From: Chryseobacterium gleum
Lineage (GTDB): Bacteria > Bacteroidota > Bacteroidia > Flavobacteriales > Schleiferiaceae
Assembly (NCBI GenBank): GCA_945883565.1
Contig: CAMCXO010000007.1
Coordinates: 1-64,000 of the forward strand
Reading direction: 5' to 3'
Length of the DNA stretch: 64,000 bases
Shown here piece after piece: positions 1 to 64,000 of the stretch. Each line of letters begins with the position of its first letter. Positions within the stretch are counted from its first letter, which is position 1. The notes under the pieces are model-generated. The model searched no databases. It saw only the letters and a program-made list of their open reading frames with translations, and was not told where the DNA came from. Both the position numbers and the translations under genes were made by a program.

Positions 1-384
1 AGCAAAGAGCGATTGAATTATAATGATCTACCCTCAAAACTTAAAACCCATAGGAACAGAACTTCTTTTTTTGATCGATTTAAAGTAGTAGCTGCCGACT
101 TGGCATATTCACAAACTGTAGTAGCGCACATTGCCAAAGACGGGCATTATTACATCCATCCAGACCTCCACCAAAATCGTTCCATTAGTGTTAGAGAAGC
201 CGCACGACTTCAGTCCTTCCCTGATGACTATTATTTTGAAGGAGAAAAGGAAGAGGCAAATAGAACGGCTGCATTTAAACAAATTGGTAATGCAGTTCCG
301 CCTTTGATGGCAGAGAAAATCGCTGAAGCAACTAAACTTTTTTTATTAAATCAAATAATGCAGAACGGAAGCAATCCAACATGA
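1..384 (+). CDS. drmMII: DNA (cytosine-5-)-methyltransferase, C-terminal part (DrmMII-like)
   Basis: The reading frame is open at the left edge, so only the last 127 residues are visible; the catalytic PCQ motif and AdoMet site lie upstream. Two C5-methyltransferase motifs are clear: motif IX ([15 protein letters not shown]) and motif X ([17 protein letters not shown]). The family transfers a methyl group from AdoMet to cytosine C5. Its stop overlaps the start of the next gene (ATGA, 381-384), so it belongs to the operon that runs through drmB. In class 2 DISARM the 5mC methyltransferase marks host DNA as self; that role is inferred from the neighbours. A methyltransferase of an unrelated restriction system is less likely given the overlap. 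Confidence 0.85.
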
Positions 385-2888
385 ATAAAGAATTAATAGA
401 GAAACTGCAATATTCTTATTTTAATAGTAGTGAATTTCATTCTCTTCCATTGACTATGAAAGATTCACTTCAACTTATATATGATTTTTTTTCAAGTAAC
501 ACGACCAACAAGCTTTGTTTGGTTTTTCCGTCAAAAGAATATTCTGCTCAATGGATATCTGTGCCATCTGTTTTGTTTCTAATTGAAAATGACTACAAGC
601 TATACAAAGAGGAAATCTTTGCATCATTCAGGCAATATAATCTTGGTGATAAATTAAAACTCAACGGGGATGCAATTGTTGAATGGACAGGCATCAAAAA
701 CAACTCTGTAGCTTTTAGAGCGGGCAAGGAGCCAAACATTGCAACTTTCACTATTGACATTACCCAGTCAATAAAACTCCAACGCACAGAACAAACAAGA
801 CAACTCTCAACTCTAAAAAGAGTTAAGCAGGCCCTTCCGGGGAAAATCATTACTCCAACTGACGAATTGTTGGAAATAAATACTTACGGTAACAAGGCGT
901 TCATGAAAAACAAAATTTGCCTTGTAAGTAAATTCAAATCTTACGATGATTCTATTGAAGATATAGCAATGAATCTTGCTGCGTTACCTGAATATTTCCA
1001 GGGCAGTAAGATTGATGAAAACGGTGCAGCAGACAAAAACAGCCCACTTCTTATTTCAAACAACCTTTCTACTCTTGCATTGTATGTTACGCTTTCTTCA
1101 AGTTCAGTTTCAAAAATTATCATTGATGGATTTTCCGCCATACAGGAAAGAGAAACAGATTTTTCAGACATTGATGTAAAAAACATTCCAACAATTCTAA
1201 TTACGGATTTATCAGAGATTGAACGTTTTGAAACCATCGGTAAGTATGGCTTTGAGTTTTTCAATTTCACAAAAGAAATTTTAAAACTTGACCATTCAGC
1301 ACACCTTTCTCCATTTCATTCTTTTGAGAAGAAGCTGAGAAAATATATTTCGTTCAATGTTGTAAAAGAGATTTGCCAAGATGCAGAACTTGAAGCAACC
1401 ACACAAAAAATTCATTCTATTGAAAAGGATGAATCAAACAATGATTTGACTTCTCTGAAAATTTCTCTCATTCAGTTGACCAATCTTGTTTCAAGAATTG
1501 CACACATACCAGTCCCAGAAGAAATTTCAGTTCTCAATTCAAAAATTAACGCCATTGAAAACTTGTTTCTCCGGTGCAGAATGTGGTTAGGTGATTCTCA
1601 CGAACCGATTGAGGAAAGCATTTCACTTTTAAAATCGGTTATTGCAAGGTTCGCAACACAGCCATCTGAAAAGTGTGCAAGGTTGAAAACCCTCATGAGT
1701 TCAAAGCATTATGATTACATCATTTGCTCTACCGAAGCAGAGGCAAAAGCATTGGATGATTCGCTTCCGGCACACATTCAGAAACCAAGAGTAATATCTG
1801 TTGCCGATGTGAACGACAAATTACTTACAAGCAAACCACAGGTAGCAATTCTTACGGGATGGGCTAAATCAAACAATATCAACAGAATTCTTTCATCATT
1901 TCTATTCTCTGAACTCACAGTTCTGTTCTATCAGTTTGAAAACAAGTATTACAACTCTTTGCAAAGAAGAAACAAACAATATAGTGAGAACATTAAGGCA
2001 ACCATAAACAGCAAAGGCGTTCGTTCAGAAACTGATTCTGCAAAGCGAAAAGGTTTCTGCGATTTATATAAAGAAGATGAAGTAAGTGAAACAACTTCTG
2101 AAAGTCCGTTTGACATTTTAGCTTTTGAACTCAAACTTGACAATGCACTGTATTCAAGATATGAAGCAAAAGGAAATTTAATTGATAGCATAAAAGCAAA
2201 ACGAATTGTATTTGAAAGTGACTTTTTTACTTATACAACTGAATCGCACAAATTTTTAGTCATTAATGAATTGATTGCAAGAAAGGGCAAGAAAGCAAAT
2301 ATTTTCAGGAGAAAAGTTGAAACATTACAAACGGGTGATGTGATTGCATTTATCAACACCGACAGAGATATTTTGGTTGAGTTGGTTGAGAAAAATACCA
2401 ACACAAAAGAACTGGCTTCTGTAAAACTGTGGACAGAGCTTTGGAAAAATCTCTTGAAAGATTACTACGCTTCAATCGGAAGTGATTTCAAAAAATTAGT
2501 AGCGGATTTGCGGAAGAATGACTGCAAGAAACATGAGGTTACCATCAGAACATGGTTGCAAGACGAAAGCCGAATTGGTCCCGATGATGATGCTGACCTA
2601 ATAAGCATAGCACTACTAACAAACTCAAATCATTTGAATGAAAATATCACAACAGTCAGAGAGGCAATCAGAAAAATGACTGGCTGGAGAATGAAAGCAT
2701 CTGACTTTATCACCGACAAAATCAAAGCAAAGATTCATGAGTTTGCAGACAATTCCATCATCAATAAAAAGATTTCAGTTGAAGGATTAGGTAGTGTATT
2801 TGTTTTGAAAGTTATAGAGATTTCGAATGCTTGGGAGAGTATTGAGGCTCGTCATGCAAACAGGTTACTTCAAAAAGAAATTAACTGA
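381..2888 (+). CDS. drmE: DISARM-associated protein DrmE (probable)
   Basis: 835 residues, close to the length I remember for DrmE, the class 2 DISARM protein of unknown biochemical activity. No Walker A or nuclease motif is visible. The segment around residues 245-300 has hydrophobic strands ending in acidic residues ([14 protein letters not shown]) that resemble a degenerate helicase-like fold. The C-terminal third contains a TGDVIAF stretch and Trp-rich helices. It overlaps the methyltransferase by 4 nt and the next gene by 1 nt (TGATG). The identification rests on length, on the position between a 5mC methyltransferase and drmA/drmB, and on general resemblance, not on a diagnostic motif. 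Codon use is A/T-rich with GCA for Ala, like the rest of this operon. Confidence 0.7.
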
Positions 2889-4627
2889 TGGCAAAACTGC
2901 TACCACCATATATTGATAAAAGCTGCAAAAGCACGGGTGAGAAAATGCTGTTTGATATTTTCAAGAATAGCCAGTTCACCAAAGATTGGATTGTGCTTCA
3001 TTCACTCAACTTATCGCAGCATACAGTTCGTTTATATGGTGAAATTGATTTTCTGATTTTGATTCCAAGCGGTGGCATTTTTGTAATGGAAGTTAAAGGC
3101 GGTGATGTAAAATGTATTGACGGGGTTTGGCACTACACAAACAAATTCAATGTAACAAACACAAGCAATTTAGGTCCATTCAACCAAGCAAGAGATGCAA
3201 TGTTCTCATTGCGTTCAGCTATTGAAAAAGAATTCGGCAAAGGACACAAGTTCACAAAAATTCTTTCCGGCTTTTTTTGTGCATTCCCACACATCAGTTT
3301 TAACAAACACAGTGTTGAATATGAACCCTGGCAGATTCTTGATAAAGATTTTATCAAAAATGGTACGGAAACGTTTTTTCAGAATCTTGTAAATCAATTC
3401 ACCAACAAACACAAAAACCAAAGGTGGTTTTCAGAAAAGGATTCATTGCCTGATAAAAACGATTTGAATTCTCTTTGCGATTTTCTGAGAGGAGATTTTG
3501 AAAGAGTGCGGACAGTAAAAGAACGGTTAACTGAGTTTGACAAGGAAGTAAAAAAATACACCGAAGAACAATACAGAATTCTTGATTCAATCGAATTGAA
3601 TGAAAGAAGTGTTACACAGGGAAGTGCAGGCACGGGAAAGACAATGATTGCAATTGAATCGGCAGTGAGAGCCGCAGCAGCAGGAAAAACTGTTTTCCTT
3701 ACTTGTTACAACCGCTTAATTGGAGAGTGGATGCAGAAACAAGTTGAAGAATGGAAAGACAAAATTACAGTTTCAAGTTTGCACAGTTTCTTATTTGAGC
3801 AGTCAAAAGGATTTGACTACGATAAAGCACAGAGTAGTAAGCAGGATTTCTACAGCAAGTATTTACCAGTTTTGCTGAAAGATATTTATCAAAAAGGAAT
3901 AAGCAAAAAGTTTGACAAGTTGATTGTTGATGAGGGTCAGGACTTAATCAGAGAAGAATATCTTAAACTGTTTGATTCGATGGTAACAGGTGGTTTACAA
4001 AACGGCAATTGGGAAATATATGGTGATTTTGAAAGGCAAGCAATCTATGCTCAGTTGACAAGAGCAGAAATGCTTGATTTGCTGAAAGTTTCAGGTCAAC
4101 ATTCAAACTTTCTGCTCAAAATAAATTGCCGGAATACTAAGCAAGTTGGAGAAGAAACCTCTCTGATTTCCGGATTTGAGAAGCCACCATTTTTGTTGGA
4201 ACATCTTGAAGGAATTCCTGTTGAATACATTTTCTACAATGATGAAGCAAATCAGAAAACCTTGCTTTCACAGCAGCTGCAAAAACTTTCATCAAAGAAT
4301 CTTCCATTGAATGAGTTGGTGATTATCTCACCAAGAAAATTTGAAAACTCATGTTCTGATTCAGTTCCAGGTTTTTCAATCAGAGAACTAAAAAACAACA
4401 GTGAAATTTCACCGACACAAAGTTTCTATGGCTTTGCAACTATTCAGTCATATAAAGGCATGGAAAGCAATTATGTTTTGATAACCGACATTGAAGATTT
4501 ATCAAGTGAAACCGCCAAGTCGATTTTGTATGTTGGAATGAGTAGAGCACGATACGGACTGTTTCTTTTCATTTCCGAATCAATGAGAAACGAATACAGG
4601 GAAATTCTTAAACGCAAACTCAATTAG
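2888..4627 (+). CDS. NERD-domain nuclease fused to SF1 (UvrD-like) helicase
   Basis: 579 residues in two parts. Residues about 15-85 are a NERD (nuclease-related) domain with an apparently complete PD-(D/E)xK set: E18, D54 (in GEIDFLI), E68 and K70 (MEVKGG). From about 225 on is a superfamily 1 helicase/ATPase: a Q-motif-like TEEQYRILD, Walker A GSAGTGKT (245-252), DEGQD motif II (348-352), and a C-terminal YVGMSRARYGLFLF motif VI. The family is expected to unwind and probably cut DNA. It starts 1 nt inside drmE and ends 1 nt before drmA, so it is translated as part of the DISARM operon. It is not one of the DISARM genes I know. I infer that it supplies a nuclease or motor function in place of, or beside, DrmC. 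Confidence 0.85.
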   Translation: MAKLLPPYIDKSCKSTGEKMLFDIFKNSQFTKDWIVLHSLNLSQHTVRLYGEIDFLILIPSGGIFVMEVKGGDVKCIDGVWHYTNKFNVTNTSNLGPFNQARDAMFSLRSAIEKEFGKGHKFTKILSGFFCAFPHISFNKHSVEYEPWQILDKDFIKNGTETFFQNLVNQFTNKHKNQRWFSEKDSLPDKNDLNSLCDFLRGDFERVRTVKERLTEFDKEVKKYTEEQYRILDSIELNERSVTQGSAGTGKTMIAIESAVRAAAAGKTVFLTCYNRLIGEWMQKQVEEWKDKITVSSLHSFLFEQSKGFDYDKAQSSKQDFYSKYLPVLLKDIYQKGISKKFDKLIVDEGQDLIREEYLKLFDSMVTGGLQNGNWEIYGDFERQAIYAQLTRAEMLDLLKVSGQHSNFLLKINCRNTKQVGEETSLISGFEKPPFLLEHLEGIPVEYIFYNDEANQKTLLSQQLQKLSSKNLPLNELVIISPRKFENSCSDSVPGFSIRELKNNSEISPTQSFYGFATIQSYKGMESNYVLITDIEDLSSETAKSILYVGMSRARYGLFLFISESMRNEYREILKRKLN

Positions 4628-4628
4628 C

Positions 4629-7600
4629 ATGAGAGCCGATATTTTAAAATTCATAAAAAGGGAATTGATAGGTCCTGACCCAATCAAACCTCACATACAG
4701 GAGAACGGAGAAGAAATTTTATTGAACGAACCACCGAGATTGCGGTATGGTGCAGGTGTTTTATTTCCAAGAGCAGCAACAATTGAAAAACTTGATTCCA
4801 CTTCAACCGAAGAAGAAAAGGTCTTGGAAAAACTTGAAGATGAAAAGAAAGTAGTTGACGACCCTGTAATAGCAGAAGACAGCAAAGCACCGGTTGATAT
4901 GGCAGAGGATTTTGAAGAAGAAATAGGACTCGCAAATTCTTTTCTCCCTTCTGCAATGGGATTCAGTTGCTTTTCAAAAATTCCAAAAGACGGATTCACA
5001 ATTAAAGTCAGTGTTGGTGTTTATGAAATCAAAGGATACAGTTATCAGAAAGAAGATGCAACCATAGTAACAAGAAAAGCATATTACAGAACTCCACTTG
5101 ATCAGGAATTTGTTTTAACCGCAAATGAAATTCCAACACAGTCGGGAAAGAATATTGACAAAATTCTTGTTGACAAAAACGGGAAGGAGATAAATCTCAA
5201 ACTGAATCTCCGTAACAGAACTCATGGAAATGATTCTGGCAAAAATATTCATCTTCTCACATTTACTTTGATAAATCAGAATACAGGAGGGGCAGAGAAT
5301 ATCAAGAATGAAGATTGTTTCTTTCAGGTTTCTTTTTCAGTAAGTGCAAACGAAAAATGTTTTTGTCCTTACAAAGCAGCAGCATCTAAAACAGACAAGG
5401 ACGATGAAAGATCAAATCTGCTTTTGTTCAGAAAGAAAAAAACTTTTGCAGTAGGTCATGGATGTTCGCCATCATGGAATGATAAAGACATTGAATTTAC
5501 TGATTCAATTACAACCGAAGCAATTCCTGCTTATGAAATAAAACCAATCGTTCCTAATGAATTGAAAAGTGTTGAACTGAAAATGTTTGACCTGTCTGAT
5601 TTGTCGGACAAGGACATTACAGCAAATCTTATCAAACTCAGTTCGGAATATGAAGGATGGATAAATGAGCAAGAGAAAATTGCGAACGCAGAATTGAAAG
5701 ATGAACTTTTAGAAACTGCATTGCGCCACATTGAAAGTTGCCGTTTGTGTTTGCAAAGAATGAAGGAAGGAGTTGACTTACTCAACAACAATGAAAAAGT
5801 TAATCGTGCTTTCAGGTTAATGAATCGCGCAATGATTTTGCAGCAAATAAACTATAGTGTAAAGACACGAAACTGGAAAATTGCAAATGGTCAGGTTGGA
5901 GAACTTGACTTGCCACAAGTTGAAGGTAGAGAGAAAGGCGTTTTTCCAAACATGCTGGATGAAAATAGTTATCCGTGCAATCCAAAAACAGGAAACTTGT
6001 TAGTCGGCTCTTGGAGACCGTTTCAACTTGCCTTTATCTTAATGAACCTGAATTCCATGTTGGATGCTAATCACGCAGACAGAGAAATGGTTGACTTGAT
6101 TTGGTTTCCGACTGGTGGAGGAAAAACAGAAGCATACTTGGGTTTGTCAGCGTTTACAATTTTCCTGAAAAGATTAAAAGACAAAAACGATTCAGGCACA
6201 ACTGTGTTGATGCGTTACACATTGCGACTGCTAACAGCACAACAATTTCAAAGAGCAGCAGCATTGATTTGTGCTTGTGATAAAATCAGAAAAGAGAACG
6301 AAGAAGAATTAGGTGCAGCAAGAATTTCTATTGGACTTTGGGTTGGAGAGTTGACACCGAACAAAAGAGATGCAGCGAGAAAAGCATTTCAGATAATGGA
6401 GCAAGGCAGAGAAGAAGAGAATCCTTTCATCGTTTTGAAATGTCCGTGGTGCGGTTCTCAAATGGGTTACCTGAAAGAAGCGAGAACAAACAAAGTGAAG
6501 GGCTACAAGAGAAGAAAGGTAGGAACGAAAGAAACAATTGTTTACCAGTGCGACAATCAGCAATGTGATTTTTCAAAACCCGATTTCAATTTGCCATTGG
6601 TTGTAATTGACGAAGATATTTATGACAATCCTCCTACTCTCTTAATCGGAACAGTTGACAAGTTTGCAATGCTTACATGGAGACCGGAAGCAAAAGCCCT
6701 TTTTGGTTTCAGAGGAAACGACAGACCATTTTCTCCACCGGAATTAATTATCCAGGACGAGTTGCATTTGATTTCGGGTCCGTTGGGTTCAATGGTTGGT
6801 TTATATGAAACAATGATTGAGGAACTCTGCACAGCAAATAACATCAAACCAAAAATTATTGCATCGTCAGCAACAATCAGCAGAGCCAAAGAACAAATCA
6901 ATTCGCTTTATGGACGAGGCACAAACAATGTCAATATTTTCCCCGCACAATGTTTAAGTGCAGGTGATTCATTCTTTGCATATGAGGACACATCAAGCGC
7001 AGGCAGAATTTACACAGGCATATTTGCATCTGCTCTACCTTCACACGCAACTGCACAGGTAAGGATTTTGTCCGCTTTACTTCAATCAGTAAAATCAATT
7101 TCGGTTGCAGATGAGATTTTGCGTGACCCTTACTGGACAGCATTGACATACTTCAATAGTATTCGTGAGTTAGGTCATGCAGCTACACTCATTCGTGCAG
7201 ACATAAGGGAATACATGAATTCAATCTGGATTCGGAAAGCAATCAAAGGTGATGAAAGACGATTTATCAATCGTGATATTGAACTCACAAGCCGTATCAA
7301 CAGCAATGACATTCCTGAATATTTAGAACAACTTTCAAAATCATGGACGGGCGATAAAACAGAATACCCGGTCGATGTTTGTCTTGCAACGAATATGATT
7401 TCAGTTGGCGTTGATATTCCACGATTAGGTTTAATGACTGTAATCGGACAACCGAAGACAACTTCTGAATACATTCAGGCAACAAGCCGTGTTGGTCGTT
7501 CAAAAAAAGGTCCCGGACTTGTCTTTACAATTTACAATTGTTCAAAGCCGAGAGACCGTTCTCACTTTGAACATTTCCAGGAATACCATTCAAAAATTTA

Positions 7601-8039
7601 TAGCAAGGTGGAACCAACAAGTGTCACTCCTTTTTCAGCACCGGCTAGAGAAAGAGGGTTGCATGCAATCTTAGTCGGACTGATTAGATTTTACTCAACA
7701 GACCAAAGTGCAAGCACACCAAGACCTTTTCCTCAAAAAGAAATTATTGAAAGAGTAACTCAAATAATTTTTGATAGAGTTCATTTGATTGATGAGGAGG
7801 AATACGAAAAGACATTAGAACTCATTGAAGAAAAACTGGACTATTGGAAAAATGAATTGCCACTTGTTTACGGTTCATTCGGAAAGCAAATAAATATTCC
7901 GTTAATGTATCCGGCAGGAACAAATCCATCAGAAGATATTAAAGCAAGAGCATGGTCAACACCAACATCAATGAGAAATGTTGATTCAACTTGTGAAGCG
8001 TATGTTATTCCGGCAGAATACTTAAACATTGACAATTAA
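4629..8039 (+). CDS. drmA: DISARM helicase DrmA
   Basis: 1136 residues. Superfamily 2 helicase signature: Walker A PTGGGKTEA near residue 495, motif II DELH near 710, and motifs V/VI (TNMISVGVDIPRLG, QATSRVGRS) near 925-955. A Cys cluster between the motor lobes (CPWCG near 604 and CDNQQC near 640) suggests a zinc site. The N-terminal 450 residues carry no motif I recognise and include an acidic, Glu/Lys-rich stretch near 55-105. DrmA is the ATP-dependent motor of DISARM and forms a complex with DrmB. It starts 2 nt after the NERD-helicase stop codon and is followed by drmB after 3 nt. The adjacent DUF1998 gene makes the assignment firm. Confidence 0.9.
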   Translation: MRADILKFIKRELIGPDPIKPHIQENGEEILLNEPPRLRYGAGVLFPRAATIEKLDSTSTEEEKVLEKLEDEKKVVDDPVIAEDSKAPVDMAEDFEEEIGLANSFLPSAMGFSCFSKIPKDGFTIKVSVGVYEIKGYSYQKEDATIVTRKAYYRTPLDQEFVLTANEIPTQSGKNIDKILVDKNGKEINLKLNLRNRTHGNDSGKNIHLLTFTLINQNTGGAENIKNEDCFFQVSFSVSANEKCFCPYKAAASKTDKDDERSNLLLFRKKKTFAVGHGCSPSWNDKDIEFTDSITTEAIPAYEIKPIVPNELKSVELKMFDLSDLSDKDITANLIKLSSEYEGWINEQEKIANAELKDELLETALRHIESCRLCLQRMKEGVDLLNNNEKVNRAFRLMNRAMILQQINYSVKTRNWKIANGQVGELDLPQVEGREKGVFPNMLDENSYPCNPKTGNLLVGSWRPFQLAFILMNLNSMLDANHADREMVDLIWFPTGGGKTEAYLGLSAFTIFLKRLKDKNDSGTTVLMRYTLRLLTAQQFQRAAALICACDKIRKENEEELGAARISIGLWVGELTPNKRDAARKAFQIMEQGREEENPFIVLKCPWCGSQMGYLKEARTNKVKGYKRRKVGTKETIVYQCDNQQCDFSKPDFNLPLVVIDEDIYDNPPTLLIGTVDKFAMLTWRPEAKALFGFRGNDRPFSPPELIIQDELHLISGPLGSMVGLYETMIEELCTANNIKPKIIASSATISRAKEQINSLYGRGTNNVNIFPAQCLSAGDSFFAYEDTSSAGRIYTGIFASALPSHATAQVRILSALLQSVKSISVADEILRDPYWTALTYFNSIRELGHAATLIRADIREYMNSIWIRKAIKGDERRFINRDIELTSRINSNDIPEYLEQLSKSWTGDKTEYPVDVCLATNMISVGVDIPRLGLMTVIGQPKTTSEYIQATSRVGRSKKGPGLVFTIYNCSKPRDRSHFEHFQEYHSKIYSKVEPTSVTPFSAPARERGLHAILVGLIRFYSTDQSASTPRPFPQKEIIERVTQIIFDRVHLIDEEEYEKTLELIEEKLDYWKNELPLVYGSFGKQINIPLMYPAGTNPSEDIKARAWSTPTSMRNVDSTCEAYVIPAEYLNIDN

Positions 8040-8042
8040 AAT

Positions 8043-9920
8043 ATGCCAGCTAAAAAACCAATAAGAAGGTCGCAGTTAATTTCTCCGTGGGGAGTTGGAC
8101 AAATGATAAATTTTCCAAAGGATGAATCATTGATGGTTGTCGGGCTTGATATGTGGGAAGAAAAATTCAGAACGATTTCTGAGTTAGATGAATTCAAAGT
8201 AACCGAAGAACGGTTAGCAAAACGATTAGGAGTAAAAGAATTCAGATTGCCGCCTGATTTCAGAGACCCAGGTCCGGGCGTTACAAATCCGTCACTGAAA
8301 ATTCCATTCGTAAGATTTCCACGGTGGCATTATTGCACCAGGTGCGGACATATGGAGAAAGTTTCTATTTACGATTCACAGAAACCAACTTGCTCAGGAA
8401 TTTCTTTTGGCTCAGGAAGGTCCTGTAACGAAATTGCAGAAAGGAAAAGACAGCGATTGATTCCGGTTCGCTTTATCACTATTTGTGAAAAGGGTCATAT
8501 TGAGGATTTTCCTTTTATGCAATGGGTGCATGACGGAGCTAATCCAGAAGGACAACATAATTTGAGATTGAGAGCAGGAAGAAGTTCAGGTGCATTATCT
8601 GGTATTGAAATTACTTGTAGTTGTGGGGCACACAAAACAATGGCAGGTGCTTTCAACGAAAAATCACTTACAAAAATTGGAGTTGCCTGTTCTGGTGGTA
8701 GACCGTGGTTAGGACAAGAAGTTGACAGAGGCAATGCGATTCATTGTGGAGATGACTTACGAGTAGTTCAAAAAGGTGCATCAAATGTGTACTTCTCACA
8801 AGTTCGCAGTTCAATCTATCTGCCTCAATGGGAAAAGTCGGTTGACAGGAGATTGGTTGAAGTGTTGGAAAAAAATTGGGGATTCCTTACAACAGGAATG
8901 GAAAACGAAAATTTTCAACGAATGCGATTTGAGTTAGTTGCAGAAAGAAATTTTGCAGAGGAAAAAAAGGAATTTTATACAGATAAATTATTAGAAGCGG
9001 CATCGAAAAGAATTAAAGGTGCTGACAATTCGAACACTGATGATTCTGAAGAAAAATACCGCAAGATGGAATATGATGCGATACTTTCAGAAGCAGGAGG
9101 TGAAAATCAAGACTTCTTTGTAACAAAAAATCAAGCGTATACTTATGATGATTTAGAAACAGGAGGAGCAATCTGCAATGGATTTACAAGCGTAGGTTTG
9201 TTGCACAAGTTGAGAGAGACAAGGGCATTCGTTGGGTTTTCAAGATGGCTTCCTGATGACGGAAAATCTTTGACTGAAAAAAAGAATTTTATAAAACTTG
9301 GGCAGCGTATTGAATGGCTTCCAGCAGTGGTCGTGAGAGGTGAAGGGGTTTTCTTTGAGTTCAATGAGAAGCGTTTGAAACAGTGGGCTGCAAAAGATGA
9401 AGTGATTAAGAGAGCCAAATTCCTATCCGACAATTACAACAGACCACGGGAAGCAAAAGGACAGAAACGAAGAGTCATAAAACCGGAGTTTGTTTTGATT
9501 CACACTTTTTCTCATTTGGTAATAAACCAGTTTAGCTACGAATGCGGTTACGGTAGTTCAGCATTGCGAGAAAGAATTTATTGCAACCTTGAATTTCCAA
9601 ATGAAACCATGAACGGAGTATTAATTTACACTGCATCAGGAGATTCGGAAGGTTCGTTAGGCGGTCTTGTAAGACAAGGCAAGCAAGGCAATCTTGAAAC
9701 GATAGTTTACAACGCAATTGAAAATGCAAGGTGGTGTTCAAGTGACCCAATCTGCATTGACAGTCACGGACAAGGTCCGAACTCATGCAATCTTGCAGCT
9801 TGTCATAACTGTTCGCTTTTACCTGAAACTTGTTGTGAAGAATCAAACATGCTGCTTGATAGAGCAATGTTGATTGGAGAGTTGGACAATCCTTCACTTG
9901 GTTATTTCAATTACAAATAA
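8043..9920 (+). CDS. drmB: DISARM DUF1998 protein DrmB
   Basis: 625 residues. The N-terminus has the ISPWGVGQMINFP motif typical of DrmB. Zinc-ligand pairs follow: CTRCGHM near residue 98, CEKGHIEDFPF near 150, and a C-terminal Cys cluster (CNLAACHNCSLLPETCCEE, about 580-600) that marks DUF1998. In DISARM, DrmB binds DrmA and, as I recall structural work, the pair recognises DNA ends or overhangs. It is the last gene of the operon seen here. The expected next gene, drmC (phospholipase-D fold nuclease), is absent: no PLD HxK motif protein is encoded in the bases that follow. Codon use is A/T-rich as in the rest of the operon. Confidence 0.9.
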   Translation: MPAKKPIRRSQLISPWGVGQMINFPKDESLMVVGLDMWEEKFRTISELDEFKVTEERLAKRLGVKEFRLPPDFRDPGPGVTNPSLKIPFVRFPRWHYCTRCGHMEKVSIYDSQKPTCSGISFGSGRSCNEIAERKRQRLIPVRFITICEKGHIEDFPFMQWVHDGANPEGQHNLRLRAGRSSGALSGIEITCSCGAHKTMAGAFNEKSLTKIGVACSGGRPWLGQEVDRGNAIHCGDDLRVVQKGASNVYFSQVRSSIYLPQWEKSVDRRLVEVLEKNWGFLTTGMENENFQRMRFELVAERNFAEEKKEFYTDKLLEAASKRIKGADNSNTDDSEEKYRKMEYDAILSEAGGENQDFFVTKNQAYTYDDLETGGAICNGFTSVGLLHKLRETRAFVGFSRWLPDDGKSLTEKKNFIKLGQRIEWLPAVVVRGEGVFFEFNEKRLKQWAAKDEVIKRAKFLSDNYNRPREAKGQKRRVIKPEFVLIHTFSHLVINQFSYECGYGSSALRERIYCNLEFPNETMNGVLIYTASGDSEGSLGGLVRQGKQGNLETIVYNAIENARWCSSDPICIDSHGQGPNSCNLAACHNCSLLPETCCEESNMLLDRAMLIGELDNPSLGYFNYK

Positions 9921-10231
9921 TGATGGAAAGAAACGCCCTCATACAAAAAACACCCTCCTAAAAAAGCACAAGCCAACGCTGAAAGCAATTTTATAATGGG
10001 GTATTTTTTTTCACCTTCTGTGTTTTATTTTTTTTTTGCAACCGCACAACCCAAATAAATCCCCAATTCCCATTCTTTCCTTCGCCTCCTCGCTTTTAAA
10101 CCATAGTTTATCCACCCCCCCCCCTTCTCAACACCTTCCTTAAAACCCTAACGCACTCCAAATCAAGAACAAATAAAAACACTTGCGTAGCCGAATAGCT
10201 ACACCTACATTTGTAGCCAAATATCTTCACA
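9921..10231 (+). other. Non-coding junction between DISARM operon and ArsR operon
   Basis: No gene is supported here. The stretch has a run of ten T at 10028-10037 and a run of ten C at 10115-10124, both unusual for this window. Base usage changes from the A/T-rich DISARM side to the C-rich style of the downstream genes, so the island boundary probably lies here. I see no clear terminator hairpin and no attachment-site repeat by eye. Confidence 0.5.
10183..10217 (+). promoter_or_regulatory. Promoter and probable ArsR operator
   Basis: A Bacteroidetes promoter fits: TTG at 10183-10185, a 20-bp spacer, and TACATTTG at 10206-10213. Wrapped around it are an inverted repeat GTAGC (10187-10191)/GCTAC (10198-10202) and a direct repeat GTAGCC(G/A)AATA starting at 10187 and 10213. 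These positions would let the ArsR protein encoded 15 bp downstream repress its own operon. Confidence 0.6.
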
Positions 10232-10555
10232 ATGAATTTAAGACGAGATGTTTTCCAGGCCATTGCCGACCCTACCCGAAGGGCCATACTCCTCCTTCTC
10301 GCAACCCAATCTATGTCGGCTGGACTTATAGCTTCCCATTTCAACACCGCCAGACCAACGGTATCAAAGCACCTTCAAATTCTTACAGCCTGCGATCTCC
10401 TAAAACAAGAGCAACAAGGCCGGGAAATGGTATACCACCTCAACGCCGATAAAATGTGGGAAATAGCCAGCTTCTTAGAACCTTTTAGAAAACTATGGGA
10501 CGATAAATTCAACAAATTGGAAGAGGTCATGAAAAACCATAAATCAAAAAAATAA
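10232..10555 (+). CDS. ArsR-family winged-helix transcriptional regulator
   Basis: 107 residues, typical for the family. The opening [17 protein letters not shown] and the helix-turn-helix [25 protein letters not shown] region (about residues 28-52, including [10 protein letters not shown]) are diagnostic. No metal-binding Cys pair of the CxC type is visible, so it is closer to the SdpR/YgaV-like ArsR group that co-occurs with SRPBCC proteins than to arsenic sensors. It is first in an operon with the SRPBCC and DoxX-like genes (4- and 6-nt gaps). Repeats over its promoter suggest autoregulation. Confidence 0.88.
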
Positions 10556-10559
10556 AACC

Positions 10560-11027
10560 ATGGAACAAAAAACCAAGCTCTTTGCCGAAGAGGGCTCGCA
10601 GGAAATTCTTATTACCCGAACGTTTAACCTGCCGGTAAACCTGCTTTTCAAAGCCTATACAGAACCCGAATGGGTAGAGCAATGGATGGGCAACAAAGTG
10701 CTTAAAATGGACAATCGCAACCATGGGGGTTACCAATTCGAAACAACAGACGAAAACGGAAACACCTTGTTTAAAGCCAATGGTTCCATTCATAAAATTA
10801 TGGAAAACCAAACCATCATAAGAACTTTTGAAATGGAGAATACCGGATTCCCAGTTCAACTCGAATTCTTAGATTTCGAGTCCGTTACCGAGGCCACAAG
10901 CCTGCTAACAATGAAAATCATCTTTAAATCGGTGGCCGACAGAAACAATATGCTCAAACTTCCTTTTGCCCAAGGCATAAACAGGGCCCATAACCAACTC
11001 GAAAAAACATTCAACAAACCAAACTAA
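10560..11027 (+). CDS. SRPBCC (AHSA1-type) domain protein
   Basis: 155 residues with the START-like SRPBCC fold signature: ITRTFNLPVNLLFKAYTEPEWVEQW near residue 20, and a C-terminal amphipathic helix ending in QGINRAHNQLEKTF. The fold binds a hydrophobic ligand in a deep cavity. Coupling of ArsR and AHSA1-type genes is common, and ligand binding may feed back on the regulator, but the ligand cannot be named. It begins 4 nt after the arsR stop and is followed after 6 nt by a small membrane protein. Confidence 0.85.
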   Translation: MEQKTKLFAEEGSQEILITRTFNLPVNLLFKAYTEPEWVEQWMGNKVLKMDNRNHGGYQFETTDENGNTLFKANGSIHKIMENQTIIRTFEMENTGFPVQLEFLDFESVTEATSLLTMKIIFKSVADRNNMLKLPFAQGINRAHNQLEKTFNKPN

Positions 11028-11033
11028 CAAACC

Positions 11034-11420
11034 ATGAAAAAAAGAGATAAAATCGTATACTGGGTGGCAACCATTTGGCTCAGCTTAGGCATGGTTTCTA
11101 CCGGAATTGTTCAACTCCTACAATTGGAAGAACAAGTTCAAAAAATGAGCGCTTTGGGCTATCCTTCCTATTTCTATACCATAATAGGCATATGGAAAAT
11201 TCTGGGGGTCATCGCCATTCTCCTTCCAAAACTTCCCTTGGTAAAAGAATGGGCTTACGCGGGTTTCTTCTTCTTAATGTCGGGAGCCATTTTTACTCAC
11301 CTGGCCGTAGCCGATGAGGCATCCGAATACTTTGGTCCTGCGCTTTTGCTTGTATTAACCATATTGTCTTGGCATTTTAGGCCGGCAAACCGCAAAATTC
11401 AATTAAGCAAGCTCGAATAA
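11034..11420 (+). CDS. DoxX-like small membrane protein
   Basis: 128 residues with four predicted transmembrane helices (about 8-28, 45-63, 70-90 and 98-115). The pattern (SLGMVSTGIVQL, GIWKILGVIAILLP, EWAYAGFFFLMSGA) is that of the DoxX-like family. Its function is unknown; relatives sit with quinone or stress-related genes. It is the last gene of the ArsR-SRPBCC-DoxX operon. Confidence 0.82.
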   Translation: MKKRDKIVYWVATIWLSLGMVSTGIVQLLQLEEQVQKMSALGYPSYFYTIIGIWKILGVIAILLPKLPLVKEWAYAGFFFLMSGAIFTHLAVADEASEYFGPALLLVLTILSWHFRPANRKIQLSKLE

Positions 11421-11583
11421 ACAGCTTAATCCTGGGCTTGCTCATTATTTGCAATATAACCTTTTCCTGTGCCACCTCAGGGCCGCACCGGCCTGTCAAA
11501 TGCAAAATCACCAACCTGAATTAAGTCACTTATGAAATCTATTGATAAGTTGCGGGCCACCATTAGATTTCAAATGGCCGCAT

Positions 11584-11620
11584 CTTTGTTACCTACTTGA
11601 AGGTAAAACAAAGTTTTAAT
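11584..11620 (+). terminator. Possible intrinsic terminator or small-RNA end
   Basis: CTTTGTTACCT (11584-11594) pairs with AGGTAAAACAAAG (11601-11613) with a 2-nt bulge and a 6-nt loop, then TTTTAATTT follows. The hairpin is A/T-rich and lies 160 bp beyond the DoxX-like gene, so it is a weak call. It could end the upstream operon or an unannotated small transcript. Confidence 0.35.
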
Positions 11621-12076
11621 TTACATATTTAATAAATATAGAGCTTTGATCTTTTGTAAAAATGGGTTAATCAGTAGGCGCTTTTAATTTCAATTTCCAG
11701 AAAACATACTAAATCACCGGCAAACTATTAAACTCCAGAAATTCGAAATAGAGAAACCACCTCAAAAAAAATAACCGGAAAAGGTCTGCACATCTAACCT
11801 TTTATCCTGAAAAGCCAGCAACGCCTTAAACACGTCCAAACCCTTGAACCGTTTTCTTACAAACATGAAAGGGCCAGTGAATTATTCAAAGTTCAGATAT
11901 TCTCCGAAACTCTGTAACAGCCTATCTGCTTTGAATGGCAACAAATTGTTTGTGGAACCTCCGCCACCCAACCATGCATCCGGTAGCACCTCCCTGCCTC
12001 AGTAATTTTCTATCTAAAATTTGCATGCTTACTACAAGTCTCATTAAAAATACTCTATAAAATCAACTCTTATCAG

Positions 12077-12084
12077 TAATTTTG
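12077..12084 (+). promoter_or_regulatory. -7 promoter box for the RloA/RloB operon
   Basis: TAATTTTG matches the Bacteroidetes -7 consensus TAnnTTTG, 28 bp before the start codon. No clear -33 TTG is seen at the right distance. Confidence 0.5.
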
Positions 12085-12112
12085 CAGTCAATTTACAAAT
12101 TAAGCCGCAAAA

Positions 12113-13432
12113 ATGCTCATAGAATTCAATGTTCAAAATTTTGGTTCCATAAAAGAAAAGCAGACGCTCTCGTTTGAAGCGGATAAATCAACCCATTTAG
12201 AAAACCATTTTATAATTAACACCACCGGAAAACTAAGGCTCCTCAAGCTCGCCCTTATTTACGGTGCTAACGCTTCTGGCAAGTCTACCATTTTAAAAGC
12301 CCTTGAATTCCTAAGAAAACTTGTTCTAGAACCAACCGAAAAGAAAACCGATAATCTTGAGCTTAACCCTTTCCTCTTCGACTCCGAATCAGCAAAAAAG
12401 AATTCAATTTTATCCATTCACTTCATCCAAAATGATATTAGATACTATTATGAAGTGGAATTAAATAGAAAAGCCATTTTCAGAGAGGAACTACTGTTTT
12501 TTAATCCAAATAAAGCCACTGTATTTAAACGAACATCCAACGTACACAAACAATTCACTGAGATCACGTTTGGAAGCAAAATAAAAAAAGACAAAATCAC
12601 TGAACAGAATTTAGAAGCGAACACGCTCTGGAACAATACAGTACTCGGCGGATTTCTAAAAACCAACGTCGACGTCAAAGAACTAAAAGAAGCTGTAGAT
12701 TGGTTTAAAAACTATCTGCGCCCATTAATTTTTACAAATACCCAATTAGAAGGCTTTGTTACATCAAAAATCGAATCTGGCGAAGTGTCTAAGTCAGATG
12801 TTGTAAACATACTTAAGCAGGCAGACTTTAATATTTCTGACCTAGTTATTCAAGAAGAAAAAAAGGGAATTCCCGATGGGTTAATGAATTTTTTGAAGAA
12901 ACAACTTAAGGATTCACCAAAAGGGATAGAAAAAATAGAAGAAATAGAAGAAAAAGGGGGAATAGCTTCTGCTAATCTTGAATTTGAACACACTGTTAAT
13001 CAAGTTAAATATTCCTTACCCATAGAAATGGAGTCTCAGGGAACTAGAAGGTTCTATGGTTTCGCAGGCCTTTTAAGTATGTTAATTAAAAATTCAGTCG
13101 CTTTTCCTATTGATGAATTAGAAGCTTCTTTGCACCCCGAATTGTTCACCCACTTTTTACTTTCTTTCTTAATCAACTCCAAAAAATCCCAAATTATTGC
13201 AACCACACACAACAGAGAAATTTTAACCAATAAAGACATTTTTAGAAATGATGCCATTTGGTTTACAGACAAATCCGAGAAGTCTGCTACCCAATTGTAC
13301 TCATTATCCGATTTTGATAGTTCCGTTGTTAGAGACAGCAGTAACATTTTTAACGCTTATAAAACAGGTAAATTAGGAGGCTTGCCTAATTTGGGTGATT
13401 ATTATATTGATATAAGCCATGAGGAAAACTAA
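12113..13432 (+). CDS. rloA: RloA/AbiLi-type AAA ATPase
   Basis: 439 residues. An ABC/SMC-like ATPase of the AAA_15/AAA_21 type: N-terminal FNVQNFGSIKEKQTLSF, Walker A GANASGKST near residue 51, Walker B with D-loop IDELEASLHPEL near 333-344, and the switch histidine in ATTHNREIL near 362. The middle contains a charged helical insert. Paired with RloB it resembles the AbiL abortive-infection system and the rlo genes found in restriction loci. The family is thought to sense phage and license a toxic nuclease partner. The stop overlaps the rloB start by 14 nt. It lies 2.2 kb beyond a DISARM operon, which supports a defence role. Confidence 0.82.
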   Translation: MLIEFNVQNFGSIKEKQTLSFEADKSTHLENHFIINTTGKLRLLKLALIYGANASGKSTILKALEFLRKLVLEPTEKKTDNLELNPFLFDSESAKKNSILSIHFIQNDIRYYYEVELNRKAIFREELLFFNPNKATVFKRTSNVHKQFTEITFGSKIKKDKITEQNLEANTLWNNTVLGGFLKTNVDVKELKEAVDWFKNYLRPLIFTNTQLEGFVTSKIESGEVSKSDVVNILKQADFNISDLVIQEEKKGIPDGLMNFLKKQLKDSPKGIEKIEEIEEKGGIASANLEFEHTVNQVKYSLPIEMESQGTRRFYGFAGLLSMLIKNSVAFPIDELEASLHPELFTHFLLSFLINSKKSQIIATTHNREILTNKDIFRNDAIWFTDKSEKSATQLYSLSDFDSSVVRDSSNIFNAYKTGKLGGLPNLGDYYIDISHEEN

Positions 13433-14060
13433 AGCAATTCCTTTAAAAACCAAAACAACATTTGCAGTTGTGGTTGATGGCGATTGCGAAGTGTGGTATT
13501 TGCAAATGCTAAAAAGGAATGAACGGTCCGTTTTTGTAAATATAGAACCTAAAATTCCTCAAAGGAAAAGTCTATCTGAACAATATAAAAAGGCAATTGA
13601 ACTATCTTTAGAATACTCTAAGGTTTTTTGGATAGTTGATTTTGATGTAATATCTCTTGAAACCAAAAATGCTCTGGGTAGCAAAAAAACGGCAACCCAA
13701 TTATTCTTACAGTACAGGAAAACCATTTCAGAAAAACACTATAACATTGTGGTCATTGTAAATAATCCTTGTCTCGAATTTTGGCTTCTGTTACATTATG
13801 AAGCGACTTCGAAATACTTTAATAATTGTGAAGAAGCAGAAAAGCAACTAAAAAAACACCTTAAAGATTATGAGAAATCCCTAAAATACTACACAAAACA
13901 GGGCAACGACATTTACCCACGGCTAAAACCACATTTGTCATCCGCTTTAAAAAATGCAAAAACCCTGAAATTATTCGATATCGAAAACCCCAACAAAGCA
14001 CTTTCTGAAATGCATTTGTTTTTTGAAGCAGACGAGTTTGAACAGCTCTTTAAAAACTAA
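13419..14060 (+). CDS. rloB: RloB/AbiLii-type TOPRIM-like protein
   Basis: 213 residues of the RloB family. Signature parts are VVDGDCEVWYLQMLKRNE near residue 13, WIVDFDVI near 68 (DxD), and NPCLEFWLLLHYE near 112. Together these fit a TOPRIM-like metal site with acidic residues; the first acidic position appears as Asp in VDGDCE where many relatives have Glu. In the AbiL model RloB is the nuclease-like effector controlled by the ATPase. It overlaps rloA by 14 nt and so is translationally coupled. No terminator is obvious after it. Confidence 0.82.
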   Translation: MRKTKAIPLKTKTTFAVVVDGDCEVWYLQMLKRNERSVFVNIEPKIPQRKSLSEQYKKAIELSLEYSKVFWIVDFDVISLETKNALGSKKTATQLFLQYRKTISEKHYNIVVIVNNPCLEFWLLLHYEATSKYFNNCEEAEKQLKKHLKDYEKSLKYYTKQGNDIYPRLKPHLSSALKNAKTLKLFDIENPNKALSEMHLFFEADEFEQLFKN

Positions 14061-14224
14061 AAGTCATCAAGGCTTCATAGCCAAGCTACTGCCCAAAATG
14101 GACTTTCAAAGTTCCATTAACTTAATCGCTTCTTTAAAATAACCATCTTTTACTACTTGCATTACTAACTTGTATTTTCAACTGTACATCTGCCTAACTA
14201 CCCTCAACCCCACAAAACAAATCC

Positions 14225-14770
14225 ATGACGATCAACTATAAATTAAACGAAAACGACTTTCTAACCTACCAACTCTTTATTGCCTCACAGTCGAAACGAA
14301 TTCAAAAGAAAAGGAAAAGAAGCAAAGTGCTAATTCCAATGGTTTATTCTGCCATTGCCCTCTTATTCTACTTTCAAAACAGCTATTCAATGTCCATCTT
14401 CTTTTTAATTATTAGTGTTTTGTGGTTCTTTGTTTACCCTCTTTGGGAAAAACAACATTACCTCAAGCATTATCAGGGCTTCATTCAAGAAAACTATAAA
14501 GACCGTTGTGGAAGAACCGTAACCTTAGAGCTAACAAACGATTTTATTCTGGCCCAAGACAATGGCAGCGAAAGCAAGGTACTCACAACCGAATTACAGG
14601 AAATCTGCGAAATACCTACCGCCATTTACATCAAACTAAATGGTGGCCAAGCCTTTATTCTGCCCAAAAACGAATTCACTAACCTCAACGACCTAAAAAC
14701 CCAACTCAACGAATTGGCAACCCATTTAAACATAGGCTACGTTACCAACCATAAATGGAAATGGTCCTAG
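14225..14770 (+). CDS. YcxB-like membrane protein
   Basis: 181 residues. The layout is that of YcxB-like proteins: an N-terminal NYKLNENDFLTYQLF segment, a basic stretch, two adjacent transmembrane helices (about 37-52 and 57-74), then a soluble domain with LELTNDFILAQDNGSES and a hydrophobic TAIYIKLNGGQAFILPKNEF core. Molecular function is unknown. It stands alone, 164 bp after rloB. Confidence 0.75.
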   Translation: MTINYKLNENDFLTYQLFIASQSKRIQKKRKRSKVLIPMVYSAIALLFYFQNSYSMSIFFLIISVLWFFVYPLWEKQHYLKHYQGFIQENYKDRCGRTVTLELTNDFILAQDNGSESKVLTTELQEICEIPTAIYIKLNGGQAFILPKNEFTNLNDLKTQLNELATHLNIGYVTNHKWKWS

Positions 14771-14914
14771 TTAACCGGTACATCAACACTTATCCTTAAC
14801 AAAGAGGTCAAAACTTTTTGAATTTGGCTCTGTCCGGTCCAAAATCTTAATCCCTGTGTTTTACTACCTTCGGTTAAGGGCAATTCCTTTGCCCAATAAC
14901 CATTACCAAATGCT

Positions 14915-15397
14915 ATGAAAACCCTTGTTCTACTTACAATTCTCTGCGCATCAAGCCTCTCTTTTGGCCAAACGCCTTCAAAAAACGACACCAACAATAC
15001 AAACCCCAATTACAACGAAACGCTTGCGCAAAAACTAAGCGCAGACGACTATGGCATGAAAAGCTACTTTTTGGTGATACTAAAATCAGGAGCCAATAAA
15101 ACCTCAGACAAAGAGCTAATCAACAACAGTTTCAGAGGCCATCTAAACAACATAAACCGCTTAGTACAAGAAGGGAAACTCGTCATTGCTGGGCCACTAA
15201 GCCAAAATGAACATCAATACAGAGGCATTTTTATTCTCCACCACTTAGCTTCAACAGAAGAAGCGAACCTCATTCTTCAAACCGACCCCGCCATTAAAAA
15301 CGGGCTTCTAGACTACGAAATATTCACCTGGTATGGTTCGGCCGCCATTCCCGAATATTTACCCTTTTCCGAAAAAATCTGGAAACTAAAACCTTAA
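14915..15397 (+). CDS. Exported YciI-like domain protein
   Basis: 160 residues. An N-terminal signal peptide (MKTLVLLTILCASSLSFG, cleavage near residue 18-19) precedes a YCII-related domain: YFLVILKSG, the helix FRGHLNNINRLVQEGKLVIAGP, and LHHLASTEEANLILQTDPAI. The fold is a ferredoxin-like dimer; the usual catalytic role is uncertain. A near-match -7 box (TACCTTCG, 14865-14872) lies about 40 bp upstream. Confidence 0.82.
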   Translation: MKTLVLLTILCASSLSFGQTPSKNDTNNTNPNYNETLAQKLSADDYGMKSYFLVILKSGANKTSDKELINNSFRGHLNNINRLVQEGKLVIAGPLSQNEHQYRGIFILHHLASTEEANLILQTDPAIKNGLLDYEIFTWYGSAAIPEYLPFSEKIWKLKP

Positions 15398-15519
15398 ACT
15401 ATTCTATAACCATTCAAACCCTTTTCATAATCTCTTATATAACGGGCAAAACCACAGTGGCTTGATTAATCCTGTAAGCAGCAAACAAGCCTATATTTAC
15501 CCTAACAATACCCACCACC

Positions 15520-15942
15520 ATGGCCCAAAACGAAACCATCACGGTAAAAGCCTTGGTAGAAGCCCATCCCGAAAAAGTTTGGACCTTTTACACCCTGCCC
15601 GAACACATTACCCAATGGAACTTCGCCGACCCAAGTTGGCACTGTCCCTCTGCCTCTAACCAATTAGAAATAGGGGGCCGATACTTGGCCCGAATGGAAG
15701 CCAAAGATGGAAGCTTTGGTTTCGACTTCGAAGCCGTTTATACCAACATTCAAACGCACCGCCGTTTAAGCTATGTGTTTGGCAACCGCCATGCCCACAT
15801 CACGTTTACCCCCATTGGCAACCATACCGAAGTAAGCATTCAATTCGAAGCCGAATCCGAAAACCCAATCGAACTGCAACGCAATGGCTGGCAAGCCATT
15901 TTAAACCAATTTAAACACCATTGCGAATCCCAACCACAATAA
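15520..15942 (+). CDS. SRPBCC (AHSA1-type) domain protein
   Basis: 140 residues starting MAQNETITVKALVEAHPEKVW, the standard SRPBCC opening, with PEHITQWNFADPSWHCP, a GGRYLARMEAKDGSFGFDFE strand region and a C-terminal helix NGWQAILNQFKHH. It is a ligand-binding-type fold with unknown substrate. The ATG at 15520 is chosen because the domain starts right after it; an overlapping frame in another register is a shadow. Confidence 0.82.
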   Translation: MAQNETITVKALVEAHPEKVWTFYTLPEHITQWNFADPSWHCPSASNQLEIGGRYLARMEAKDGSFGFDFEAVYTNIQTHRRLSYVFGNRHAHITFTPIGNHTEVSIQFEAESENPIELQRNGWQAILNQFKHHCESQPQ

Positions 15943-16036
15943 GCCATACTTCAGAAAGGCGTAAAACCATCTACGGTTTACCATAACCGCATCGCCTATA
16001 AATCCAAGTCCTTTCTCCTCTTTAAAAACCAGTCCC

Positions 16037-16948
16037 ATGCGTCTTAGGCCATTTACCCTTTTTTTATTTATTTCTACCATAGGCTCCCATTTGCTTTACA
16101 GCCAAGGCTGCAGCGATGCTGGCTTCTGTACCCTCGACAGCTTTAAACCCCAGGGCGACGATACCTCCAAAGTCTTTCACAATCAATTCAAAATAGGCGC
16201 ATTCTTCGGCAGTGCCGACAACAACATAGCCGTTTTCGGCAACTACCTAGAATACCAGAGAAAGCTCTCGAAAAAAATTTCACTCGATGCCAAACTCACC
16301 ACCCTGGCGCAAAATGGAAACGGTATTTCTGTATTTGGCCTTTCCGATTTCTTCCTAAACGCCAACTACTCCACCAACCAAAAAATTAAGTTTTCACTTG
16401 GCCTCAAACTCCCTCTTTCCACAGCCAACAGCAGCCTAAACCAGCTGCCTCTTCCTATGGATTATCAAGCCAGTCTGGGTACCGTCGACCTCATCATCGG
16501 TGTGGGCTACGAATACAAAAAATTTCAGTTCGTTGCCGCCCTTCAACAGCCCATCACCCAAAACAACAACGCTTTTCTGGCCTCTGCCTATCCCGAAAAC
16601 AACGCCTTAAGCCGTTTCCAATCCACCCGAAATTTCACCAGAGCAGGCGATGTTCTTCTCCGGGTCTCTTACCCCTTTAAAATGAGCCCCAAATTCAAAC
16701 TTACCCCCAGCATCCTGCCCATTTACCACTTAACCAACGATCAATACACCGACGAATTCAATGTCGCCAGAACCATAGAAAAATCGCAAGGATTAACCCT
16801 TAATGGCAACCTATACTTCGATTACCGCCTCAACGCCAACCAAATACTGCAACTAAACTTGGGCATTCCCTTCGTGGTTCGCGAATCGCGACCCGATGGC
16901 TTAACCCGCTCTTTTATTGCCAACCTCGAATACCGAATTGGCTTTTAA
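16037..16948 (+). CDS. Putative outer-membrane beta-barrel protein
   Basis: 303 residues with a signal peptide (about 1-24) and a mature part made of alternating amphipathic strands (NNIAVFGNYLEYQRKLS, IKFSLGLKLPLST, QFVAALQQPITQ), ending in the aromatic residue expected for Bam-dependent barrels (LEYRIGF). I do not recognise a named family with certainty; it resembles outer-membrane transporters common in Bacteroidota. Two Cys near the mature N-terminus could form a disulfide. No neighbour indicates a substrate. Confidence 0.6.
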   Translation: MRLRPFTLFLFISTIGSHLLYSQGCSDAGFCTLDSFKPQGDDTSKVFHNQFKIGAFFGSADNNIAVFGNYLEYQRKLSKKISLDAKLTTLAQNGNGISVFGLSDFFLNANYSTNQKIKFSLGLKLPLSTANSSLNQLPLPMDYQASLGTVDLIIGVGYEYKKFQFVAALQQPITQNNNAFLASAYPENNALSRFQSTRNFTRAGDVLLRVSYPFKMSPKFKLTPSILPIYHLTNDQYTDEFNVARTIEKSQGLTLNGNLYFDYRLNANQILQLNLGIPFVVRESRPDGLTRSFIANLEYRIGF

Positions 16949-16990
16949 ACCACCAGCCTTCAAAATCGACTTGCCTATAAACCCCTCCCC

Positions 16991-17383
16991 ATGCATCCAA
17001 ATACCCTGGCCTACAACCAACAGCAAAACGAAGCCGATCAAGCCATTTGCTCCATTCTGGCCACCCACATAGAGCAAGAAATTCCGCAAGCCGAAAACAA
17101 AATTTGGCACGGACACCCGGTTTGGTTTCTAACAGGAAACCCCATTGTGGGCTACAGCAAACAAAAAATGGGCATAAGACTCATGTTTTGGAGTGGATCC
17201 GATTTCAACCACGAAAAACTAAACATCAAAGGCCTTAAGTTTAAAGAGGCTTCCATTTTCTACCAATCAGAAACCGACATAAACATCCAGGATCTCAAAC
17301 TCTGGCTCGAGTTGTCTGTCACCATTCAATGGGACTACAAAAACCTGATAAAGAAAAAAGGATTGCTCGAAAAACGTGTCTAA
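16991..17383 (+). CDS. DUF1801 domain protein
   Basis: 130 residues. The pattern PQAENKIWHGHPVWFLTGNPIVGYSKQKMGIRLMFWSG is that of the YdhG/DUF1801 family, a small alpha/beta fold sometimes linked to metal or frataxin-like functions but not biochemically defined. It is followed after 1 nt by the DUF2200 gene and is probably cotranscribed with it. Confidence 0.75.
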   Translation: MHPNTLAYNQQQNEADQAICSILATHIEQEIPQAENKIWHGHPVWFLTGNPIVGYSKQKMGIRLMFWSGSDFNHEKLNIKGLKFKEASIFYQSETDINIQDLKLWLELSVTIQWDYKNLIKKKGLLEKRV

Positions 17384-17384
17384 C

Positions 17385-17750
17385 ATGCAACCTACCGAAG
17401 CCCACAACGAAAAAATGGCCCGAATTCAATTTGCCGGCGTTTACCCTTACTACTTGGCCAAAGTCGAGAAAAAAGGCCGAACCCGAGCCGAATTACACCT
17501 CGTAATACAATGGCTAACCGGCTTTAACGAAGAACGCATCCTTCAACTCATCCAAGAAAAAGTTACCTTCCAGGAATTCTTTGCCCAAGCCCATCTCAAC
17601 CCCGCGGCCCAAAACATCAAAGGCCTCATTTGCGGCTACAGAGTAGAAGAAATTCAAAACCCTTTAACCCAAAAAGTCAGGTATTTAGATAAATTAATAG
17701 ACGAATTGGCAAAAGGCAAAAAGCTCGATACTATTTTCAGAACACTTTAA
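17385..17750 (+). CDS. DUF2200 domain protein
   Basis: 121 residues from the ATG at 17385. The motif FAGVYPYYLAKVEKKGRTRAE followed by a VIQWLTGF segment is the core of DUF2200, a family of unknown function. An upstream in-frame GTG at 17376 would overlap the previous gene by 8 nt; the ATG 1 nt after the DUF1801 stop is preferred. Confidence 0.78.
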   Translation: MQPTEAHNEKMARIQFAGVYPYYLAKVEKKGRTRAELHLVIQWLTGFNEERILQLIQEKVTFQEFFAQAHLNPAAQNIKGLICGYRVEEIQNPLTQKVRYLDKLIDELAKGKKLDTIFRTL

Positions 17751-17827
17751 AATACGGGCTTACTCCGCTTCCACACAACACCTAAGCCTCACGTCAATCC
17801 CAAAAAACCAATAACGGTCTATTTCAT

Positions 17828-17982
17828 TTGGGCGGCCCCGCTCGGGGCACAAAACCCATTTAAAGCCAAACCATCCTCATACCCCTCGCGCGCCGGGCTT
17901 TCCGCTCCAAGTCCTCGCCTAAATGGCATTTACTTCCAAAACCCCATTATTCAACGGCTCCGGGCTTTCCGCTTCAATCCCT
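17828..17982. repeat. Dispersed intergenic repeat element, locus A
   Basis: A gene-free stretch holding a hairpin GCCCCG/CGGGGC (17835-17848) and two copies of a CCGGGCTTTCCGCT-CAA motif (17893-17914 and 17960-17981). A related pair lies at 33107-33180. The elements resemble the REP-like intergenic repeats often seen in Bacteroidota genomes. Function is unknown. Confidence 0.6.
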
Positions 17983-18012
17983 GCCGCAACCTGGTTTTAC
18001 GAACATATTTGT

Positions 18013-18038
18013 AAAAAAAAGCCCCCCTTTCGGGAGGC
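18013..18038 (-). terminator. Intrinsic terminator of the peroxiredoxin gene
   Basis: Read on the minus strand: stem GCCTCCC/GGGGGGC with a GAAA loop, followed by eight T, starting 23 bp after the stop codon of the minus-strand peroxiredoxin gene. Confidence 0.8.
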
Positions 18039-18060
18039 CTTCGCTTCTAATATTTGTTAT

Positions 18061-18693
18061 TTAGTGCTTGGCTAAATAGCTGGCCACTCCATCGTGTGTG
18101 GCATTCATGCCTTCTTTGCCTTCGCTCCAGTTAGCAGGACAAACCTCGCCTTTCTTTTCAAAATACTGCAAAGAATCTACCATGCGCATGGCCTCGTCAA
18201 CATTGCGGCCCAATGGCAAATCGTTTACCAACTGGTGACGAACCACACCGTTTTTGTCAATCAAAAACAAGCCACGGTATGCAATAAGTTCACCTTCTGC
18301 ACAAAGCTCATCGTTATCGTTGTAGTAATACGATCCGGCCAACACATCATAATTGGTGCTAATGGTTTTGTTGGTATCGGCTACTATAGGATAGGTTACA
18401 CCCTGTATCCCACCATGGTCTTTCGACATTTGCAACCAACCCCAATGGCTTTGCTCGGTATCGGTAGAAACGGCTATAATTTCAACATCTTTTTTATTGA
18501 AATCGGCTAAACGCTCTTGAAAAGCATGCAGTTCGGTGGGGCAAACAAAAGTGAAATCTTTCGGATAAAAGAACAGAATCACGTACTTCTTGCCATGAAA
18601 CTGCTCAAGGCTGAAGTCTTTCACAATTTCTTCGCCGTTAATAACGGCTGATGCGGTAAATAAAGGGGCTTTTTTGCCTACTAGTACGGCCAT
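18061..18693 (-). CDS. Typical 2-Cys peroxiredoxin (AhpC/Prx1 type)
   Basis: 210 residues. The peroxidatic Cys lies in FYPKDFTFVCPTELHAF (about residue 52) and the resolving Cys in GEVCPANW (about residue 180), with a C-terminal tail ending SYLAKH. It reduces H2O2 and organic hydroperoxides in the cytoplasm using thioredoxin or AhpF; no ahpF is adjacent. It is a single-gene unit with its own -7 box (18720-18727) and terminator. It could equally be called ahpC. Confidence 0.92.
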   Translation of the reverse strand: MAVLVGKKAPLFTASAVINGEEIVKDFSLEQFHGKKYVILFFYPKDFTFVCPTELHAFQERLADFNKKDVEIIAVSTDTEQSHWGWLQMSKDHGGIQGVTYPIVADTNKTISTNYDVLAGSYYYNDNDELCAEGELIAYRGLFLIDKNGVVRHQLVNDLPLGRNVDEAMRMVDSLQYFEKKGEVCPANWSEGKEGMNATHDGVASYLAKH

Positions 18694-18719
18694 GTTAAAG
18701 TGCTTTTTAAATTATGCCA

Positions 18720-18727
18720 CAAAGATA
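18720..18727 (-). promoter_or_regulatory. -7 promoter box for the peroxiredoxin gene
   Basis: TATCTTTG on the minus strand matches TAnnTTTG, 26 bp upstream of the start codon. No clear -33 TTG is present. Confidence 0.5.
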
Positions 18728-18801
18728 GGGGGCGCCGTGGGCGCTTATAAGTGGCTTTTGTTAAATTATGGCTATCAACACATAAGCAACGGCAATGAGC
18801 C

Positions 18802-18830
18802 AAAAAAAAACCCTCCGTTTCAGGAGGGTT
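18802..18830 (-). terminator. Intrinsic terminator of gap
   Basis: Perfect 8-bp stem AACCCTCC/GGAGGGTT (18809-18816 with 18823-18830) and, on the minus strand, a run of T (18802-18810). It lies 32 bp beyond the stop of the minus-strand GAPDH gene. Confidence 0.85.
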
Positions 18831-18862
18831 ACATACGCAAACGGGGGGTAAATAGCCGGGCA

Positions 18863-20317
18863 TCAATAGTATGACTTCCGCCTAACTTTTGCGATGTATT
18901 TACAAAGACGTATAACCTGCTTGGTATATCCAAATTCGTTATCGTACCACACATACAACACCAACGTGCGGTTGTCGCTGTGCACAATGGTTGCCTGACT
19001 ATCGAAAACCGAAGGACAAGGGTTTCCAATGATGTCGCTCGATACAAGCTCGTTGCTAATGTGATACATAATTTGTTCAACCAAGTCGCCATTCAAGGCG
19101 GCATCGCGCATCAATTCATTAACCGCCTCACGACTGGTATCTTTACTTACGGTAAGATTCAAAATAGCCAGCGAACCATCGGGCACAGGAACACGAATGG
19201 CATTCGATGTTAATTTGTGTCCAAGACCAGGAATGGCCTTATCTACTGCACTGCCGGCCCCGGTTTCGGTTATCACCATATTGAGAGCGGCGGCCCGTCC
19301 ACGGCGATACTTTGGATGCATGTTGTCAACCAAATTCTGGTCGTTGGTGTAAGCATGTATGGTTTCAATATGGCCCTTTTCAATACCCAATTTGTCGTTT
19401 ATCACTTTTAAAACCGGCACAATGGCATTGGTGGTACAAGAGGCTGCCGAAAAAATATCAACCTCCTCTGGATTGAAATTGGCTTGGTTAACGCCATGCA
19501 CAATATTCGGCACGCCCTTTCCAGGGGCTGTTAACAACACTTTAGAAGCCCCTTTCGACAACAAATGGCGACTTAAGGCTTCTTTATCGCGAAAAGCTCC
19601 GGTATTGTCTATAACCAAAGCATTGTGAATGCCATAAGCTGTATAATCGATGTCCTCCGGACGATTAGCAGCTATAAGGTGAATGGTTCGACCATTTACA
19701 ATCAACGCATCGTTTTCTTCATCTGCCTCTACAGTGCCTGGAAATGGACCATGAACAGAATCTACACGCAATAAGGAAGCGCGTTTTTCTATGGTCGCTT
19801 TGTCTTTATCGCGCGTTACAATGGCCCTTAACCTCAACTGCTCGCCCCGGCCTTCCATAGCAATAAGTTCGCGGGCAGCCAAACGGCCAATTCGACCAAA
19901 ACCATATAAAACCACATCGCGTGCTTCAACGTTATGTCTGTTTTCAGACCCTATAAATTCGCGCAACTTGGCGGTTAAAAAACTCAATAAACTTCCGTGT
20001 TGATCGCCTTCTTCCAACCACTCGGCGGCAATCTTGCCAATGTCCATTCGCGCCGGGCAAAGGTCCATCATCATCATCGTTTCAGCCACGCTTAGTGTAT
20101 CTTCAATGGTGATGTGCTTACCTACCACCTTGCGGGCATAGTTGTGCAAATTCAAAATTTCGCTGGTGCGCTTATCTACCAATTGATTACGAAATAACAA
20201 TACTTCAATGCCTTTGTCGTACCACAAATCGTTGATGAGTTTGCTAAAGGCTACAGCGGCTTTCTCGCTTTGAATGCGGCTGCGGGTGCCTTGCTCGTAA
20301 GTGCGCATTTCGCTCAT
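18863..20317 (-). CDS. gap: Glyceraldehyde-3-phosphate dehydrogenase, long form
   Basis: 484 residues, about 150 longer than standard GAPDH, with the extra sequence N-terminal (residues 1 to about 125), a form common in Bacteroidota. The Rossmann motif VVLYGFGRIGRLAAREL follows, then the catalytic Cys in SAASCTTNAIVP near residue 293 and the sequence HAYTNDQNLVDNMHPKYRRGRAAALNM. It oxidises glyceraldehyde-3-phosphate with NAD(P) in glycolysis or gluconeogenesis. It has a canonical promoter at 20341-20371 and its own terminator, so it is monocistronic. The function of the extension is unknown. Confidence 0.93.
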   Translation of the reverse strand: MSEMRTYEQGTRSRIQSEKAAVAFSKLINDLWYDKGIEVLLFRNQLVDKRTSEILNLHNYARKVVGKHITIEDTLSVAETMMMMDLCPARMDIGKIAAEWLEEGDQHGSLLSFLTAKLREFIGSENRHNVEARDVVLYGFGRIGRLAARELIAMEGRGEQLRLRAIVTRDKDKATIEKRASLLRVDSVHGPFPGTVEADEENDALIVNGRTIHLIAANRPEDIDYTAYGIHNALVIDNTGAFRDKEALSRHLLSKGASKVLLTAPGKGVPNIVHGVNQANFNPEEVDIFSAASCTTNAIVPVLKVINDKLGIEKGHIETIHAYTNDQNLVDNMHPKYRRGRAAALNMVITETGAGSAVDKAIPGLGHKLTSNAIRVPVPDGSLAILNLTVSKDTSREAVNELMRDAALNGDLVEQIMYHISNELVSSDIIGNPCPSVFDSQATIVHSDNRTLVLYVWYDNEFGYTKQVIRLCKYIAKVRRKSYY

Positions 20318-20340
20318 TTGTAAGAATTTTTGAAGTTGCG

Positions 20341-20371
20341 CAAAATTAGATGAACTGCCTCAGCGCACAAA
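20341..20371 (-). promoter_or_regulatory. Canonical Bacteroidetes promoter of gap
   Basis: Minus strand: TTTG (20368-20371), 19-bp spacer, TAATTTTG (20341-20348), 23 bp before the start codon. Confidence 0.75.
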
Positions 20372-20504
20372 TAAATCGCAAGTATTTATATACATGTATT
20401 TCAAGTGCTTACCATAGTTTGGAAGGTGTAAAATATACACTATGTAGCATAAACTTGGAGCAACACCAATCCGCTTAACACTAAAACCTAAGCCAATTCA
20501 AGGC

Positions 20505-21497
20505 CTACTGAGTGTCAGCCTCTCCTTGATAAAGGGTTCTAACGGCCACGGCCTCTATGCCACTTTCGTTCAGCCATCGGGCAAAAGCATCTTGATAACC
20601 ATGGGTAACATACACTTTTTGGGCCCCACAGGCCCTTACGGCTTCGTTCAATGCCGGCCAGTCGGCATGATCGCTCAGAACAAAACCCTTTTCAGCCCAC
20701 GATCGGCTTCTGGCGCCCCGTATAGCCATCCAACCCGAAGCCATCGCCAATTCGTAGGGGCCCAAACGCTTCAAAAACGCCTGACTCAATGCCGCCGGTG
20801 GGGCAATTATCAAGGCGTTCTTAAAAACATCCCGGTTTTTTTCGTTCGGAACAAGAGGTGCATCAGGCAATCGCAACCCTTGGGCTCTGTAAATGGCATT
20901 CATGTCATAAACGGCGCTGTGCACAAACAAAGGGCCTAAACCCGCATCAAGTTGAGCCAAAACCCTTTGGGCCTTGCCCAACGAATAGGCGGAAACCACA
21001 CTTACCAATCCCTTTTGGCCATTGGCCAGCCACCAATCCTGTATTTGTTGGTGTACTTTTTTGGGCTCTGGCCATTTGTACACGGGCAAACCAAAAGTCG
21101 ATTCCGTAATGAAGTGTTCACAAGGCACCGGTTCAAATGGCTCCGACAAACCATCATGGTGCAGCTTGTAATCGCCGCTCACCACCCATACTTCACCTTG
21201 ATATGCCACCCTAATTTGCGCCGAACCCAAAATGTGCCCAGCAGGATGAAATGAAAATTGAACCCCATTTATTCCAAGGGTCTCTCCATAGGCCAAGCTT
21301 TGTATGCTTGCCTTCGGAATACGACTCTGAATAATGGGGGCCGAAGAATGGGTGCAGAGATAAGCCTCATGTCCGGCTCGGGAATGGTCGCTGTGGCCAT
21401 GCGTAATAAGGGCCTTTTTAACTGGTCGCCAAGGGTCTATATACACATCGGCTTGGGCGCAATAAATGCCTTTAGTGTCAAATTGAAGCAATGCCAT
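20505..21497 (-). CDS. Ligase-associated-type metallo-beta-lactamase exonuclease
   Basis: 330 residues from the ATG at 21497 (an upstream in-frame start at 21542 is unlikely because the conserved N-terminus begins MALLQFDTKGIYC). Metallo-beta-lactamase motifs: THGHSDHSRAGHE (HxHxDH) near residue 34, VSGDYKLHHDG near 106, and a SDHADW motif near 280 typical of the beta-CASP/nuclease group. The best match is the ligase-associated DNA exonuclease family, usually found beside an ATP-dependent DNA ligase and an Lhr-like helicase for DNA repair. Neither is a neighbour here. It is divergent from ridA across 31 bp. Confidence 0.8.
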   Translation of the reverse strand: MALLQFDTKGIYCAQADVYIDPWRPVKKALITHGHSDHSRAGHEAYLCTHSSAPIIQSRIPKASIQSLAYGETLGINGVQFSFHPAGHILGSAQIRVAYQGEVWVVSGDYKLHHDGLSEPFEPVPCEHFITESTFGLPVYKWPEPKKVHQQIQDWWLANGQKGLVSVVSAYSLGKAQRVLAQLDAGLGPLFVHSAVYDMNAIYRAQGLRLPDAPLVPNEKNRDVFKNALIIAPPAALSQAFLKRLGPYELAMASGWMAIRGARSRSWAEKGFVLSDHADWPALNEAVRACGAQKVYVTHGYQDAFARWLNESGIEAVAVRTLYQGEADTQ

Positions 21498-21528
21498 ACA
21501 ATTGCCTAAATTCGCCCAAATCCTTGAA

Positions 21529-21960
21529 ATGAACGACTCCATTAATGCACAATCTGCCCCAAAAGCAGTTGGCGCCTATCCCCATGCCCGCAAGGTGGGC
21601 CAATTGTTATTTTTAAGCGGAGTAGGACCGCGCATTGCAGGAAGTGGTGCGCACGACAGTGGGATACCCGGCCTACAGCTGGACCACAATGGCAATTTTG
21701 CCGAGTTTAACTTTGAAGCCCAAGTGCATTCGGTTTTCGCCAATGTAAAAAGCATACTCGAAGCCTCAGGCAGCCATTGGAATCAATTGGTAGATGTTAC
21801 GGTTTTTCTGGTCAATATGAAACGCGACTTCGTGACATTTAACCGACTGTATGCCGAGTACTTCAAAGACAATCAGCCCTGTCGCACCACCCTCGAAATT
21901 AACAGCTTGCCTACCCCAATCGCCATCGAACTAAAATGCATCGCCTACTTAGGAGAATAA
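21529..21960 (+). CDS. RidA-family protein
   Basis: 143 residues from the ATG at 21529; an in-frame TTG at 21502 is less likely. Family features: APKAVGAYPHARKVGQLLFLSG, a VTVFLVNMKRDF strand, and the CRTTLEINSLPTP segment with the Arg that binds the substrate carboxylate. RidA hydrolyses reactive enamines and imines formed by PLP enzymes. An insertion of about 15 residues after LSGVGPRIAG makes it longer than E. coli RidA, so it may belong to a divergent Rid subfamily. A near-match -7 box (TAAATTCG, 21507-21514) precedes it. Confidence 0.85.
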   Translation: MNDSINAQSAPKAVGAYPHARKVGQLLFLSGVGPRIAGSGAHDSGIPGLQLDHNGNFAEFNFEAQVHSVFANVKSILEASGSHWNQLVDVTVFLVNMKRDFVTFNRLYAEYFKDNQPCRTTLEINSLPTPIAIELKCIAYLGE

Positions 21961-21963
21961 TTT

Positions 21964-22527
21964 ATGTCAACCCATTTATACCGTAACCGCGAAAGCCTCA
22001 TTAAAGAAGAATTAACGCGCTTGGAGGCTTTGAGGTTGTTTGCCGAGAAAGGCTTCTACTACGAAGACGAAAAAAACCTGTCCAAAAAACCGGAGGCCAA
22101 AAAATGGTCGGCTCTAGAATGTATCGAGCACATCAACCTGGTTAACGAACGCTATCTGAAAAACATTGATAGGGCCTTACAAGCCTCCAAACCCCATGAA
22201 AGTGGCGAACTTAAGTGGGGCGTTTTTGGTGGACTTTTATACAAGTCGATGCTGGTAAAAGACGGCGGATTACCAAAACTTAAACTTGAAAGCCCTAAAG
22301 GCTACATTCCACCACCCAATAGAAGGGCTCAGGCCGTTTTCCAGGATTTTAACGATTTAAGTCAAAAATGGCAGCTGGCTTTAGATCGAGCAGGGTCTTA
22401 TTCCATGCAATTAAAGGTTTACTCGCTTCAACCACCTATCAAAGTGTTTTTAGGAACGGCTTTCTGCATTATGTCGGTTCATAGTGAGCGGCACCTTCTT
22501 CAAGCCAAACGGGCCTTAGGTGCTTAA
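21964..22527 (+). CDS. DinB-like (DinB_2) four-helix protein
   Basis: 187 residues. KKWSALECIEHINLVNERYLKNI near residue 40 and the C-terminal HSERHLLQAKRAL supply the histidines that usually bind a divalent metal in DinB/YfiT-type bundles. The family includes thiol transferases and stress proteins; the exact reaction is unknown. It starts 3 nt after the RidA stop, so the two are probably cotranscribed. Confidence 0.78.
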   Translation: MSTHLYRNRESLIKEELTRLEALRLFAEKGFYYEDEKNLSKKPEAKKWSALECIEHINLVNERYLKNIDRALQASKPHESGELKWGVFGGLLYKSMLVKDGGLPKLKLESPKGYIPPPNRRAQAVFQDFNDLSQKWQLALDRAGSYSMQLKVYSLQPPIKVFLGTAFCIMSVHSERHLLQAKRALGA

Positions 22528-22582
22528 ACAATAATATGAATTCAATAAAACCTTAAACAAAAGCTCGAACTTCCAACTGTTT

Positions 22583-22611
22583 TTTGTGTTTAACAAATTA
22601 GTACATTTGTT
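22583..22611 (+). promoter_or_regulatory. Promoter with palindromic operator before the B12-MerR gene
   Basis: -7 box TACATTTG (22602-22609) with a TTTG (22583-22586) 15 bp upstream. A perfect inverted repeat AACAAAT/ATTTGTT (22592-22598 and 22605-22611, 6-bp spacer) straddles the -7 box, and TGTTTAAC (22587-22594) abuts it. MerR-B12 repressors of the CarH type bind such promoter-overlapping sites, so this is a candidate autoregulatory operator. Confidence 0.55.
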
Positions 22612-22629
22612 TCAACAAAAACTAGAGCT

Positions 22630-23556
22630 TTGGAAAGTAAATACAGCATAAGCGATTTAGAGCGGTTGACCGGAGTGAAGGCGCATACGCTGCGGGTTTG
22701 GGAAAGCCGCTATGGCCTTATTGTGCCGAGCAGAACCGATACCAACATTCGATATTACGGCGATAATGACCTAAAAAAGCTTCTAAATGTAGCTGTGCTC
22801 ATTAACAGCGGAATGCGTATAAGCCGCGTTGCCGAAATGAGCGAGCACGAATTACAAAGCTTGGTTTTAGACAAAAGCAATGGGGGGCACAACCATGAGG
22901 GCACTTTGAGCGCTTTGAAAATCGCTATGATCGATTTCGATGAAACTGTTTTCGAGCGTATTATAAACAGATGCATGCTCAACATGGGCGCAGAAGAGGC
23001 CTTCAATACCGTTCTCGCCGATTTTATAAGGCATCTGGGCGTGCTTTGGCAAACCAATGCTATTTCAGTGGCCCACGAACATTTCGCCACCGGACTTATC
23101 AAACAAAAGCTGTTTTCGCTTATCGATCAACTTACCGTGGCCCCTAAACCCGACTCAAGGCGCTACTTATTGTACCTGCCTCAAGGCGAATTGCACGAAC
23201 TGGCATTATTATATATCCATTTCATTCTTCGCAAAAATGGGCAACAAAGCATTTTCTTAGGTCAAGATGTTGGGCTCGAATTCTTAGCCGAAACCCGCGA
23301 TAAACTCAAGGCAGATACTGTAGTCAGCATTTTTACCATGGAACCAAAACCCGAAGATGTGGGCAACTACATCTATCAATTGGGCCAAACGTTTCCTGGC
23401 CGAAACATGCGGTTCAAGCTATCGGGCTATCCGCTGCGCCAATTTAAAACCTACCACGACGACACCCGTTTCAGACTGTTTGGAGATCTAAATGGGCTGC
23501 GCGATCACCTTTTACACGAAGAACTAAAGGTTTCACTCGTCAAAAATCAACGCTAA
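22630..23556 (+). CDS. MerR-family regulator with B12-binding domain (CarH/LitR-like photoreceptor)
   Basis: 308 residues. The N-terminal MerR helix-turn-helix (YSISDLERLTGVKAHTLRVW) is followed by a helical bundle and a cobalamin-binding fold. The W-x9-EH adenosylcobalamin motif of CarH is present: W140, E150, H151. The likely lower axial ligand is H189 in a GELHELA context, where the usual DxHxxG has Ala for the last Gly. In CarH, darkness favours an AdoCbl tetramer that represses carotenoid genes and light breaks it. Position just upstream of a sigma factor and crt genes supports the same role. The start is the TTG at 22630, just before the conserved MerR sequence. Confidence 0.85.
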   Translation: MESKYSISDLERLTGVKAHTLRVWESRYGLIVPSRTDTNIRYYGDNDLKKLLNVAVLINSGMRISRVAEMSEHELQSLVLDKSNGGHNHEGTLSALKIAMIDFDETVFERIINRCMLNMGAEEAFNTVLADFIRHLGVLWQTNAISVAHEHFATGLIKQKLFSLIDQLTVAPKPDSRRYLLYLPQGELHELALLYIHFILRKNGQQSIFLGQDVGLEFLAETRDKLKADTVVSIFTMEPKPEDVGNYIYQLGQTFPGRNMRFKLSGYPLRQFKTYHDDTRFRLFGDLNGLRDHLLHEELKVSLVKNQR

Positions 23557-23563
23557 TTCTTTG

Positions 23564-23588
23564 TTTAAGTTTTAACACTTAAAACATA
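23564..23588. promoter_or_regulatory. Inverted repeat downstream of the B12-MerR gene
   Basis: TGTTTAAG (23564-23571) pairs with CTTAAAACA (23580-23588) with a 1-nt bulge. It lies just after the regulator stop and before the sigma-factor promoter. It may be an operator sharing TGTTTAA with the sites at 22587 and 23617, or a weak terminator; no long T-run follows. Confidence 0.35.
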
Positions 23589-23597
23589 AAAATAATG

Positions 23598-23639
23598 TTT
23601 GCACATGAATATTCTCTGTTTAACTTTGTCGTGTAAACA
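23598..23639 (+). promoter_or_regulatory. Canonical promoter of the ECF sigma/carotenoid operon
   Basis: TTTG (23598-23601), 19-bp spacer, TAACTTTG (23621-23628): an excellent Bacteroidetes promoter, so the operon is read by the housekeeping sigma factor. An inverted repeat TGTTTA (23617-23622)/TAAACA (23634-23639) overlaps the -7 box and the likely transcription start, a natural place for repression by the upstream B12-MerR protein. Confidence 0.7.
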
Positions 23640-23654
23640 TTCAACAAAAAGACC

Positions 23655-24161
23655 ATGTCTACCATCGAGTTCAACAACCTAATTGTAGCCCACCGCTCTT
23701 TCTTAAATCAGTTGGCCCTGAAACTCACCAAAAGTGTAGACGATGCCGACGATCTTATTCAAGACACCTTGTTTAAGGCTCTCAAAAACCAAGATAAGTA
23801 TCAAGAAGGCACCAATTTGAAAGGATGGCTCTATACCATCATGAAAAACACCTTCATCAACAACTATCGCAAACGCAAGCTTCAAAACACCTTCGTTGAC
23901 GAAACCGACAACAAATACTTCATCAACTCCCAAGAAGCAGACCGCGAAGCAGAAACCGATACCTTGGTAGACCACGAGTATTTGATGAAACAAATAGAAA
24001 CCGTAGACAAACACTACCTCGACACCTTCATGATGCATTACAACGGATACAAATACGAAGAAATAGCCGAAATCATGGGCATACCTCTTGGCACAGTAAA
24101 AAGCCGTATCTTCCTAGCCCGTCGCAAAATGATGGACAAGTTAATGGATTACCGTTTTTAA
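23655..24161 (+). CDS. ECF-type RNA polymerase sigma factor
   Basis: 168 residues with sigma region 2 (SVDDADDLIQDTLFKAL, then NLKGWLYTIMKNTFINNYRK) and region 4 (YKYEEIAEIMGIPLGTVKSR). No anti-sigma factor gene is adjacent, so control is probably transcriptional, through the promoter and operator just upstream. It is first in a same-strand run of carotenoid, pterin and photolyase genes (16-nt gap to crtI) and may direct expression of other light-induced genes. Confidence 0.92.
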   Translation: MSTIEFNNLIVAHRSFLNQLALKLTKSVDDADDLIQDTLFKALKNQDKYQEGTNLKGWLYTIMKNTFINNYRKRKLQNTFVDETDNKYFINSQEADREAETDTLVDHEYLMKQIETVDKHYLDTFMMHYNGYKYEEIAEIMGIPLGTVKSRIFLARRKMMDKLMDYRF

Positions 24162-24177
24162 TCAACTTAAGCAACAT

Positions 24178-25662
24178 ATGCCCAAAGCCGTCGTAATTGG
24201 GGCCGGATTTGCCGGCTTATCGGCAGCCGCTTTCTTAGCCAAACAAGGCTTCGAAGTGGTGGTTTTAGAAAAAAACGATATGCCTGGTGGTAGGGCGCGC
24301 ACTTTCTCTTCAAATGGATTTTTATTTGATATGGGCCCAAGCTGGTATTGGATGCCCGACGTATTTGAACGTTTCTTCAATAGATTCGGAAAAAAAGTAT
24401 CCGATTACTACGATTTAATTCGCCTAAATCCTTCTTACAGCATTTTCTTCGAAAACAACGAGCGTTTCGATGTTCCGCCCAATATGATCGAACTCGAAAT
24501 GCTGTTCGAAAAAAGAGAGGCAGGCAGCGCCCTAAAACTTCGAAAGTTTATGGCTGAAAGCCAATATAAATACGAGGTAGGAATGCGCGATCTGGTTTTC
24601 AAACCTGGTCAATCGTTGCTCGAGTTCGCCGACATCCGTGTGTTGAGCGGTCTCTTTAAAATGCAGCTGCTAAGCAGCATGAGCACCTATGTTCGCAGTT
24701 TATTTTCAGACAGTCAACTAATCCGTTTACTAGAATTTCCCGTCTTGTTTTTAGGTGCAACGCCTCAAGACACTCCCGCTTTATACAGTTTAATGAATTA
24801 TGCCGACCTCTCTTTGGGCACTTGGTACCCCATGGGCGGCATGCACAAAATAGTTGAGGGCATGGTAGCCGTGGCCGAAGAACAAGGGGCACAAATTAAA
24901 CTAAAGCACGATGTTAACGGTTTCGAATTCGACCATCTGAACCGAATTAAAAGCGTTGTTACCAACCATGGACCAATTAGCTGCGATGTGGTGGTGGGTG
25001 GTGCCGATTACCACCATTTGGACCAGGAATTACTCCCGAAAAGACTCCAAAATTATACGCCTAAGTACTGGGACAGCCGAAAAATGGCCCCATCAAGTCT
25101 TCTCTTTTACCTGGGAATTGATGCCGAAGTGCCTGGCCTCGAACACCACAACCTATTCTTCGATGCCGATTTTGCTTTGCACGCCCAAGAAATCTACCAT
25201 CAACCGAAATGGCCCACCAAGCCTTTATTCTACGTTTCTGCTCCCAGTAAAACCGACCCTTCCGTAGCCCCAAAAGGGAAAGAAAATGTATTCATTCTTA
25301 TTCCTTTAGCACCGGGTTTAAACGACAGCGATGCGCTGCGTGAACAGTATTTCCATTTGGTGATGGACCGTTTAGAAACCCGCATAGGCTTTGACATTCG
25401 CAATAAAATCGTATTCAAACGGTCGTATGCCATGCAAAACTTTATAGACGATTATAACAGTTTTAAAGGCAATGCTTATGGCCTCGCCAACACCCTAAGC
25501 CAAACAGCCATTTTAAAGCCCTCCATCAAAAGCAAAAAAATTAAAAACCTTTACTTCACAGGTCAACTTACCAGTCCCGGCCCCGGGGTTCCTCCTAGTC
25601 TGGTTTCAGGCGAAGTGGTAAGCAAAGCCGTTTGTGATGACTTAAAAATTCCCTTCGCATGA
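24178..25662 (+). CDS. crtI: Phytoene desaturase CrtI
   Basis: 494 residues. An N-terminal FAD-binding motif GAGFAGLSAAAFLAKQG, then a PGGRARTF segment, and the C-terminal CrtI signature YFTGQLTSPGPGVPPSLVSG. The enzyme desaturates phytoene stepwise, usually to lycopene. It overlaps crtB by 4 nt (ATGA). A related carotenoid oxidase such as CrtD is possible, but adjacency to phytoene synthase favours CrtI. Confidence 0.93.
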   Translation: MPKAVVIGAGFAGLSAAAFLAKQGFEVVVLEKNDMPGGRARTFSSNGFLFDMGPSWYWMPDVFERFFNRFGKKVSDYYDLIRLNPSYSIFFENNERFDVPPNMIELEMLFEKREAGSALKLRKFMAESQYKYEVGMRDLVFKPGQSLLEFADIRVLSGLFKMQLLSSMSTYVRSLFSDSQLIRLLEFPVLFLGATPQDTPALYSLMNYADLSLGTWYPMGGMHKIVEGMVAVAEEQGAQIKLKHDVNGFEFDHLNRIKSVVTNHGPISCDVVVGGADYHHLDQELLPKRLQNYTPKYWDSRKMAPSSLLFYLGIDAEVPGLEHHNLFFDADFALHAQEIYHQPKWPTKPLFYVSAPSKTDPSVAPKGKENVFILIPLAPGLNDSDALREQYFHLVMDRLETRIGFDIRNKIVFKRSYAMQNFIDDYNSFKGNAYGLANTLSQTAILKPSIKSKKIKNLYFTGQLTSPGPGVPPSLVSGEVVSKAVCDDLKIPFA

Positions 25663-26495
25663 AAGCACTTTACGATCAGATATCCTTCGAAAGCTCGAAG
25701 CTAATAACCAGGCGATACAGCACCTCTTTCTCGCTGGGGATTTACTTCCTCGACAAAAGATTTCACGAGCCTATTTACGGTATATACGGGTTTGTTCGCC
25801 TGGCCGATGAAATTGTTGACACTTTTCACCAATATAACAAACGCGATCTCTTCGATCGTTTTCGCGACGACACTTGGCGTAGCATTGCCGATGGCATAAG
25901 CCTTAACCCAGTGTTGAATGCCTTTCAACATGTGGTAAATACTTACAATGTAGATTACACTTCCATCGAAACATTCTTGAAAAGCATGGAAATGGATCTA
26001 CAAACCAAACAATATGGTCAAGGCGAAATCGAAAACTATATTTTAGGCTCGGCCGAGGTGGTGGGTCTAATGTGCCTTCGGGTGTTTACCGAAGGAAACG
26101 ACGACCAATACAACAAACTAAAGCCTTTTGCCATGGCTTTGGGTTCGGCTTTCCAAAAAATCAACTTCCTGCGCGACTTAAAGGCAGACTATAAAGAGCT
26201 TGGCAGAACCTACTTTCCCAATGTCGACATCCACCATTTCGACGATATAACGAAATCACTGCTCGAAAAAGAAATAGAGCACGAGTTTAATATGGGCTAT
26301 GAAGGCATTTTAATGCTTCCAAAGGGGGTGCGCTTCGGTGTTTACGTAGCTTACGTATACTATTTTGCCCTTTTGAGAAAAATCCGCAACACGCCTGCAC
26401 ATGTTATTTTGAACGAGCGAGTACGAATTCCGAACAAAACCAAGTACAAACTGCTGTTTACCTCATATCTAAGGCACAGCTTTAATCTGTTATAA
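25659..26495 (+). CDS. crtB: Phytoene synthase CrtB
   Basis: 278 residues of the squalene/phytoene synthase family. The first Asp-rich motif is DEIVD (in RLADEIVDTFH, about residue 50) and the second is in NFLRDLKADYKELGRTYFP. It condenses two geranylgeranyl diphosphates to phytoene. Its start overlaps the crtI stop and the idi start lies 6 nt after its stop. No GGPP synthase or lycopene cyclase is seen in the window. Confidence 0.93.
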   Translation: MKALYDQISFESSKLITRRYSTSFSLGIYFLDKRFHEPIYGIYGFVRLADEIVDTFHQYNKRDLFDRFRDDTWRSIADGISLNPVLNAFQHVVNTYNVDYTSIETFLKSMEMDLQTKQYGQGEIENYILGSAEVVGLMCLRVFTEGNDDQYNKLKPFAMALGSAFQKINFLRDLKADYKELGRTYFPNVDIHHFDDITKSLLEKEIEHEFNMGYEGILMLPKGVRFGVYVAYVYYFALLRKIRNTPAHVILNERVRIPNKTKYKLLFTSYLRHSFNLL

Positions 26496-26501
26496 ACCAT
26501 C

Positions 26502-27026
26502 ATGGAAAACGTTATCCTAGTCGATGAGCACGACCGTGTGCTTGGACTGATGGAGAAGTTAGAAGCCCACCAAAAAGGCGTTCTTCACAGAGCCATCTCG
26601 GTTTTTGTGTTCAACAGCCAGGGCGAACTGCTGCTTCAACAAAGGGCTGCGCACAAATACCACAGCCCACTTTTATGGACAAATACCTGCTGCTCTCACC
26701 CGCGTAACGATGAAACCACTCTCGAGTCAGCTCAACGACGGCTAAAGGAAGAAATGGGTATGACTTGCCCGTTGTCTCACCTCTTTCACTTTATTTATAG
26801 AGCCGAGTTCGATAATGGTCTAATTGAACACGAATTAGACCACGTCTTTTTGGGAATAAGCGACGAGCTGCCAAAACCCAATGTTGAAGAAGCAGCTGAT
26901 TTCAAGTATTTAAAGCTGGATTTGCTTATAACCGACCTAAAAACAAATCCTCGGGATTATACCCCTTGGTTCGAAATTATTCTTAGTAAACACCTCGACA
27001 AAATAGAAAAAGCGATATGCGCGTAA
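26502..27026 (+). CDS. idi: Isopentenyl-diphosphate delta-isomerase, type 1
   Basis: 174 residues with the type 1 signature: the catalytic Cys in TNTCCSHPRNDET, a Nudix-like REG region, and the metal-binding EHELDHVFLG. It interconverts IPP and DMAPP and feeds isoprenoid units to carotenoid synthesis. It overlaps the next gene by 10 nt. Confidence 0.95.
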   Translation: MENVILVDEHDRVLGLMEKLEAHQKGVLHRAISVFVFNSQGELLLQQRAAHKYHSPLLWTNTCCSHPRNDETTLESAQRRLKEEMGMTCPLSHLFHFIYRAEFDNGLIEHELDHVFLGISDELPKPNVEEAADFKYLKLDLLITDLKTNPRDYTPWFEIILSKHLDKIEKAICA

Positions 27027-27427
27027 CCGTTAGCCGTCATGCCCACTTCAATGCCGCACACCGCCTGCACAACTCATACTGGACTGTAGAACAAAACCAA
27101 GAAGCTTTCGGAAAATGCAACAATGCGTTTTACCACGGTCATAACTACGAACTCATTGTACATGTTACGGGTGAAGTAAACCCCGAAACTGGTTACGTTA
27201 TGGATATGAAAGTTCTGGCCGACCTGATTAAATCTGAGGTTGAAGACGCCTTTGATCACAAAAACCTCAACGAACAAACCGAAGAATTTAAACACCTTAA
27301 CCCCACGGCCGAACATATTGCTGTGGTGATTTACAACAAACTGCGCCCGCACATCTTACCTCTTCACGACCTTAAAATAACCCTCTATGAAACTCCGCGA
27401 AACTTCGTTAGCTACGAAGGCCATTAA
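27017..27427 (+). CDS. 6-pyruvoyltetrahydropterin synthase/QueD family protein
   Basis: 136 residues. Zinc-ligand histidines are in FNAAH and HGHNY; the Cys of FGKCNN is at the catalytic position; the C-terminus has LYETPRNFVSYEG. The family converts dihydroneopterin triphosphate to 6-pyruvoyltetrahydropterin or 6-carboxytetrahydropterin. Being next to folE and a photolyase rather than other queuosine genes suggests a pterin product for this cluster. It overlaps idi by 10 nt. I cannot decide between PTPS and QueD activity from sequence alone. Confidence 0.88.
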   Translation: MRVTVSRHAHFNAAHRLHNSYWTVEQNQEAFGKCNNAFYHGHNYELIVHVTGEVNPETGYVMDMKVLADLIKSEVEDAFDHKNLNEQTEEFKHLNPTAEHIAVVIYNKLRPHILPLHDLKITLYETPRNFVSYEGH

Positions 27428-27437
27428 TCCTTCCAGC

Positions 27438-28115
27438 ATGGGGGTTAACGACCTCCACAATCTAATCGGCCAAATGGAAATTATAGGCGATTCCCATATG
27501 GCGTCCTCAGCCGAAACCCCTATGCGTCCAGATGCTTTTGACCTTAGCGCCGATGAAAAAATTGCTCAAATCGCCCATAAAATGCACGAGGTTCTACACA
27601 TTTTAGGAATGGATTTGAACGACGAAAGCCTCAAAGGCACACCACTCCGTGTGGCCAAAATGTATGTAAATGAAGTCTTTGGCGGTCTACTTCCCGAAAA
27701 TAAACCCGATGCCAAACTCTTTCCAAATACCTTCAAATACAACGAGCTATTGGTAGAAAAAAACATCAAGGTACATTCTTATTGCGAGCACCATTTGGTT
27801 CCTATTGTAGGCGTGGCACACGTAGCCTATATCTCAAACGGCTTCGTAATTGGCTTGAGCAAAATAAACCGCATTGTCCGTTATTTCAGTAAAAGACCTC
27901 AAGTTCAGGAACGATTAAATGAACAAATAGCTGCCGAACTTAAAAAAGCCTTGAAAACCGAAGATGTGGCTGTATTAATCGATGCCGAACACTTCTGCGT
28001 GAAAACCCGTGGCATAGAAGACGACCACAGCAGCACATTAACGGCCCATTACAGCGGCCGTTTTAAAGAAATCGACTTGAAAAACGAATTTTTAAAACAC
28101 GTTTATAAATCATGA
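27438..28115 (+). CDS. folE: GTP cyclohydrolase I
   Basis: 225 residues from the ATG at 27438, matching the family length; an in-frame ATG at 27387 would overlap the previous gene by 41 nt and is less likely. Zinc ligands are in HSYCEHHLVPIVG and EHFCVKTRG, and GLSKINRIVRYF is conserved. It makes dihydroneopterin triphosphate from GTP, the substrate of the preceding gene product. It overlaps the next gene by 4 nt. Confidence 0.93.
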   Translation: MGVNDLHNLIGQMEIIGDSHMASSAETPMRPDAFDLSADEKIAQIAHKMHEVLHILGMDLNDESLKGTPLRVAKMYVNEVFGGLLPENKPDAKLFPNTFKYNELLVEKNIKVHSYCEHHLVPIVGVAHVAYISNGFVIGLSKINRIVRYFSKRPQVQERLNEQIAAELKKALKTEDVAVLIDAEHFCVKTRGIEDDHSSTLTAHYSGRFKEIDLKNEFLKHVYKS

Positions 28116-28813
28116 GCCGCACCATTGTTTTAGTAGGTGGGAATTCGGGTATTGGTCTGGCTGCTGCCGAAATGCTTGCTGCCGAAGGCCATCGGGTAAT
28201 TGCTTTCGCCCGCAATGCCGCCGAAACTGGATTTGTACAAGGCGTCGAGTACCACAACTACAACGCCAACGACTTCTTAAGCCGCCCTCCTTTGCCCGAT
28301 GCCATAGACGGCTTAATGTACATGCCCGGCACCATCCGCCTCAAACCCTTCAACCGCCTCAGCATTGAAGACTTTAAAGAGGAGTACGAAATAAACTTCC
28401 TTGGCGCTGTGCACTTTATCCAACACGCCCTCCCTTCACTTAAAAAGGGCGATAACGCCTCGGTTGTCCTTTTCAGCACGGTAGCGGTTACCACGGGTAT
28501 GCCTTTTCACACCTCTATTGCTTCAGCTAAAGGCGCCGTTGAAGGATTGGTTCGCTCATTAGCCGCAGAATACGCGCCTAATATTCGATTCAATGCCATC
28601 GCCCCTTCGCTCACCAATACCAATTTGGCCGAACCTCTTCTCAATACCGAAAGCAAACGCGAAAGCTCTGCCAACCGCCACCCTATGAAGCGAATCGGAG
28701 AACCAAAAGACATTGCCGCAGCAGCTTGCTTCCTCTTATCGCCCGAAGCGGGTTGGATAACAGGTCAAGTTTTGGGTGTAGACGGGGGAATGTCTCGTCT
28801 GCGTAGCCTATAA
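28112..28813 (+). CDS. Short-chain dehydrogenase/reductase-like protein lacking the catalytic Tyr
   Basis: 233 residues. The Rossmann motif VGGNSGIGLAAAEMLA binds NAD(P). The usual YxxxK active site reads IASAK: I136 replaces Tyr while K140 is kept. The C-terminal GWITGQVLGVDGGMSRL is standard for SDRs. Catalysis may use another residue or be lost, leaving a binding or structural role. It overlaps folE by 4 nt and the flavin-reductase-like gene by 1 nt, so it is a fixed member of the operon. A role in pterin reduction (sepiapterin-reductase style) is possible but not shown. Confidence 0.85.
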   Translation: MSRTIVLVGGNSGIGLAAAEMLAAEGHRVIAFARNAAETGFVQGVEYHNYNANDFLSRPPLPDAIDGLMYMPGTIRLKPFNRLSIEDFKEEYEINFLGAVHFIQHALPSLKKGDNASVVLFSTVAVTTGMPFHTSIASAKGAVEGLVRSLAAEYAPNIRFNAIAPSLTNTNLAEPLLNTESKRESSANRHPMKRIGEPKDIAAAACFLLSPEAGWITGQVLGVDGGMSRLRSL

Positions 28814-29427
28814 TGTCGGTAAAGTTATGGTCGGCAGCCGAAATTGAACAAATGCCCCGCGAAAGCCGACGCACACTCATAAACCGAATTAGCGGGGCAA
28901 AACTGGCTTGGCTTTTAGGTTCGTTTTCACCTTTACATGGCCCTAATTTGGCAGTTTTTAGCCAAGTGGTGCACATAGGGGCCAATCCTCCATTACTTGG
29001 TGTATTCTTTAGGCCCGAGGCGGGTAACCAACGCCATAGTTATCACAACATTCTGGAAACCGGACTGTTTTCGCTTAATGCTTTACACGAAAACCACGTA
29101 GAAAATATTCACCGTTGTTCTGCTAATTTTCCTTTAGGAGTGAGTGAATTTGATGCCAGTGGTTTAACCCTCGAAACCCATGAAGAGTCGCCTTTGCCCT
29201 TTGTTGGTGAAGCCTTTTGGCAATTGGCTATGGAACCTGTTGAATGGAGCTTAATTCAATCCAATAAAGTTCAACTCTTGGTGGCTAAAATTCTCGAAAT
29301 ACGCCTAATCAATGCCCAATTAGACGACAACCTCATGCCGTTACCCAACGAATTGGCCCATGTATGTGGCACCGACCTTTACACATCTGCACGCGCCTTT
29401 AAACGCTTGCCACATGCAAAACCTTGA
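28813..29427 (+). CDS. Flavin reductase-like (FMN-binding split barrel) protein
   Basis: 204 residues with the flavin reductase-like pattern: SGAKLAWLLGSFSPLHGPNLAVFS, the PPLLGVFFRPE strand, and a late NELAHVCGTDLY segment. Such proteins bind FMN or FAD and reduce it with NAD(P)H or act as flavin-dependent oxidoreductases. Next to a photolyase it could supply reduced flavin, which is speculation. It overlaps the SDR by 1 nt and the photolyase by 14 nt. Confidence 0.78.
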   Translation: MSVKLWSAAEIEQMPRESRRTLINRISGAKLAWLLGSFSPLHGPNLAVFSQVVHIGANPPLLGVFFRPEAGNQRHSYHNILETGLFSLNALHENHVENIHRCSANFPLGVSEFDASGLTLETHEESPLPFVGEAFWQLAMEPVEWSLIQSNKVQLLVAKILEIRLINAQLDDNLMPLPNELAHVCGTDLYTSARAFKRLPHAKP

Positions 29428-30745
29428 GCATCTTCCAAAAACCGATTTCGCTGTTTTTTGGTTTCGTCGCGACTTAAGGCTTCACGATAACCATGGGCTT
29501 TTAAATGCGCTCCAAAGCGGCTGGCCTGTTTTACCGATCTTCATTTTCGATCAAAACATTCTTAAGCATCTTCCCAAAAACGACGCCCGCCTTTCCTTTA
29601 TTCACCAGGCACTCGAGCTTATTAACCAACAACTTAAAACTTACAATTCTGGTATTTGGGCCTTTTATGGGATTCCGGAAACCATTCACCAAGAATTAAG
29701 TCAAAACCCATACTGTAAAGCTCTTTTTACCAATCGAGACTACGAACCCTATGCCCTTGAACGAGACCGATTGGTATATGATATCTATAAAGCCGAAAAC
29801 AAGCCATTCAAAGCCTACAAAGACCATGTAGTATTCGAAAAATCGGAGGTAGTCAAAGCCGATAATTGTCCTTATACGGTTTTCACGCCTTATATGAAAC
29901 GATGGAAAGAGCTATTAAAGCTTCAACCTATTGGAGTGTATAAGTCCGAGCTGTATCTAAATCAATGTATTAAACATCCGGCTCCTGCCTTGCCCGAACT
30001 TGGCTTTATGGGCTTTGAAGCCATTACCTCCGTTTCACCCAATACCCAAGTCGACAAAAACATTGTAATGCGTTATGCCGAGCAACGGGATATACCTTCG
30101 GTAAAAGGGACTACCCGTATTGGGGTCCATTTGCGGTTCGGAACCTTAAGCATTCGCCAAATGGTAAGCATCGGCATCGAAACCAACGAAAAATGGCTTA
30201 ACGAGCTAATATGGCGCGATTTCTACCAAATGATTCTGTACCACTTTCCAAAATCAGTTAACAGCGCATTTAAACCAGATTACGACAAATTGGTTTGGGA
30301 AAAACCAGAAGAACATTTTGAAGCTTGGCGCATTGGCCAAACAGGTTACCCGTTGGTAGATGCCGGTATGCGAGAGTTAAATTCTACCGGATTTATGCAC
30401 AACCGTGTACGCATGGTAACAGCCAGCTTTTTAACCAAGCACTTGCTTATTGATTGGCGTTTAGGTGAACGCTATTTCGCCGAAAAATTGCTGGATTTTG
30501 ATTTAGCCAGCAATGTAGGTGGCTGGCAATGGGCTGCTTCTTCCGGCTGCGACGCGGCGCCTTACTTCAGGGTCTTTAACCCCCAGCTTCAATTCGAAAA
30601 ATTCGATCCTCAGGCGCTCTATGTAAAGAAATGGGTGCCCGAATATGGCTCCTCCAGTTATGTTAAACCCATAATAAACCACCAATTTGCTAGGCAAAGG
30701 GTCTTGCAACGCTTTCAAGCCGCTTTAAAACCCCAAAATCCGTGA
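29414..30745 (+). CDS. phrB: Deoxyribodipyrimidine photolyase/cryptochrome
   Basis: 443 residues from the ATG at 29414 (an earlier start at 29360 would sit deep in the preceding gene). The N-terminal antenna domain opens FWFRRDLRLHDNHGLLNAL. The FAD domain has TTRIGVHLRFGTLSIRQ, ELIWRDFYQMIL, GYPLVDAGMREL, MHNRVRM and GCDAAPYFRVFNP, the class I CPD photolyase pattern. It repairs UV pyrimidine dimers with blue light. A pure signalling cryptochrome cannot be excluded. Pterin genes in the same operon suggest a pterin antenna or cofactor link. Confidence 0.9.
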   Translation: MQNLEHLPKTDFAVFWFRRDLRLHDNHGLLNALQSGWPVLPIFIFDQNILKHLPKNDARLSFIHQALELINQQLKTYNSGIWAFYGIPETIHQELSQNPYCKALFTNRDYEPYALERDRLVYDIYKAENKPFKAYKDHVVFEKSEVVKADNCPYTVFTPYMKRWKELLKLQPIGVYKSELYLNQCIKHPAPALPELGFMGFEAITSVSPNTQVDKNIVMRYAEQRDIPSVKGTTRIGVHLRFGTLSIRQMVSIGIETNEKWLNELIWRDFYQMILYHFPKSVNSAFKPDYDKLVWEKPEEHFEAWRIGQTGYPLVDAGMRELNSTGFMHNRVRMVTASFLTKHLLIDWRLGERYFAEKLLDFDLASNVGGWQWAASSGCDAAPYFRVFNPQLQFEKFDPQALYVKKWVPEYGSSSYVKPIINHQFARQRVLQRFQAALKPQNP

Positions 30746-31263
30746 CCCTCATCATTCGTCTTTCTCTTTTCCTAACCTTCTTACAAAACACCTCCATTAT
30801 GGCCCAGATAAGAACCGGCAGCTCTATGCCCGATTTGCAATTACTAGATGCCCAAAACAAAGTTTACAACCTGCGCCAACAAAGCAATGGCAAAGCCTGT
30901 GTGGTCTATTTCTACCCAAAAGACGATACCCCCGGCTGTACTGCCGAAGCCTGTTCTTTTCGCGATAGCTACCAAGATTTTGTCGATATTGGAGCATTGG
31001 TAATTGGAATAAGTTCCGATAGTCCCGAAAGCCACCGAAAATTTGCCGCCAAGCACAAACTTCCCTTTGTTCTTTTGTCTGATGCTAAAAAAGAAGCCCG
31101 TCAGGCTTTTGGCGTACCCAGCGATTTACTTGGCTTAATACCTGGTCGCGTTACCTACGTGTTTAACCCTCAAGGCGTTTGTGTGGGCGTATATAAATCG
31201 CAGTTAAATGCACAAGCTCATGTAAGTGAAGCCCTGAAACTTATTAAACAGATGAAACCTTGA
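30742..31263 (+). CDS. bcp: PrxQ/Bcp-type peroxiredoxin with N-terminal signal
   Basis: 173 residues from a GTG that overlaps the photolyase stop (GTGA). The first 20 residues are hydrophobic (LIIRLSLFLTFLQNTSIMA) and look like a signal peptide, so export is likely; a cytoplasmic start at a later ATG (MAQIRTG) is the alternative. The catalytic site is FYPKDDTPGCTAEACSFRD with peroxidatic Cys and a second Cys five residues later, typical of PrxQ. It detoxifies peroxides. As last gene of the light-response operon it fits protection against photo-oxidative stress. Confidence 0.87.
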   Translation: MTLIIRLSLFLTFLQNTSIMAQIRTGSSMPDLQLLDAQNKVYNLRQQSNGKACVVYFYPKDDTPGCTAEACSFRDSYQDFVDIGALVIGISSDSPESHRKFAAKHKLPFVLLSDAKKEARQAFGVPSDLLGLIPGRVTYVFNPQGVCVGVYKSQLNAQAHVSEALKLIKQMKP

Positions 31264-31399
31264 GAACTAATAAATACCATCCCGCTGCAGCTACCTCTTG
31301 ATTCCATGTGATTTCATCTTTTCGGTTTAACAATAATATAGTAATAATAAGCTAAAGGTTTAAAAAAACCTTAGTTCCACTTCGGGGTAAGTCCACCAA

Positions 31400-31433
31400 A
31401 TAAAAAACCCGGATACCTTTCAATATCCGGGTT
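31400..31433 (-). terminator. Intrinsic terminator of the aldehyde dehydrogenase gene
   Basis: Perfect 10-bp stem AACCCGGATA (31406-31415)/TATCCGGGTT (31424-31433); on the minus strand it is followed by a T-rich run. It lies 20 bp beyond the stop codon. Confidence 0.88.
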
Positions 31434-31453
31434 CTAAGAAATCACTTTATAAT

Positions 31454-32992
31454 CTACAGCTCAAATTTTATTCCTTGAGCCAATGGCAAGCTATGGCCAT
31501 AATTCAAGGTATTGGTTTGCCTACGCATATAGGCCTTCCAAGCATCAGAGCCCGACTCGCGCCCACCGCCGGTTTCTTTCTCACCTCCAAATGCACCACC
31601 TATTTCGGCACCCGACGTGCCAATGTTAACGTTGGCTATTCCGCAATCACTACCGGCTGCCGAAATAAACCGCTGTGCAAAAGCGTGATTAGAAGTCATA
31701 ATGGCAGAACTAAGTCCTTGTGGCACACCATTCTGCAAGGCAATCGCTTCTTCTTCTGTTTTGTATTTCATCAAATACAAAATGGGCGCAAACGTTTCTG
31801 TTTGCACTATTTCCAAATGGTTTTCAGCTTCAGCAATACATGGCTTCACATAACAACCACTTTCGTAACCCGCACCCTTTAAAACACCACCATTCACCAC
31901 CATTTTGCCTCCTTGAGCCACAATGCGGTCTAATGCGTTCAGATAAATTTGAACAGCATCTCGATCTATTAAAGGCCCTACGTGGTTGGTTTCGTCCAAC
32001 GGGCTGCCTATTTTTAGTTGACCGTAAGCCTTGGCCAAAGCTTCTTTTACCTTGTCGTACAAACTTTCATGCACAATCAGCCTCCTAGTCGAAGTGCATC
32101 GCTGTCCGGCAGTACCAACCGCGCCAAAAGCAGCCGCAATAATGGTCATCTTTAAATCGGCATCGGCTGCAATCACCATAGCATTATTGCCACCCAATTC
32201 TAAAATGCTCTTGCCCAAACGTTGGGCCACTGCTGTGCCAACTTTCTTACCCATACGCACCGAGCCGGTAGCCGAAATAAGCGGAATCCGACTGTCGCTG
32301 CTTAACCACTCGCCTACTTTGTAGTCGCCGTTCACTATACAGCTAATGCCTTTTGGAAGTTTCTCCTCTGCCAAAACCTCCATCAATAAATTCTGGCAAG
32401 CAATACTGCACAAGGGCACCTTCTCGCTTGGCTTCCAAACACAAACATCGCCACATACCCAAGCCAAAGCCGCATTCCAAGCCCAAACCGCTACAGGAAA
32501 ATTAAAGGCCGAAATAATACCCACTATACCTAATGGGTGCCACTGCTCCATCATAAAATGGTTTGGCCGCTCCGATTTCATGGTCAAGCCGTAAAGCTGG
32601 CGCGACAAGCCCACGGCAAAATCGCAGATGTCTATCATTTCTTGAACTTCACCTAAACCCTCCTGCAAACTCTTTCCCATTTCATAAGAAACCAAAGCCC
32701 CCAAAGCCTTTTTGTGCTGCCTCAACTTATTGCCATATAAACGAACCATTTCGCCGCGCTTCGGGGCAGGCACTTCCCGCCATTCTAAAAATGCAGCCTG
32801 TGCGGCTTCCATAATTAAATCATACGTCTTGGCGTCGGTGGCCACCACTTTCGCAATCAACTTCCCATCTACCGGAGAATACGACGCAATGGCCTCGCCT
32901 GTACTATGCAACCATTCGCCATGGCTGCTGCCACTGTTGCTGGCTTCAACACGCAACTCCTTGAGAACCTGCTCAATTTGGGTAATATGCAT
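31454..32992 (-). CDS. Aldehyde dehydrogenase, ALDH7 type
   Basis: 512 residues. ALDH7 features: ISAFNFPVAVWAWN, WKPSEKVPLC, ELGGNNAMVI with the general-base Glu, and GTAGQRCTSTRR with the catalytic Cys near residue 300, then GAFGGEKETGGGRESGSDAWK. The family oxidises alpha-aminoadipate semialdehyde to aminoadipate in lysine breakdown, NAD-dependent. No other lysine-degradation genes are adjacent. It is monocistronic, with a -7 box at 33010-33017 and a terminator. Confidence 0.9.
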   Translation of the reverse strand: MHITQIEQVLKELRVEASNSGSSHGEWLHSTGEAIASYSPVDGKLIAKVVATDAKTYDLIMEAAQAAFLEWREVPAPKRGEMVRLYGNKLRQHKKALGALVSYEMGKSLQEGLGEVQEMIDICDFAVGLSRQLYGLTMKSERPNHFMMEQWHPLGIVGIISAFNFPVAVWAWNAALAWVCGDVCVWKPSEKVPLCSIACQNLLMEVLAEEKLPKGISCIVNGDYKVGEWLSSDSRIPLISATGSVRMGKKVGTAVAQRLGKSILELGGNNAMVIAADADLKMTIIAAAFGAVGTAGQRCTSTRRLIVHESLYDKVKEALAKAYGQLKIGSPLDETNHVGPLIDRDAVQIYLNALDRIVAQGGKMVVNGGVLKGAGYESGCYVKPCIAEAENHLEIVQTETFAPILYLMKYKTEEEAIALQNGVPQGLSSAIMTSNHAFAQRFISAAGSDCGIANVNIGTSGAEIGGAFGGEKETGGGRESGSDAWKAYMRRQTNTLNYGHSLPLAQGIKFEL

Positions 32993-33009
32993 TGTAATTC
33001 GATTTGCGC

Positions 33010-33017
33010 CAAAAGTA
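33010..33017 (-). promoter_or_regulatory. -7 promoter box for the aldehyde dehydrogenase gene
   Basis: TACTTTTG on the minus strand matches TAnnTTTG, 17 bp upstream of the start codon. No -33 TTG is obvious. Confidence 0.5.
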
Positions 33018-33093
33018 ACCCCTCACAGACTTTTATAACACGACTTAAAACACATCCACCACTTTCTGTTTAAATCTTCAATTATGGGCGCCT

Positions 33094-33187
33094 CCCGCAA
33101 GCGGGCCACGCTTTCCATTTCAAGTCCTCAATACCCGGCCACAAGCAAGCCGGGCATTTGCGGGCTTTCCATTACAATCGTTGGCGC
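33094..33187. repeat. Dispersed intergenic repeat element, locus B
   Basis: Within a 366-bp gene-free stretch (32993-33358) lie hairpins CCCGC/GCGGG (33094-33105) and CCCGGC/GCCGGG (33134-33154), plus two copies of a GCTTTCCATT-CAA-TC motif (33107-33127 and 33160-33180). It is related to the element at 17828-17982. The rest of the stretch shows nothing else I can name. Confidence 0.6.
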
Positions 33188-33358
33188 TAAAGTCCACCTT
33201 AAAATATTAATCTAAACCAATAAAAATCAAACCAAATTCCCTGCATCTTTACTGAGGAATTCGTCTCCATTTCTGCCCTAAAGTTTAGTCCTTTTTTGAT
33301 TCAATAAAGGGTTCCAACAAGCCCTTAAAGCCCTTCATTTTCCAATCTGCCTTAACAT

Positions 33359-35491
33359 ATGACAGAACTTCTCTTAAAACTGAAACACGAGTTCGAACTT
33401 CCTTTGCAAAATCCCGTACTGGTTTTTGCCACCATTTTGTTTATCATTCTATTGTCGCCCATACTATTGCGCAAACTCAATATTCCGGGCATTATAGGGC
33501 TTATTCTGGCCGGCATGATTATAGGCCCCAATGGCGCCCATTTACTCGAAAACAACGAGGCCATTAAACTGTTTTCCACCATTGGTTTGCTTTATATCAT
33601 GTTTATAGCTGGCATAGAACTCGATCTTAACGACTTTAAAGCCAACCGAAATAAGAGCTTTCTTTTCGGCCTTCTAACTTTCAGTATCCCTTTGGGCATT
33701 GGGTTTCCGGTTTGCTTCTACTTATTGAATTATAATTTTAGCGCCAGCTTACTAACCGCCAGCATGTTTGCTACGCACACCTTGGTGGCCTACCCTATTG
33801 TAAGCAAATTTGGTTTATCTAAAAATCCGGCCGTAGCGGTTGCCGTTGGTGGCACTATTCTAACCGATACCGCCGTTTTAATTCTTTTGGCCGTGGTAGT
33901 GGGTCAAAAAGATGGGCAAATAGGGAGCCAATTCTGGATCAATCTATTGGTTTCTTTAAGTCTCTTTTCGGCTTTTATGTTTGGCCTTATTCCACGTTTA
34001 GCCAAATGGTTTTTCAATAAGCTCGAAAGTGAAAAGCACTCTCATTACATTTTCGTGCTTTCTGTGGTATTTCTATCGGCATTCTTGGCCGAACTAAGCG
34101 GCTTAGAACCCATCATTGGGGCCTTCGTTGCCGGCTTGGCTCTAAACAAACTCATTCCACATTCTTCGGCTTTAATGAACAGAATCGAGTTTATTGGCAA
34201 CGCTTTGTTCATTCCCTTCTTCTTAATCAGTGTGGGAATGCTCGTTAACTTAAAAGTGTTGTTTAATGGACCTACGGCCATAATTATTGCCGTAACATTA
34301 ACCTTGGTTGCAGTTTTGGGCAAATGGTTGGCCGCGTTTTTTACCCAAAAGGCCTTTAACTTTAGTTCATTCCAAAGGCAACTTATATTCGGTTTAAGCA
34401 GCGCACACGCAGCTGCTACTTTAGCGGTTATATTGGTCGGCTATCGGGCCGGCATACTCGACGAAAAAATTCTAAATGGCACCATTGTTTTAATACTTTT
34501 CACCTGCATCATAGCGTCTTTTGCCACCGAAAAAGCTGCTAGAAATTTGGTGATTAGTGGCCAATCAGCCAACATTGTACCTTCTCTTCCTACTTCATTT
34601 ACAGAACATATTTTATTGCCTATTGCCAATGCGTCCAATTTCAATAAGCTCCTGGATTTTGCGAGTGCTCTTAAAGACAAAAAGTCGGCAAATCCTATTT
34701 CGCTGCTTTCCGTAGTTTCCAACAACGAAGAAGCTGAAATCAATTTATTGAAAACCAGAAGCCACCTCGAGGTTTATGTTAAAGAGGCCGCTGCCTCCGA
34801 AACCAAGGTTAACATTCTCACCACCATAGACCACAACCCGGCTGGAGGCATTTGCCGCATTTCGCGCGAAATAATGGCAGATATAATCATTATGGGCTGG
34901 CCCAAACCCAGCGGAATTGTAGATAAAATTATTGGCGAAAAGGTTGAAGTCCTTTTAAATCAAACAGACAAAGCTCTTTTTATATGCCACATAGAAAAAA
35001 ACCTCTTTGGCATTAAGAGTATTGTGGTTTCTGTACCCCCTTTGGCAGAATACGAAAAAGGCTTTGCACAATGGGTTATTAAATTAACCCAACTGGCTTC
35101 CGAATTGCGATCGGGAATCACGTATTACTGCCTCGATGTTACCGCTCAGGCCATTCAAAAGCTATTAAAAAACATTGGGCAGCAAAATTCACCTGTATTC
35201 GTATTATACCAACATTGGCCCCAATTCGAGCTCCCTAAAGAGTCTGGCAACTTTAACCAGCTGTTTGTGCGCATTTCTGCTCGAAAAGGCGCCACCTCTT
35301 ACCAGGGTGAAACGCTTCAAGACATTTTCGAAAAAAACATGAAACAAAGCAACCGAATGGTGGTCTTTCCTAATCAATTCTCCGATGAAAGTGCAACCGA
35401 ATACTACCGCGATGTATCTGCAGAAGCCCTAACAAAAAGCATTAAAACCTTTCAAGATTTTAACAAACGTTTCTGGTCGCGGAATCGGTAA
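33359..35491 (+). CDS. CPA2-family cation/proton antiporter with C-terminal USP-like domains
   Basis: 710 residues. Residues 1 to about 395 contain about a dozen transmembrane helices with CPA2 features (LNIPGIIGLILAGMIIGPNG, LYIMFIAGIELDL, GGTILTDTAVLILLAVVVG, LEPIIGAFVAGLALN). Residues from about 410 form two soluble alpha/beta segments similar to universal stress protein folds (ADIIIMGWPKPSG). It exchanges Na+ or K+ for H+ across the inner membrane, and the soluble tail may sense nucleotides. It stands alone on its strand. Confidence 0.88.
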   Translation: MTELLLKLKHEFELPLQNPVLVFATILFIILLSPILLRKLNIPGIIGLILAGMIIGPNGAHLLENNEAIKLFSTIGLLYIMFIAGIELDLNDFKANRNKSFLFGLLTFSIPLGIGFPVCFYLLNYNFSASLLTASMFATHTLVAYPIVSKFGLSKNPAVAVAVGGTILTDTAVLILLAVVVGQKDGQIGSQFWINLLVSLSLFSAFMFGLIPRLAKWFFNKLESEKHSHYIFVLSVVFLSAFLAELSGLEPIIGAFVAGLALNKLIPHSSALMNRIEFIGNALFIPFFLISVGMLVNLKVLFNGPTAIIIAVTLTLVAVLGKWLAAFFTQKAFNFSSFQRQLIFGLSSAHAAATLAVILVGYRAGILDEKILNGTIVLILFTCIIASFATEKAARNLVISGQSANIVPSLPTSFTEHILLPIANASNFNKLLDFASALKDKKSANPISLLSVVSNNEEAEINLLKTRSHLEVYVKEAAASETKVNILTTIDHNPAGGICRISREIMADIIIMGWPKPSGIVDKIIGEKVEVLLNQTDKALFICHIEKNLFGIKSIVVSVPPLAEYEKGFAQWVIKLTQLASELRSGITYYCLDVTAQAIQKLLKNIGQQNSPVFVLYQHWPQFELPKESGNFNQLFVRISARKGATSYQGETLQDIFEKNMKQSNRMVVFPNQFSDESATEYYRDVSAEALTKSIKTFQDFNKRFWSRNR

Positions 35492-35547
35492 TAACGTTCG
35501 TATACTGCGTTAAAAAACATCGATTTATACAGTGTTCTAAAAAAAAC

Positions 35548-36378
35548 CTATTTCAAATAATTCAATAGCACAGTCTTATCGCTAAACAAAAAGAAATGGT
35601 TCTCCTTCTGTATAGTCTGTAAATGAAAAAACTGATTCGGAATTCTCTCTTTTAAAAACTCTACATTCTTATACGGAACCAATATGTCAGAAGTCCCGTG
35701 AACCACATAAGTGGGCACGCTTACACTTTGCCAAAAGGGCTCTACCTCTTGCAATTGTTGGCGATGCGAAAGTTTTTCGAGAGTTGATACATCAATGGCA
35801 TATGGTAAAATACGTCTCGCAATAGCCGAGTTGCTTATTCTTGCCAACCATTCAAACTTTTCGAGATTAGGGTCCACAGCACCCGCAAGCAAAATGCTTT
35901 TAACCGTTATTTCTGGCATCAAACAAGACAAAATTCCTGCAATGGGCACACCATAAGAATGACCAACTAAAATCCACTTTTTATTTGGGTATTTATGGAC
36001 AATTTCCAGCATTCTATCTGCTTGTGCTTTAACCGATAAAATCGGCGTTTTATCTGATTCGCCATACCCCGGCCGGTCAACCGCTAACAACATATATTTT
36101 TGTTGCATTTCAGGGTAAAAAAAATAAGGCAAATAAGCATCCAAACTCCCGGGTGCACCATGAATAAAAAATACGGCTGTATCACTTTTGAGATTGCCAG
36201 AAACGATGTACCTTAAATTTGATAGGCTATAGCCTATTTCAGCCGTCAATTCTTTCTCTTCAAATTTTTCTATAAGGGTTTTATCTTTTTTTTTCATTTT
36301 TCCATTTGCCAGTAAGGCAAGGGCGGCCAAAACACTGGCAACCAATATTATAACTCCTGGTTTTAATCTGCGCTTCAC
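35548..36378 (-). CDS. Alpha/beta-hydrolase, membrane-anchored
   Basis: 276 residues. An N-terminal hydrophobic segment (about 8-26, GVIILVASVLAALALLANG) is a signal anchor. The hydrolase core has FIHGAPGS (oxyanion), nucleophile GHSYG near residue 145, Asp in HGTSDILVPY and His in ENHFF. The substrate is unknown. A near-match -7 box (TACCTTCG on the minus strand, 36412-36419) precedes it. Confidence 0.85.
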   Translation of the reverse strand: MKRRLKPGVIILVASVLAALALLANGKMKKKDKTLIEKFEEKELTAEIGYSLSNLRYIVSGNLKSDTAVFFIHGAPGSLDAYLPYFFYPEMQQKYMLLAVDRPGYGESDKTPILSVKAQADRMLEIVHKYPNKKWILVGHSYGVPIAGILSCLMPEITVKSILLAGAVDPNLEKFEWLARISNSAIARRILPYAIDVSTLEKLSHRQQLQEVEPFWQSVSVPTYVVHGTSDILVPYKNVEFLKERIPNQFFHLQTIQKENHFFLFSDKTVLLNYLK

Positions 36379-36511
36379 TTTTTATTATTATTCAAAGTGT
36401 TTTTTCGATGTCGAAGGTAGAAGTTTCCTGAATAGCATCAATACTTAAATTAATCATTTGACATATACTTGAATTCCAAAAAATCACTAACTTAAAAACA
36501 CCGAAATAAAA

Positions 36512-36545
36512 CAAAAAAGCCTCCGAAAACAGCGTTTTCAGAGGC
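36512..36545 (-). terminator. Intrinsic terminator of the exported-protein operon
   Basis: GCCTCCGAAAAC (36519-36530) pairs with GTTTTCAGAGGC (36534-36545) with one mismatch; on the minus strand TTTTTT follows. It lies 20 bp after the stop codon of the Lcl-domain gene. Confidence 0.85.
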
Positions 36546-36565
36546 CGGTTAAACTAGATTAGAGT

Positions 36566-37504
36566 TCAAAATGCCCTAATGGCCCGAACCTTTCTCAAAA
36601 CGTCTTTAGTGTCATATGCACCCGCGGTGCCTTCTCCAAAATAAAAAGTCCAGGCTATAAACTGATTTTCTTCATTGCTACACCAATAATCCTCGTACTT
36701 CAATGTTTCGGCTCCTGTGGTTTGTTCAAGCGTTCTTGAAACACGGTAATAGTTCTTCCATAAAACATTCATTTCTTGAACCGAAGGCAAATACCAATCA
36801 TTCTGACCTCCATTGTTGCTGTTTAAACAAAGTGCCGCAGCACTTGAGGAATGTCCATTTTGAGATATAATACCCAAACTGTTGCTTCTACCATCCCAAT
36901 TGCTTCTGGCCCCAGAGCCTATGCTTATATTTAGAACATTGCTCCAAACATGACCGCTGGATACATCCACCAAATCAACAACTAAGCCGTGTTCTATGCC
37001 TTGAGCATCTTTCCACAAATCGAAAATGATTCCGCCGCCATATAAATCGCCAATTTGATGAGCGAAAATACCCGTTCCAGAGTTCAAAACATTCTCAGCT
37101 GTTTTAGCATGTAAAGCATAAGGCACACTCAACAATTGGGTGGCTCCCATATTTAAATAATTACTGCCCCCACTAACATCCATACCTACAGACAAGTAGT
37201 AGCTGTCGTTGGACCAATTTACAGTAGTCAAACTTCCACTTTGAACCTGACCAAAACCTATTACCAAATTAAACAAGCCAAATGCATCGGTACTTACGGT
37301 ATGGGTTTCGCTGTATTCGCTGCTGCCGGTGGCCGAACCTTTTAAAATGCTCATTTGAAGGCCAATATTAGTTGATGCCAAGGCATTTCCGGAAGCATCA
37401 CGGGCTACTCCACTGTAGTTAAAAGCCATTGGCGTTTGTTGGGCCATCAGGCTTTCATTGCATAATAACCCCAAGCCAAAAGCCAATAGGAGATTTTTTA
37501 TCAT
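36566..37504 (-). CDS. Exported protein with C-terminal Lcl/DUF1566-like domain
   Basis: 312 residues with a signal peptide (about 1-21). The N-terminal half (MAFNYSGVARDASGNALAS, then SVPYALHAKTAE near 130) is the collar-like segment frequent in Bacteroidota surface proteins. The C-terminal half has WYLPSVQEMNVLWKNYY, YWCSNEEN and KVRAIRAF, the Lcl C-terminal/DUF1566 pattern, a C-type-lectin-like fold. It probably sits at or beyond the cell surface. It starts 1 nt after the stop of the upstream sorting-domain gene. Confidence 0.82.
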   Translation of the reverse strand: MIKNLLLAFGLGLLCNESLMAQQTPMAFNYSGVARDASGNALASTNIGLQMSILKGSATGSSEYSETHTVSTDAFGLFNLVIGFGQVQSGSLTTVNWSNDSYYLSVGMDVSGGSNYLNMGATQLLSVPYALHAKTAENVLNSGTGIFAHQIGDLYGGGIIFDLWKDAQGIEHGLVVDLVDVSSGHVWSNVLNISIGSGARSNWDGRSNSLGIISQNGHSSSAAALCLNSNNGGQNDWYLPSVQEMNVLWKNYYRVSRTLEQTTGAETLKYEDYWCSNEENQFIAWTFYFGEGTAGAYDTKDVLRKVRAIRAF

Positions 37505-37505
37505 T

Positions 37506-38018
37506 TCAGTTGTGTTTAATTATTCTGTGTGTTGCTACCAATTCACCATTGCGAGACGTAATACTCATCATATATTGACCACTTGGCAAGGCTGTTAAAT
37601 CTAAATCGGCACGATTTTCTACAAAAGTCAAAGGATTAGATTGCAAGATTCTCCCTTTTGCATCTCTCCATTCAGCTTGAAATCCATTTAATTCTGCCTC
37701 ATTCAATTCAATGATCAAAACAGTCTTGGCAGGATTTGGATAAACCAAACAATTTACTTGGGGTTTGCTTAATGCTTCTATGTTTAAAGTCCCTGAACTA
37801 GCAGCTGCAAACCCGCCTGATAAAGAATTCCCATTCGCGTCTTGCTGAGAAACAACCAACAATTCTCCAACACCAAATGAAATGGAAGAAGTTCCGTTTA
37901 ACATCACCGAACCTCCGCTGTTTACGCTTTGTGGGCTAATGTTCTGCGCCTGTAGCACAGCCGAGCAAAACATGCCCATTCCCAACCCCAAACATTCTAT
38001 CCATTTTTTTCTAAGCAT
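37506..38018 (-). CDS. Secreted protein with type IX secretion sorting domain
   Basis: 170 residues from the ATG at 38018 (MLRKKWIECLG, start of a signal peptide; an in-frame ATG at 38048 adds 10 residues). After the signal, a short Gly/Ser-rich part is followed by the C-terminal sorting domain (VYPNPAKTVLIIELNEAE near 95, LPSGQYMMSI near 150) that directs type IX secretion. It may act as an adaptor or partner of the Lcl-domain protein encoded 1 nt downstream. No enzymatic motif is visible. Confidence 0.83.
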   Translation of the reverse strand: MLRKKWIECLGLGMGMFCSAVLQAQNISPQSVNSGGSVMLNGTSSISFGVGELLVVSQQDANGNSLSGGFAAASSGTLNIEALSKPQVNCLVYPNPAKTVLIIELNEAELNGFQAEWRDAKGRILQSNPLTFVENRADLDLTALPSGQYMMSITSRNGELVATHRIIKHN

Positions 38019-38203
38019 TTTGCTCTTTGTTTTTGGTTTAACACTCACGTAACATACAAAACCCGATGCAACGCCTTTAGTTCTTATTATACATCAATAG
38101 TTATTCATTAGGGTTCTATATCTAGGCAGCAAGTCATTCAAGTTATTTAAAGCTTAATATTCAGAAAAATTATACTAGAGCCGAGCTAAAAGCCTGTTTT
38201 TTT

Positions 38204-38232
38204 GGCGTTTAAACCGGGCTTCTTTAAACGCC
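38204..38232. repeat. Perfect intergenic palindrome
   Basis: GGCGTTTAAA (38204-38213) and TTTAAACGCC (38223-38232) are perfect inverted arms around a 9-base loop. A third partial copy (GGCGTTTTC) starts at 38240. It lies in the 270-bp gap between the methyltransferase and sorting-domain genes. There is no T-run on either strand after the hairpin, so it is not a standard terminator; a repeat element is more likely. Confidence 0.5.
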
Positions 38233-38292
38233 CCTTCCTGGCGTTTTCTTGGTCGCAAAGGGGTTCGGGCCCACCCGTGCGTGTTTTGCCCT

Positions 38293-39186
38293 CTAGCGGC
38301 TTTTTTCAGGCCTTTTAAGCACATAGGTTAAACTGCTGGCCAAATTTGATCGTTCTGCAGCTGTGTTAGAAAGCCATCCGCGCCAAAAACCGGCAATTGG
38401 CCAAAAAACATTCTTTTTGTATTGTTCCGATAGCATGCTTACATAATAAGCATCAAAAGGTAAAGGAAAAGGCTTTTGCCATTCAAGCCCAAACTTGGTG
38501 GCTAGGGCATTTATATGTTCCGGACCAAAATGCCATAAGTGAAGGGGTACATCCCAGGCTGCCCAATATCGGCCATAATAATCAGCATCTAAACTTTTGT
38601 GATTAGGTAAAGCCAACAAAAGATAACCTCCGGGTTTTAAGGCTTGACTCAATTTTGCCAAAACCGTTTCAAAATTTGGAATGTGTTCAAGCACATGCCA
38701 AAGAGTGATTATGTCGTAAAGGTTAGCCTTCGGCTCAAACTCATTAGGCGCCATCACCTTTTTGCCCAGCCTTTTGCCGGCAATTTCGGCAGCAGCTGCA
38801 GATGGTTCAACGCCTTCGCAATCCCAACCGAAATCCTTCATAAAAGCCGCAAACGATCCTGCTCCGCAACCATAATCCAATAATTGTCCGGGTACAGAAC
38901 ATAAACCTGTTATATGATTTTTTTTAAAGGCTAAGTTGCGTTTTTGTACTTCGAAATACACCTTGTCGAAAAGCCCCTTTGGGGCTTCGTTGTGCGAACT
39001 ATAGTCTTCTTTTGGGTAATACTCTCCCAAATTTTCGTCTTGTGGCCTTGGGCTTGTTAATACAAATCCACACGATATGCACCTTTGAAGTTGGAATGAT
39101 TCTCGCTTATTTCGAAAATCAGGCACTTCCATTAGTTTGTTCAACTGTCCGGACCCGCATATAGGGCAATGTTTTTGTTCGATCAT
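38293..39186 (-). CDS. SAM-dependent methyltransferase with N-terminal zinc ribbon
   Basis: 297 residues. The N-terminus has two CxxC pairs (CPICGSG and CISCGF). The AdoMet domain shows motif I LLDYGCGAGSFAAFM near residue 102 and the post-motif region LWHVLEHIPNFE. This layout is common in methyltransferases acting on sugars or lipids of envelope polymers, but the substrate is not identifiable. It is the last gene of the DUF4175-ybeY-mnmG operon, 9 nt after mnmG. Confidence 0.85.
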   Translation of the reverse strand: MIEQKHCPICGSGQLNKLMEVPDFRNKRESFQLQRCISCGFVLTSPRPQDENLGEYYPKEDYSSHNEAPKGLFDKVYFEVQKRNLAFKKNHITGLCSVPGQLLDYGCGAGSFAAFMKDFGWDCEGVEPSAAAAEIAGKRLGKKVMAPNEFEPKANLYDIITLWHVLEHIPNFETVLAKLSQALKPGGYLLLALPNHKSLDADYYGRYWAAWDVPLHLWHFGPEHINALATKFGLEWQKPFPLPFDAYYVSMLSEQYKKNVFWPIAGFWRGWLSNTAAERSNLASSLTYVLKRPEKSR

Positions 39187-39195
39187 AGTAGAAAG

Positions 39196-41061
39196 TTATC
39201 GGCCCATCATTACCAACAAAACCTGCAAATCGGCAGGCGACACTCCGCTAATACGAGATGCTTGACCAATGGTTTCGGGTCTATGGAATTGAAGCTTCAT
39301 TCTGGCTTCCATACTTAAGGCTTTGATGGCTTCAAAGTCGTATTTGGAAGGGATTTTAATGTTCTCAAGTTTCTTGAGTTTAAGAGCGTTTTCGCGTTCG
39401 CGCTCTATATAGCCACTATATTTCATGCTGATTTCGAACTGCATTAAAACCTCGTGGTTTAAAGTGATTTGATGGGTTAAGGACTTTAACTCATCCGATT
39501 CGAGCAGTTTTTCCAAATCGAGTTGAGGCCTACTTAAAAGTTTAATGGCCTTTATCTTTTGGATGATAGTTGCTGATTGAAACTTTTCAAGCAATGGATT
39601 TATGCTTACAGGATCAACGCTAAAGTCGCTCCAGACTTGGTGAAGAGACAACACTTCTTGTTCTTTTCGGCGCAACATTTCGAGTCTTTCATTGTCTGCC
39701 AGTCCAATGGCATGGCCAAGAGGGGTTAAACGTTGGTCAGCATTGTCTTGTCTCAGCAGTATTCTAAATTCAGCCCTTGAAGTAAACATCCTGTAGGGTT
39801 CTTCAGTGCCTTTGGTAATTAAATCGTCGATAAGCACCCCTATATATGCCTCATCTCGACCTAAAACAACGGGGTTTAATCCCGATGTTTTTCGATGGGC
39901 ATTAATTCCGGCCATTAGCCCTTGGCCAGCGGCTTCTTCGTAACCTGTGGTTCCGTTAATTTGGCCGGCAAAGTATAAATTCTCTATCAACTTCGTTTCG
40001 AGTGTGTGTTGAAGCTGAGTTGGTGGGAAATAATCGTACTCTATGGCATAACCTGGTCTAAAAAACCGGGCTTGTTCGAATCCGGGCACCAATCTTAATG
40101 CAGACTCCTGTACCTCTTGAGGCAAACTGGTGCTAAAGCCATTGATATATACCTCTACCGTATTCCATCCTTCTGGTTCTACAAAAAGTTGATGGCTGCT
40201 TTTATCGGCAAAACGGTCAATTTTGTCTTCAATAGACGGACAATAGCGTGGTCCTAGACCTCTAATTCGACCGTTAAACATGGGCGAGCGGTCAAAACCC
40301 GTTCTCAACATATCGTGCACAGCCTCGCTGGTATGGGCAATCCAGCAGCACCTCTGAATACTGGGTTTGGGTATATTTAAAAACGAAAATCCCGAAATCT
40401 CGGAATCCCCTTCCTGAACCTCAAATTTTGAGTAGTCCAAACTTCGCCCATCAATTCGTGGTGGGGTTCCTGTTTTCATTCGCCCTGATTCGAAACCCAA
40501 TTTATTAAGTGCTTCGGTAATACCTGTTGCTGCCCGTTCTCCCGCACGACCACCCCCATTTTGTCGTTCACCAATGTGCATTACACCGTTTAAGAACGTG
40601 CCCGAGGTTAAAACCACACTTTTGGCCGCAATAAATGCCCCGCCTCCGGTAATCACCCCAACAATTTGGTCGTTTTCTACCACCAAATCGTTTACCATAT
40701 CTTGATAAAAATGCAAATTTGGCAATGCCTCCAGCTGCAAACGCCATTCTTCAGCAAATCGCGCCCGGTCGTTCTGGGTTCGTGGCGACCACATGGCTGG
40801 GCCCTTGCTTCGGTTAAGCATTCTAAATTGAATCATGGTTTTATCAGAAACAATTCCTGATAAGCCGCCCAAAGCATCGATCTCTCTTAATATTTGGCCC
40901 TTAGCCACCCCACCCATGGCCGGATTGCAAGACATTTGGCCGATGGTTTGCATGTTCATGGTAATCAGCAAGGTTCTACTCCCCATCTTAGCGGCGGCAG
41001 CGGCGGCTTCATTGCCCGCATGCCCGGCGCCTACCACCACTACATCATATACTGTTTTCAT
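39196..41061 (-). CDS. mnmG: tRNA uridine-5-carboxymethylaminomethyl modification enzyme MnmG
   Basis: 621 residues from the ATG at 41061, which overlaps the ybeY stop by 4 nt (ATGA); an in-frame start 21 nt upstream is unlikely. FAD motif VVVGAGHAGNEAAAAAAKMG, then QMSCNPAMGGVAKG, GLRPRYCPS-type sequence GLGPRYCPSIEDK, and TGYEEAAGQGLMAGINA are diagnostic. With MnmE it modifies U34 of tRNAs. A parS-like sequence lies just before the start codon. Confidence 0.96.
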   Translation of the reverse strand: MKTVYDVVVVGAGHAGNEAAAAAAKMGSRTLLITMNMQTIGQMSCNPAMGGVAKGQILREIDALGGLSGIVSDKTMIQFRMLNRSKGPAMWSPRTQNDRARFAEEWRLQLEALPNLHFYQDMVNDLVVENDQIVGVITGGGAFIAAKSVVLTSGTFLNGVMHIGERQNGGGRAGERAATGITEALNKLGFESGRMKTGTPPRIDGRSLDYSKFEVQEGDSEISGFSFLNIPKPSIQRCCWIAHTSEAVHDMLRTGFDRSPMFNGRIRGLGPRYCPSIEDKIDRFADKSSHQLFVEPEGWNTVEVYINGFSTSLPQEVQESALRLVPGFEQARFFRPGYAIEYDYFPPTQLQHTLETKLIENLYFAGQINGTTGYEEAAGQGLMAGINAHRKTSGLNPVVLGRDEAYIGVLIDDLITKGTEEPYRMFTSRAEFRILLRQDNADQRLTPLGHAIGLADNERLEMLRRKEQEVLSLHQVWSDFSVDPVSINPLLEKFQSATIIQKIKAIKLLSRPQLDLEKLLESDELKSLTHQITLNHEVLMQFEISMKYSGYIERERENALKLKKLENIKIPSKYDFEAIKALSMEARMKLQFHRPETIGQASRISGVSPADLQVLLVMMGR

Positions 41062-41501
41062 AAATGTTCCACGTGAAACCAAGTGCTCCCCAGCTTTATT
41101 TTCTCATTTTCTTTTCTGCGCATCTCCTCTTGCTCCTCCTCACTTTTATCTTTATAACCACAAAGGTGCAACACTCCATGCACACACACCCTCATAAATT
41201 CTAGTTGAACACTAACTTTATTAAGAATGGCGTTCTCCAATACGCGGTCGCGACTTATCCAGATTTCCCCACTTACTCTTGTTTTTTTGCTGTAGTCAAA
41301 AGTTATGATGTCTGTAAAATAATCGTGTTCTAAATAAAACAGGCTCTTTTCTAGTAAATCCCTATCACTTACCAACTCAAACTGTAATTTATCCAACACA
41401 TAAGCCTCACTCTCAATACAAGCTTTTATCCACGAACCCCATTTAACGGCATCCCAAAATTCTAATTCCTTAAATCCCTGCGACCAATTTATTCTTGGCA
41501 T
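41058..41501 (-). CDS. ybeY: Endoribonuclease YbeY
   Basis: 147 residues from the ATG at 41501, just after the upstream stop; a longer frame reaching 41612 would overlap the previous gene by 110 nt. The UPF0054 motif reads HGVLHLCGYKD: two His ligands are kept and the usual third His position of HGxLHLxGYDH is not His, as I recall for other Bacteroidota YbeY. It processes 16S rRNA 3' ends and acts in ribosome quality control. It ends with the residues FHVEHL encoded by a parS-like site. Confidence 0.92.
   Translation of the reverse strand: MPRINWSQGFKELEFWDAVKWGSWIKACIESEAYVLDKLQFELVSDRDLLEKSLFYLEHDYFTDIITFDYSKKTRVSGEIWISRDRVLENAILNKVSVQLEFMRVCVHGVLHLCGYKDKSEEEQEEMRRKENEKIKLGSTWFHVEHL
41065..41080. 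promoter_or_regulatory. parS-like centromere site
   Basis: TGTTCCACGTGAAACC matches the widely conserved ParB target TGTTNCACGTGAAACA at 15 of 16 positions. It lies inside the 3' end of ybeY, where it encodes the FHVEH residues, and 4 bp before mnmG. mnmG (gidA) neighbourhoods carry parS in many bacteria. No parA or parB is in the window. Confidence 0.6.
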
Positions 41502-41502
41502 C

Positions 41503-44500
41503 TTATTCAATAATCCTTTTGACTTTCTCCAAATAATAAGGTTGTAGCTTGATTTCATTAAAACGCAAACGCTCCATTTCATTCTTAAACCCGCCCTTCT
41601 TCTGGTTTTCAAATTCTTTATCCTCCATCCACAACAACTGGTTATTGCTTTGTCGTTCGTTGTCCTCCCCTCTTTCTAATTCGGCTTTTTCTGATTCTAA
41701 AAGACGGGTTTCTATTTCACGCATTCTTTCCAATAACTCTCCATTTAACTGTCTATTAGCCAGTTGCTTTTCGTTTTCAAGCATCATCTCCAACGTTTTA
41801 TCGCCATTTCCCCCCTTTCCTCCTTGTTCTTCTTGCCATTTTTCGTAGGCCTCCCTCAGCGCTTCTTGGTCTCTTAACAATTCGGCCATTTCTTTATCGC
41901 CAATACCTTTACTTCCTTTGCCTTTGCCCTCACCCGACTCTGGATTAGAACCATTACCTTTTTCTTTTCCTTTTTCTTTTCCGTCCTCTTTGCCTTTTTC
42001 ACCCTTGCCCTTCATTTTACTTTCCATTTTTCCTAAAAGCGCCTTTTGCATTTTCGCCATGCCTTGGGCGCTTGGTTTACCCCCGCCAGGTTTGTTGCAA
42101 TTTGCGTCGCCTTTCATCATTCCAGCCAATTGCATCTGCATTTGGTTCATAATCTCGTCTAGCAATAAAGCCAAATCATTAGCAGCCGTCATAGTATACC
42201 TCGCTTCACTTTGAGCCCTAGGCAAATTTAATTCTTGAAGTTCTGTGGCCGTTGCTTGCCCAGCAATCTGCATCCTATTTACCGCCTCAAAAACCACTTT
42301 CGAAATCACTGGAGCACGTCCAGCTAGTGCTTTTAGGCTATCTTTAATTACGCCTGAATTGGCCAAAAGACGCTTCTGATCTTGAAGAATATCGCGCCAC
42401 GACGGATCCCGTTCTGAAATACGAAGAAGCCTTTCAGAAACCGATTCCTCACCATTAGACAAACTCAACAAGTTCTTTTGAATTCTTCTAAGAGTCTCCA
42501 TATTCTCCATATGTTTCTCCACGCTCATATCATTAGCCGTAGACTGCATGGCTTGCATAAGTTTCTTTAACTGATCGGCGCTCTCTTTTTGTTTCTTCAT
42601 TTGCGCTTCGCGAGAAGACTCCCTTCTAGAGCCCTCAATTGCTTGGTTCATTTTTTCTTCTGCCCCTTCCCTCTCCTCTTTGAGGTCATCCATATCGAAG
42701 GGCTCTTTTAAATCATTATTATCTTCCAGCATTTCCTCATATGCCTTGTTAAGCTCTTTTAACTCCTCATCTAAAGCTTCCTGCTTTTGTACATCATTCT
42801 CTCGCTGCTTAGCCAAAATTTCTTGCTTTTCCACCAAAGCTTCAACCGTCTTCAAAGCTTCTTCAAAACGACTCTCTAACTCTAACTGCTTTAATAATTC
42901 TAAAACATTTTCTTCATCAGCGGCCAAATCGGTGGCTTTGATTTCATTCTCTAACAATTCCTTCAGTAATTCCTCGCGTTTCTTCTCTTTGAGCAAGTCG
43001 TCTAAAGACTTCTCTTTTGCAATGTTATTTTCTTTCTTTAATTCCTCTAATCTGTTTTGCCATTCTTCCCAATTTCTGTCCTGCTCCTTTGGTTTTAATT
43101 GCTGTGATATCTGTTCTAATATATTTAGGCGCTTTTCTCGCTCCTCAGCCAGTTCCTTTAACTCCTCAATTCTACTTTCAACCTTATTCTTCTCATTCCA
43201 ATCTGTCGATGACTTACTCTTTAAGCTTTGTGCTTTAACCTCTTCAACTCTTCTTTCTTTCTCTTTTTCCAGAGCCTCATTATCTGCCTTAACTGTGCCT
43301 GCCAACTCCCGGAGAGTTGCTTTCTGTTCCTCTTTACTTAACCATTTAAAATAATAAGCTTCACTTCTACATTTTCCAAAAGCCATTGATCCCTGATTAT
43401 CCTCCACCTCGAAGACCAAGTATTTTAAATCGCTGTACACGCTTTGCAGCGCTGATTTACTAAAAACAAAGCGCCTCATATCCTCCTTACCGTTTATACG
43501 CAAACTGGTTACTTCCGATTCTTTATCGCTTTTTACCAAGGTACGCAAAGCCCTCAAAGCATAATCATCCCAAACCCGAACATCTGCAAACAGACTATCA
43601 CCATTCTCACTAAATTGCACCTTGATACCAGGTGACAAATCATCGATGGTGCCTACTTCCAACACAAACCAATCTTTCCAAACTCCTTTAGAATTCTTAA
43701 GTCTAAAATAATTATTACTTGAACTTACTGCATTCATAGTCCATTTCCACCGTCCATTGCCGACTGCCTCCCACGAAGAAACTACCTGACCATTTGTTTC
43801 AGTCTTTAAACCTTCGGTCTCTATGGTTTGCAAAACAACCTCCAACTTAGTTCCACGTGGAACTAACAGTCTTGGTTCAAGCTTTACTAACTCTGAGTTC
43901 TTATTCAAATACGCCGGGTAACTTAAAAGAACTTTTGCGTTTACAACTTTCGGAATCTTAATAATTGAAACCGTGCGTTCTATTGCCTCCCGTTCCGACC
44001 ACCGCAACTTAAACGACCAAGAATCTTTCTTGGCAGGCATGGTAACTACATACTCTCGATGACTTGACTTAGCTAAAGGCCGCTTCTCATTACCCCATTC
44101 AATCCACAATTCTTCAGGCTGCCAATTTCCAGTGGTTTTCACCTCTAACTGCCATTCTTTCAGCTCTTCAACCTCGAAAATCGGAGGCATTAATACCGAA
44201 AAACCATTAATTTCCCATACCTCTTGATTATATGCCAAAACATTCTTATTCCCTTTTACAAACCAATCTAACTTTCCCAAAACAGCTATTAATATCAACA
44301 TAAATGCTCCAATAGCCACTCCTATCAGTGGCTTCTTTAAAAACCCAAGCCGATAAACTTTATTCCAATCTACATCCTCTAACCTTTTCTCTCGCCACGC
44401 AACAGCTGCAGCTTCCAAAGCGCTAGTACCCTTGCTTAATTCTACCAAATTCACTGCTTCATCCCCCACTTCAGGAATTTCTTGTCCCAATTGCTTAGCC

Positions 44501-44769
44501 GCATCCAATTCATGTTTCCTACCCCAAACAGATAACCTTTGACCTATTGGCCAAATTAATCTCCAACTTAACCATATCGCCCCCAAACAAGAAACAGTCC
44601 AAAACAGACCAGCTCGCCACGTGGTATTATCTTCCCAAAACCTTCCCAATGCCCCATTTAATAAAAACAGAAAAACCAGCAGACTTATGGTCACAATAAA
44701 GCCTTTCATCCACCTTTTCGTGTACACAAAATTCTGATAATCCTGTAAACGCCTGTTCCAACTCTTCAT
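41503..44769 (-). CDS. DUF4175 family membrane protein with long coiled coil
   Basis: 1088 residues. Transmembrane helices at about 24-40, 52-72 and 150-172 are followed by a large soluble part. Residues from about 480 are dominated by Glu/Lys/Leu coiled coil, with a Gly/Lys low-complexity stretch near 920-965 (EKGKEKGNG). DUF4175 proteins are conserved in Bacteroidota but functionally unknown. It is first in an operon with ybeY, mnmG and a methyltransferase. The promoter box sits only 5 bp before the ATG. The antisense strand shows long Ser/Phe-rich frames that are artefacts of this composition. Confidence 0.85.
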   Translation of the reverse strand: MKSWNRRLQDYQNFVYTKRWMKGFIVTISLLVFLFLLNGALGRFWEDNTTWRAGLFWTVSCLGAIWLSWRLIWPIGQRLSVWGRKHELDAAKQLGQEIPEVGDEAVNLVELSKGTSALEAAAVAWREKRLEDVDWNKVYRLGFLKKPLIGVAIGAFMLILIAVLGKLDWFVKGNKNVLAYNQEVWEINGFSVLMPPIFEVEELKEWQLEVKTTGNWQPEELWIEWGNEKRPLAKSSHREYVVTMPAKKDSWSFKLRWSEREAIERTVSIIKIPKVVNAKVLLSYPAYLNKNSELVKLEPRLLVPRGTKLEVVLQTIETEGLKTETNGQVVSSWEAVGNGRWKWTMNAVSSSNNYFRLKNSKGVWKDWFVLEVGTIDDLSPGIKVQFSENGDSLFADVRVWDDYALRALRTLVKSDKESEVTSLRINGKEDMRRFVFSKSALQSVYSDLKYLVFEVEDNQGSMAFGKCRSEAYYFKWLSKEEQKATLRELAGTVKADNEALEKEKERRVEEVKAQSLKSKSSTDWNEKNKVESRIEELKELAEEREKRLNILEQISQQLKPKEQDRNWEEWQNRLEELKKENNIAKEKSLDDLLKEKKREELLKELLENEIKATDLAADEENVLELLKQLELESRFEEALKTVEALVEKQEILAKQRENDVQKQEALDEELKELNKAYEEMLEDNNDLKEPFDMDDLKEEREGAEEKMNQAIEGSRRESSREAQMKKQKESADQLKKLMQAMQSTANDMSVEKHMENMETLRRIQKNLLSLSNGEESVSERLLRISERDPSWRDILQDQKRLLANSGVIKDSLKALAGRAPVISKVVFEAVNRMQIAGQATATELQELNLPRAQSEARYTMTAANDLALLLDEIMNQMQMQLAGMMKGDANCNKPGGGKPSAQGMAKMQKALLGKMESKMKGKGEKGKEDGKEKGKEKGNGSNPESGEGKGKGSKGIGDKEMAELLRDQEALREAYEKWQEEQGGKGGNGDKTLEMMLENEKQLANRQLNGELLERMREIETRLLESEKAELERGEDNERQSNNQLLWMEDKEFENQKKGGFKNEMERLRFNEIKLQPYYLEKVKRIIE
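43847..43866. promoter_or_regulatory. Perfect 20-bp palindrome related to parS
   Basis: TTAGTTCCACGTGGAACTAA is a perfect 20-bp inverted repeat inside the DUF4175 gene. Its core GTTCCACGTGGAAC shares the CACGTG centre and flanking GTT with the parS-like site 2.8 kb away, but matches parS at only 13 of 16 positions. It may be a second ParB site or another protein's target. Confidence 0.4.
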
Positions 44770-44774
44770 GCTTT

Positions 44775-44803
44775 CAAAATTACATACAAGCCAGCATTAC
44801 CAA
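44775..44803 (-). promoter_or_regulatory. Promoter of the DUF4175-ybeY-mnmG operon
   Basis: Minus strand: TTG (44801-44803), 18-bp spacer, TAATTTTG (44775-44782). The box ends 5 bp before the ATG (44769), so transcription should start at or next to the start codon, giving a leaderless mRNA. Confidence 0.65.
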
Positions 44804-44820
44804 TGCCCATTCTTCGCTTT

Positions 44821-44828
44821 TATCTTTG
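44821..44828 (+). promoter_or_regulatory. -7 promoter box for gltX
   Basis: TATCTTTG matches TAnnTTTG, 18 bp before the ATG at 44847. The in-frame TTG at 44826 lies inside this box, which rules it out as the start codon. Confidence 0.6.
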
Positions 44829-44846
44829 AGGCCTTTAAAACGCATT

Positions 44847-46358
44847 ATGCCTTCACAACCACCAAGAGTTCGATTCGCTCCTAGTCCTACAGGTCCACTC
44901 CATATGGGCGGCGTACGCACCGCACTCTACAATTATCTTTTTGCTAAACAACTCGGTGGCACTTTTGTGCTTCGCATAGAAGATACTGACCAAACACGTT
45001 TTGTTCCAGGCGCTGAAATCTACATCAAGGAAGCCCTTGAATGGTGCGGACTTGTACCCGACGAATCACCCTGGAATGGAATGAATGAACCTTACCGTCA
45101 ATCGGAACGCAAACATCTTTACAGACCTTTTGTAGAAAAACTGCTTGAGACAGGCAAAGCATATTATGCCTTTGATACTGCTGAAGAACTTGAAAATATT
45201 AGAGAGAGAGCAAAAAATGCCGGAAGCGTTAACTGGCAATATAGCCATATAACCAGAGGCAGCATGAAGAACAGCATTACGCTATCATCGGCAGAAGTTA
45301 ACGACAGATTACGTGCTGGAGAACCTTATGTAGTACGACTAAAACTCAACCGCAATGAAGAAGTAAAATTACATGACAACATTCGTGGATGGGTTCAAGT
45401 TAACACAAACAATCTCGACGACAAAGTACTTTTTAAAAGCGATGGAATGCCCACCTACCACTTAGCTAATGTTGTAGATGACCATCTCATGCATATAACC
45501 CATGTTATTAGAGGCGAAGAATGGTTACCCTCAGCGCCTTTACACGTTTTGTTGTATAAAGCATTTAATTGGGAAGACACAATGCCTGAGTTTGCCCATT
45601 TACCTTTACTGCTTAGACCAGATGGGAACGGAAAGCTCAGCAAGCGCGATGGAGACCGTTTGGGATTCCCGGTATTTCCAATAAACTGGATAAATGAAGA
45701 AACTGGTGAGACAGCAAGTGGGTACCGCGAAATGGGTTTCTATCCGGAGGCCTTTATTAACCTTCTTGCATTTTTAGGATGGAACCCGGGAACTGATAAA
45801 GAAATTTATACTTTACAGGAACTTGTTCATGACTTTAAAATAGAGCGAGTGAGTAAAGCCGGAGCTAAATTCGATTTTGAGAAAGCAAAGTGGTTTAATC
45901 AACAACATCTTCGTCTACGAACCAACTCTCAACTAATGGAAGACGTAAAACCCTACTTTCCTGAAACTCATCTCGACTTAATGTCCATTTCAAACCTTAT
46001 GAAAGAACGGGCCGTTTTTCCAAAAGATATAGCCACTGAATCACAATTCTTCTTTAACAACCCGCCACCATATAACTCCGAAGACATTTCTAAAAAATGG
46101 CTTAATGACAGCAAAAGCCACATTCATTCTCTTGTTGAAATATTTAACAGCTGTCAACCTTTCACTGAAACAACATTACACCAAGCATTCCAAAATTATT
46201 TAACTGCTAATAACCTATCATTTGGGAAAATAGGACCTGCCCTACGCATAGCCATAAGCGGTAAAATTACCGGCCCCAATATTTTTTATGTTATGGAGAT
46301 ACTGGGCAACAAAGAAAGCATATCCCGCATGCAAATCGCAGTTGATATACTACCCTAA
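44847..46358 (+). CDS. gltX: Glutamyl-tRNA synthetase
   Basis: 503 residues. Class I synthetase motifs: FAPSPTGPLHMGGVRTALYN (HIGH-type, here HMGG) near residue 12 and KLSKRDGDRLG (KMSKS-type) near 260. It charges tRNA-Glu, and possibly tRNA-Gln if the organism uses GatCAB. The ATG at 44847 is set by the promoter box just upstream. Its stop overlaps the folB start (TAATG). It is divergent from the DUF4175 operon. Confidence 0.96.
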   Translation: MPSQPPRVRFAPSPTGPLHMGGVRTALYNYLFAKQLGGTFVLRIEDTDQTRFVPGAEIYIKEALEWCGLVPDESPWNGMNEPYRQSERKHLYRPFVEKLLETGKAYYAFDTAEELENIRERAKNAGSVNWQYSHITRGSMKNSITLSSAEVNDRLRAGEPYVVRLKLNRNEEVKLHDNIRGWVQVNTNNLDDKVLFKSDGMPTYHLANVVDDHLMHITHVIRGEEWLPSAPLHVLLYKAFNWEDTMPEFAHLPLLLRPDGNGKLSKRDGDRLGFPVFPINWINEETGETASGYREMGFYPEAFINLLAFLGWNPGTDKEIYTLQELVHDFKIERVSKAGAKFDFEKAKWFNQQHLRLRTNSQLMEDVKPYFPETHLDLMSISNLMKERAVFPKDIATESQFFFNNPPPYNSEDISKKWLNDSKSHIHSLVEIFNSCQPFTETTLHQAFQNYLTANNLSFGKIGPALRIAISGKITGPNIFYVMEILGNKESISRMQIAVDILP

Positions 46359-46717
46359 TGGACAGCATTGTCATTCATGGACTCCGTGCTTTTGCCCATC
46401 ACGGGTGCTTAAAAGAAGAATCCATTATTGGTGGCCATTTTATCCTTAATCTAGAGGTCTTTGGAGAATTACAACTTGCAGCGGAAAATGATCAACTTAA
46501 ATCTACCATTGATTATGTAAAACTGAATGAAATAGCTGAACGTGAGATAGCCATTCCTAGTAGTTTAATCGAAAATGTTGCACACAGAATTATTAAGTCT
46601 ATTTTCAACGAAATATCATTAGTCCAAGCCGTTTCTTTAGAACTTCAAAAGATTAATCCTCCAATTAATGGTAATGTTCGACATGTAGCGATAAAAATGT
46701 ACCGTAAACGACAATAG
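46358..46717 (+). CDS. folB: Dihydroneopterin aldolase
   Basis: 119 residues of the FolB family: IVIHGLRAFAHHGCLKEE with the substrate-binding region, the STIDYVKLNEIAE segment and SLIENVAHRI. It converts dihydroneopterin to 6-hydroxymethyl-dihydropterin in folate synthesis. It overlaps gltX by 1 nt and is followed by a tRNA gene with its own promoter box. Confidence 0.92.
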   Translation: MDSIVIHGLRAFAHHGCLKEESIIGGHFILNLEVFGELQLAAENDQLKSTIDYVKLNEIAEREIAIPSSLIENVAHRIIKSIFNEISLVQAVSLELQKINPPINGNVRHVAIKMYRKRQ

Positions 46718-46723
46718 ATTCGT

Positions 46724-46731
46724 TACATTTG
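46724..46731 (+). promoter_or_regulatory. -7 promoter box for tRNA-Cys
   Basis: TACATTTG matches TAnnTTTG, 12 bp before the 5' end of the tRNA. Confidence 0.5.
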
Positions 46732-46743
46732 TGCCCCTTTTTA

Positions 46744-46814
46744 GGTCTCGTGGCCGAGTGGCTAGGCAGAGGTCTGCAAAACCTTGTACAGCGGTTCGAA
46801 TCCGCTCGAGACCT
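46744..46814 (+). tRNA. tRNA-Cys (GCA)
   Basis: Cloverleaf of 71 nt: acceptor GGTCTCG (46744-46750) with CGAGACC (46807-46813), discriminator T (46814), anticodon GCA (46776-46778) with flanking T and A, and a T-arm GCGGTTCGAATCCGC. CCA is not encoded. A U discriminator with a GCA anticodon is the tRNA-Cys identity set. Confidence 0.96.
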
Positions 46815-46819
46815 CTTCT

Positions 46820-46850
46820 AAATGCTCCTAAAAAGGAGCATTTTTATTTT
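46820..46850 (+). terminator. Intrinsic terminator after tRNA-Cys
   Basis: Perfect 10-bp stem AAATGCTCCT (46820-46829)/AGGAGCATTT (46834-46843) with an AAAA loop, followed by a T-rich tract. Confidence 0.88.
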
Positions 46851-46956
46851 ACTTTTCTTTTAATAAACAATTACATCAACATCGTAAATAACTATAAATT
46901 AATACTAAATCTAAACAATACATCCTACATTCGCCTCGGGAACCTAATAGAATTAT

Positions 46957-47187
46957 ATGTCAACAAATAAATCCGCTAGGAAAAGCGGAAGCTATAAACG
47001 TCATTTACGCCGCTCTTTGATTCCAATTACTGGCTTTTACTTTTTAGTGAACACTTTACCACGACGCTTCGACTCGGAACTCAATTCACCAAGATATGCC
47101 TTAACAAAAAGACTTCTATATTTATACCACATTTCCGTTTTTTTCTTGATAACTATTACTGTCATTGTGGTTTTTAAATTTTTTTAA
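46957..47187 (+). CDS. Small putative membrane protein
   Basis: 76 residues: a basic N-terminus (MSTNKSARKSGSYKRHLRRS) and one predicted transmembrane helix near the C-terminus (about 56-74, YHISVFFLITITVIVVFKF). I do not recognise a family. A near-match promoter box (TACATTCG, 46926-46933) lies 23 bp upstream of the start, which is the main support. It could be a chance frame in an A/T-rich stretch. Confidence 0.4.
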   Translation: MSTNKSARKSGSYKRHLRRSLIPITGFYFLVNTLPRRFDSELNSPRYALTKRLLYLYHISVFFLITITVIVVFKFF

Positions 47188-47222
47188 ACGACCATGAATT
47201 AAAACAGTCTTACTCCATTTTA

Positions 47223-47780
47223 CTAAACAATATCTTCCACCAAAGCCACTCGCAACAAAGCTGCCACACTCATACTATCTGTTATCTCGCCTCTTAACGC
47301 CATGGCCACCGCTTCAACCAAAGGTAAACGCCATAATCTCAATTCTTCTGTTTCTTCAGGCATAGCTTCACCACTCATTAAATCTTTTGCTGTATAAATA
47401 ATAGCCAATTCATCGGTAACGCTGTTACTCAAATCCATTCGCATTAATTCTTTCCACGTGGTGGCTGTTAAACCACATTCTTCCAAAAGTTCTCTCTTGG
47501 CGCTATCAAGTGGATCTATTCCAATCGGTCCTCCTCCTTCTGGGATCTCCCAAGAGTACTTCTCTTGTGGATACCTAAACTGACCTACCAACCAAGTATA
47601 ACCTTCATTGTCGATAGGAACTATACCAATCGCCAAATTCTTATATCTCACCACACCATAAATCCCTTCGGTTCCAGCAGGTGTTAAAACCTCATTATGC
47701 TCTACCCTTATCCATTTATTGTCGTAGACTGTTGAGGTTTTTATCGTCTTCCAAGGGTTACGGTTTAAATCTTCGTCCAT
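47223..47780 (-). CDS. Nudix hydrolase, ADP-ribose pyrophosphatase type
   Basis: 185 residues. The Nudix box is present as GGPIGIDPLDSAKRELLEEC, with the catalytic REL-EE intact; the Glu that usually follows the first Gly-x5 is Ile here. The upstream WEIPEG is typical of ADP-ribose/nucleoside-diphosphate-sugar hydrolases. The start overlaps the MORN-repeat gene by 23 nt, so the two are coupled. Confidence 0.88.
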   Translation of the reverse strand: MDEDLNRNPWKTIKTSTVYDNKWIRVEHNEVLTPAGTEGIYGVVRYKNLAIGIVPIDNEGYTWLVGQFRYPQEKYSWEIPEGGGPIGIDPLDSAKRELLEECGLTATTWKELMRMDLSNSVTDELAIIYTAKDLMSGEAMPEETEELRLWRLPLVEAVAMALRGEITDSMSVAALLRVALVEDIV

Positions 47781-49365
47781 AATTCAATTTTACTCCATTG
47801 TATTTTACTTCTTCTCCAGCTCCGTTATGCTCTATAGTTAAGTACCTGCTTCCATCTTCTTTAAAATATTCCCATATTCCTTGTTTAATACCACTTGAAT
47901 ACCTTTCTCTTACTTTAACCTGACCGTTAAGATATAAATATTCATGTCTTCCATCTTCTTCACCATTTACAAAATTACCTTCGAACCTTAAAACTTTTTC
48001 GGGCTTCAAATAATAATGTCTCCACATTCCTCTCCTTTCACCTTCAAAATATTCTCCAATCTCTTCATGATCACCACTGAGGTAATACCATTGGCCCTCT
48101 TTAAGACCTTCTATGTATTGACCTTTGGCCAAAACTGTCCCAAGACTATCGTATTCCATAGAAGACCCATCTTCAAGACCTCTTGAATACTCTTCTTCTC
48201 TCCAAGTTTTGCCATTCGGATAATACCAAATCCAACTACCCTCCGCTAGATCCGCCCTAAAATTACCAGTTTGTTCAAGTTTTCCATTTCTAAAATAATA
48301 TTTCCAAATACCCGTTTTTAATCCATCTACATAAGCACCTTCATGCTTTAACCCCCCATCCTCATAAAAACTCTTCCAGAAACCTTGTTTTCTACCCTCC
48401 TCATCTACTATACCACCCTCTTCTATTAATCTTCCTCTATCATAAACCGAAGAACTTACAATTTCACCTTGAAGATTATAAAGCCTTTGAACACCATTCA
48501 ACTTTCCATTCAATAAAGCTCCTTTCAATTTCAATTTACCTGTTTCCGGATGAATTTCCCTTACTACCTCCACTTTAGCAGTAGCATCGCCTTCACTTTG
48601 CAAAATGCCATTTACCCAAAACTCTGTTCTAATTAAAGCGCTTGATGCTGTGAAGAACTTCCAATAACCTTCCTTTAAATCATTCTTATAAACACCCGTT
48701 ACTTTAACTTTTCTATCATCAAAAAATTCAATCCATACACCTTGCCTTCTGCCTAAACGGTCACGTAAATTGATGCTTTGTTTCCTAACCAACACTCCTG
48801 CCTTATAAGTAAGAAGCCCAATAATAGTAGAATTAGAATCCAATTCATAGCCTTCACCGCTCTCTAAATCATCCACATAAGGTATTTCAAACTGCAACCA
48901 ACCTTTCTCGTTGTATAGTTTTGACACTCCGTTCCTCTTGTCTTCTTCAAAAAAATCTTCTCTCAACAACTTTCCCTTTACAAACGCCTGTCGTTGACCT
49001 TTTTTTATGTCTTCCGAATAGTTAATCGTTAAAACTAAATCACCCAATTCTTCATAAAACTTCCATAATCCTTCAAGTTTATGGTTCAATCTATTGCCTT
49101 CAGACTTAAGCTGACCGTTTTCATAATAACTCTTCCAGTAACCCTCTGGTTTTCCGTTAAACAAACGACCTTCACTACTTAACTGCCCTGTACTGTAATA
49201 GTACTTAACCCATTTTGATGAATCATTTTGTGCCAAAACAGAAAACCCAAATCCAATAAAACCCATTAATAAACATATATTCTTCTTTTTAAAGCTTAAA
49301 AAAAAGAATGATGTTAATGATAGGCTGTTAGCAATGTGCATATAATTTGTTTTGGAGACTTGCAT
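47758..49365 (-). CDS. Exported MORN-type (YwqK-like) repeat protein
   Basis: 535 residues. A signal peptide lies around residues 27-46 (NICLLMGFIGFGFSVLA, then QND). The start is uncertain: ATGs at 49365, 49341 and 49266 are all possible. The rest is about 18 copies of a 22-24-residue repeat (for example GYWKSYYENGQLKSEGN, GIWKYYFRNGKLEQTGN), the MORN_2/YwqK pattern that forms a beta-sheet ribbon. Such proteins are often annotated as antitoxins, but large exported ones are probably surface or periplasmic scaffolds. A -7 box lies at 49431-49438. Confidence 0.85.
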   Translation of the reverse strand: MQVSKTNYMHIANSLSLTSFFFLSFKKKNICLLMGFIGFGFSVLAQNDSSKWVKYYYSTGQLSSEGRLFNGKPEGYWKSYYENGQLKSEGNRLNHKLEGLWKFYEELGDLVLTINYSEDIKKGQRQAFVKGKLLREDFFEEDKRNGVSKLYNEKGWLQFEIPYVDDLESGEGYELDSNSTIIGLLTYKAGVLVRKQSINLRDRLGRRQGVWIEFFDDRKVKVTGVYKNDLKEGYWKFFTASSALIRTEFWVNGILQSEGDATAKVEVVREIHPETGKLKLKGALLNGKLNGVQRLYNLQGEIVSSSVYDRGRLIEEGGIVDEEGRKQGFWKSFYEDGGLKHEGAYVDGLKTGIWKYYFRNGKLEQTGNFRADLAEGSWIWYYPNGKTWREEEYSRGLEDGSSMEYDSLGTVLAKGQYIEGLKEGQWYYLSGDHEEIGEYFEGERRGMWRHYYLKPEKVLRFEGNFVNGEEDGRHEYLYLNGQVKVRERYSSGIKQGIWEYFKEDGSRYLTIEHNGAGEEVKYNGVKLNYGRRFKP

Positions 49366-49828
49366 TTCACAATGTTTCTAATTTGTTAACACAATGTAAA
49401 CACAGTGATTTATTTTAAATCGTTCAAATACAAAAGTATGGGCATATTGTGAATAAGAAGCGAATTATAAAGCCATGTTGGTATTGTTGATAAAATTTTA
49501 TGGCTTTTTGGTTCATAAAGTGGAGCATTATGTTGAGTTAAATGTTCATACATGATTAAAACTTTATAACCAAAGAGCCGTAAAATGGTTGTAAGCAAAA
49601 GAAAAGGAAACAAGCACAATTTATTTTTGATTACTAAATAACACCTAATCCACCATATGCACACTAACTCTGTTAGTATTAAAGTACTGATTATAAATAT
49701 ATAGTAATAGTTATTAGTATTTATTAACACCCTTTTATTTCAAATGGCAGAATGTAAGGAGAAAAGTATAAACACAAGCTATTTAGAATCATTTTAAACT
49801 GGTATGTGTCCGCATTTATCTTTGTACA
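49366..49828. other. A/T-rich intergenic region between divergent genes
   Basis: 463 bp with a minus-strand -7 box TACTTTTG (49431-49438) for the MORN-repeat gene and a plus-strand TATCTTTG (49817-49824) for the metal-binding lipoprotein gene. A minus-strand frame at 49410-49730 (106 codons, Leu/Tyr/Ile-rich) has no recognisable family and overlaps the promoter, so I do not call it a gene. Confidence 0.5.
49817..49824 (+). promoter_or_regulatory. -7 promoter box for the metal-uptake operon
   Basis: TATCTTTG matches TAnnTTTG and ends 4 bp before the ATG at 49829, which predicts a leaderless mRNA. No regulator box is evident. Confidence 0.5.
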
Positions 49829-50740
49829 ATGAAGATAGCCTTATTTTTTGCTGCGTTAAGCCTTACTCTGTCCTGTTCAGAGCACAATGTCCAATCTTCG
49901 AATCAAATTGTAACCACTACCACCCTGGTTGGCGATTGGGTAAGACAGTTAGCTCCAGATGACATTGTAGTTATTAATCTGATGGGTGCGGGAACCGATC
50001 CTCATACTTATAAACCCAGTTTTGCAGATTATCAAAGCATTAGAAATGCCGATTATTTGGTTTTGAGTGGCTTGCATTTAGAGGGTAAAATGGCAGAAGC
50101 CATTATGGCTCTGGAAAAAGACAAGAAAGTATGGAACATGGCAAGCGCCATTCCTGAAAATAAGTTTATCAAGAGCGAGGGATTTAAAGATGGCTATGAC
50201 CCTCATTACTGGATGGACATAGAAATGGTAATAATGGCCATTGAGGGATTAGAAAAGGAAATGATACTTTGGTTTCCTGAACAGCAGAGCCGAATAGAGC
50301 AAAAGGCAAAACTTTATAAAGAACGTTTGTTGGCAGAGCAAGAAGCCATGAAGGTTCTTTTGCACAAAGTGCCCGAGGCGAAACGTGTGTTGATTACATC
50401 GCATGATGCTTTTAATTATTTTAGTAGAGCCTACCAGTATGAAGTGCGTAGTTTACAAGGGTTTTCTACGGCTGCCGAATTTGGTATTCGCGACGTAACC
50501 AATTTGGTTGATTTTATTGCAGAGAGGCAGATTCCGGCCGTTTTTGTAGAAAATATTGTGAGCTCTCAGGCTTTGGATGCAGTGGTTCAAGGCTGCGAGA
50601 AGCGAGGTGTAAAAGTGCGCATTGGTGGTAACTTGTTTACAGATGCTTTAGGCGATGCACAATCGGGAGCCGATAGCTATATTGAAATGATGAAGAAAAA
50701 CGCACAAACTTTAGCCCTTGCTCTCGGAAACCCCAATTGA
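49829..50740 (+). CDS. Metal ABC transporter substrate-binding lipoprotein (ZnuA/TroA/MntA type)
   Basis: 303 residues. A lipoprotein signal (LFFAALSLTLSCS, lipidated Cys near 16) is followed by the cluster A-I metal-binding fold. Candidate metal ligands are the His in GAGTDPHTYKPS, in DPHYWMD and in LITSHDAF, and a late acidic residue. It captures Zn2+ or Mn2+ at the outer face of the inner membrane. Its 3' end overlaps the permease gene by 23 nt. Confidence 0.9.
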   Translation: MKIALFFAALSLTLSCSEHNVQSSNQIVTTTTLVGDWVRQLAPDDIVVINLMGAGTDPHTYKPSFADYQSIRNADYLVLSGLHLEGKMAEAIMALEKDKKVWNMASAIPENKFIKSEGFKDGYDPHYWMDIEMVIMAIEGLEKEMILWFPEQQSRIEQKAKLYKERLLAEQEAMKVLLHKVPEAKRVLITSHDAFNYFSRAYQYEVRSLQGFSTAAEFGIRDVTNLVDFIAERQIPAVFVENIVSSQALDAVVQGCEKRGVKVRIGGNLFTDALGDAQSGADSYIEMMKKNAQTLALALGNPN

Positions 50741-52031
50741 ACTGTTCGATTTTCTTAGCCTTCGCGACGCCAATGTGCGTTATGTGGTGCTTAGTGTTAT
50801 GTTTTTAAGTATTTCGAGCGGTTTAATAGGGGTTTGGTTGTACTTAAGGAAAATGGCCTTAGTGGGCGAAACGGTAGCCCATAGCATGTTACCCGGAATT
50901 GCACTTGCTTTTATAATTACGGGTACTAAAGACATTGTTTTATTGGCAATAGGTGCTATTTTGAGTGGATGGCTGTCGTTAAAAGCCATTCAAATGTTCC
51001 AAAAAAGGGGAATAATAAAGCCAGATTTGTCGTTAGCCGTTGTGCTCTCAGGCTTTTTCGCCATTGGAATAGCGCTTTTAACTTATATTCAGAATGCAGA
51101 TTATTCTGATCATGGTGGTTTAGATCATTATATTTTTGGACGGGCAGCCGCACTCCATGTGCATGATATGTGGGTATTTTCTAGTCTGGCGGTTTTGGTT
51201 CTGATTGCTATAGTACCCTTAATACCTGTTTTAGGTGCATTTACCTTTAACAGTGAGTTTTTAAAGGCTGGTGGTTTGCCTGTAAAAGCTTTGGAAATAC
51301 TGCTTAATATGTTAACGGTTTTGGTGGTGGCTTTGGGAATTAAAGCAGTAGGAATCATATTGATGGCTAGTATGACCTTAATTCCAGCGGCTTGTGCCCG
51401 TTATTGGACATCAAGGCTAAAACCCATGCTTTTACTAAGCGTGTTAATAGGTCTTGTAGGGGCAATTGGAGGGGCTTATGTTTCTTATCGATTTATTCAA
51501 ATTCCAACTGGACCAGTAACCGTTGTTATTTTGGCCATATTAACTCTGTTCAGCACTTGGTTTGCTCCCGATAAAGGCTTGGCTGCGCGATGGTTCCGAA
51601 ACATCAGTAAACATAGAATTATAGAAACCGAAGACTTTTTAAGAAATGTACATACCTGGGCTGAGAGACGTTCTCAATTAAACGAAGCTATAATAGGCGA
51701 AGATATAAGGCGTGCGTTTGGATGGAGTAAACGGCATTATTATAAACGTTTACGCTGGGGCACTACATTGGCTTGGTGCTATCCAACATTAGGAGGATTA
51801 AAACTAACGCAGCGAGGTCGCGACAAAGGGAAGAAGATTAATGAACTTCATAGAATTTGGGAGATTTATTTGGCCAAAAAACTCAATATGCGAATGGATC
51901 AAATTCACCATACAGCCGATGTGGTAGAACATATTTTAACACCGGAAATTGAGATGGAAATACGACGCGAATTAGAGGTTTGCGACAATTTTAGTCCTGC
52001 GTTCGAAATACACGAAAAGTCGGTTCAATGA
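50718..52031 (+). CDS. Metal ABC transporter permease fused to a DtxR/MntR-like domain
   Basis: 437 residues, about 150 longer than a normal TroC/ZnuB permease. Residues 1 to about 285 have 8-9 transmembrane helices of the ABC-3 family (ALVGETVAHSMLPGIALAF). The soluble tail holds LTQRGRDKG and WEIYLAKKLNM, then HHTADVVEHILTPE, which resembles the metal-binding and dimerisation part of DtxR/MntR repressors (ligands D/E-x-x-E-H). Metal could thus gate transport directly. The start appears to be the TTG at 50718; no ATG precedes the first helix. It overlaps the next permease by 4 nt. Confidence 0.85.
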   Translation: MLSETPIELFDFLSLRDANVRYVVLSVMFLSISSGLIGVWLYLRKMALVGETVAHSMLPGIALAFIITGTKDIVLLAIGAILSGWLSLKAIQMFQKRGIIKPDLSLAVVLSGFFAIGIALLTYIQNADYSDHGGLDHYIFGRAAALHVHDMWVFSSLAVLVLIAIVPLIPVLGAFTFNSEFLKAGGLPVKALEILLNMLTVLVVALGIKAVGIILMASMTLIPAACARYWTSRLKPMLLLSVLIGLVGAIGGAYVSYRFIQIPTGPVTVVILAILTLFSTWFAPDKGLAARWFRNISKHRIIETEDFLRNVHTWAERRSQLNEAIIGEDIRRAFGWSKRHYYKRLRWGTTLAWCYPTLGGLKLTQRGRDKGKKINELHRIWEIYLAKKLNMRMDQIHHTADVVEHILTPEIEMEIRRELEVCDNFSPAFEIHEKSVQ

Positions 52032-52918
52032 ACGATGCTGTAACCATAGTAAGCACAGGTATAGCAGTGGCTTGGATGTGTGGGCTGTTGGGTGTTTTTA
52101 TTGTTTTAAGAAGAATGAGCATGTTGGGCGATGCCATTTCACATGCGGTTTTGCCTGGATTAGTGGTGGCTTATCTAATTGGTGGTGAGAGGTCTTCTCC
52201 CTTTTTATTTGTGGGTGCTGCGGTATTCGGAGTTGGTGTTACTCTATTAATTGAGTGGCTGCATAAAAAGGCCCGAATGCAACAGGACGCGAGTATAGGC
52301 TTGAGTTTTACTCTGTTTTTTTCGGTCGGAATTTTATTGGTTAGCCGATATGCCGGCAATGTTGATATTGATGCTGACTGCGTTTTGCATGGAGATATTG
52401 GTATGATTCCGTTCGATACCTGGCAACTGGGAAATAAAAATATGGGAGCCCGACATTTATGGTTGATAGGAGGTGGTGCTATTATTACTGGCTGTTTGCT
52501 TTGGATTGGTCGTAAAGCTTTAAGCATTACTACGTTTAATCCAGAATTTGCTTCGGCACTTGGAATAGCAGTAGGTTTTTGGCACTACGCCTTAATGGGA
52601 GGAGTAAGCATGGCAACGGTCTTGGCTTTTGAAGCCGTTGGTGCCATTTTGGTGGTCGCTTTTTTAGTAATTCCCCCTGCAGCGGCTTGGTTTTGGAGCA
52701 AGAAACTCAATCATATGCTGCTTTTGGTGGCTTTATTTGGAGTTATTTCGAGCGTATTAGGTTATCAATTGGCAAAATGGCTAAACAACAACATTTCCGC
52801 TATGATGAGTACAGTTGGCTTCGTTATCTTCTTATTTAGTTGGAGTTTAAATCCGAGGACAGGCTGGTTATGGCGATTGTTAAGGCGACCAAAACTCAGC
52901 CCGCATCGTCCATTTTAA
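52028..52918 (+). CDS. Metal ABC transporter permease (second subunit)
   Basis: 296 residues, ABC-3 family, 8-9 transmembrane helices; MSMLGDAISHAVLPGLVVAYL is the typical segment near residue 30 and ALGIAVGFWHYALMGGVSMATVLAFEAVGAIL the conserved core. It probably pairs with the fused permease as a TroC/TroD-like heterodimer. No ATPase gene is present in this operon. Its stop codon and the lon stop codon share the bases TTAA (52915-52918). Confidence 0.9.
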   Translation: MNDAVTIVSTGIAVAWMCGLLGVFIVLRRMSMLGDAISHAVLPGLVVAYLIGGERSSPFLFVGAAVFGVGVTLLIEWLHKKARMQQDASIGLSFTLFFSVGILLVSRYAGNVDIDADCVLHGDIGMIPFDTWQLGNKNMGARHLWLIGGGAIITGCLLWIGRKALSITTFNPEFASALGIAVGFWHYALMGGVSMATVLAFEAVGAILVVAFLVIPPAAAWFWSKKLNHMLLLVALFGVISSVLGYQLAKWLNNNISAMMSTVGFVIFLFSWSLNPRTGWLWRLLRRPKLSPHRPF

Positions 52919-55398
52919 AGGTTTTTAGGAGCCGAAATGTCTTTTAGTAAGTTGATGGGCTTGCTAACCAGTTCTTGCATCAATGCCAATTCCAGAACGT
53001 CATTCATGTGGCGAACGTATTGAAATTGAAGACCCTGAATATATTGATTTCCAATTTCCTCTACATCTTTTTGATTGTCTTCGCAAAGAATTATTTGGGT
53101 AATTCCCGCCCTTTTGGCCGCCAGTATTTTCTCTTTAATTCCGCCAACTGGCAATACCCTGCCTCTTAGGGTTATTTCGCCCGTCATGGCCAATTCGCTT
53201 CGCACCTTACGCTGGGTAAAAAGCGAAACCAAAGCTGTAAGCATGGTAACCCCCGCCGAAGGACCATCTTTAGGGGTAGCGCCTTCAGGCACATGGATGT
53301 GTATATCCCACTTTTTAAACAACTCCACCGGAATGTCCAGTTCATCGGCATGGCTTTTTATGTATGCCAATGCAATGGTTGCCGATTCTTTCATTACATC
53401 ACCTAAATTGCCGGTAATGCTAAGCTTACCTTCGCCACGACTAAGACTGGATTCAATAAACAAAATATCGCCTCCTACAGGTGTCCACGCCAGTCCCGTT
53501 ACCACACCGGCAACATCATTTCCTTGATATTTATCGCGGTTTATTCGTTTAGGACCCATTATACGCAAAAGGTCGTCAATACTCGGCGATAAGGCGTAAT
53601 CGCTTTTAGAAGCCACATGTTTAGCTGCGTTTCGCACCACTTTCGCTATGGCTTTTTCCAAACCCCGTACACCCGATTCACGGGTATAGCCATCTATTAA
53701 AAACTCTAGTGCAGCTTGATTCAATTTAAGCTGGCTCTTTTTAAGCCCATGTTCTGTTATTTGCTTAGGAAGCAAGTGTTTTTTGGCGATTTCCACTTTT
53801 TCTTCGAGCGTATAACCATTAATTTCTATGATTTCCATACGATCGAGGAGAGCTGGCTGTATGCTTTGTAAATTGTTTGCAGTGGCAATAAACAGTACCT
53901 TGCTTAAGTCGTATCCAAGTTCTACAAAGTTATCGGCGAAGCTGTTGTTTTGTTCAGGGTCAAGAACTTCCAACATGGCACTTGATGGGTCTCCCTGGCC
54001 CCCGTAGGAAATTTTGTCGATTTCATCTAAAACAAAAACCGGATTGGATGTACCCGCCTTTTTTATAGACTGAATAATTCGGCCCGGCATTGCGCCAATA
54101 TAGGTTTTTCTATGACCTCTAATTTCGGCTTCATCGCGCAGGCCACCAAGAGCAATGCGAATGTACTCGCGGTTTAAAGCCCGTGCCACCGATTTGCCCA
54201 AACTGGTTTTACCAACACCCGGAGGCCCGTATAAGCAAATAATGGGCGATTTCATATCGCCTTTTAGTTTTAATACCGCCAAGTATTCCAAAATACGTTC
54301 TTTAACCTTTTCGAGGCCGAAATGGTCTTGATCAAGAATTTTTTCAGCCCGTTTTAAGTCGAAATTGTCTTTAGAATATTCATCCCACGGAAGATCTAAC
54401 AACAATTCCAAATAATTGCGTTGTACAGAGAAATCAGGTGTTTGCGGATTGGTTCGTTGCAGTTTTTGAATTTCTTTTTCAAAGGTTTTGGCCACCCGTT
54501 CAGGCCATTTTTTCTTTAGACCACGACTTCGCATCTCTTCCACTTCCATTTCGTAGGAAGTTCCACCAAGTTCTTCCTGGATGGTTTTCATTTGTTGATG
54601 TAGGAAGTATTCCCGTTGTTGTTGGTCGAATTCGGTTTTAACCTTGCTCTGAATCTCGTTTTTCATTTCGAGCATTTGAAGCTCGCGGGTGAGGTGTTTT
54701 AACACCACATTAGCCCTTTTCGATAAGTCTGTTTCTTCGAGTAACACTTGTTTACCCACTACATCGAGGTTCATATTCGATGAAATAAAATTCACCAAAA
54801 AAACCGGGCTCTCAATATTTTTAACCGCAATAGAGGCTTCGGAAGGAATACTTGGCGACTCTTGAATAATGGTGAGCGCCATGTCTTTAACCGAATCAAT
54901 AAGTGCCTTAAACTGGGCACTTTCACGCTTTGGGCGTTTCTCAGACAGAGGGGTTATACGGCCCTTGAAATAGGGCTCGGTTTGAGTTAATTCTTCGAGT
55001 TTAAATCGCCTAATGCCTTGGATAATAACGGTTGTATTGCCATCTGGCATTCTAAACATGCGCAAAATGCGGGCTACGGTTCCTATTTGAAAAATGTCTT
55101 TCTCTGTAGGATCGTCAACAGACATATCGCGCTGAGCCAAAATGCCCACCACACCCTTCTTTTTATGGGTTTCGTTTAAAAGCTTGATGCTTTTATCTCG
55201 TCCGGCTGTAATGGGTATAACAACCCCGGGAAAAAGAACGGTATTTCGAAGCGGCAAAATGGGCACTTCTTCGGGAATACTCTCCTGGTCGAGTTCTACT
55301 TCATCGTCGCTTGACATAAGCGGAATGAATTCTGTATTCTCGTCAGAATTGTTTAATGAAAGAGGAGAAAAAGAGAGAATATCTTCGGGTAGTTGCAT
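52915..55398 (-). CDS. lon: ATP-dependent protease Lon
   Basis: 827 residues in the Lon order: N-terminal substrate-binding domain ([18 protein letters not shown]), AAA+ module with Walker [14 protein letters not shown] near residue 393 and Walker [11 protein letters not shown], and a protease domain with catalytic Ser in GPSAGVTM near 712 and a Lys about 43 residues later. It degrades misfolded and regulatory proteins. It converges with the metal-uptake operon with overlapping stop codons and no visible terminator. Confidence 0.96.
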
Positions 55399-55477
55399 AC
55401 AGTCAAAATGTCAGTTTAGCCCAATTATTTTTAGGGCGCAAATAATGGTCAAGGGGTGTGCCGAAATGCCTAAATAT

Positions 55478-56656
55478 CTAAAATGCTTTTCGATGGTCTT
55501 GGGTGGCTTCGTAAATATGCGTCAGAATGTCGCGTTCAACAGAATCGAGCTCTATTTTACGTCTGGCCATGACACGTTCGGCTGTTTCAAATGCGCGGTC
55601 TAGCTTGTATTCAGTAATGCCCCCTGCCCCACCCCACGAAAAACTTGGAATAAAGTTTCGTGGAAAACCAGCTCCAAAAACATTGGCCGATACGCCCACC
55701 ACTGTCCCCGTATTAAACATGGTGTTTATGCCACTTTTGCTGTGGTCGCCCATAATTAGGCCTAAAAACTGCTGACCGGTTGAAACAAAACGATTGGCAG
55801 TATAGCTCCACAATTTTACCTGATCGTAATTGTTTTTCAGATTTGAATTGTTGGTATCGGCGCCCAAATTACACCATTGGCCTAAATAAGAATGTCCTAA
55901 AAAGCCATCGTGTCCTTTGTTGCTGTGGCTAAGTAAAATGGAGCTGCTTATTTCTCCGCCTAAGCGGCATTCTGGTCCGGCCGAAACAGGACCATAAATT
56001 TTAGCAGCCATTTTTACTTGGGCGTGTTCACCCAAGGCAAACGGCCCACGGATCACACAGCCCTCCATTATTTCGGAATCGGCAGCCAAATAAATAGGCC
56101 CCGTTTGGCTGTTTAAGATGCAGGCCTCCACTTTAGCGCCTTCTTCTAAAAAAATTCGGTTGCCTAGAAGAGTATTGGTTTTTGAAATGGCTTGACTTTT
56201 CCGGCCTTTGGTAAGACGTTCAAAATCGATTTCCATTTCCTTTCCATTTCCGTCTATTAGATGCCAAAGCTGCTCGGCCAAATGAAAATCGCCTTCGAAT
56301 GCAACCGAAGTGGCTTCTGATTCCCAGTCGTTGCCTGTCCAAATGCCCGAACTTAAAAATGCTAATAAGGTATTTCCGGCCACCAAGGCCTGCCCGTCCT
56401 CCAGCTTTTCAATGGCCTGAATAAGCTGCAGATTGGGGCAAAGGGCCCCATTAACATATAAATTGATGCTTCCAGTAATACAAGGGTATTTTTCCTGTAA
56501 ATGCGGAGCGGTTAAATAACTAGGAATTAGTCCCATATCTCGCTCCCATTTTTCGGCTATAGTAAGCATGCCCCAGCGAAGCTCCCCTACTGGACGGGTA
56601 AACGTAAGAGGCAAAAGGTTTTCACTTTCTTGACCATCGAATAAAATGAGTTGCAT
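55478..56656 (-). CDS. GlmU-like putative sugar nucleotidyltransferase
   Basis: 392 residues. The N-terminus starts LILFDGQESENLLPLTFTRPVGELRWG, a divergent nucleotidyltransferase opening lacking a clear GxGTRM loop. The C-terminal half has left-handed beta-helix hexapeptide turns (IYLAADSEIMEGCVIRGPF, LGADTNNSNLKNNYDQ). This is a Bacteroidota family usually called GlmU-like or putative sugar nucleotidyltransferase; the activity is unproven. It probably stands alone. Confidence 0.82.
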   Translation of the reverse strand: MQLILFDGQESENLLPLTFTRPVGELRWGMLTIAEKWERDMGLIPSYLTAPHLQEKYPCITGSINLYVNGALCPNLQLIQAIEKLEDGQALVAGNTLLAFLSSGIWTGNDWESEATSVAFEGDFHLAEQLWHLIDGNGKEMEIDFERLTKGRKSQAISKTNTLLGNRIFLEEGAKVEACILNSQTGPIYLAADSEIMEGCVIRGPFALGEHAQVKMAAKIYGPVSAGPECRLGGEISSSILLSHSNKGHDGFLGHSYLGQWCNLGADTNNSNLKNNYDQVKLWSYTANRFVSTGQQFLGLIMGDHSKSGINTMFNTGTVVGVSANVFGAGFPRNFIPSFSWGGAGGITEYKLDRAFETAERVMARRKIELDSVERDILTHIYEATQDHRKAF

Positions 56657-56717
56657 ATGGTTGTGTTTTAGAACAAAAGTCTGAAATATTTGCTCGGTTT
56701 ACCTTAAAAACAAGGCT

Positions 56718-57149
56718 TTATAGCTTCAATTTTCCTTCGCGGTTTATAATGTCGCTTAGTGTACTTTTTTTAAGGAGTTCTACGGTTTCATTCCGAAGTT
56801 GCAGAAAAACATCGCGAATGCCACAACTTTCTTCGTCTTTACATTCGTCGCAGCGTTCGTAGTATTTGTAAGTTACACAAGGCAAGAGGGCAATGGGCCC
56901 ATCGAAAAGCCTCATCACATCGGCCAAATTAATTTCGTTTGTAGGTTTTAATAAATGGTAGCCGCCACCCGGACCTTTTTTGCTGCTTAAAAAGCCCGCA
57001 TTTCGCAAATCGAGTAAGATAGATTCAAGAAATTTTCGCGGAATATTTTGTTGTTCCGAAATTTCTGCAATGGACACCTTTTGGGTACCTGGTTTTTTGG
57101 CCAGATACAATAGGGCGTTTATGGCATATTTGGCTTTTTTCGACAGCAC
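56718..57149 (-). CDS. Rrf2-family transcriptional regulator
   Basis: 143 residues from a GTG at 57149. The Rrf2 pattern MLSKKAKYAINALLYLAKKPG and the winged helix ending KKGPGGGYHLLKP are clear. Cys residues in LPCVTYKYYERCDECKDEESC could bind an Fe-S cluster, as in IscR or NsrR. The -7 box TACCTTTG (57154-57161) ends 4 bp before the GTG, so the mRNA should be leaderless. It is divergent from icd, which may be a target. Confidence 0.9.
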   Translation of the reverse strand: MLSKKAKYAINALLYLAKKPGTQKVSIAEISEQQNIPRKFLESILLDLRNAGFLSSKKGPGGGYHLLKPTNEINLADVMRLFDGPIALLPCVTYKYYERCDECKDEESCGIRDVFLQLRNETVELLKKSTLSDIINREGKLKL

Positions 57150-57153
57150 ACGC

Positions 57154-57181
57154 CAAAGGTAAGCGCTAAATCAAGGGCAAA
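57154..57181 (-). promoter_or_regulatory. Promoter of the Rrf2 regulator gene
   Basis: Minus strand: TTTG (57178-57181), 16-bp spacer, TACCTTTG (57154-57161), adjacent to the GTG start at 57149. Confidence 0.5.
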
Positions 57182-57233
57182 ACAGGCCTAATACCTTATC
57201 TTCGCCACTCTTTTACTACAAACCTCAGAGATT

Positions 57234-58688
57234 ATGGCGAAACGACCAATTACGGTGGCTTATGGCGATGGCATAGGGCCGGAGATAATGGATGCAACCC
57301 TCAAGATTATTTTGGCTGCCGGAGCAGAAATAGAGCCCGAAGTCATAGAAATTGGCGAAAAAGTGTATTTAAGTGGCAATTCAGCCGGCATTGCGCCTGA
57401 AGCATGGGATTCGCTTCGACGCACTAAAGTATTTTTAAAATCGCCAATAACCACACCTCAAGGCGGTGGATTTAAGAGCCTTAACGTTACCACACGCAAA
57501 ACTTTGGGCTTATATGCCAACGTACGACCATGCATTTCTTACCACCCATATGTAGCCACCAAACACCCTATTATGGATTTGGTGATTGTTCGTGAAAACG
57601 AAGAAGATTTATATGCGGGAATAGAGCACCAGCAAACCGATGAGGTTACCCAGTGTTTAAAGCTTATTACCTCGCCCGGAACTGAAAAAATTGTGCGTTT
57701 TGCTTTCGAATACGCCAAGGCCTATGGTCGTAAAAAGGTAACCTGTTTTACCAAAGACAATATAATGAAGCTTACCGATGGTTTGTTTCACAAGACTTTC
57801 GACAAAATAGCTGCCGAGTATCCGGAAATTGAGAGTGAGCATTGGATTGTAGATATTGGCGCAGCCAAACTGGCCGATACCCCAGAAAATTTCGATGTTA
57901 TTGTAATGCCCAATTTGTATGGCGACATTTTAAGTGATGTTGCTGCTCAAATAACCGGTTCAGTTGGTTTAGGTGGAAGCGCCAATATTGGAGCCGATTA
58001 TGCCATGTTTGAAGCCATTCATGGCTCTGCGCCTCGTCGCGCCGGCCAAAATATGGCCAATCCATCGGGCTTGTTGTTGGGTGCCATTCAAATGTTGGTT
58101 TACATAGGGCAGCCTGAAGTGGCCGAGAAAGTACACAATGCATGGTTGCGCACTATGGAAGATGGCGTGCATACTTACGATTTGTACAAAGAGGGTTTAA
58201 GCACAGAAAAAGTGGGCACTCAAGAGTTTGCCGATGCGGTGATAGCCCGGTTGGGACAAAAGCCTACTACCTTAAAAGAAATACATTATGGTAAAGGCGG
58301 CAATACCAATATTCAAGGTACGTTTAAAACTACAGTTCCAGCTAAAAAAGACTTGGTTGGTGTGGATATTTTCTTGCATTGGTACGCCGAAAACCGCAAC
58401 CCAAATGTTTTGGGCAAATTGTTGACTGGAATGCAATCAGGACCTTTCAGTTTGCAACTTATCACCAACCGGGGTGTTAAGGTTTATCCAGATGGACACC
58501 CAGAGACCTTTTGCACCGACCATTGGCGCTGTCGCTTTACCAGCAAGAATATGGATGGAATAGGTTCTTATGCCGATGTGATGGCCCTTAGCCAAATGGT
58601 AACCGATGCCGGTTTAGATATTATAAAAACAGAAAACCTTTGTCGTTTTGATGGCGAAATCGCGTTTTCATTGGGTCAGGGCCAATAA
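57234..58688 (+). CDS. icd: NADP-dependent isocitrate dehydrogenase
   Basis: 484 residues, the longer Thermus/Rickettsia-like form with a C-terminal extension. AYGDGIGPEIMDATLKIIL opens the family, followed by SPITTPQGGG, NVRPCISYHP, the VRENEEDLYAGIEH substrate region, and GDILSDVAAQITGSVGLGGSANIG. It oxidatively decarboxylates isocitrate in the TCA cycle. A terminator follows directly. Confidence 0.93.
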   Translation: MAKRPITVAYGDGIGPEIMDATLKIILAAGAEIEPEVIEIGEKVYLSGNSAGIAPEAWDSLRRTKVFLKSPITTPQGGGFKSLNVTTRKTLGLYANVRPCISYHPYVATKHPIMDLVIVRENEEDLYAGIEHQQTDEVTQCLKLITSPGTEKIVRFAFEYAKAYGRKKVTCFTKDNIMKLTDGLFHKTFDKIAAEYPEIESEHWIVDIGAAKLADTPENFDVIVMPNLYGDILSDVAAQITGSVGLGGSANIGADYAMFEAIHGSAPRRAGQNMANPSGLLLGAIQMLVYIGQPEVAEKVHNAWLRTMEDGVHTYDLYKEGLSTEKVGTQEFADAVIARLGQKPTTLKEIHYGKGGNTNIQGTFKTTVPAKKDLVGVDIFLHWYAENRNPNVLGKLLTGMQSGPFSLQLITNRGVKVYPDGHPETFCTDHWRCRFTSKNMDGIGSYADVMALSQMVTDAGLDIIKTENLCRFDGEIAFSLGQGQ

Positions 58689-58713
58689 AATCCCTTACCA
58701 TCACGTAAAGTTT

Positions 58714-58736
58714 AGGCGCCTTTGGGCGCCTTTTTT
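58714..58736 (+). terminator. Intrinsic terminator of icd
   Basis: Stem AGGCGCC (58714-58720)/GGCGCCT (58725-58731) with a TTTG loop, followed by TTTTTT. Confidence 0.85.
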
Positions 58737-58866
58737 ATGGCCGAAAGTGTACTAACCTTGGCAAAAACCATCTTGATGGATCCTTAAAAAGGATAGGCAA
58801 AAAGCCAAAACAACGGCAGAAATAGGATAAGGCCACCAATTCATAAAGAACACCCAAAACACGATT

Positions 58867-59055
58867 CTATGAGGGGCTTAGAACGAATTGACCCTGTCTA
58901 AGCGCGAAAGCACCGGCGTGAGGGCTTGCAAACTTTAATGCTTTTGGCAAATCGTTTTTGCGAATTTTAAGTGAAACGGGTTTTTTGGATTTTAATAAGG
59001 CTCGGTTCTCTTCCATGCGCTTAACCACATCAAAAATTTGACCTCCGCCAATCAT
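58867..59055 (-). CDS. Small hypothetical protein
   Basis: 62 residues beginning MIGGGQIFDVVKRMEENRALLKSKKP. That opening resembles a small Bacteroidota protein family of unknown function that starts with a Gly-rich turn and an amphipathic helix with ENRALL; the C-terminal half (PKALKFASPHAGAFALRQG) does not continue the pattern I would expect, so it may be shortened or decayed. There is no clear promoter box. Confidence 0.4.
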   Translation of the reverse strand: MIGGGQIFDVVKRMEENRALLKSKKPVSLKIRKNDLPKALKFASPHAGAFALRQGQFVLSPS

Positions 59056-59147
59056 TCAACATAATCTTAAAAAGTGGGCTCATATTAAACAATTCCAAAT
59101 TAAAATTGTGGGTTCCATTACATAGCGTCCTTTTAAATCACCGTTTT

Positions 59148-59768
59148 ATGCCCAGGATTTTACTCAAATTGCTTCAAATCGGGCTAACAGTTTGGAGCCT
59201 TTTTTTTGCCCATATGGCTGTAGCTCAAAAGTCTGCCGAGAAAGAAGTTTTGGACAGGCTTTTTATGCCATCCATTCAAATGGGCTATATCAACCACAAT
59301 TCTGTAAACATAAGTGAAGGCTTGATTATTCAAACTTCTTTGGAATACCGAAGTCCAAAGGGCTGGCTTTTTCGGGTTAATTACGACGATTTCACCGGAC
59401 GAATAAACGCCAATGCACTCAATAATACGCGGGTATACAGCGCACAAGTGCCTTTAAAAGAGGTTTTAGGTGGGCTGGGTTACAGAATAGCTAATGGCGA
59501 ACACAATGTGTTCTTTATGGCGCAAAGTGGATTGAGATTTTATGAGCTACCGGTTATTCAAGAATCTGGCGGACAAATAACCGTAGAACAATTGGCAAGA
59601 GAAATTGTGCCCATTCGTTATACCCTGGGCTATGAATTTGAACTGATTGAGCGGTTTTTTTTAAATACCGAAATTTTTATCGGGCATTTCGCAAAGCCCA
59701 AAGATTATTGGCAGAACAAACACCCTTTTTGGGGTTTCACGCTGGGGCTTTCGACTGGGCTGTTTTAA
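59148..59768 (+). CDS. Putative outer-membrane beta-barrel protein
   Basis: 206 residues from the ATG at 59148, which starts a signal peptide (ILLKLLQIGLTVWSLFFAHMAVA); an in-frame TTG at 59106 adds 14 residues. The mature part has alternating strands (IQTSLEYRSPKGWLFRVNYDDF, VFFMAQSGLRFYEL, YTLGYEFELIERFFLNTEI) and ends GLF. I do not recognise the family; the conserved opening LDRLFMPSIQMGYINHNS may identify it. No functional neighbours. Confidence 0.6.
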   Translation: MPRILLKLLQIGLTVWSLFFAHMAVAQKSAEKEVLDRLFMPSIQMGYINHNSVNISEGLIIQTSLEYRSPKGWLFRVNYDDFTGRINANALNNTRVYSAQVPLKEVLGGLGYRIANGEHNVFFMAQSGLRFYELPVIQESGGQITVEQLAREIVPIRYTLGYEFELIERFFLNTEIFIGHFAKPKDYWQNKHPFWGFTLGLSTGLF

Positions 59769-59957
59769 TAAGGCCAAAGCAATCGTTTTTTGCATTGAGA
59801 AGAGAAAAGACAGTAAGCTTTGTGTTAATTCGTAAACAATGATTTTTTAAAAGAGTCCATCATAAAACCAAAGATTCAGCCCCGGAACCTCTATTGCAGC
59901 CCACTATCCAAAAAGCTACCCGTAAAGTATTATTCGGTCGATTTTAGTAGGCATCCC

Positions 59958-59986
59958 ATAAAAAAACCCGGCTAAATGCCGGGTTT
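59958..59986 (-). terminator. Intrinsic terminator of the universal stress protein gene
   Basis: Perfect 9-bp stem AAACCCGGC (59964-59972)/GCCGGGTTT (59978-59986); on the minus strand a T-run follows. It starts 5 bp after the stop codon. Confidence 0.88.
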
Positions 59987-59990
59987 GAGA

Positions 59991-60800
59991 TTAACCTTCG
60001 TGTAAGGTTAAAAAGGGAAGGCGGCTGTGGTAGGCTACTTGGCTTGTCATGCTTTTATGGAAAAGACCTTGTAAAAACCCATATTTGCGGGCAAGTAAGG
60101 CCATCACATCGGCATTGCGTTCTTCTGCAAAGCGCAATAGACTTTGGTCTACACTTCCATTTTCGGCTATCACATCGAAGCTTAGTTCGATGCCATCCAA
60201 ATGACGTTGATAATACAATTTATTGATAACGTGAAGTTCGTTATCGTCGGGGCTTTGAACGTGAACAATTGAAACTTTTGCACCGGTTAATTGGGCAAAT
60301 GCGCGCAGTTGTTCCATGGCTTTTCCTTCGCCTTCGTAGCGGTTGTCGCAAGCGTAAACGATGTCTTTTATTTCACCGGAATCGCCTTCTGAAGGAACGG
60401 CTAAAACGGGGCAATCTACGGCGTGTAAAATGGCGGCGGCGTTGCTTCCTATTAAAACTTCTTCGATGCCACTTGCACCTTTGGTGCCCAAAATAACCAT
60501 GTCGGCATTTTCTTTTTTAACCAAGTCTTTTACCGTTCTAATGGGGTTTCCCAAAATGCTTCGGGCTTGGTAGTTTAAGCCGGTTACTTTTAAAAGTTCA
60601 TCTATATCTTTAAGCCCAAGCTCGCTGTTTTCGCGCATCACCTCCAGCAAAGAAGTGGTCATCACATTTTGGCTGTAGGGCAAATCATAGGCATTAAAAA
60701 CAACCAATCGTGCATTGGATTTTTTGGCAATGTCGATGGCCAAATGCAGAGCCTTGAGGGCGGTATCAGAATAATCGGTGGGAACAACAATTGTTTTCAT
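59991..60800 (-). CDS. Tandem universal stress protein
   Basis: 269 residues made of two UspA folds. The first (1 to about 145) opens IVVPTDYSDTALKALHLAI and has an ATP-binding loop LGTKGASGIEEVLIGSNAAAI (GxxG-x9-G(S/T)-like). The second (about 150-269) is more divergent and lacks that loop. It probably acts as an ATP-linked stress regulator in the cytoplasm. A -7 box TACCTTTG (60821-60828 on the minus strand) precedes it. Confidence 0.88.
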   Translation of the reverse strand: MKTIVVPTDYSDTALKALHLAIDIAKKSNARLVVFNAYDLPYSQNVMTTSLLEVMRENSELGLKDIDELLKVTGLNYQARSILGNPIRTVKDLVKKENADMVILGTKGASGIEEVLIGSNAAAILHAVDCPVLAVPSEGDSGEIKDIVYACDNRYEGEGKAMEQLRAFAQLTGAKVSIVHVQSPDDNELHVINKLYYQRHLDGIELSFDVIAENGSVDQSLLRFAEERNADVMALLARKYGFLQGLFHKSMTSQVAYHSRLPFLTLHEG

Positions 60801-60820
60801 AATGGGGGAAGCATTTGGTT

Positions 60821-60828
60821 CAAAGGTA
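60821..60828 (-). promoter_or_regulatory. -7 promoter box for the universal stress protein gene
   Basis: TACCTTTG on the minus strand matches TAnnTTTG, 20 bp before the start codon. Confidence 0.5.
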
Positions 60829-60899
60829 GGTTGAAGGCTTTGGTTGGCTTATGACGGAAGTCAATTAATTTTTGTGTTGTTACGCCTTTTTTAAATTTA

Positions 60900-61301
60900 T
60901 TATTCTATTTCCTGACACAGTTCCCATAAAACCCCATGGGTGTTTTTAGGGTGAACAAAGGCCACCCATTTGTTGTCGGCCCCTTTTTTGGGCTCCTCAT
61001 TTAACAGTACAAATCCGGCGTTTTTTAAACGCGCCATTTCGGCTTTTATGTCGGCCACATCAAACGCAATGTGGTGGAGGCCTTCGCCGCGTTTTTCAAT
61101 AAACTTTGCAATCGCGCTTTCGGGTTTGGTGGCTTCCAGTAGCTCGATTTTGTTGGGTCCTGATTCAAAAAAAGCAGTGTTTACGCCTTCGCTTTCTACC
61201 GATTCGGTTTTGTAAGCCGGTTTTCCAAAAATTTGGGAATAGGTGTGTTGGGCTTCTTCCAAACTTTTAACAGCGATGCCGATGTGTTCTATTTTTCGCA
61301 T
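60900..61301 (-). CDS. mce: Methylmalonyl-CoA epimerase
   Basis: 133 residues, a glyoxalase/VOC-fold protein with KIEHIGIAVKSLEEAQHTY, KIELLEATKPESAIAKFIEK and GLHHIAFDVADIKAEM, the methylmalonyl-CoA epimerase signature with His and Glu metal ligands. It interconverts the R and S forms of methylmalonyl-CoA in propionyl-CoA metabolism. Its start overlaps the stop of the ABC exporter gene (TAATG). Confidence 0.92.
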   Translation of the reverse strand: MRKIEHIGIAVKSLEEAQHTYSQIFGKPAYKTESVESEGVNTAFFESGPNKIELLEATKPESAIAKFIEKRGEGLHHIAFDVADIKAEMARLKNAGFVLLNEEPKKGADNKWVAFVHPKNTHGVLWELCQEIE

Positions 61302-63115
61302 TAGGTAAAGCTTTGCATTTCACATAATTTGGCGTAAACGCCTTGTTTTTCGAGAAGGTTTTTGTGGGTTCCTCTTTCTACTATATACCCATTTTCCATC
61401 ACCAAAATTTCGTCGGCATGTTGAATGGTCGTAAGCCTGTGGGCAATTATTAACGAGGTTCGGTTCTTCATTAAGTCGTTTAAGGCCTTTTGAACCCATT
61501 GTTCGCTTTCGGTATCTAAGGCTGAGGTGGCCTCGTCGAGCACCAAAATAGGTGGATTGGCCAAAACGGCTCTGGCAATAGCCAATCGCTGGCGTTGACC
61601 TCCACTTAGTTTTCCCCCGCTGTCGCCAATATTGGTGTCGTAACCTTGGGGCAGTTGCATAATAAATTCGTGGGCATATGCAATTTTAGCGGCTTCCTGT
61701 ATTTCTTCTATACCCGCTAGGGGTTTGGCCAATGCAATGTTTGAGCGCACCGAACCATGAAACAGCAAACTTTCTTGGCTTACCAAGCCCATAAGGGCTC
61801 GTAAATCGTGAAGTTTAAGATGCCTGATGTTGATGTCATCGATGGAGATGCTTCCGGAACTCACGTCGTAAAAACGCGGCAGTAAACTGGCAATGGTGCT
61901 TTTTCCGCTGCCCGATTGCCCCACCAAAGCCACGGATTTTCCCTTTTCTATTTCGAAATCGAGTTCGTGCAAAACCTCGGCTTCGCCATAAGCAAATCGC
62001 ACTTTTTCGAAGCGAATGCTGTTATTGAAAGACTGAATGGGTTTGGCACCTTCAGTGTCTTTTATGGGATTGGGTTCGTCGAGCACTTCAAAAATGCGTT
62101 CGGCAGCAGCCGAGCCCCTTTGAACGTGGTAACCTGCTTTTGATAATGCTTTTGCAGGATTTATTATTTGATAGAAAAAGGCGATGTAGCCGATAAACTG
62201 CTCGGCTTGAAAATGATCAGAATTAAGCACTTCGTTGCCACCAAACCAAATAATGAGGGCCATTACCCAGGTGCCCAAAGTTTCGCTAATGGGTGAAGCC
62301 AAATCGTTTTTACGCAAAACCCGGTTCATGAGCCGGAAATGCTGTTCATTTTCGGCCTTAAAGGCAGCCGATTTAACTTTTTCGGCGTTAAATGCTTTGA
62401 GTATTTTAAGTCCGCTTAGGGTTTCTTCTGCTTGAGCCAATAGGCCACCCATGCGTTCCTGGGCCAAACTTGATGACTTTTTCAAGCTTTTTCCAATAGC
62501 TGTTACCAGCCAACTCACCAATGGCAAAAGAACAAGTACAAAAATGGTGAGCCTCGGACTCATGTAGAAAAGAACCCCTAAGGAGCTCAAAATCATAAGG
62601 GGTTCGCGAAAAATAACTTCAATAACCATGGTAAGCGTCCACTCTACCTCTTTCAAGTCACCGGTCATACGCGATACTACATCGCCTTTGCGTTTTTCGC
62701 TGAAATAGGCGAGGGGAAGTGCCAAAATGCGGTCGTGCATGGCATTGCGCAAGTCGCGCGCTACGCCATTTCGCAGTGGTGCCACCCAATACAAGGCCAA
62801 ATACCGGGTAAGATTTTTAAGAAAAAAGGCCAACATTACCCAAAAAGACACAAAAAGTAGCGCCCCGTTTTGCCCTTTTTCGCGAGTGAAATCAATAAGA
62901 ATTCCATAAAACCAGTTTTGCAAATCGGCTCCAAAACCGCTGCCATTAGATAGCAATTCAACAGGGTCTTTACCCAAAATAATTTGCAAGGCCGGAATAA
63001 TTAAGCCTATAGAAAAGAGCGAAAAAAATACCGTCAGCAAATTAAAAACGATATTCAACACCAAATAGGTGCGGTAAGGTTTTACAAAACCCCGTATGCG
63101 ATTAAATGAACTCAC
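61301..63115 (-). CDS. MsbA-like ABC exporter (ATPase-permease fusion)
   Basis: 604 residues from a GTG at 63115. Six transmembrane helices (1 to about 310) precede an ATPase domain with Walker A GQSGSGKST near 390, signature LSGGQRQRLAIARAVL and Walker B ILVLDEATSALD. It resembles MsbA lipid A flippases and multidrug exporters. The -7 box TATCTTTG (63120-63127) ends 5 bp before the GTG, predicting a leaderless mRNA. It is cotranscribed with mce. Confidence 0.92.
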   Translation of the reverse strand: MSSFNRIRGFVKPYRTYLVLNIVFNLLTVFFSLFSIGLIIPALQIILGKDPVELLSNGSGFGADLQNWFYGILIDFTREKGQNGALLFVSFWVMLAFFLKNLTRYLALYWVAPLRNGVARDLRNAMHDRILALPLAYFSEKRKGDVVSRMTGDLKEVEWTLTMVIEVIFREPLMILSSLGVLFYMSPRLTIFVLVLLPLVSWLVTAIGKSLKKSSSLAQERMGGLLAQAEETLSGLKILKAFNAEKVKSAAFKAENEQHFRLMNRVLRKNDLASPISETLGTWVMALIIWFGGNEVLNSDHFQAEQFIGYIAFFYQIINPAKALSKAGYHVQRGSAAAERIFEVLDEPNPIKDTEGAKPIQSFNNSIRFEKVRFAYGEAEVLHELDFEIEKGKSVALVGQSGSGKSTIASLLPRFYDVSSGSISIDDINIRHLKLHDLRALMGLVSQESLLFHGSVRSNIALAKPLAGIEEIQEAAKIAYAHEFIMQLPQGYDTNIGDSGGKLSGGQRQRLAIARAVLANPPILVLDEATSALDTESEQWVQKALNDLMKNRTSLIIAHRLTTIQHADEILVMENGYIVERGTHKNLLEKQGVYAKLCEMQSFT

Positions 63116-63119
63116 GCAT

Positions 63120-63127
63120 CAAAGATA
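63120..63127 (-). promoter_or_regulatory. -7 promoter box for the ABC exporter/mce operon
   Basis: TATCTTTG on the minus strand, adjacent to the GTG at 63115. It lies back to back with the rbfA box, 18 bp away. Confidence 0.55.
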
Positions 63128-63145
63128 ACCTGCAAAGCCATGCCT

Positions 63146-63153
63146 TACCTTTG
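63146..63153 (+). promoter_or_regulatory. -7 promoter box for rbfA
   Basis: TACCTTTG matches TAnnTTTG and ends 6 bp before the ATG at 63159, so the transcript should start at or within a few bases of the ATG. Confidence 0.55.
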
Positions 63154-63158
63154 AAGCT

Positions 63159-63518
63159 ATGGATTCGGAACGACTAAAAAAGGTGGCGGCCATGCTTCAG
63201 CAAGATTTGGCCGAGATTTTTGTGGATTTTGGACGCAAATACTTCAAAGGGGTTTTGTTAAGTGTAAGCCGGGTTAGAATTAGTCCCGACCTTTCAGTTG
63301 CCCGTGTTTACATCAGCATTTTTCCAATGAAAGACAAGGCTTTGGCCCTAAAAGTAGTAGAAGAGCATACGCCTGAAATAAAAGTGCAATTGGCCCATAG
63401 AACCCGTCACCAACTTCGAAAAATGCCAGATTTGTTTTTCCATCTCGACGACAGCCTCGATTACGAAGAAAATATAGACCGTTTGTTGAGGGGAGAGGGC
63501 GAAAATCCAATTAAATAA
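63159..63518 (+). CDS. rbfA: Ribosome-binding factor A
   Basis: 119 residues: SERLKKVAAMLQQDLAEIF, then SVSRVRISPDLSVARVYISIFP and RTRHQLRKMPDLFFHLDDSLDYEENIDRLL, the KH-like RbfA pattern. It assists 30S subunit maturation. It is followed after 2 nt by the permease gene, an arrangement I have seen in other Bacteroidota. Confidence 0.95.
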   Translation: MDSERLKKVAAMLQQDLAEIFVDFGRKYFKGVLLSVSRVRISPDLSVARVYISIFPMKDKALALKVVEEHTPEIKVQLAHRTRHQLRKMPDLFFHLDDSLDYEENIDRLLRGEGENPIK

Positions 63519-63520
63519 AT

Positions 63521-64000
63521 ATGGGTCAGGCCATTGCCTTATTGCTAAGGCGTTATGGTTTTGGAGGGCAGCGGTCGGGAAGTATGCAATCCATTCAAAG
63601 GGTTAGTGTGCTTGGAATAGCAGTGGGTGCTCTGGCCCTTATTACGGTTTTATCGGCTTTTAATGGATTAGAAGACTTAATTAGGTCGTATTACGATCGT
63701 TTCGATCCCGATCTTAAAGTTTTACCAGTAAAAGGCAAGCGATTAACCCCAAGTCAAGCCCAGTTGAAAGATTTGGCAGATTTACCCGAAGTACAAGCCA
63801 TTGGTTTGGTGCTTGAAGAAAAGGTGTTTTTGAGAAATGGTGAACGCGAGGCCATTGGCTTGTTAAAAGGGGTTTCTGCGAACTTTAAACAAGTAAGTAA
63901 AATTGAAGAAACTCTTTTGGCGGGGCAGTTTGAACCCGAACAACAGGCACTTGTTACCGGCATTGGATTGGCTTATAAACTAGGGGTGTATTTAAGCGAA
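63521..64000 (+). CDS. LolE/FtsX-like ABC transporter permease, N-terminal part
   Basis: The frame is open at the right edge; 160 residues are visible. After a short N-terminus, SIQRVSVLGIAVGALALITVLSAFNGLE is the first transmembrane helix of LolC/LolE-type permeases, followed by the periplasmic MacB_PCD-like domain (DPDLKVLPVKGKRLTPSQ). It may extract lipoproteins from the inner membrane. It begins 2 nt after the rbfA stop, so they are cotranscribed. Confidence 0.85.
   Translation, partial: MGQAIALLLRRYGFGGQRSGSMQSIQRVSVLGIAVGALALITVLSAFNGLEDLIRSYYDRFDPDLKVLPVKGKRLTPSQAQLKDLADLPEVQAIGLVLEEKVFLRNGEREAIGLLKGVSANFKQVSKIEETLLAGQFEPEQQALVTGIGLAYKLGVYLSE

Follow-up and report, generated by a model that had tools for sequence, protein, structure and literature searches.

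A DISARM-type operon with a NERD-helicase gene directly before drmA and without drmC looks like a distinct, widespread branch of DISARM

In DISARM, an anti-phage system of bacteria, class 1 is composed of drmD, drmMI, drmA, drmB and drmC, and class 2 of drmMII, drmE, drmA, drmB and drmC; DrmC is a PLD nuclease. DrmAB recognises unmodified DNA with a 5'-overhang, DrmC is dispensable and often missing, and a recruited nuclease has been postulated for the system (PMC9142583). The PADLOC definition of type II requires drmC (PMC9252829). TALON, a rare system largely of Chloroflexota, combines an ARMADA-like helicase with genes for TPR-CSD and TBP (PMC12458937).

The operon described here opens the window, a stretch of 64,000 nucleotides from Chryseobacterium gleum (assembly GCA_945883565.1). 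Its order is a partial DrmMII-type 5mC methyltransferase gene, a DrmE-family gene, a NERD-SF1 helicase gene, drmA and drmB. In the window's list of open reading frames all five lie on the (+) strand with junctions of -4, -1, +1 and +3 nt, as expected from the preliminary description of a five-gene run with overlaps, or gaps of at most 3 nt. Other defence genes neighbour the locus, and the same island holds an AbiL/RloB pair (PADLOC).

The first reading frame (1..384, +) encodes the last 127 aa of a cytosine-5 DNA methyltransferase of DrmMII type, confirming the 5mC methyltransferase end that had been read there. It matches PADLOC PDLC02649 at profile positions 311-417 of 422 (1.1e-55), the DrmMII C-terminal part; the catalytic part falls outside the contig. 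Because window base 1 is the first base of contig C7, the sequence upstream of the methyltransferase is unreadable in this contig. The missing N-terminus was sought across the other contigs of the assembly and is not there; one match on another contig was rejected as a different methyltransferase. The gene is complete in two close relatives, L055 and L056, with 412 aa in L056, and both carry the whole operon as (vsr)-MT-drmE-NERD-drmA-drmB.

DrmA (4629..8039, +), an SF2 helicase of 1136 aa, scores 974 bits with NF038325, above the cut-off of 950, and its best solved relative is 7s9v, the DrmA of Serratia DISARM (4.4e-147). DrmB (8043..9920, +) is a 625-aa DUF1998/MZB-domain protein (PF09369 MZB) encoded by a separate gene that starts 3 nt after drmA, and reaches 482 bits with NF038324 against a cut-off of 240. 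The DrmA-DrmB core of DISARM is thus present. Membership in Dpd was rejected, since the DpdJ helicase model NF041067 gives 41 bits against a cut-off of 800.

The second gene (381..2888, +; 835 aa) had been called DrmE-like, which stands at the level of the broad family: NF038316 (DrmE_fam, NCBI) gives 566 bits against a cut-off of 80, and the Pfam domain DrmE_C (PF24957) is matched. It does not extend to the canonical DrmE equivalog NF038323, which does not list the window protein at E 1e-3 and scores two clade relatives at 27-35 of 250 bits. The best Foldseek matches of the AF2 model (pLDDT 84) are RIG-I-like, Chd1 and XPB proteins (E 1.9e-5, prob 1.00, TM only ~0.24), and the Walker A motif is absent from all 77 homologous sequences searched. 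The predicted structure thus resembles an SF2 helicase without Walker A, at low TM-scores. Profile comparison found no similarity between DrmE and DrmD, so a resemblance in fold is all that is given for DrmE.

The third gene (2888..4627, +) encodes a 579-aa protein in which a NERD nuclease domain (about residues 16-116; PF08378, 2e-9) is fused to an SF1 helicase; its best PADLOC model is PDLC03813, RTasNERD-Hel (1.6e-36). RefSeq annotation of these genes goes no further than "NERD domain-containing protein" and "helicase-related protein". No NERD-helicase is described for DISARM in the literature searched, which is short of the founding DISARM paper and of the PMC12458937 supplements.

The operon shares with class 2 DISARM separate DrmA and DrmB in one operon; a 5mC methyltransferase, read here by its C-terminal part, and a DrmE, assigned at the level of the broad family, are probable further common parts. 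It differs in the NERD-helicase directly before drmA, in the absence of drmC, and in a DrmE that matches NF038316 without reaching NF038323; for want of DrmC it falls outside PADLOC's strict definition of class 2. With class 1 it shares the DrmA-DrmB core, but it is without the SNF2-type DrmD, the Eco57I/MmeI-like DrmMI and drmC (compare L171); class 1 loci were recognised elsewhere in the dataset. In TALON a NERD-type nuclease likewise accompanies a YprA-family helicase, but in this locus the NERD domain shares its chain with an SF1 helicase, and the DISARM-type DrmA and DrmB come from separate genes. TALON membership, marked by a YprA-type helicase fused to DUF1998, was rejected on the separate drmA and drmB, and neither TPR-CSD nor TBP is among the operon's Pfam matches.

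As the preliminary description had it, no drmC follows drmB. A profile search found no DrmC homologue anywhere in the assembly, which is 99.44% complete, and the same model does find drmC in other loci. The proviso that drmC might lie just upstream also fails, as drmC is at neither end of the complete operons of L055 and L056. The PLD motif HxKxxxxD, sought as a hidden substitute in the three genes after drmB of 63 loci with NERD upstream, gave three matches, taken as chance: methyltransferases hold two of them and a 238-aa protein without annotation the third. Taken alone, the lack of drmC is unremarkable, since the gene is dispensable and frequently missing (PMC9142583).

A DrmA tree of 150 loci places the window locus inside a clade of 72 rows (SH support 100), in which drmC is found in 0/60 loci. 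The NERD loci do form a clade without drmC, which the preliminary description had proposed to look for. The NERD gene adjoins drmA in 51 of the 62 clade loci that are readable on the 5' side (before duplicate removal, 55 clade loci had it by drmA, 54 of them immediately adjacent), and gene spacing is near zero in most clade loci. NERD distances track DrmA distances with a Mantel r of 0.91, compared with 0.95 for DrmA and DrmB. A sporadic passenger, the other proviso attached to the original claim, is not what these counts and this co-diversification describe. The position between drmE and drmA stands, but not the idea that the gene was inserted there in a class 2 operon: NERD is old in this DISARM branch and shared within it. 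A search of 191 Bacillaceae for a canonical class 2 locus to compare directly gave two weak DrmE matches, both leading to drmE-drmA-drmB-MT operons without NERD and without drmC.

No locus in the whole set has both NERD and drmC (0/61/21/43; Fisher p 1.5e-7 with the tree ignored). A statistical case for NERD replacing drmC was dropped, since independent pairs on the tree have a median p of 1. The exclusion is a clade-level contrast, inseparable from phylogeny, and not repeated independent replacement. A NERD-helicase beside drmA is found across at least 14 phyla, and a mobilizable plasmid of Rhodococcus opacus has the identical gene order. Since the arrangement recurs so broadly, the locus looks like a member of a distinct, common branch of DISARM with the layout [vsr]-drmMII-drmE-NERD/helicase-drmA-drmB and without drmC. 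The variant architecture first proposed is supported by the gene identities, the DrmA clade and the missing drmC.

The NERD-helicase is probably a dedicated effector that degrades unmodified phage DNA engaged by DrmAB. Across 71 family members E18, D54, E68, K70, K251, D348, E349 and R553 are conserved wherever the residue is present; the nuclease residues E18, D54, E68 and K70 and Walker A/B are invariant in 69-71 of 71, with gaps solely from two N-terminally truncated sequences. In this alignment the PD-(D/E)XK residues and SF1 ATPase motifs are intact, and dN/dS is 0.135 and 0.137. The AF2 model (pLDDT 87) has a predicted fold like SLFN11, Upf1, UvrD, RecD2 and Dna2. Dna2, AddAB and other helicase-nucleases also join a PD-(D/E)XK nuclease to an SF1 helicase; the resemblance is in fold and probable mechanism only, and no membership is claimed. 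To our knowledge, NERD domains have rarely been tested for nuclease activity.

In such a system the methyltransferase would mark host DNA, and DrmAB, as in the solved Serratia complex, would be restrained by methylation and load on unmodified DNA that carries 5' single-stranded ends. DrmE may be a subunit with the shape of a helicase but without its ATPase, holding or regulating the DNA. The SF1 motor of the NERD-helicase would track the exposed strand while the PD-(D/E)XK NERD domain cuts it, a division of labour like that of Dna2, AddAB or Nhi. The protein would then do the job proposed for drmC, or for a borrowed host nuclease, in other DISARM systems.

Of the 62 readable clade loci 11 have no full-length NERD gene beside drmA, L070 among them with a fragment. 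Several of the 11 also carry neither drmC nor any visible substitute nuclease, and the nuclease may therefore be auxiliary. Instead of acting as the killing nuclease, the NERD-helicase could load, remodel or repair DNA, or clear stalled DrmAB from host replication forks, and blocking phage replication would be left to DrmAB; a DrmAB block has been proposed as sufficient, and DrmC is dispensable (PMC9142583). Such an accessory or regulatory role is a serious but unlikely alternative, as the full conservation of the nuclease E/D/E-x-K residues argues that catalysis is selected.

It is rather improbable that the NERD-helicase gene serves defence on its own, as a Nhi-like or DRT-associated gene that is often carried within DISARM operons. 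RTasNERD-Hel, the best PADLOC model for the gene, takes its name from reverse-transcriptase defence systems. RTasNERD-Hel and C3a187 NERD+UvrD proteins in PADLOC and Nhi-like proteins likewise combine a NERD nuclease and an SF1 helicase in a single chain (520-600 aa), under model names taken from reverse-transcriptase or other contexts. Outside DISARM there are weaker relatives (L232, L233 and plasmid matches of Thermomicrobium and Selenomonas), and defence genes adjoin the locus. The window gene, however, is a co-diversifying operon partner of drmA, with a fixed place directly 5' of it, overlapping genes and mirror-like distances over deep divergence. In the search of its own phylum the strong family matches (>450 bits) are all in DISARM loci (7/7 genomes). 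Phage records searched with the NERD query gave no match.

It is highly improbable that drmC lies just past the contig end and that the association is an artefact of picking loci nearest the window: the window does start at a contig end and the 80 loci from genome contigs are its nearest DrmA matches, but drmC is missing from the whole assembly and from complete relatives, and even phylum samples chosen only by DrmA have NERD upstream in 19/60 loci, drmC in 17/60 and both in none.

The favoured effector reading has a bolder form, which we hold tentatively, at slightly under even chances. The NERD-helicase would be the ancestral obligate effector of a major third DISARM branch, about as frequent as drmC-bearing DISARM (19 versus 17 of 60) and missed by standard definitions. 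DrmE would be an ATPase-dead SF2 pseudo-helicase replacing the active second helicase of the other branches. The NERD-bearing branch is probably under-counted, because drmC is obligatory under the strict definition of class 2 and the RefSeq labels are generic. How DISARM destroys phage DNA is a question because DrmC, the only listed nuclease, is dispensable and often missing. A DISARM branch with a conserved nuclease-helicase in its operon makes that question directly testable.

The window opens at base 1 of contig CAMCXO010000007.1, inside a DISARM-type anti-phage operon that occupies positions 1-9920 (+). The readable part is composed of five genes on one strand, separated by junctions of -4, -1, +1 and +3 nt. 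The first gene is truncated: it encodes only the last 127 aa of a cytosine methyltransferase of DrmMII type, and no other contig of the assembly carries the remainder. It is followed by a DrmE-family protein (NF038316, 566 bits), a 579-aa NERD-helicase in which a NERD nuclease domain is fused to an SF1 helicase (2888-4627), and DrmA and DrmB, each of which exceeds its NCBI cut-off. This agrees with the preliminary description in all points except the first junction, a 4-nt overlap instead of one of at most 3 nt. The G+C content is 36-40% across the operon and about 45% beyond it, which indicates horizontal arrival. An AbiL-like pair lies 2.2 kb 3' of the operon (12113-14060, +), composed of an AAA ATPase (AbiLi, 6.7e-76) and a RloB-like partner (PF13707, 2.7e-25; AbiLii, 3.5e-17), and the locus is therefore a portion of a low-G+C defence island. 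Compared with the closest relative, the Bacteroidia locus L056, divergence is mosaic: the methyltransferase has 70% identity (dS about 1.9), DrmE 88% (dS 0.27), the NERD-helicase 96% (dS 0.15), and DrmA and DrmB 86-89% (dS about 0.6). Given this comparison, the methyltransferase appears to have been swapped by recombination.

Because the contig starts within the methyltransferase gene, the sequence upstream of it is unreadable there, and drmC, the usual DISARM accessory PLD nuclease gene, could have lain just outside. A DrmC model that does pick up drmC in other loci gave zero matches in the entire assembly (99.44% complete). The operon is complete in two close relatives, L055 (Ignavibacteria, DrmA 69%) and L056 (DrmA 88%); its order there is (vsr)-methyltransferase-drmE-NERD-drmA-drmB, and drmC is present at neither end. 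Among the genomes behind 27 loci, only that of L128, whose operon holds drmC, matches DrmC strongly (1.7e-28); a weaker match (1.2e-11) in the IMCC26256 genome adjoins a second, class 1 locus.

DrmA loci were collected from three sources: the nearest 80 in 84,980 species genomes, 15 on viral contigs, and all matches in even samples of four phyla. Genes were called and then labelled by profiles made from these data. As had been proposed, NERD loci form a DrmA clade without drmC: in a tree of 150 sequences, the window falls inside a 72-row clade (SH support 100) with drmC in 0/60 loci once duplicates are removed and only rows that can be read at the end in question are counted. On the same basis, the NERD-helicase adjoins drmA in 51/62 loci. 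Of the clade's 55 NERD-bearing loci, 54 have it as the immediate neighbour of drmA, mostly overlapping or a few bases apart. Outside the clade (n=69), drmC occurs in 21 loci and the NERD-helicase upstream in 7 and downstream in 7. Over all loci, both genes occur together in 0, NERD alone in 61, drmC alone in 21 and neither in 43 (Fisher p 1.5e-7). Independent contrasts on the tree give a median p of 1; the exclusion is thus essentially a between-clade difference and is not put forward as repeated swapping of NERD for drmC. When only the even phylum samples are counted, NERD and drmC are about equally frequent (NERD upstream in 19/60 loci, drmC in 17/60), and NERD-upstream loci from the genome collection span at least 14 phyla. 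A mobilizable plasmid of Rhodococcus opacus also bears the system, under the RefSeq names 'NERD domain-containing protein', 'helicase-related protein' and 'DUF1998 domain-containing protein'.

The suggestion that the NERD gene is a sporadic passenger is contradicted by its adjacency to drmA and by NERD distances that track those of DrmA (r 0.91 across 48 loci, against 0.95 for DrmA-DrmB). DrmA subgroups recur in the NERD tree, and comparison with two relatives gives NERD dN/dS values of 0.135 and 0.137. Across 71 family members, the nuclease residues E18, D54, E68 and K70 and the helicase residues K251 (Walker A), D348/E349 (Walker B) and R553 are conserved wherever present. Strong NERD-profile matches occur in seven of 376 same-phylum genomes, every one within a DISARM locus; weaker matches (genomes G042, G069, G109 and G137) are located outside such loci. 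A search of 36 genomes from the same genus and family found no NERD relative bar one partial match (9.6e-6). The NERD-helicases at L232:2216-3832 and L233:7221-8834 lie outside DISARM, beside a protein judged by eye to be DndC-like, an HSP90-like-looking ATPase and a roughly 1080-aa protein with no Pfam matches; these neighbourhoods are a possible separate defence system.

Other arrangements occur among the collected loci. In a mostly actinobacterial DrmA branch (L113, L116, L120-L123, L127, L129, L132), a GajB/UvrD-type helicase without NERD lies directly 5' of drmA, preceded by a roughly 1600-aa TmtA/ResIII-like protein. In L131, L139, L186 and L200, also members of this branch, the NERD-helicase is 3' of drmB instead. 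DrmE occurs with neither NERD-helicase nor drmC in L084, L091, L097, L106, L110, L060, L085, L092, L103, L244 and L245, and L106 has a DUF2357/PD-(D/E)XK gene downstream. The very-short-patch-repair gene vsr often adjoins the methyltransferase (L055, L061, L065, L075, L095, L098, L101 and others), where Vsr presumably repairs 5mC deamination.

Full-length DrmE is about 830-1130 aa. About half of NERD loci instead have two genes: E1 (305-371 aa), which aligns to DrmE 19-295 (hhalign probability 81), and E2 (490-612 aa), which aligns to DrmE 330-860 (99.8). The AlphaFold model of DrmE (pLDDT 84) matches the SF2 helicases LGP2/MDA5, Chd1 and XPB at probability 1.00 and E-values as low as 1.9e-5, but with a TM of only about 0.24. 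Because the model is SF2-like and none of 77 DrmE-homologous sequences has a Walker A motif, DrmE is tentatively read as an ATPase-dead pseudo-helicase. In other DISARM branches, an active SF2 helicase occupies its place, the SNF2 protein DrmD in class 1 and ResIII-type proteins elsewhere; sequence profiles gave no DrmE-DrmD link.

Judged by its core, the operon is DISARM. The lack of DrmD, DrmMI and drmC sets it apart from class 1, and it falls outside class 2 as PADLOC defines it, with drmC required (PMC9252829); its DrmE matches the broad NCBI subfamily rather than the canonical equivalog, which is not listed for it at E 1e-3. A NERD nuclease also stands beside a YprA helicase in TALON (PMC12458937), a rare system distinct from this one. 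The literature covered, which did not extend to the founding DISARM paper or the TALON supplements, mentions no NERD-helicase in DISARM.

DrmAB binds unmodified 5'-overhang DNA, and methylation reduces its ATPase activity; drmC is dispensable, and recruitment of another nuclease is possible (PMC9142583). The identities of the parts, their order, their conservation and the intact catalytic residues are established here. The favoured reading is that the recruited nuclease of this branch is probably encoded inside the operon itself. The model of the NERD-helicase is similar to UvrD, Upf1, RecD2 and the nuclease-helicase Dna2, as would suit an enzyme that moves along exposed single strands and cuts them. 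The chief rival is that the NERD-helicase has an accessory role, because 11/62 clade loci lack a full NERD gene beside drmA.
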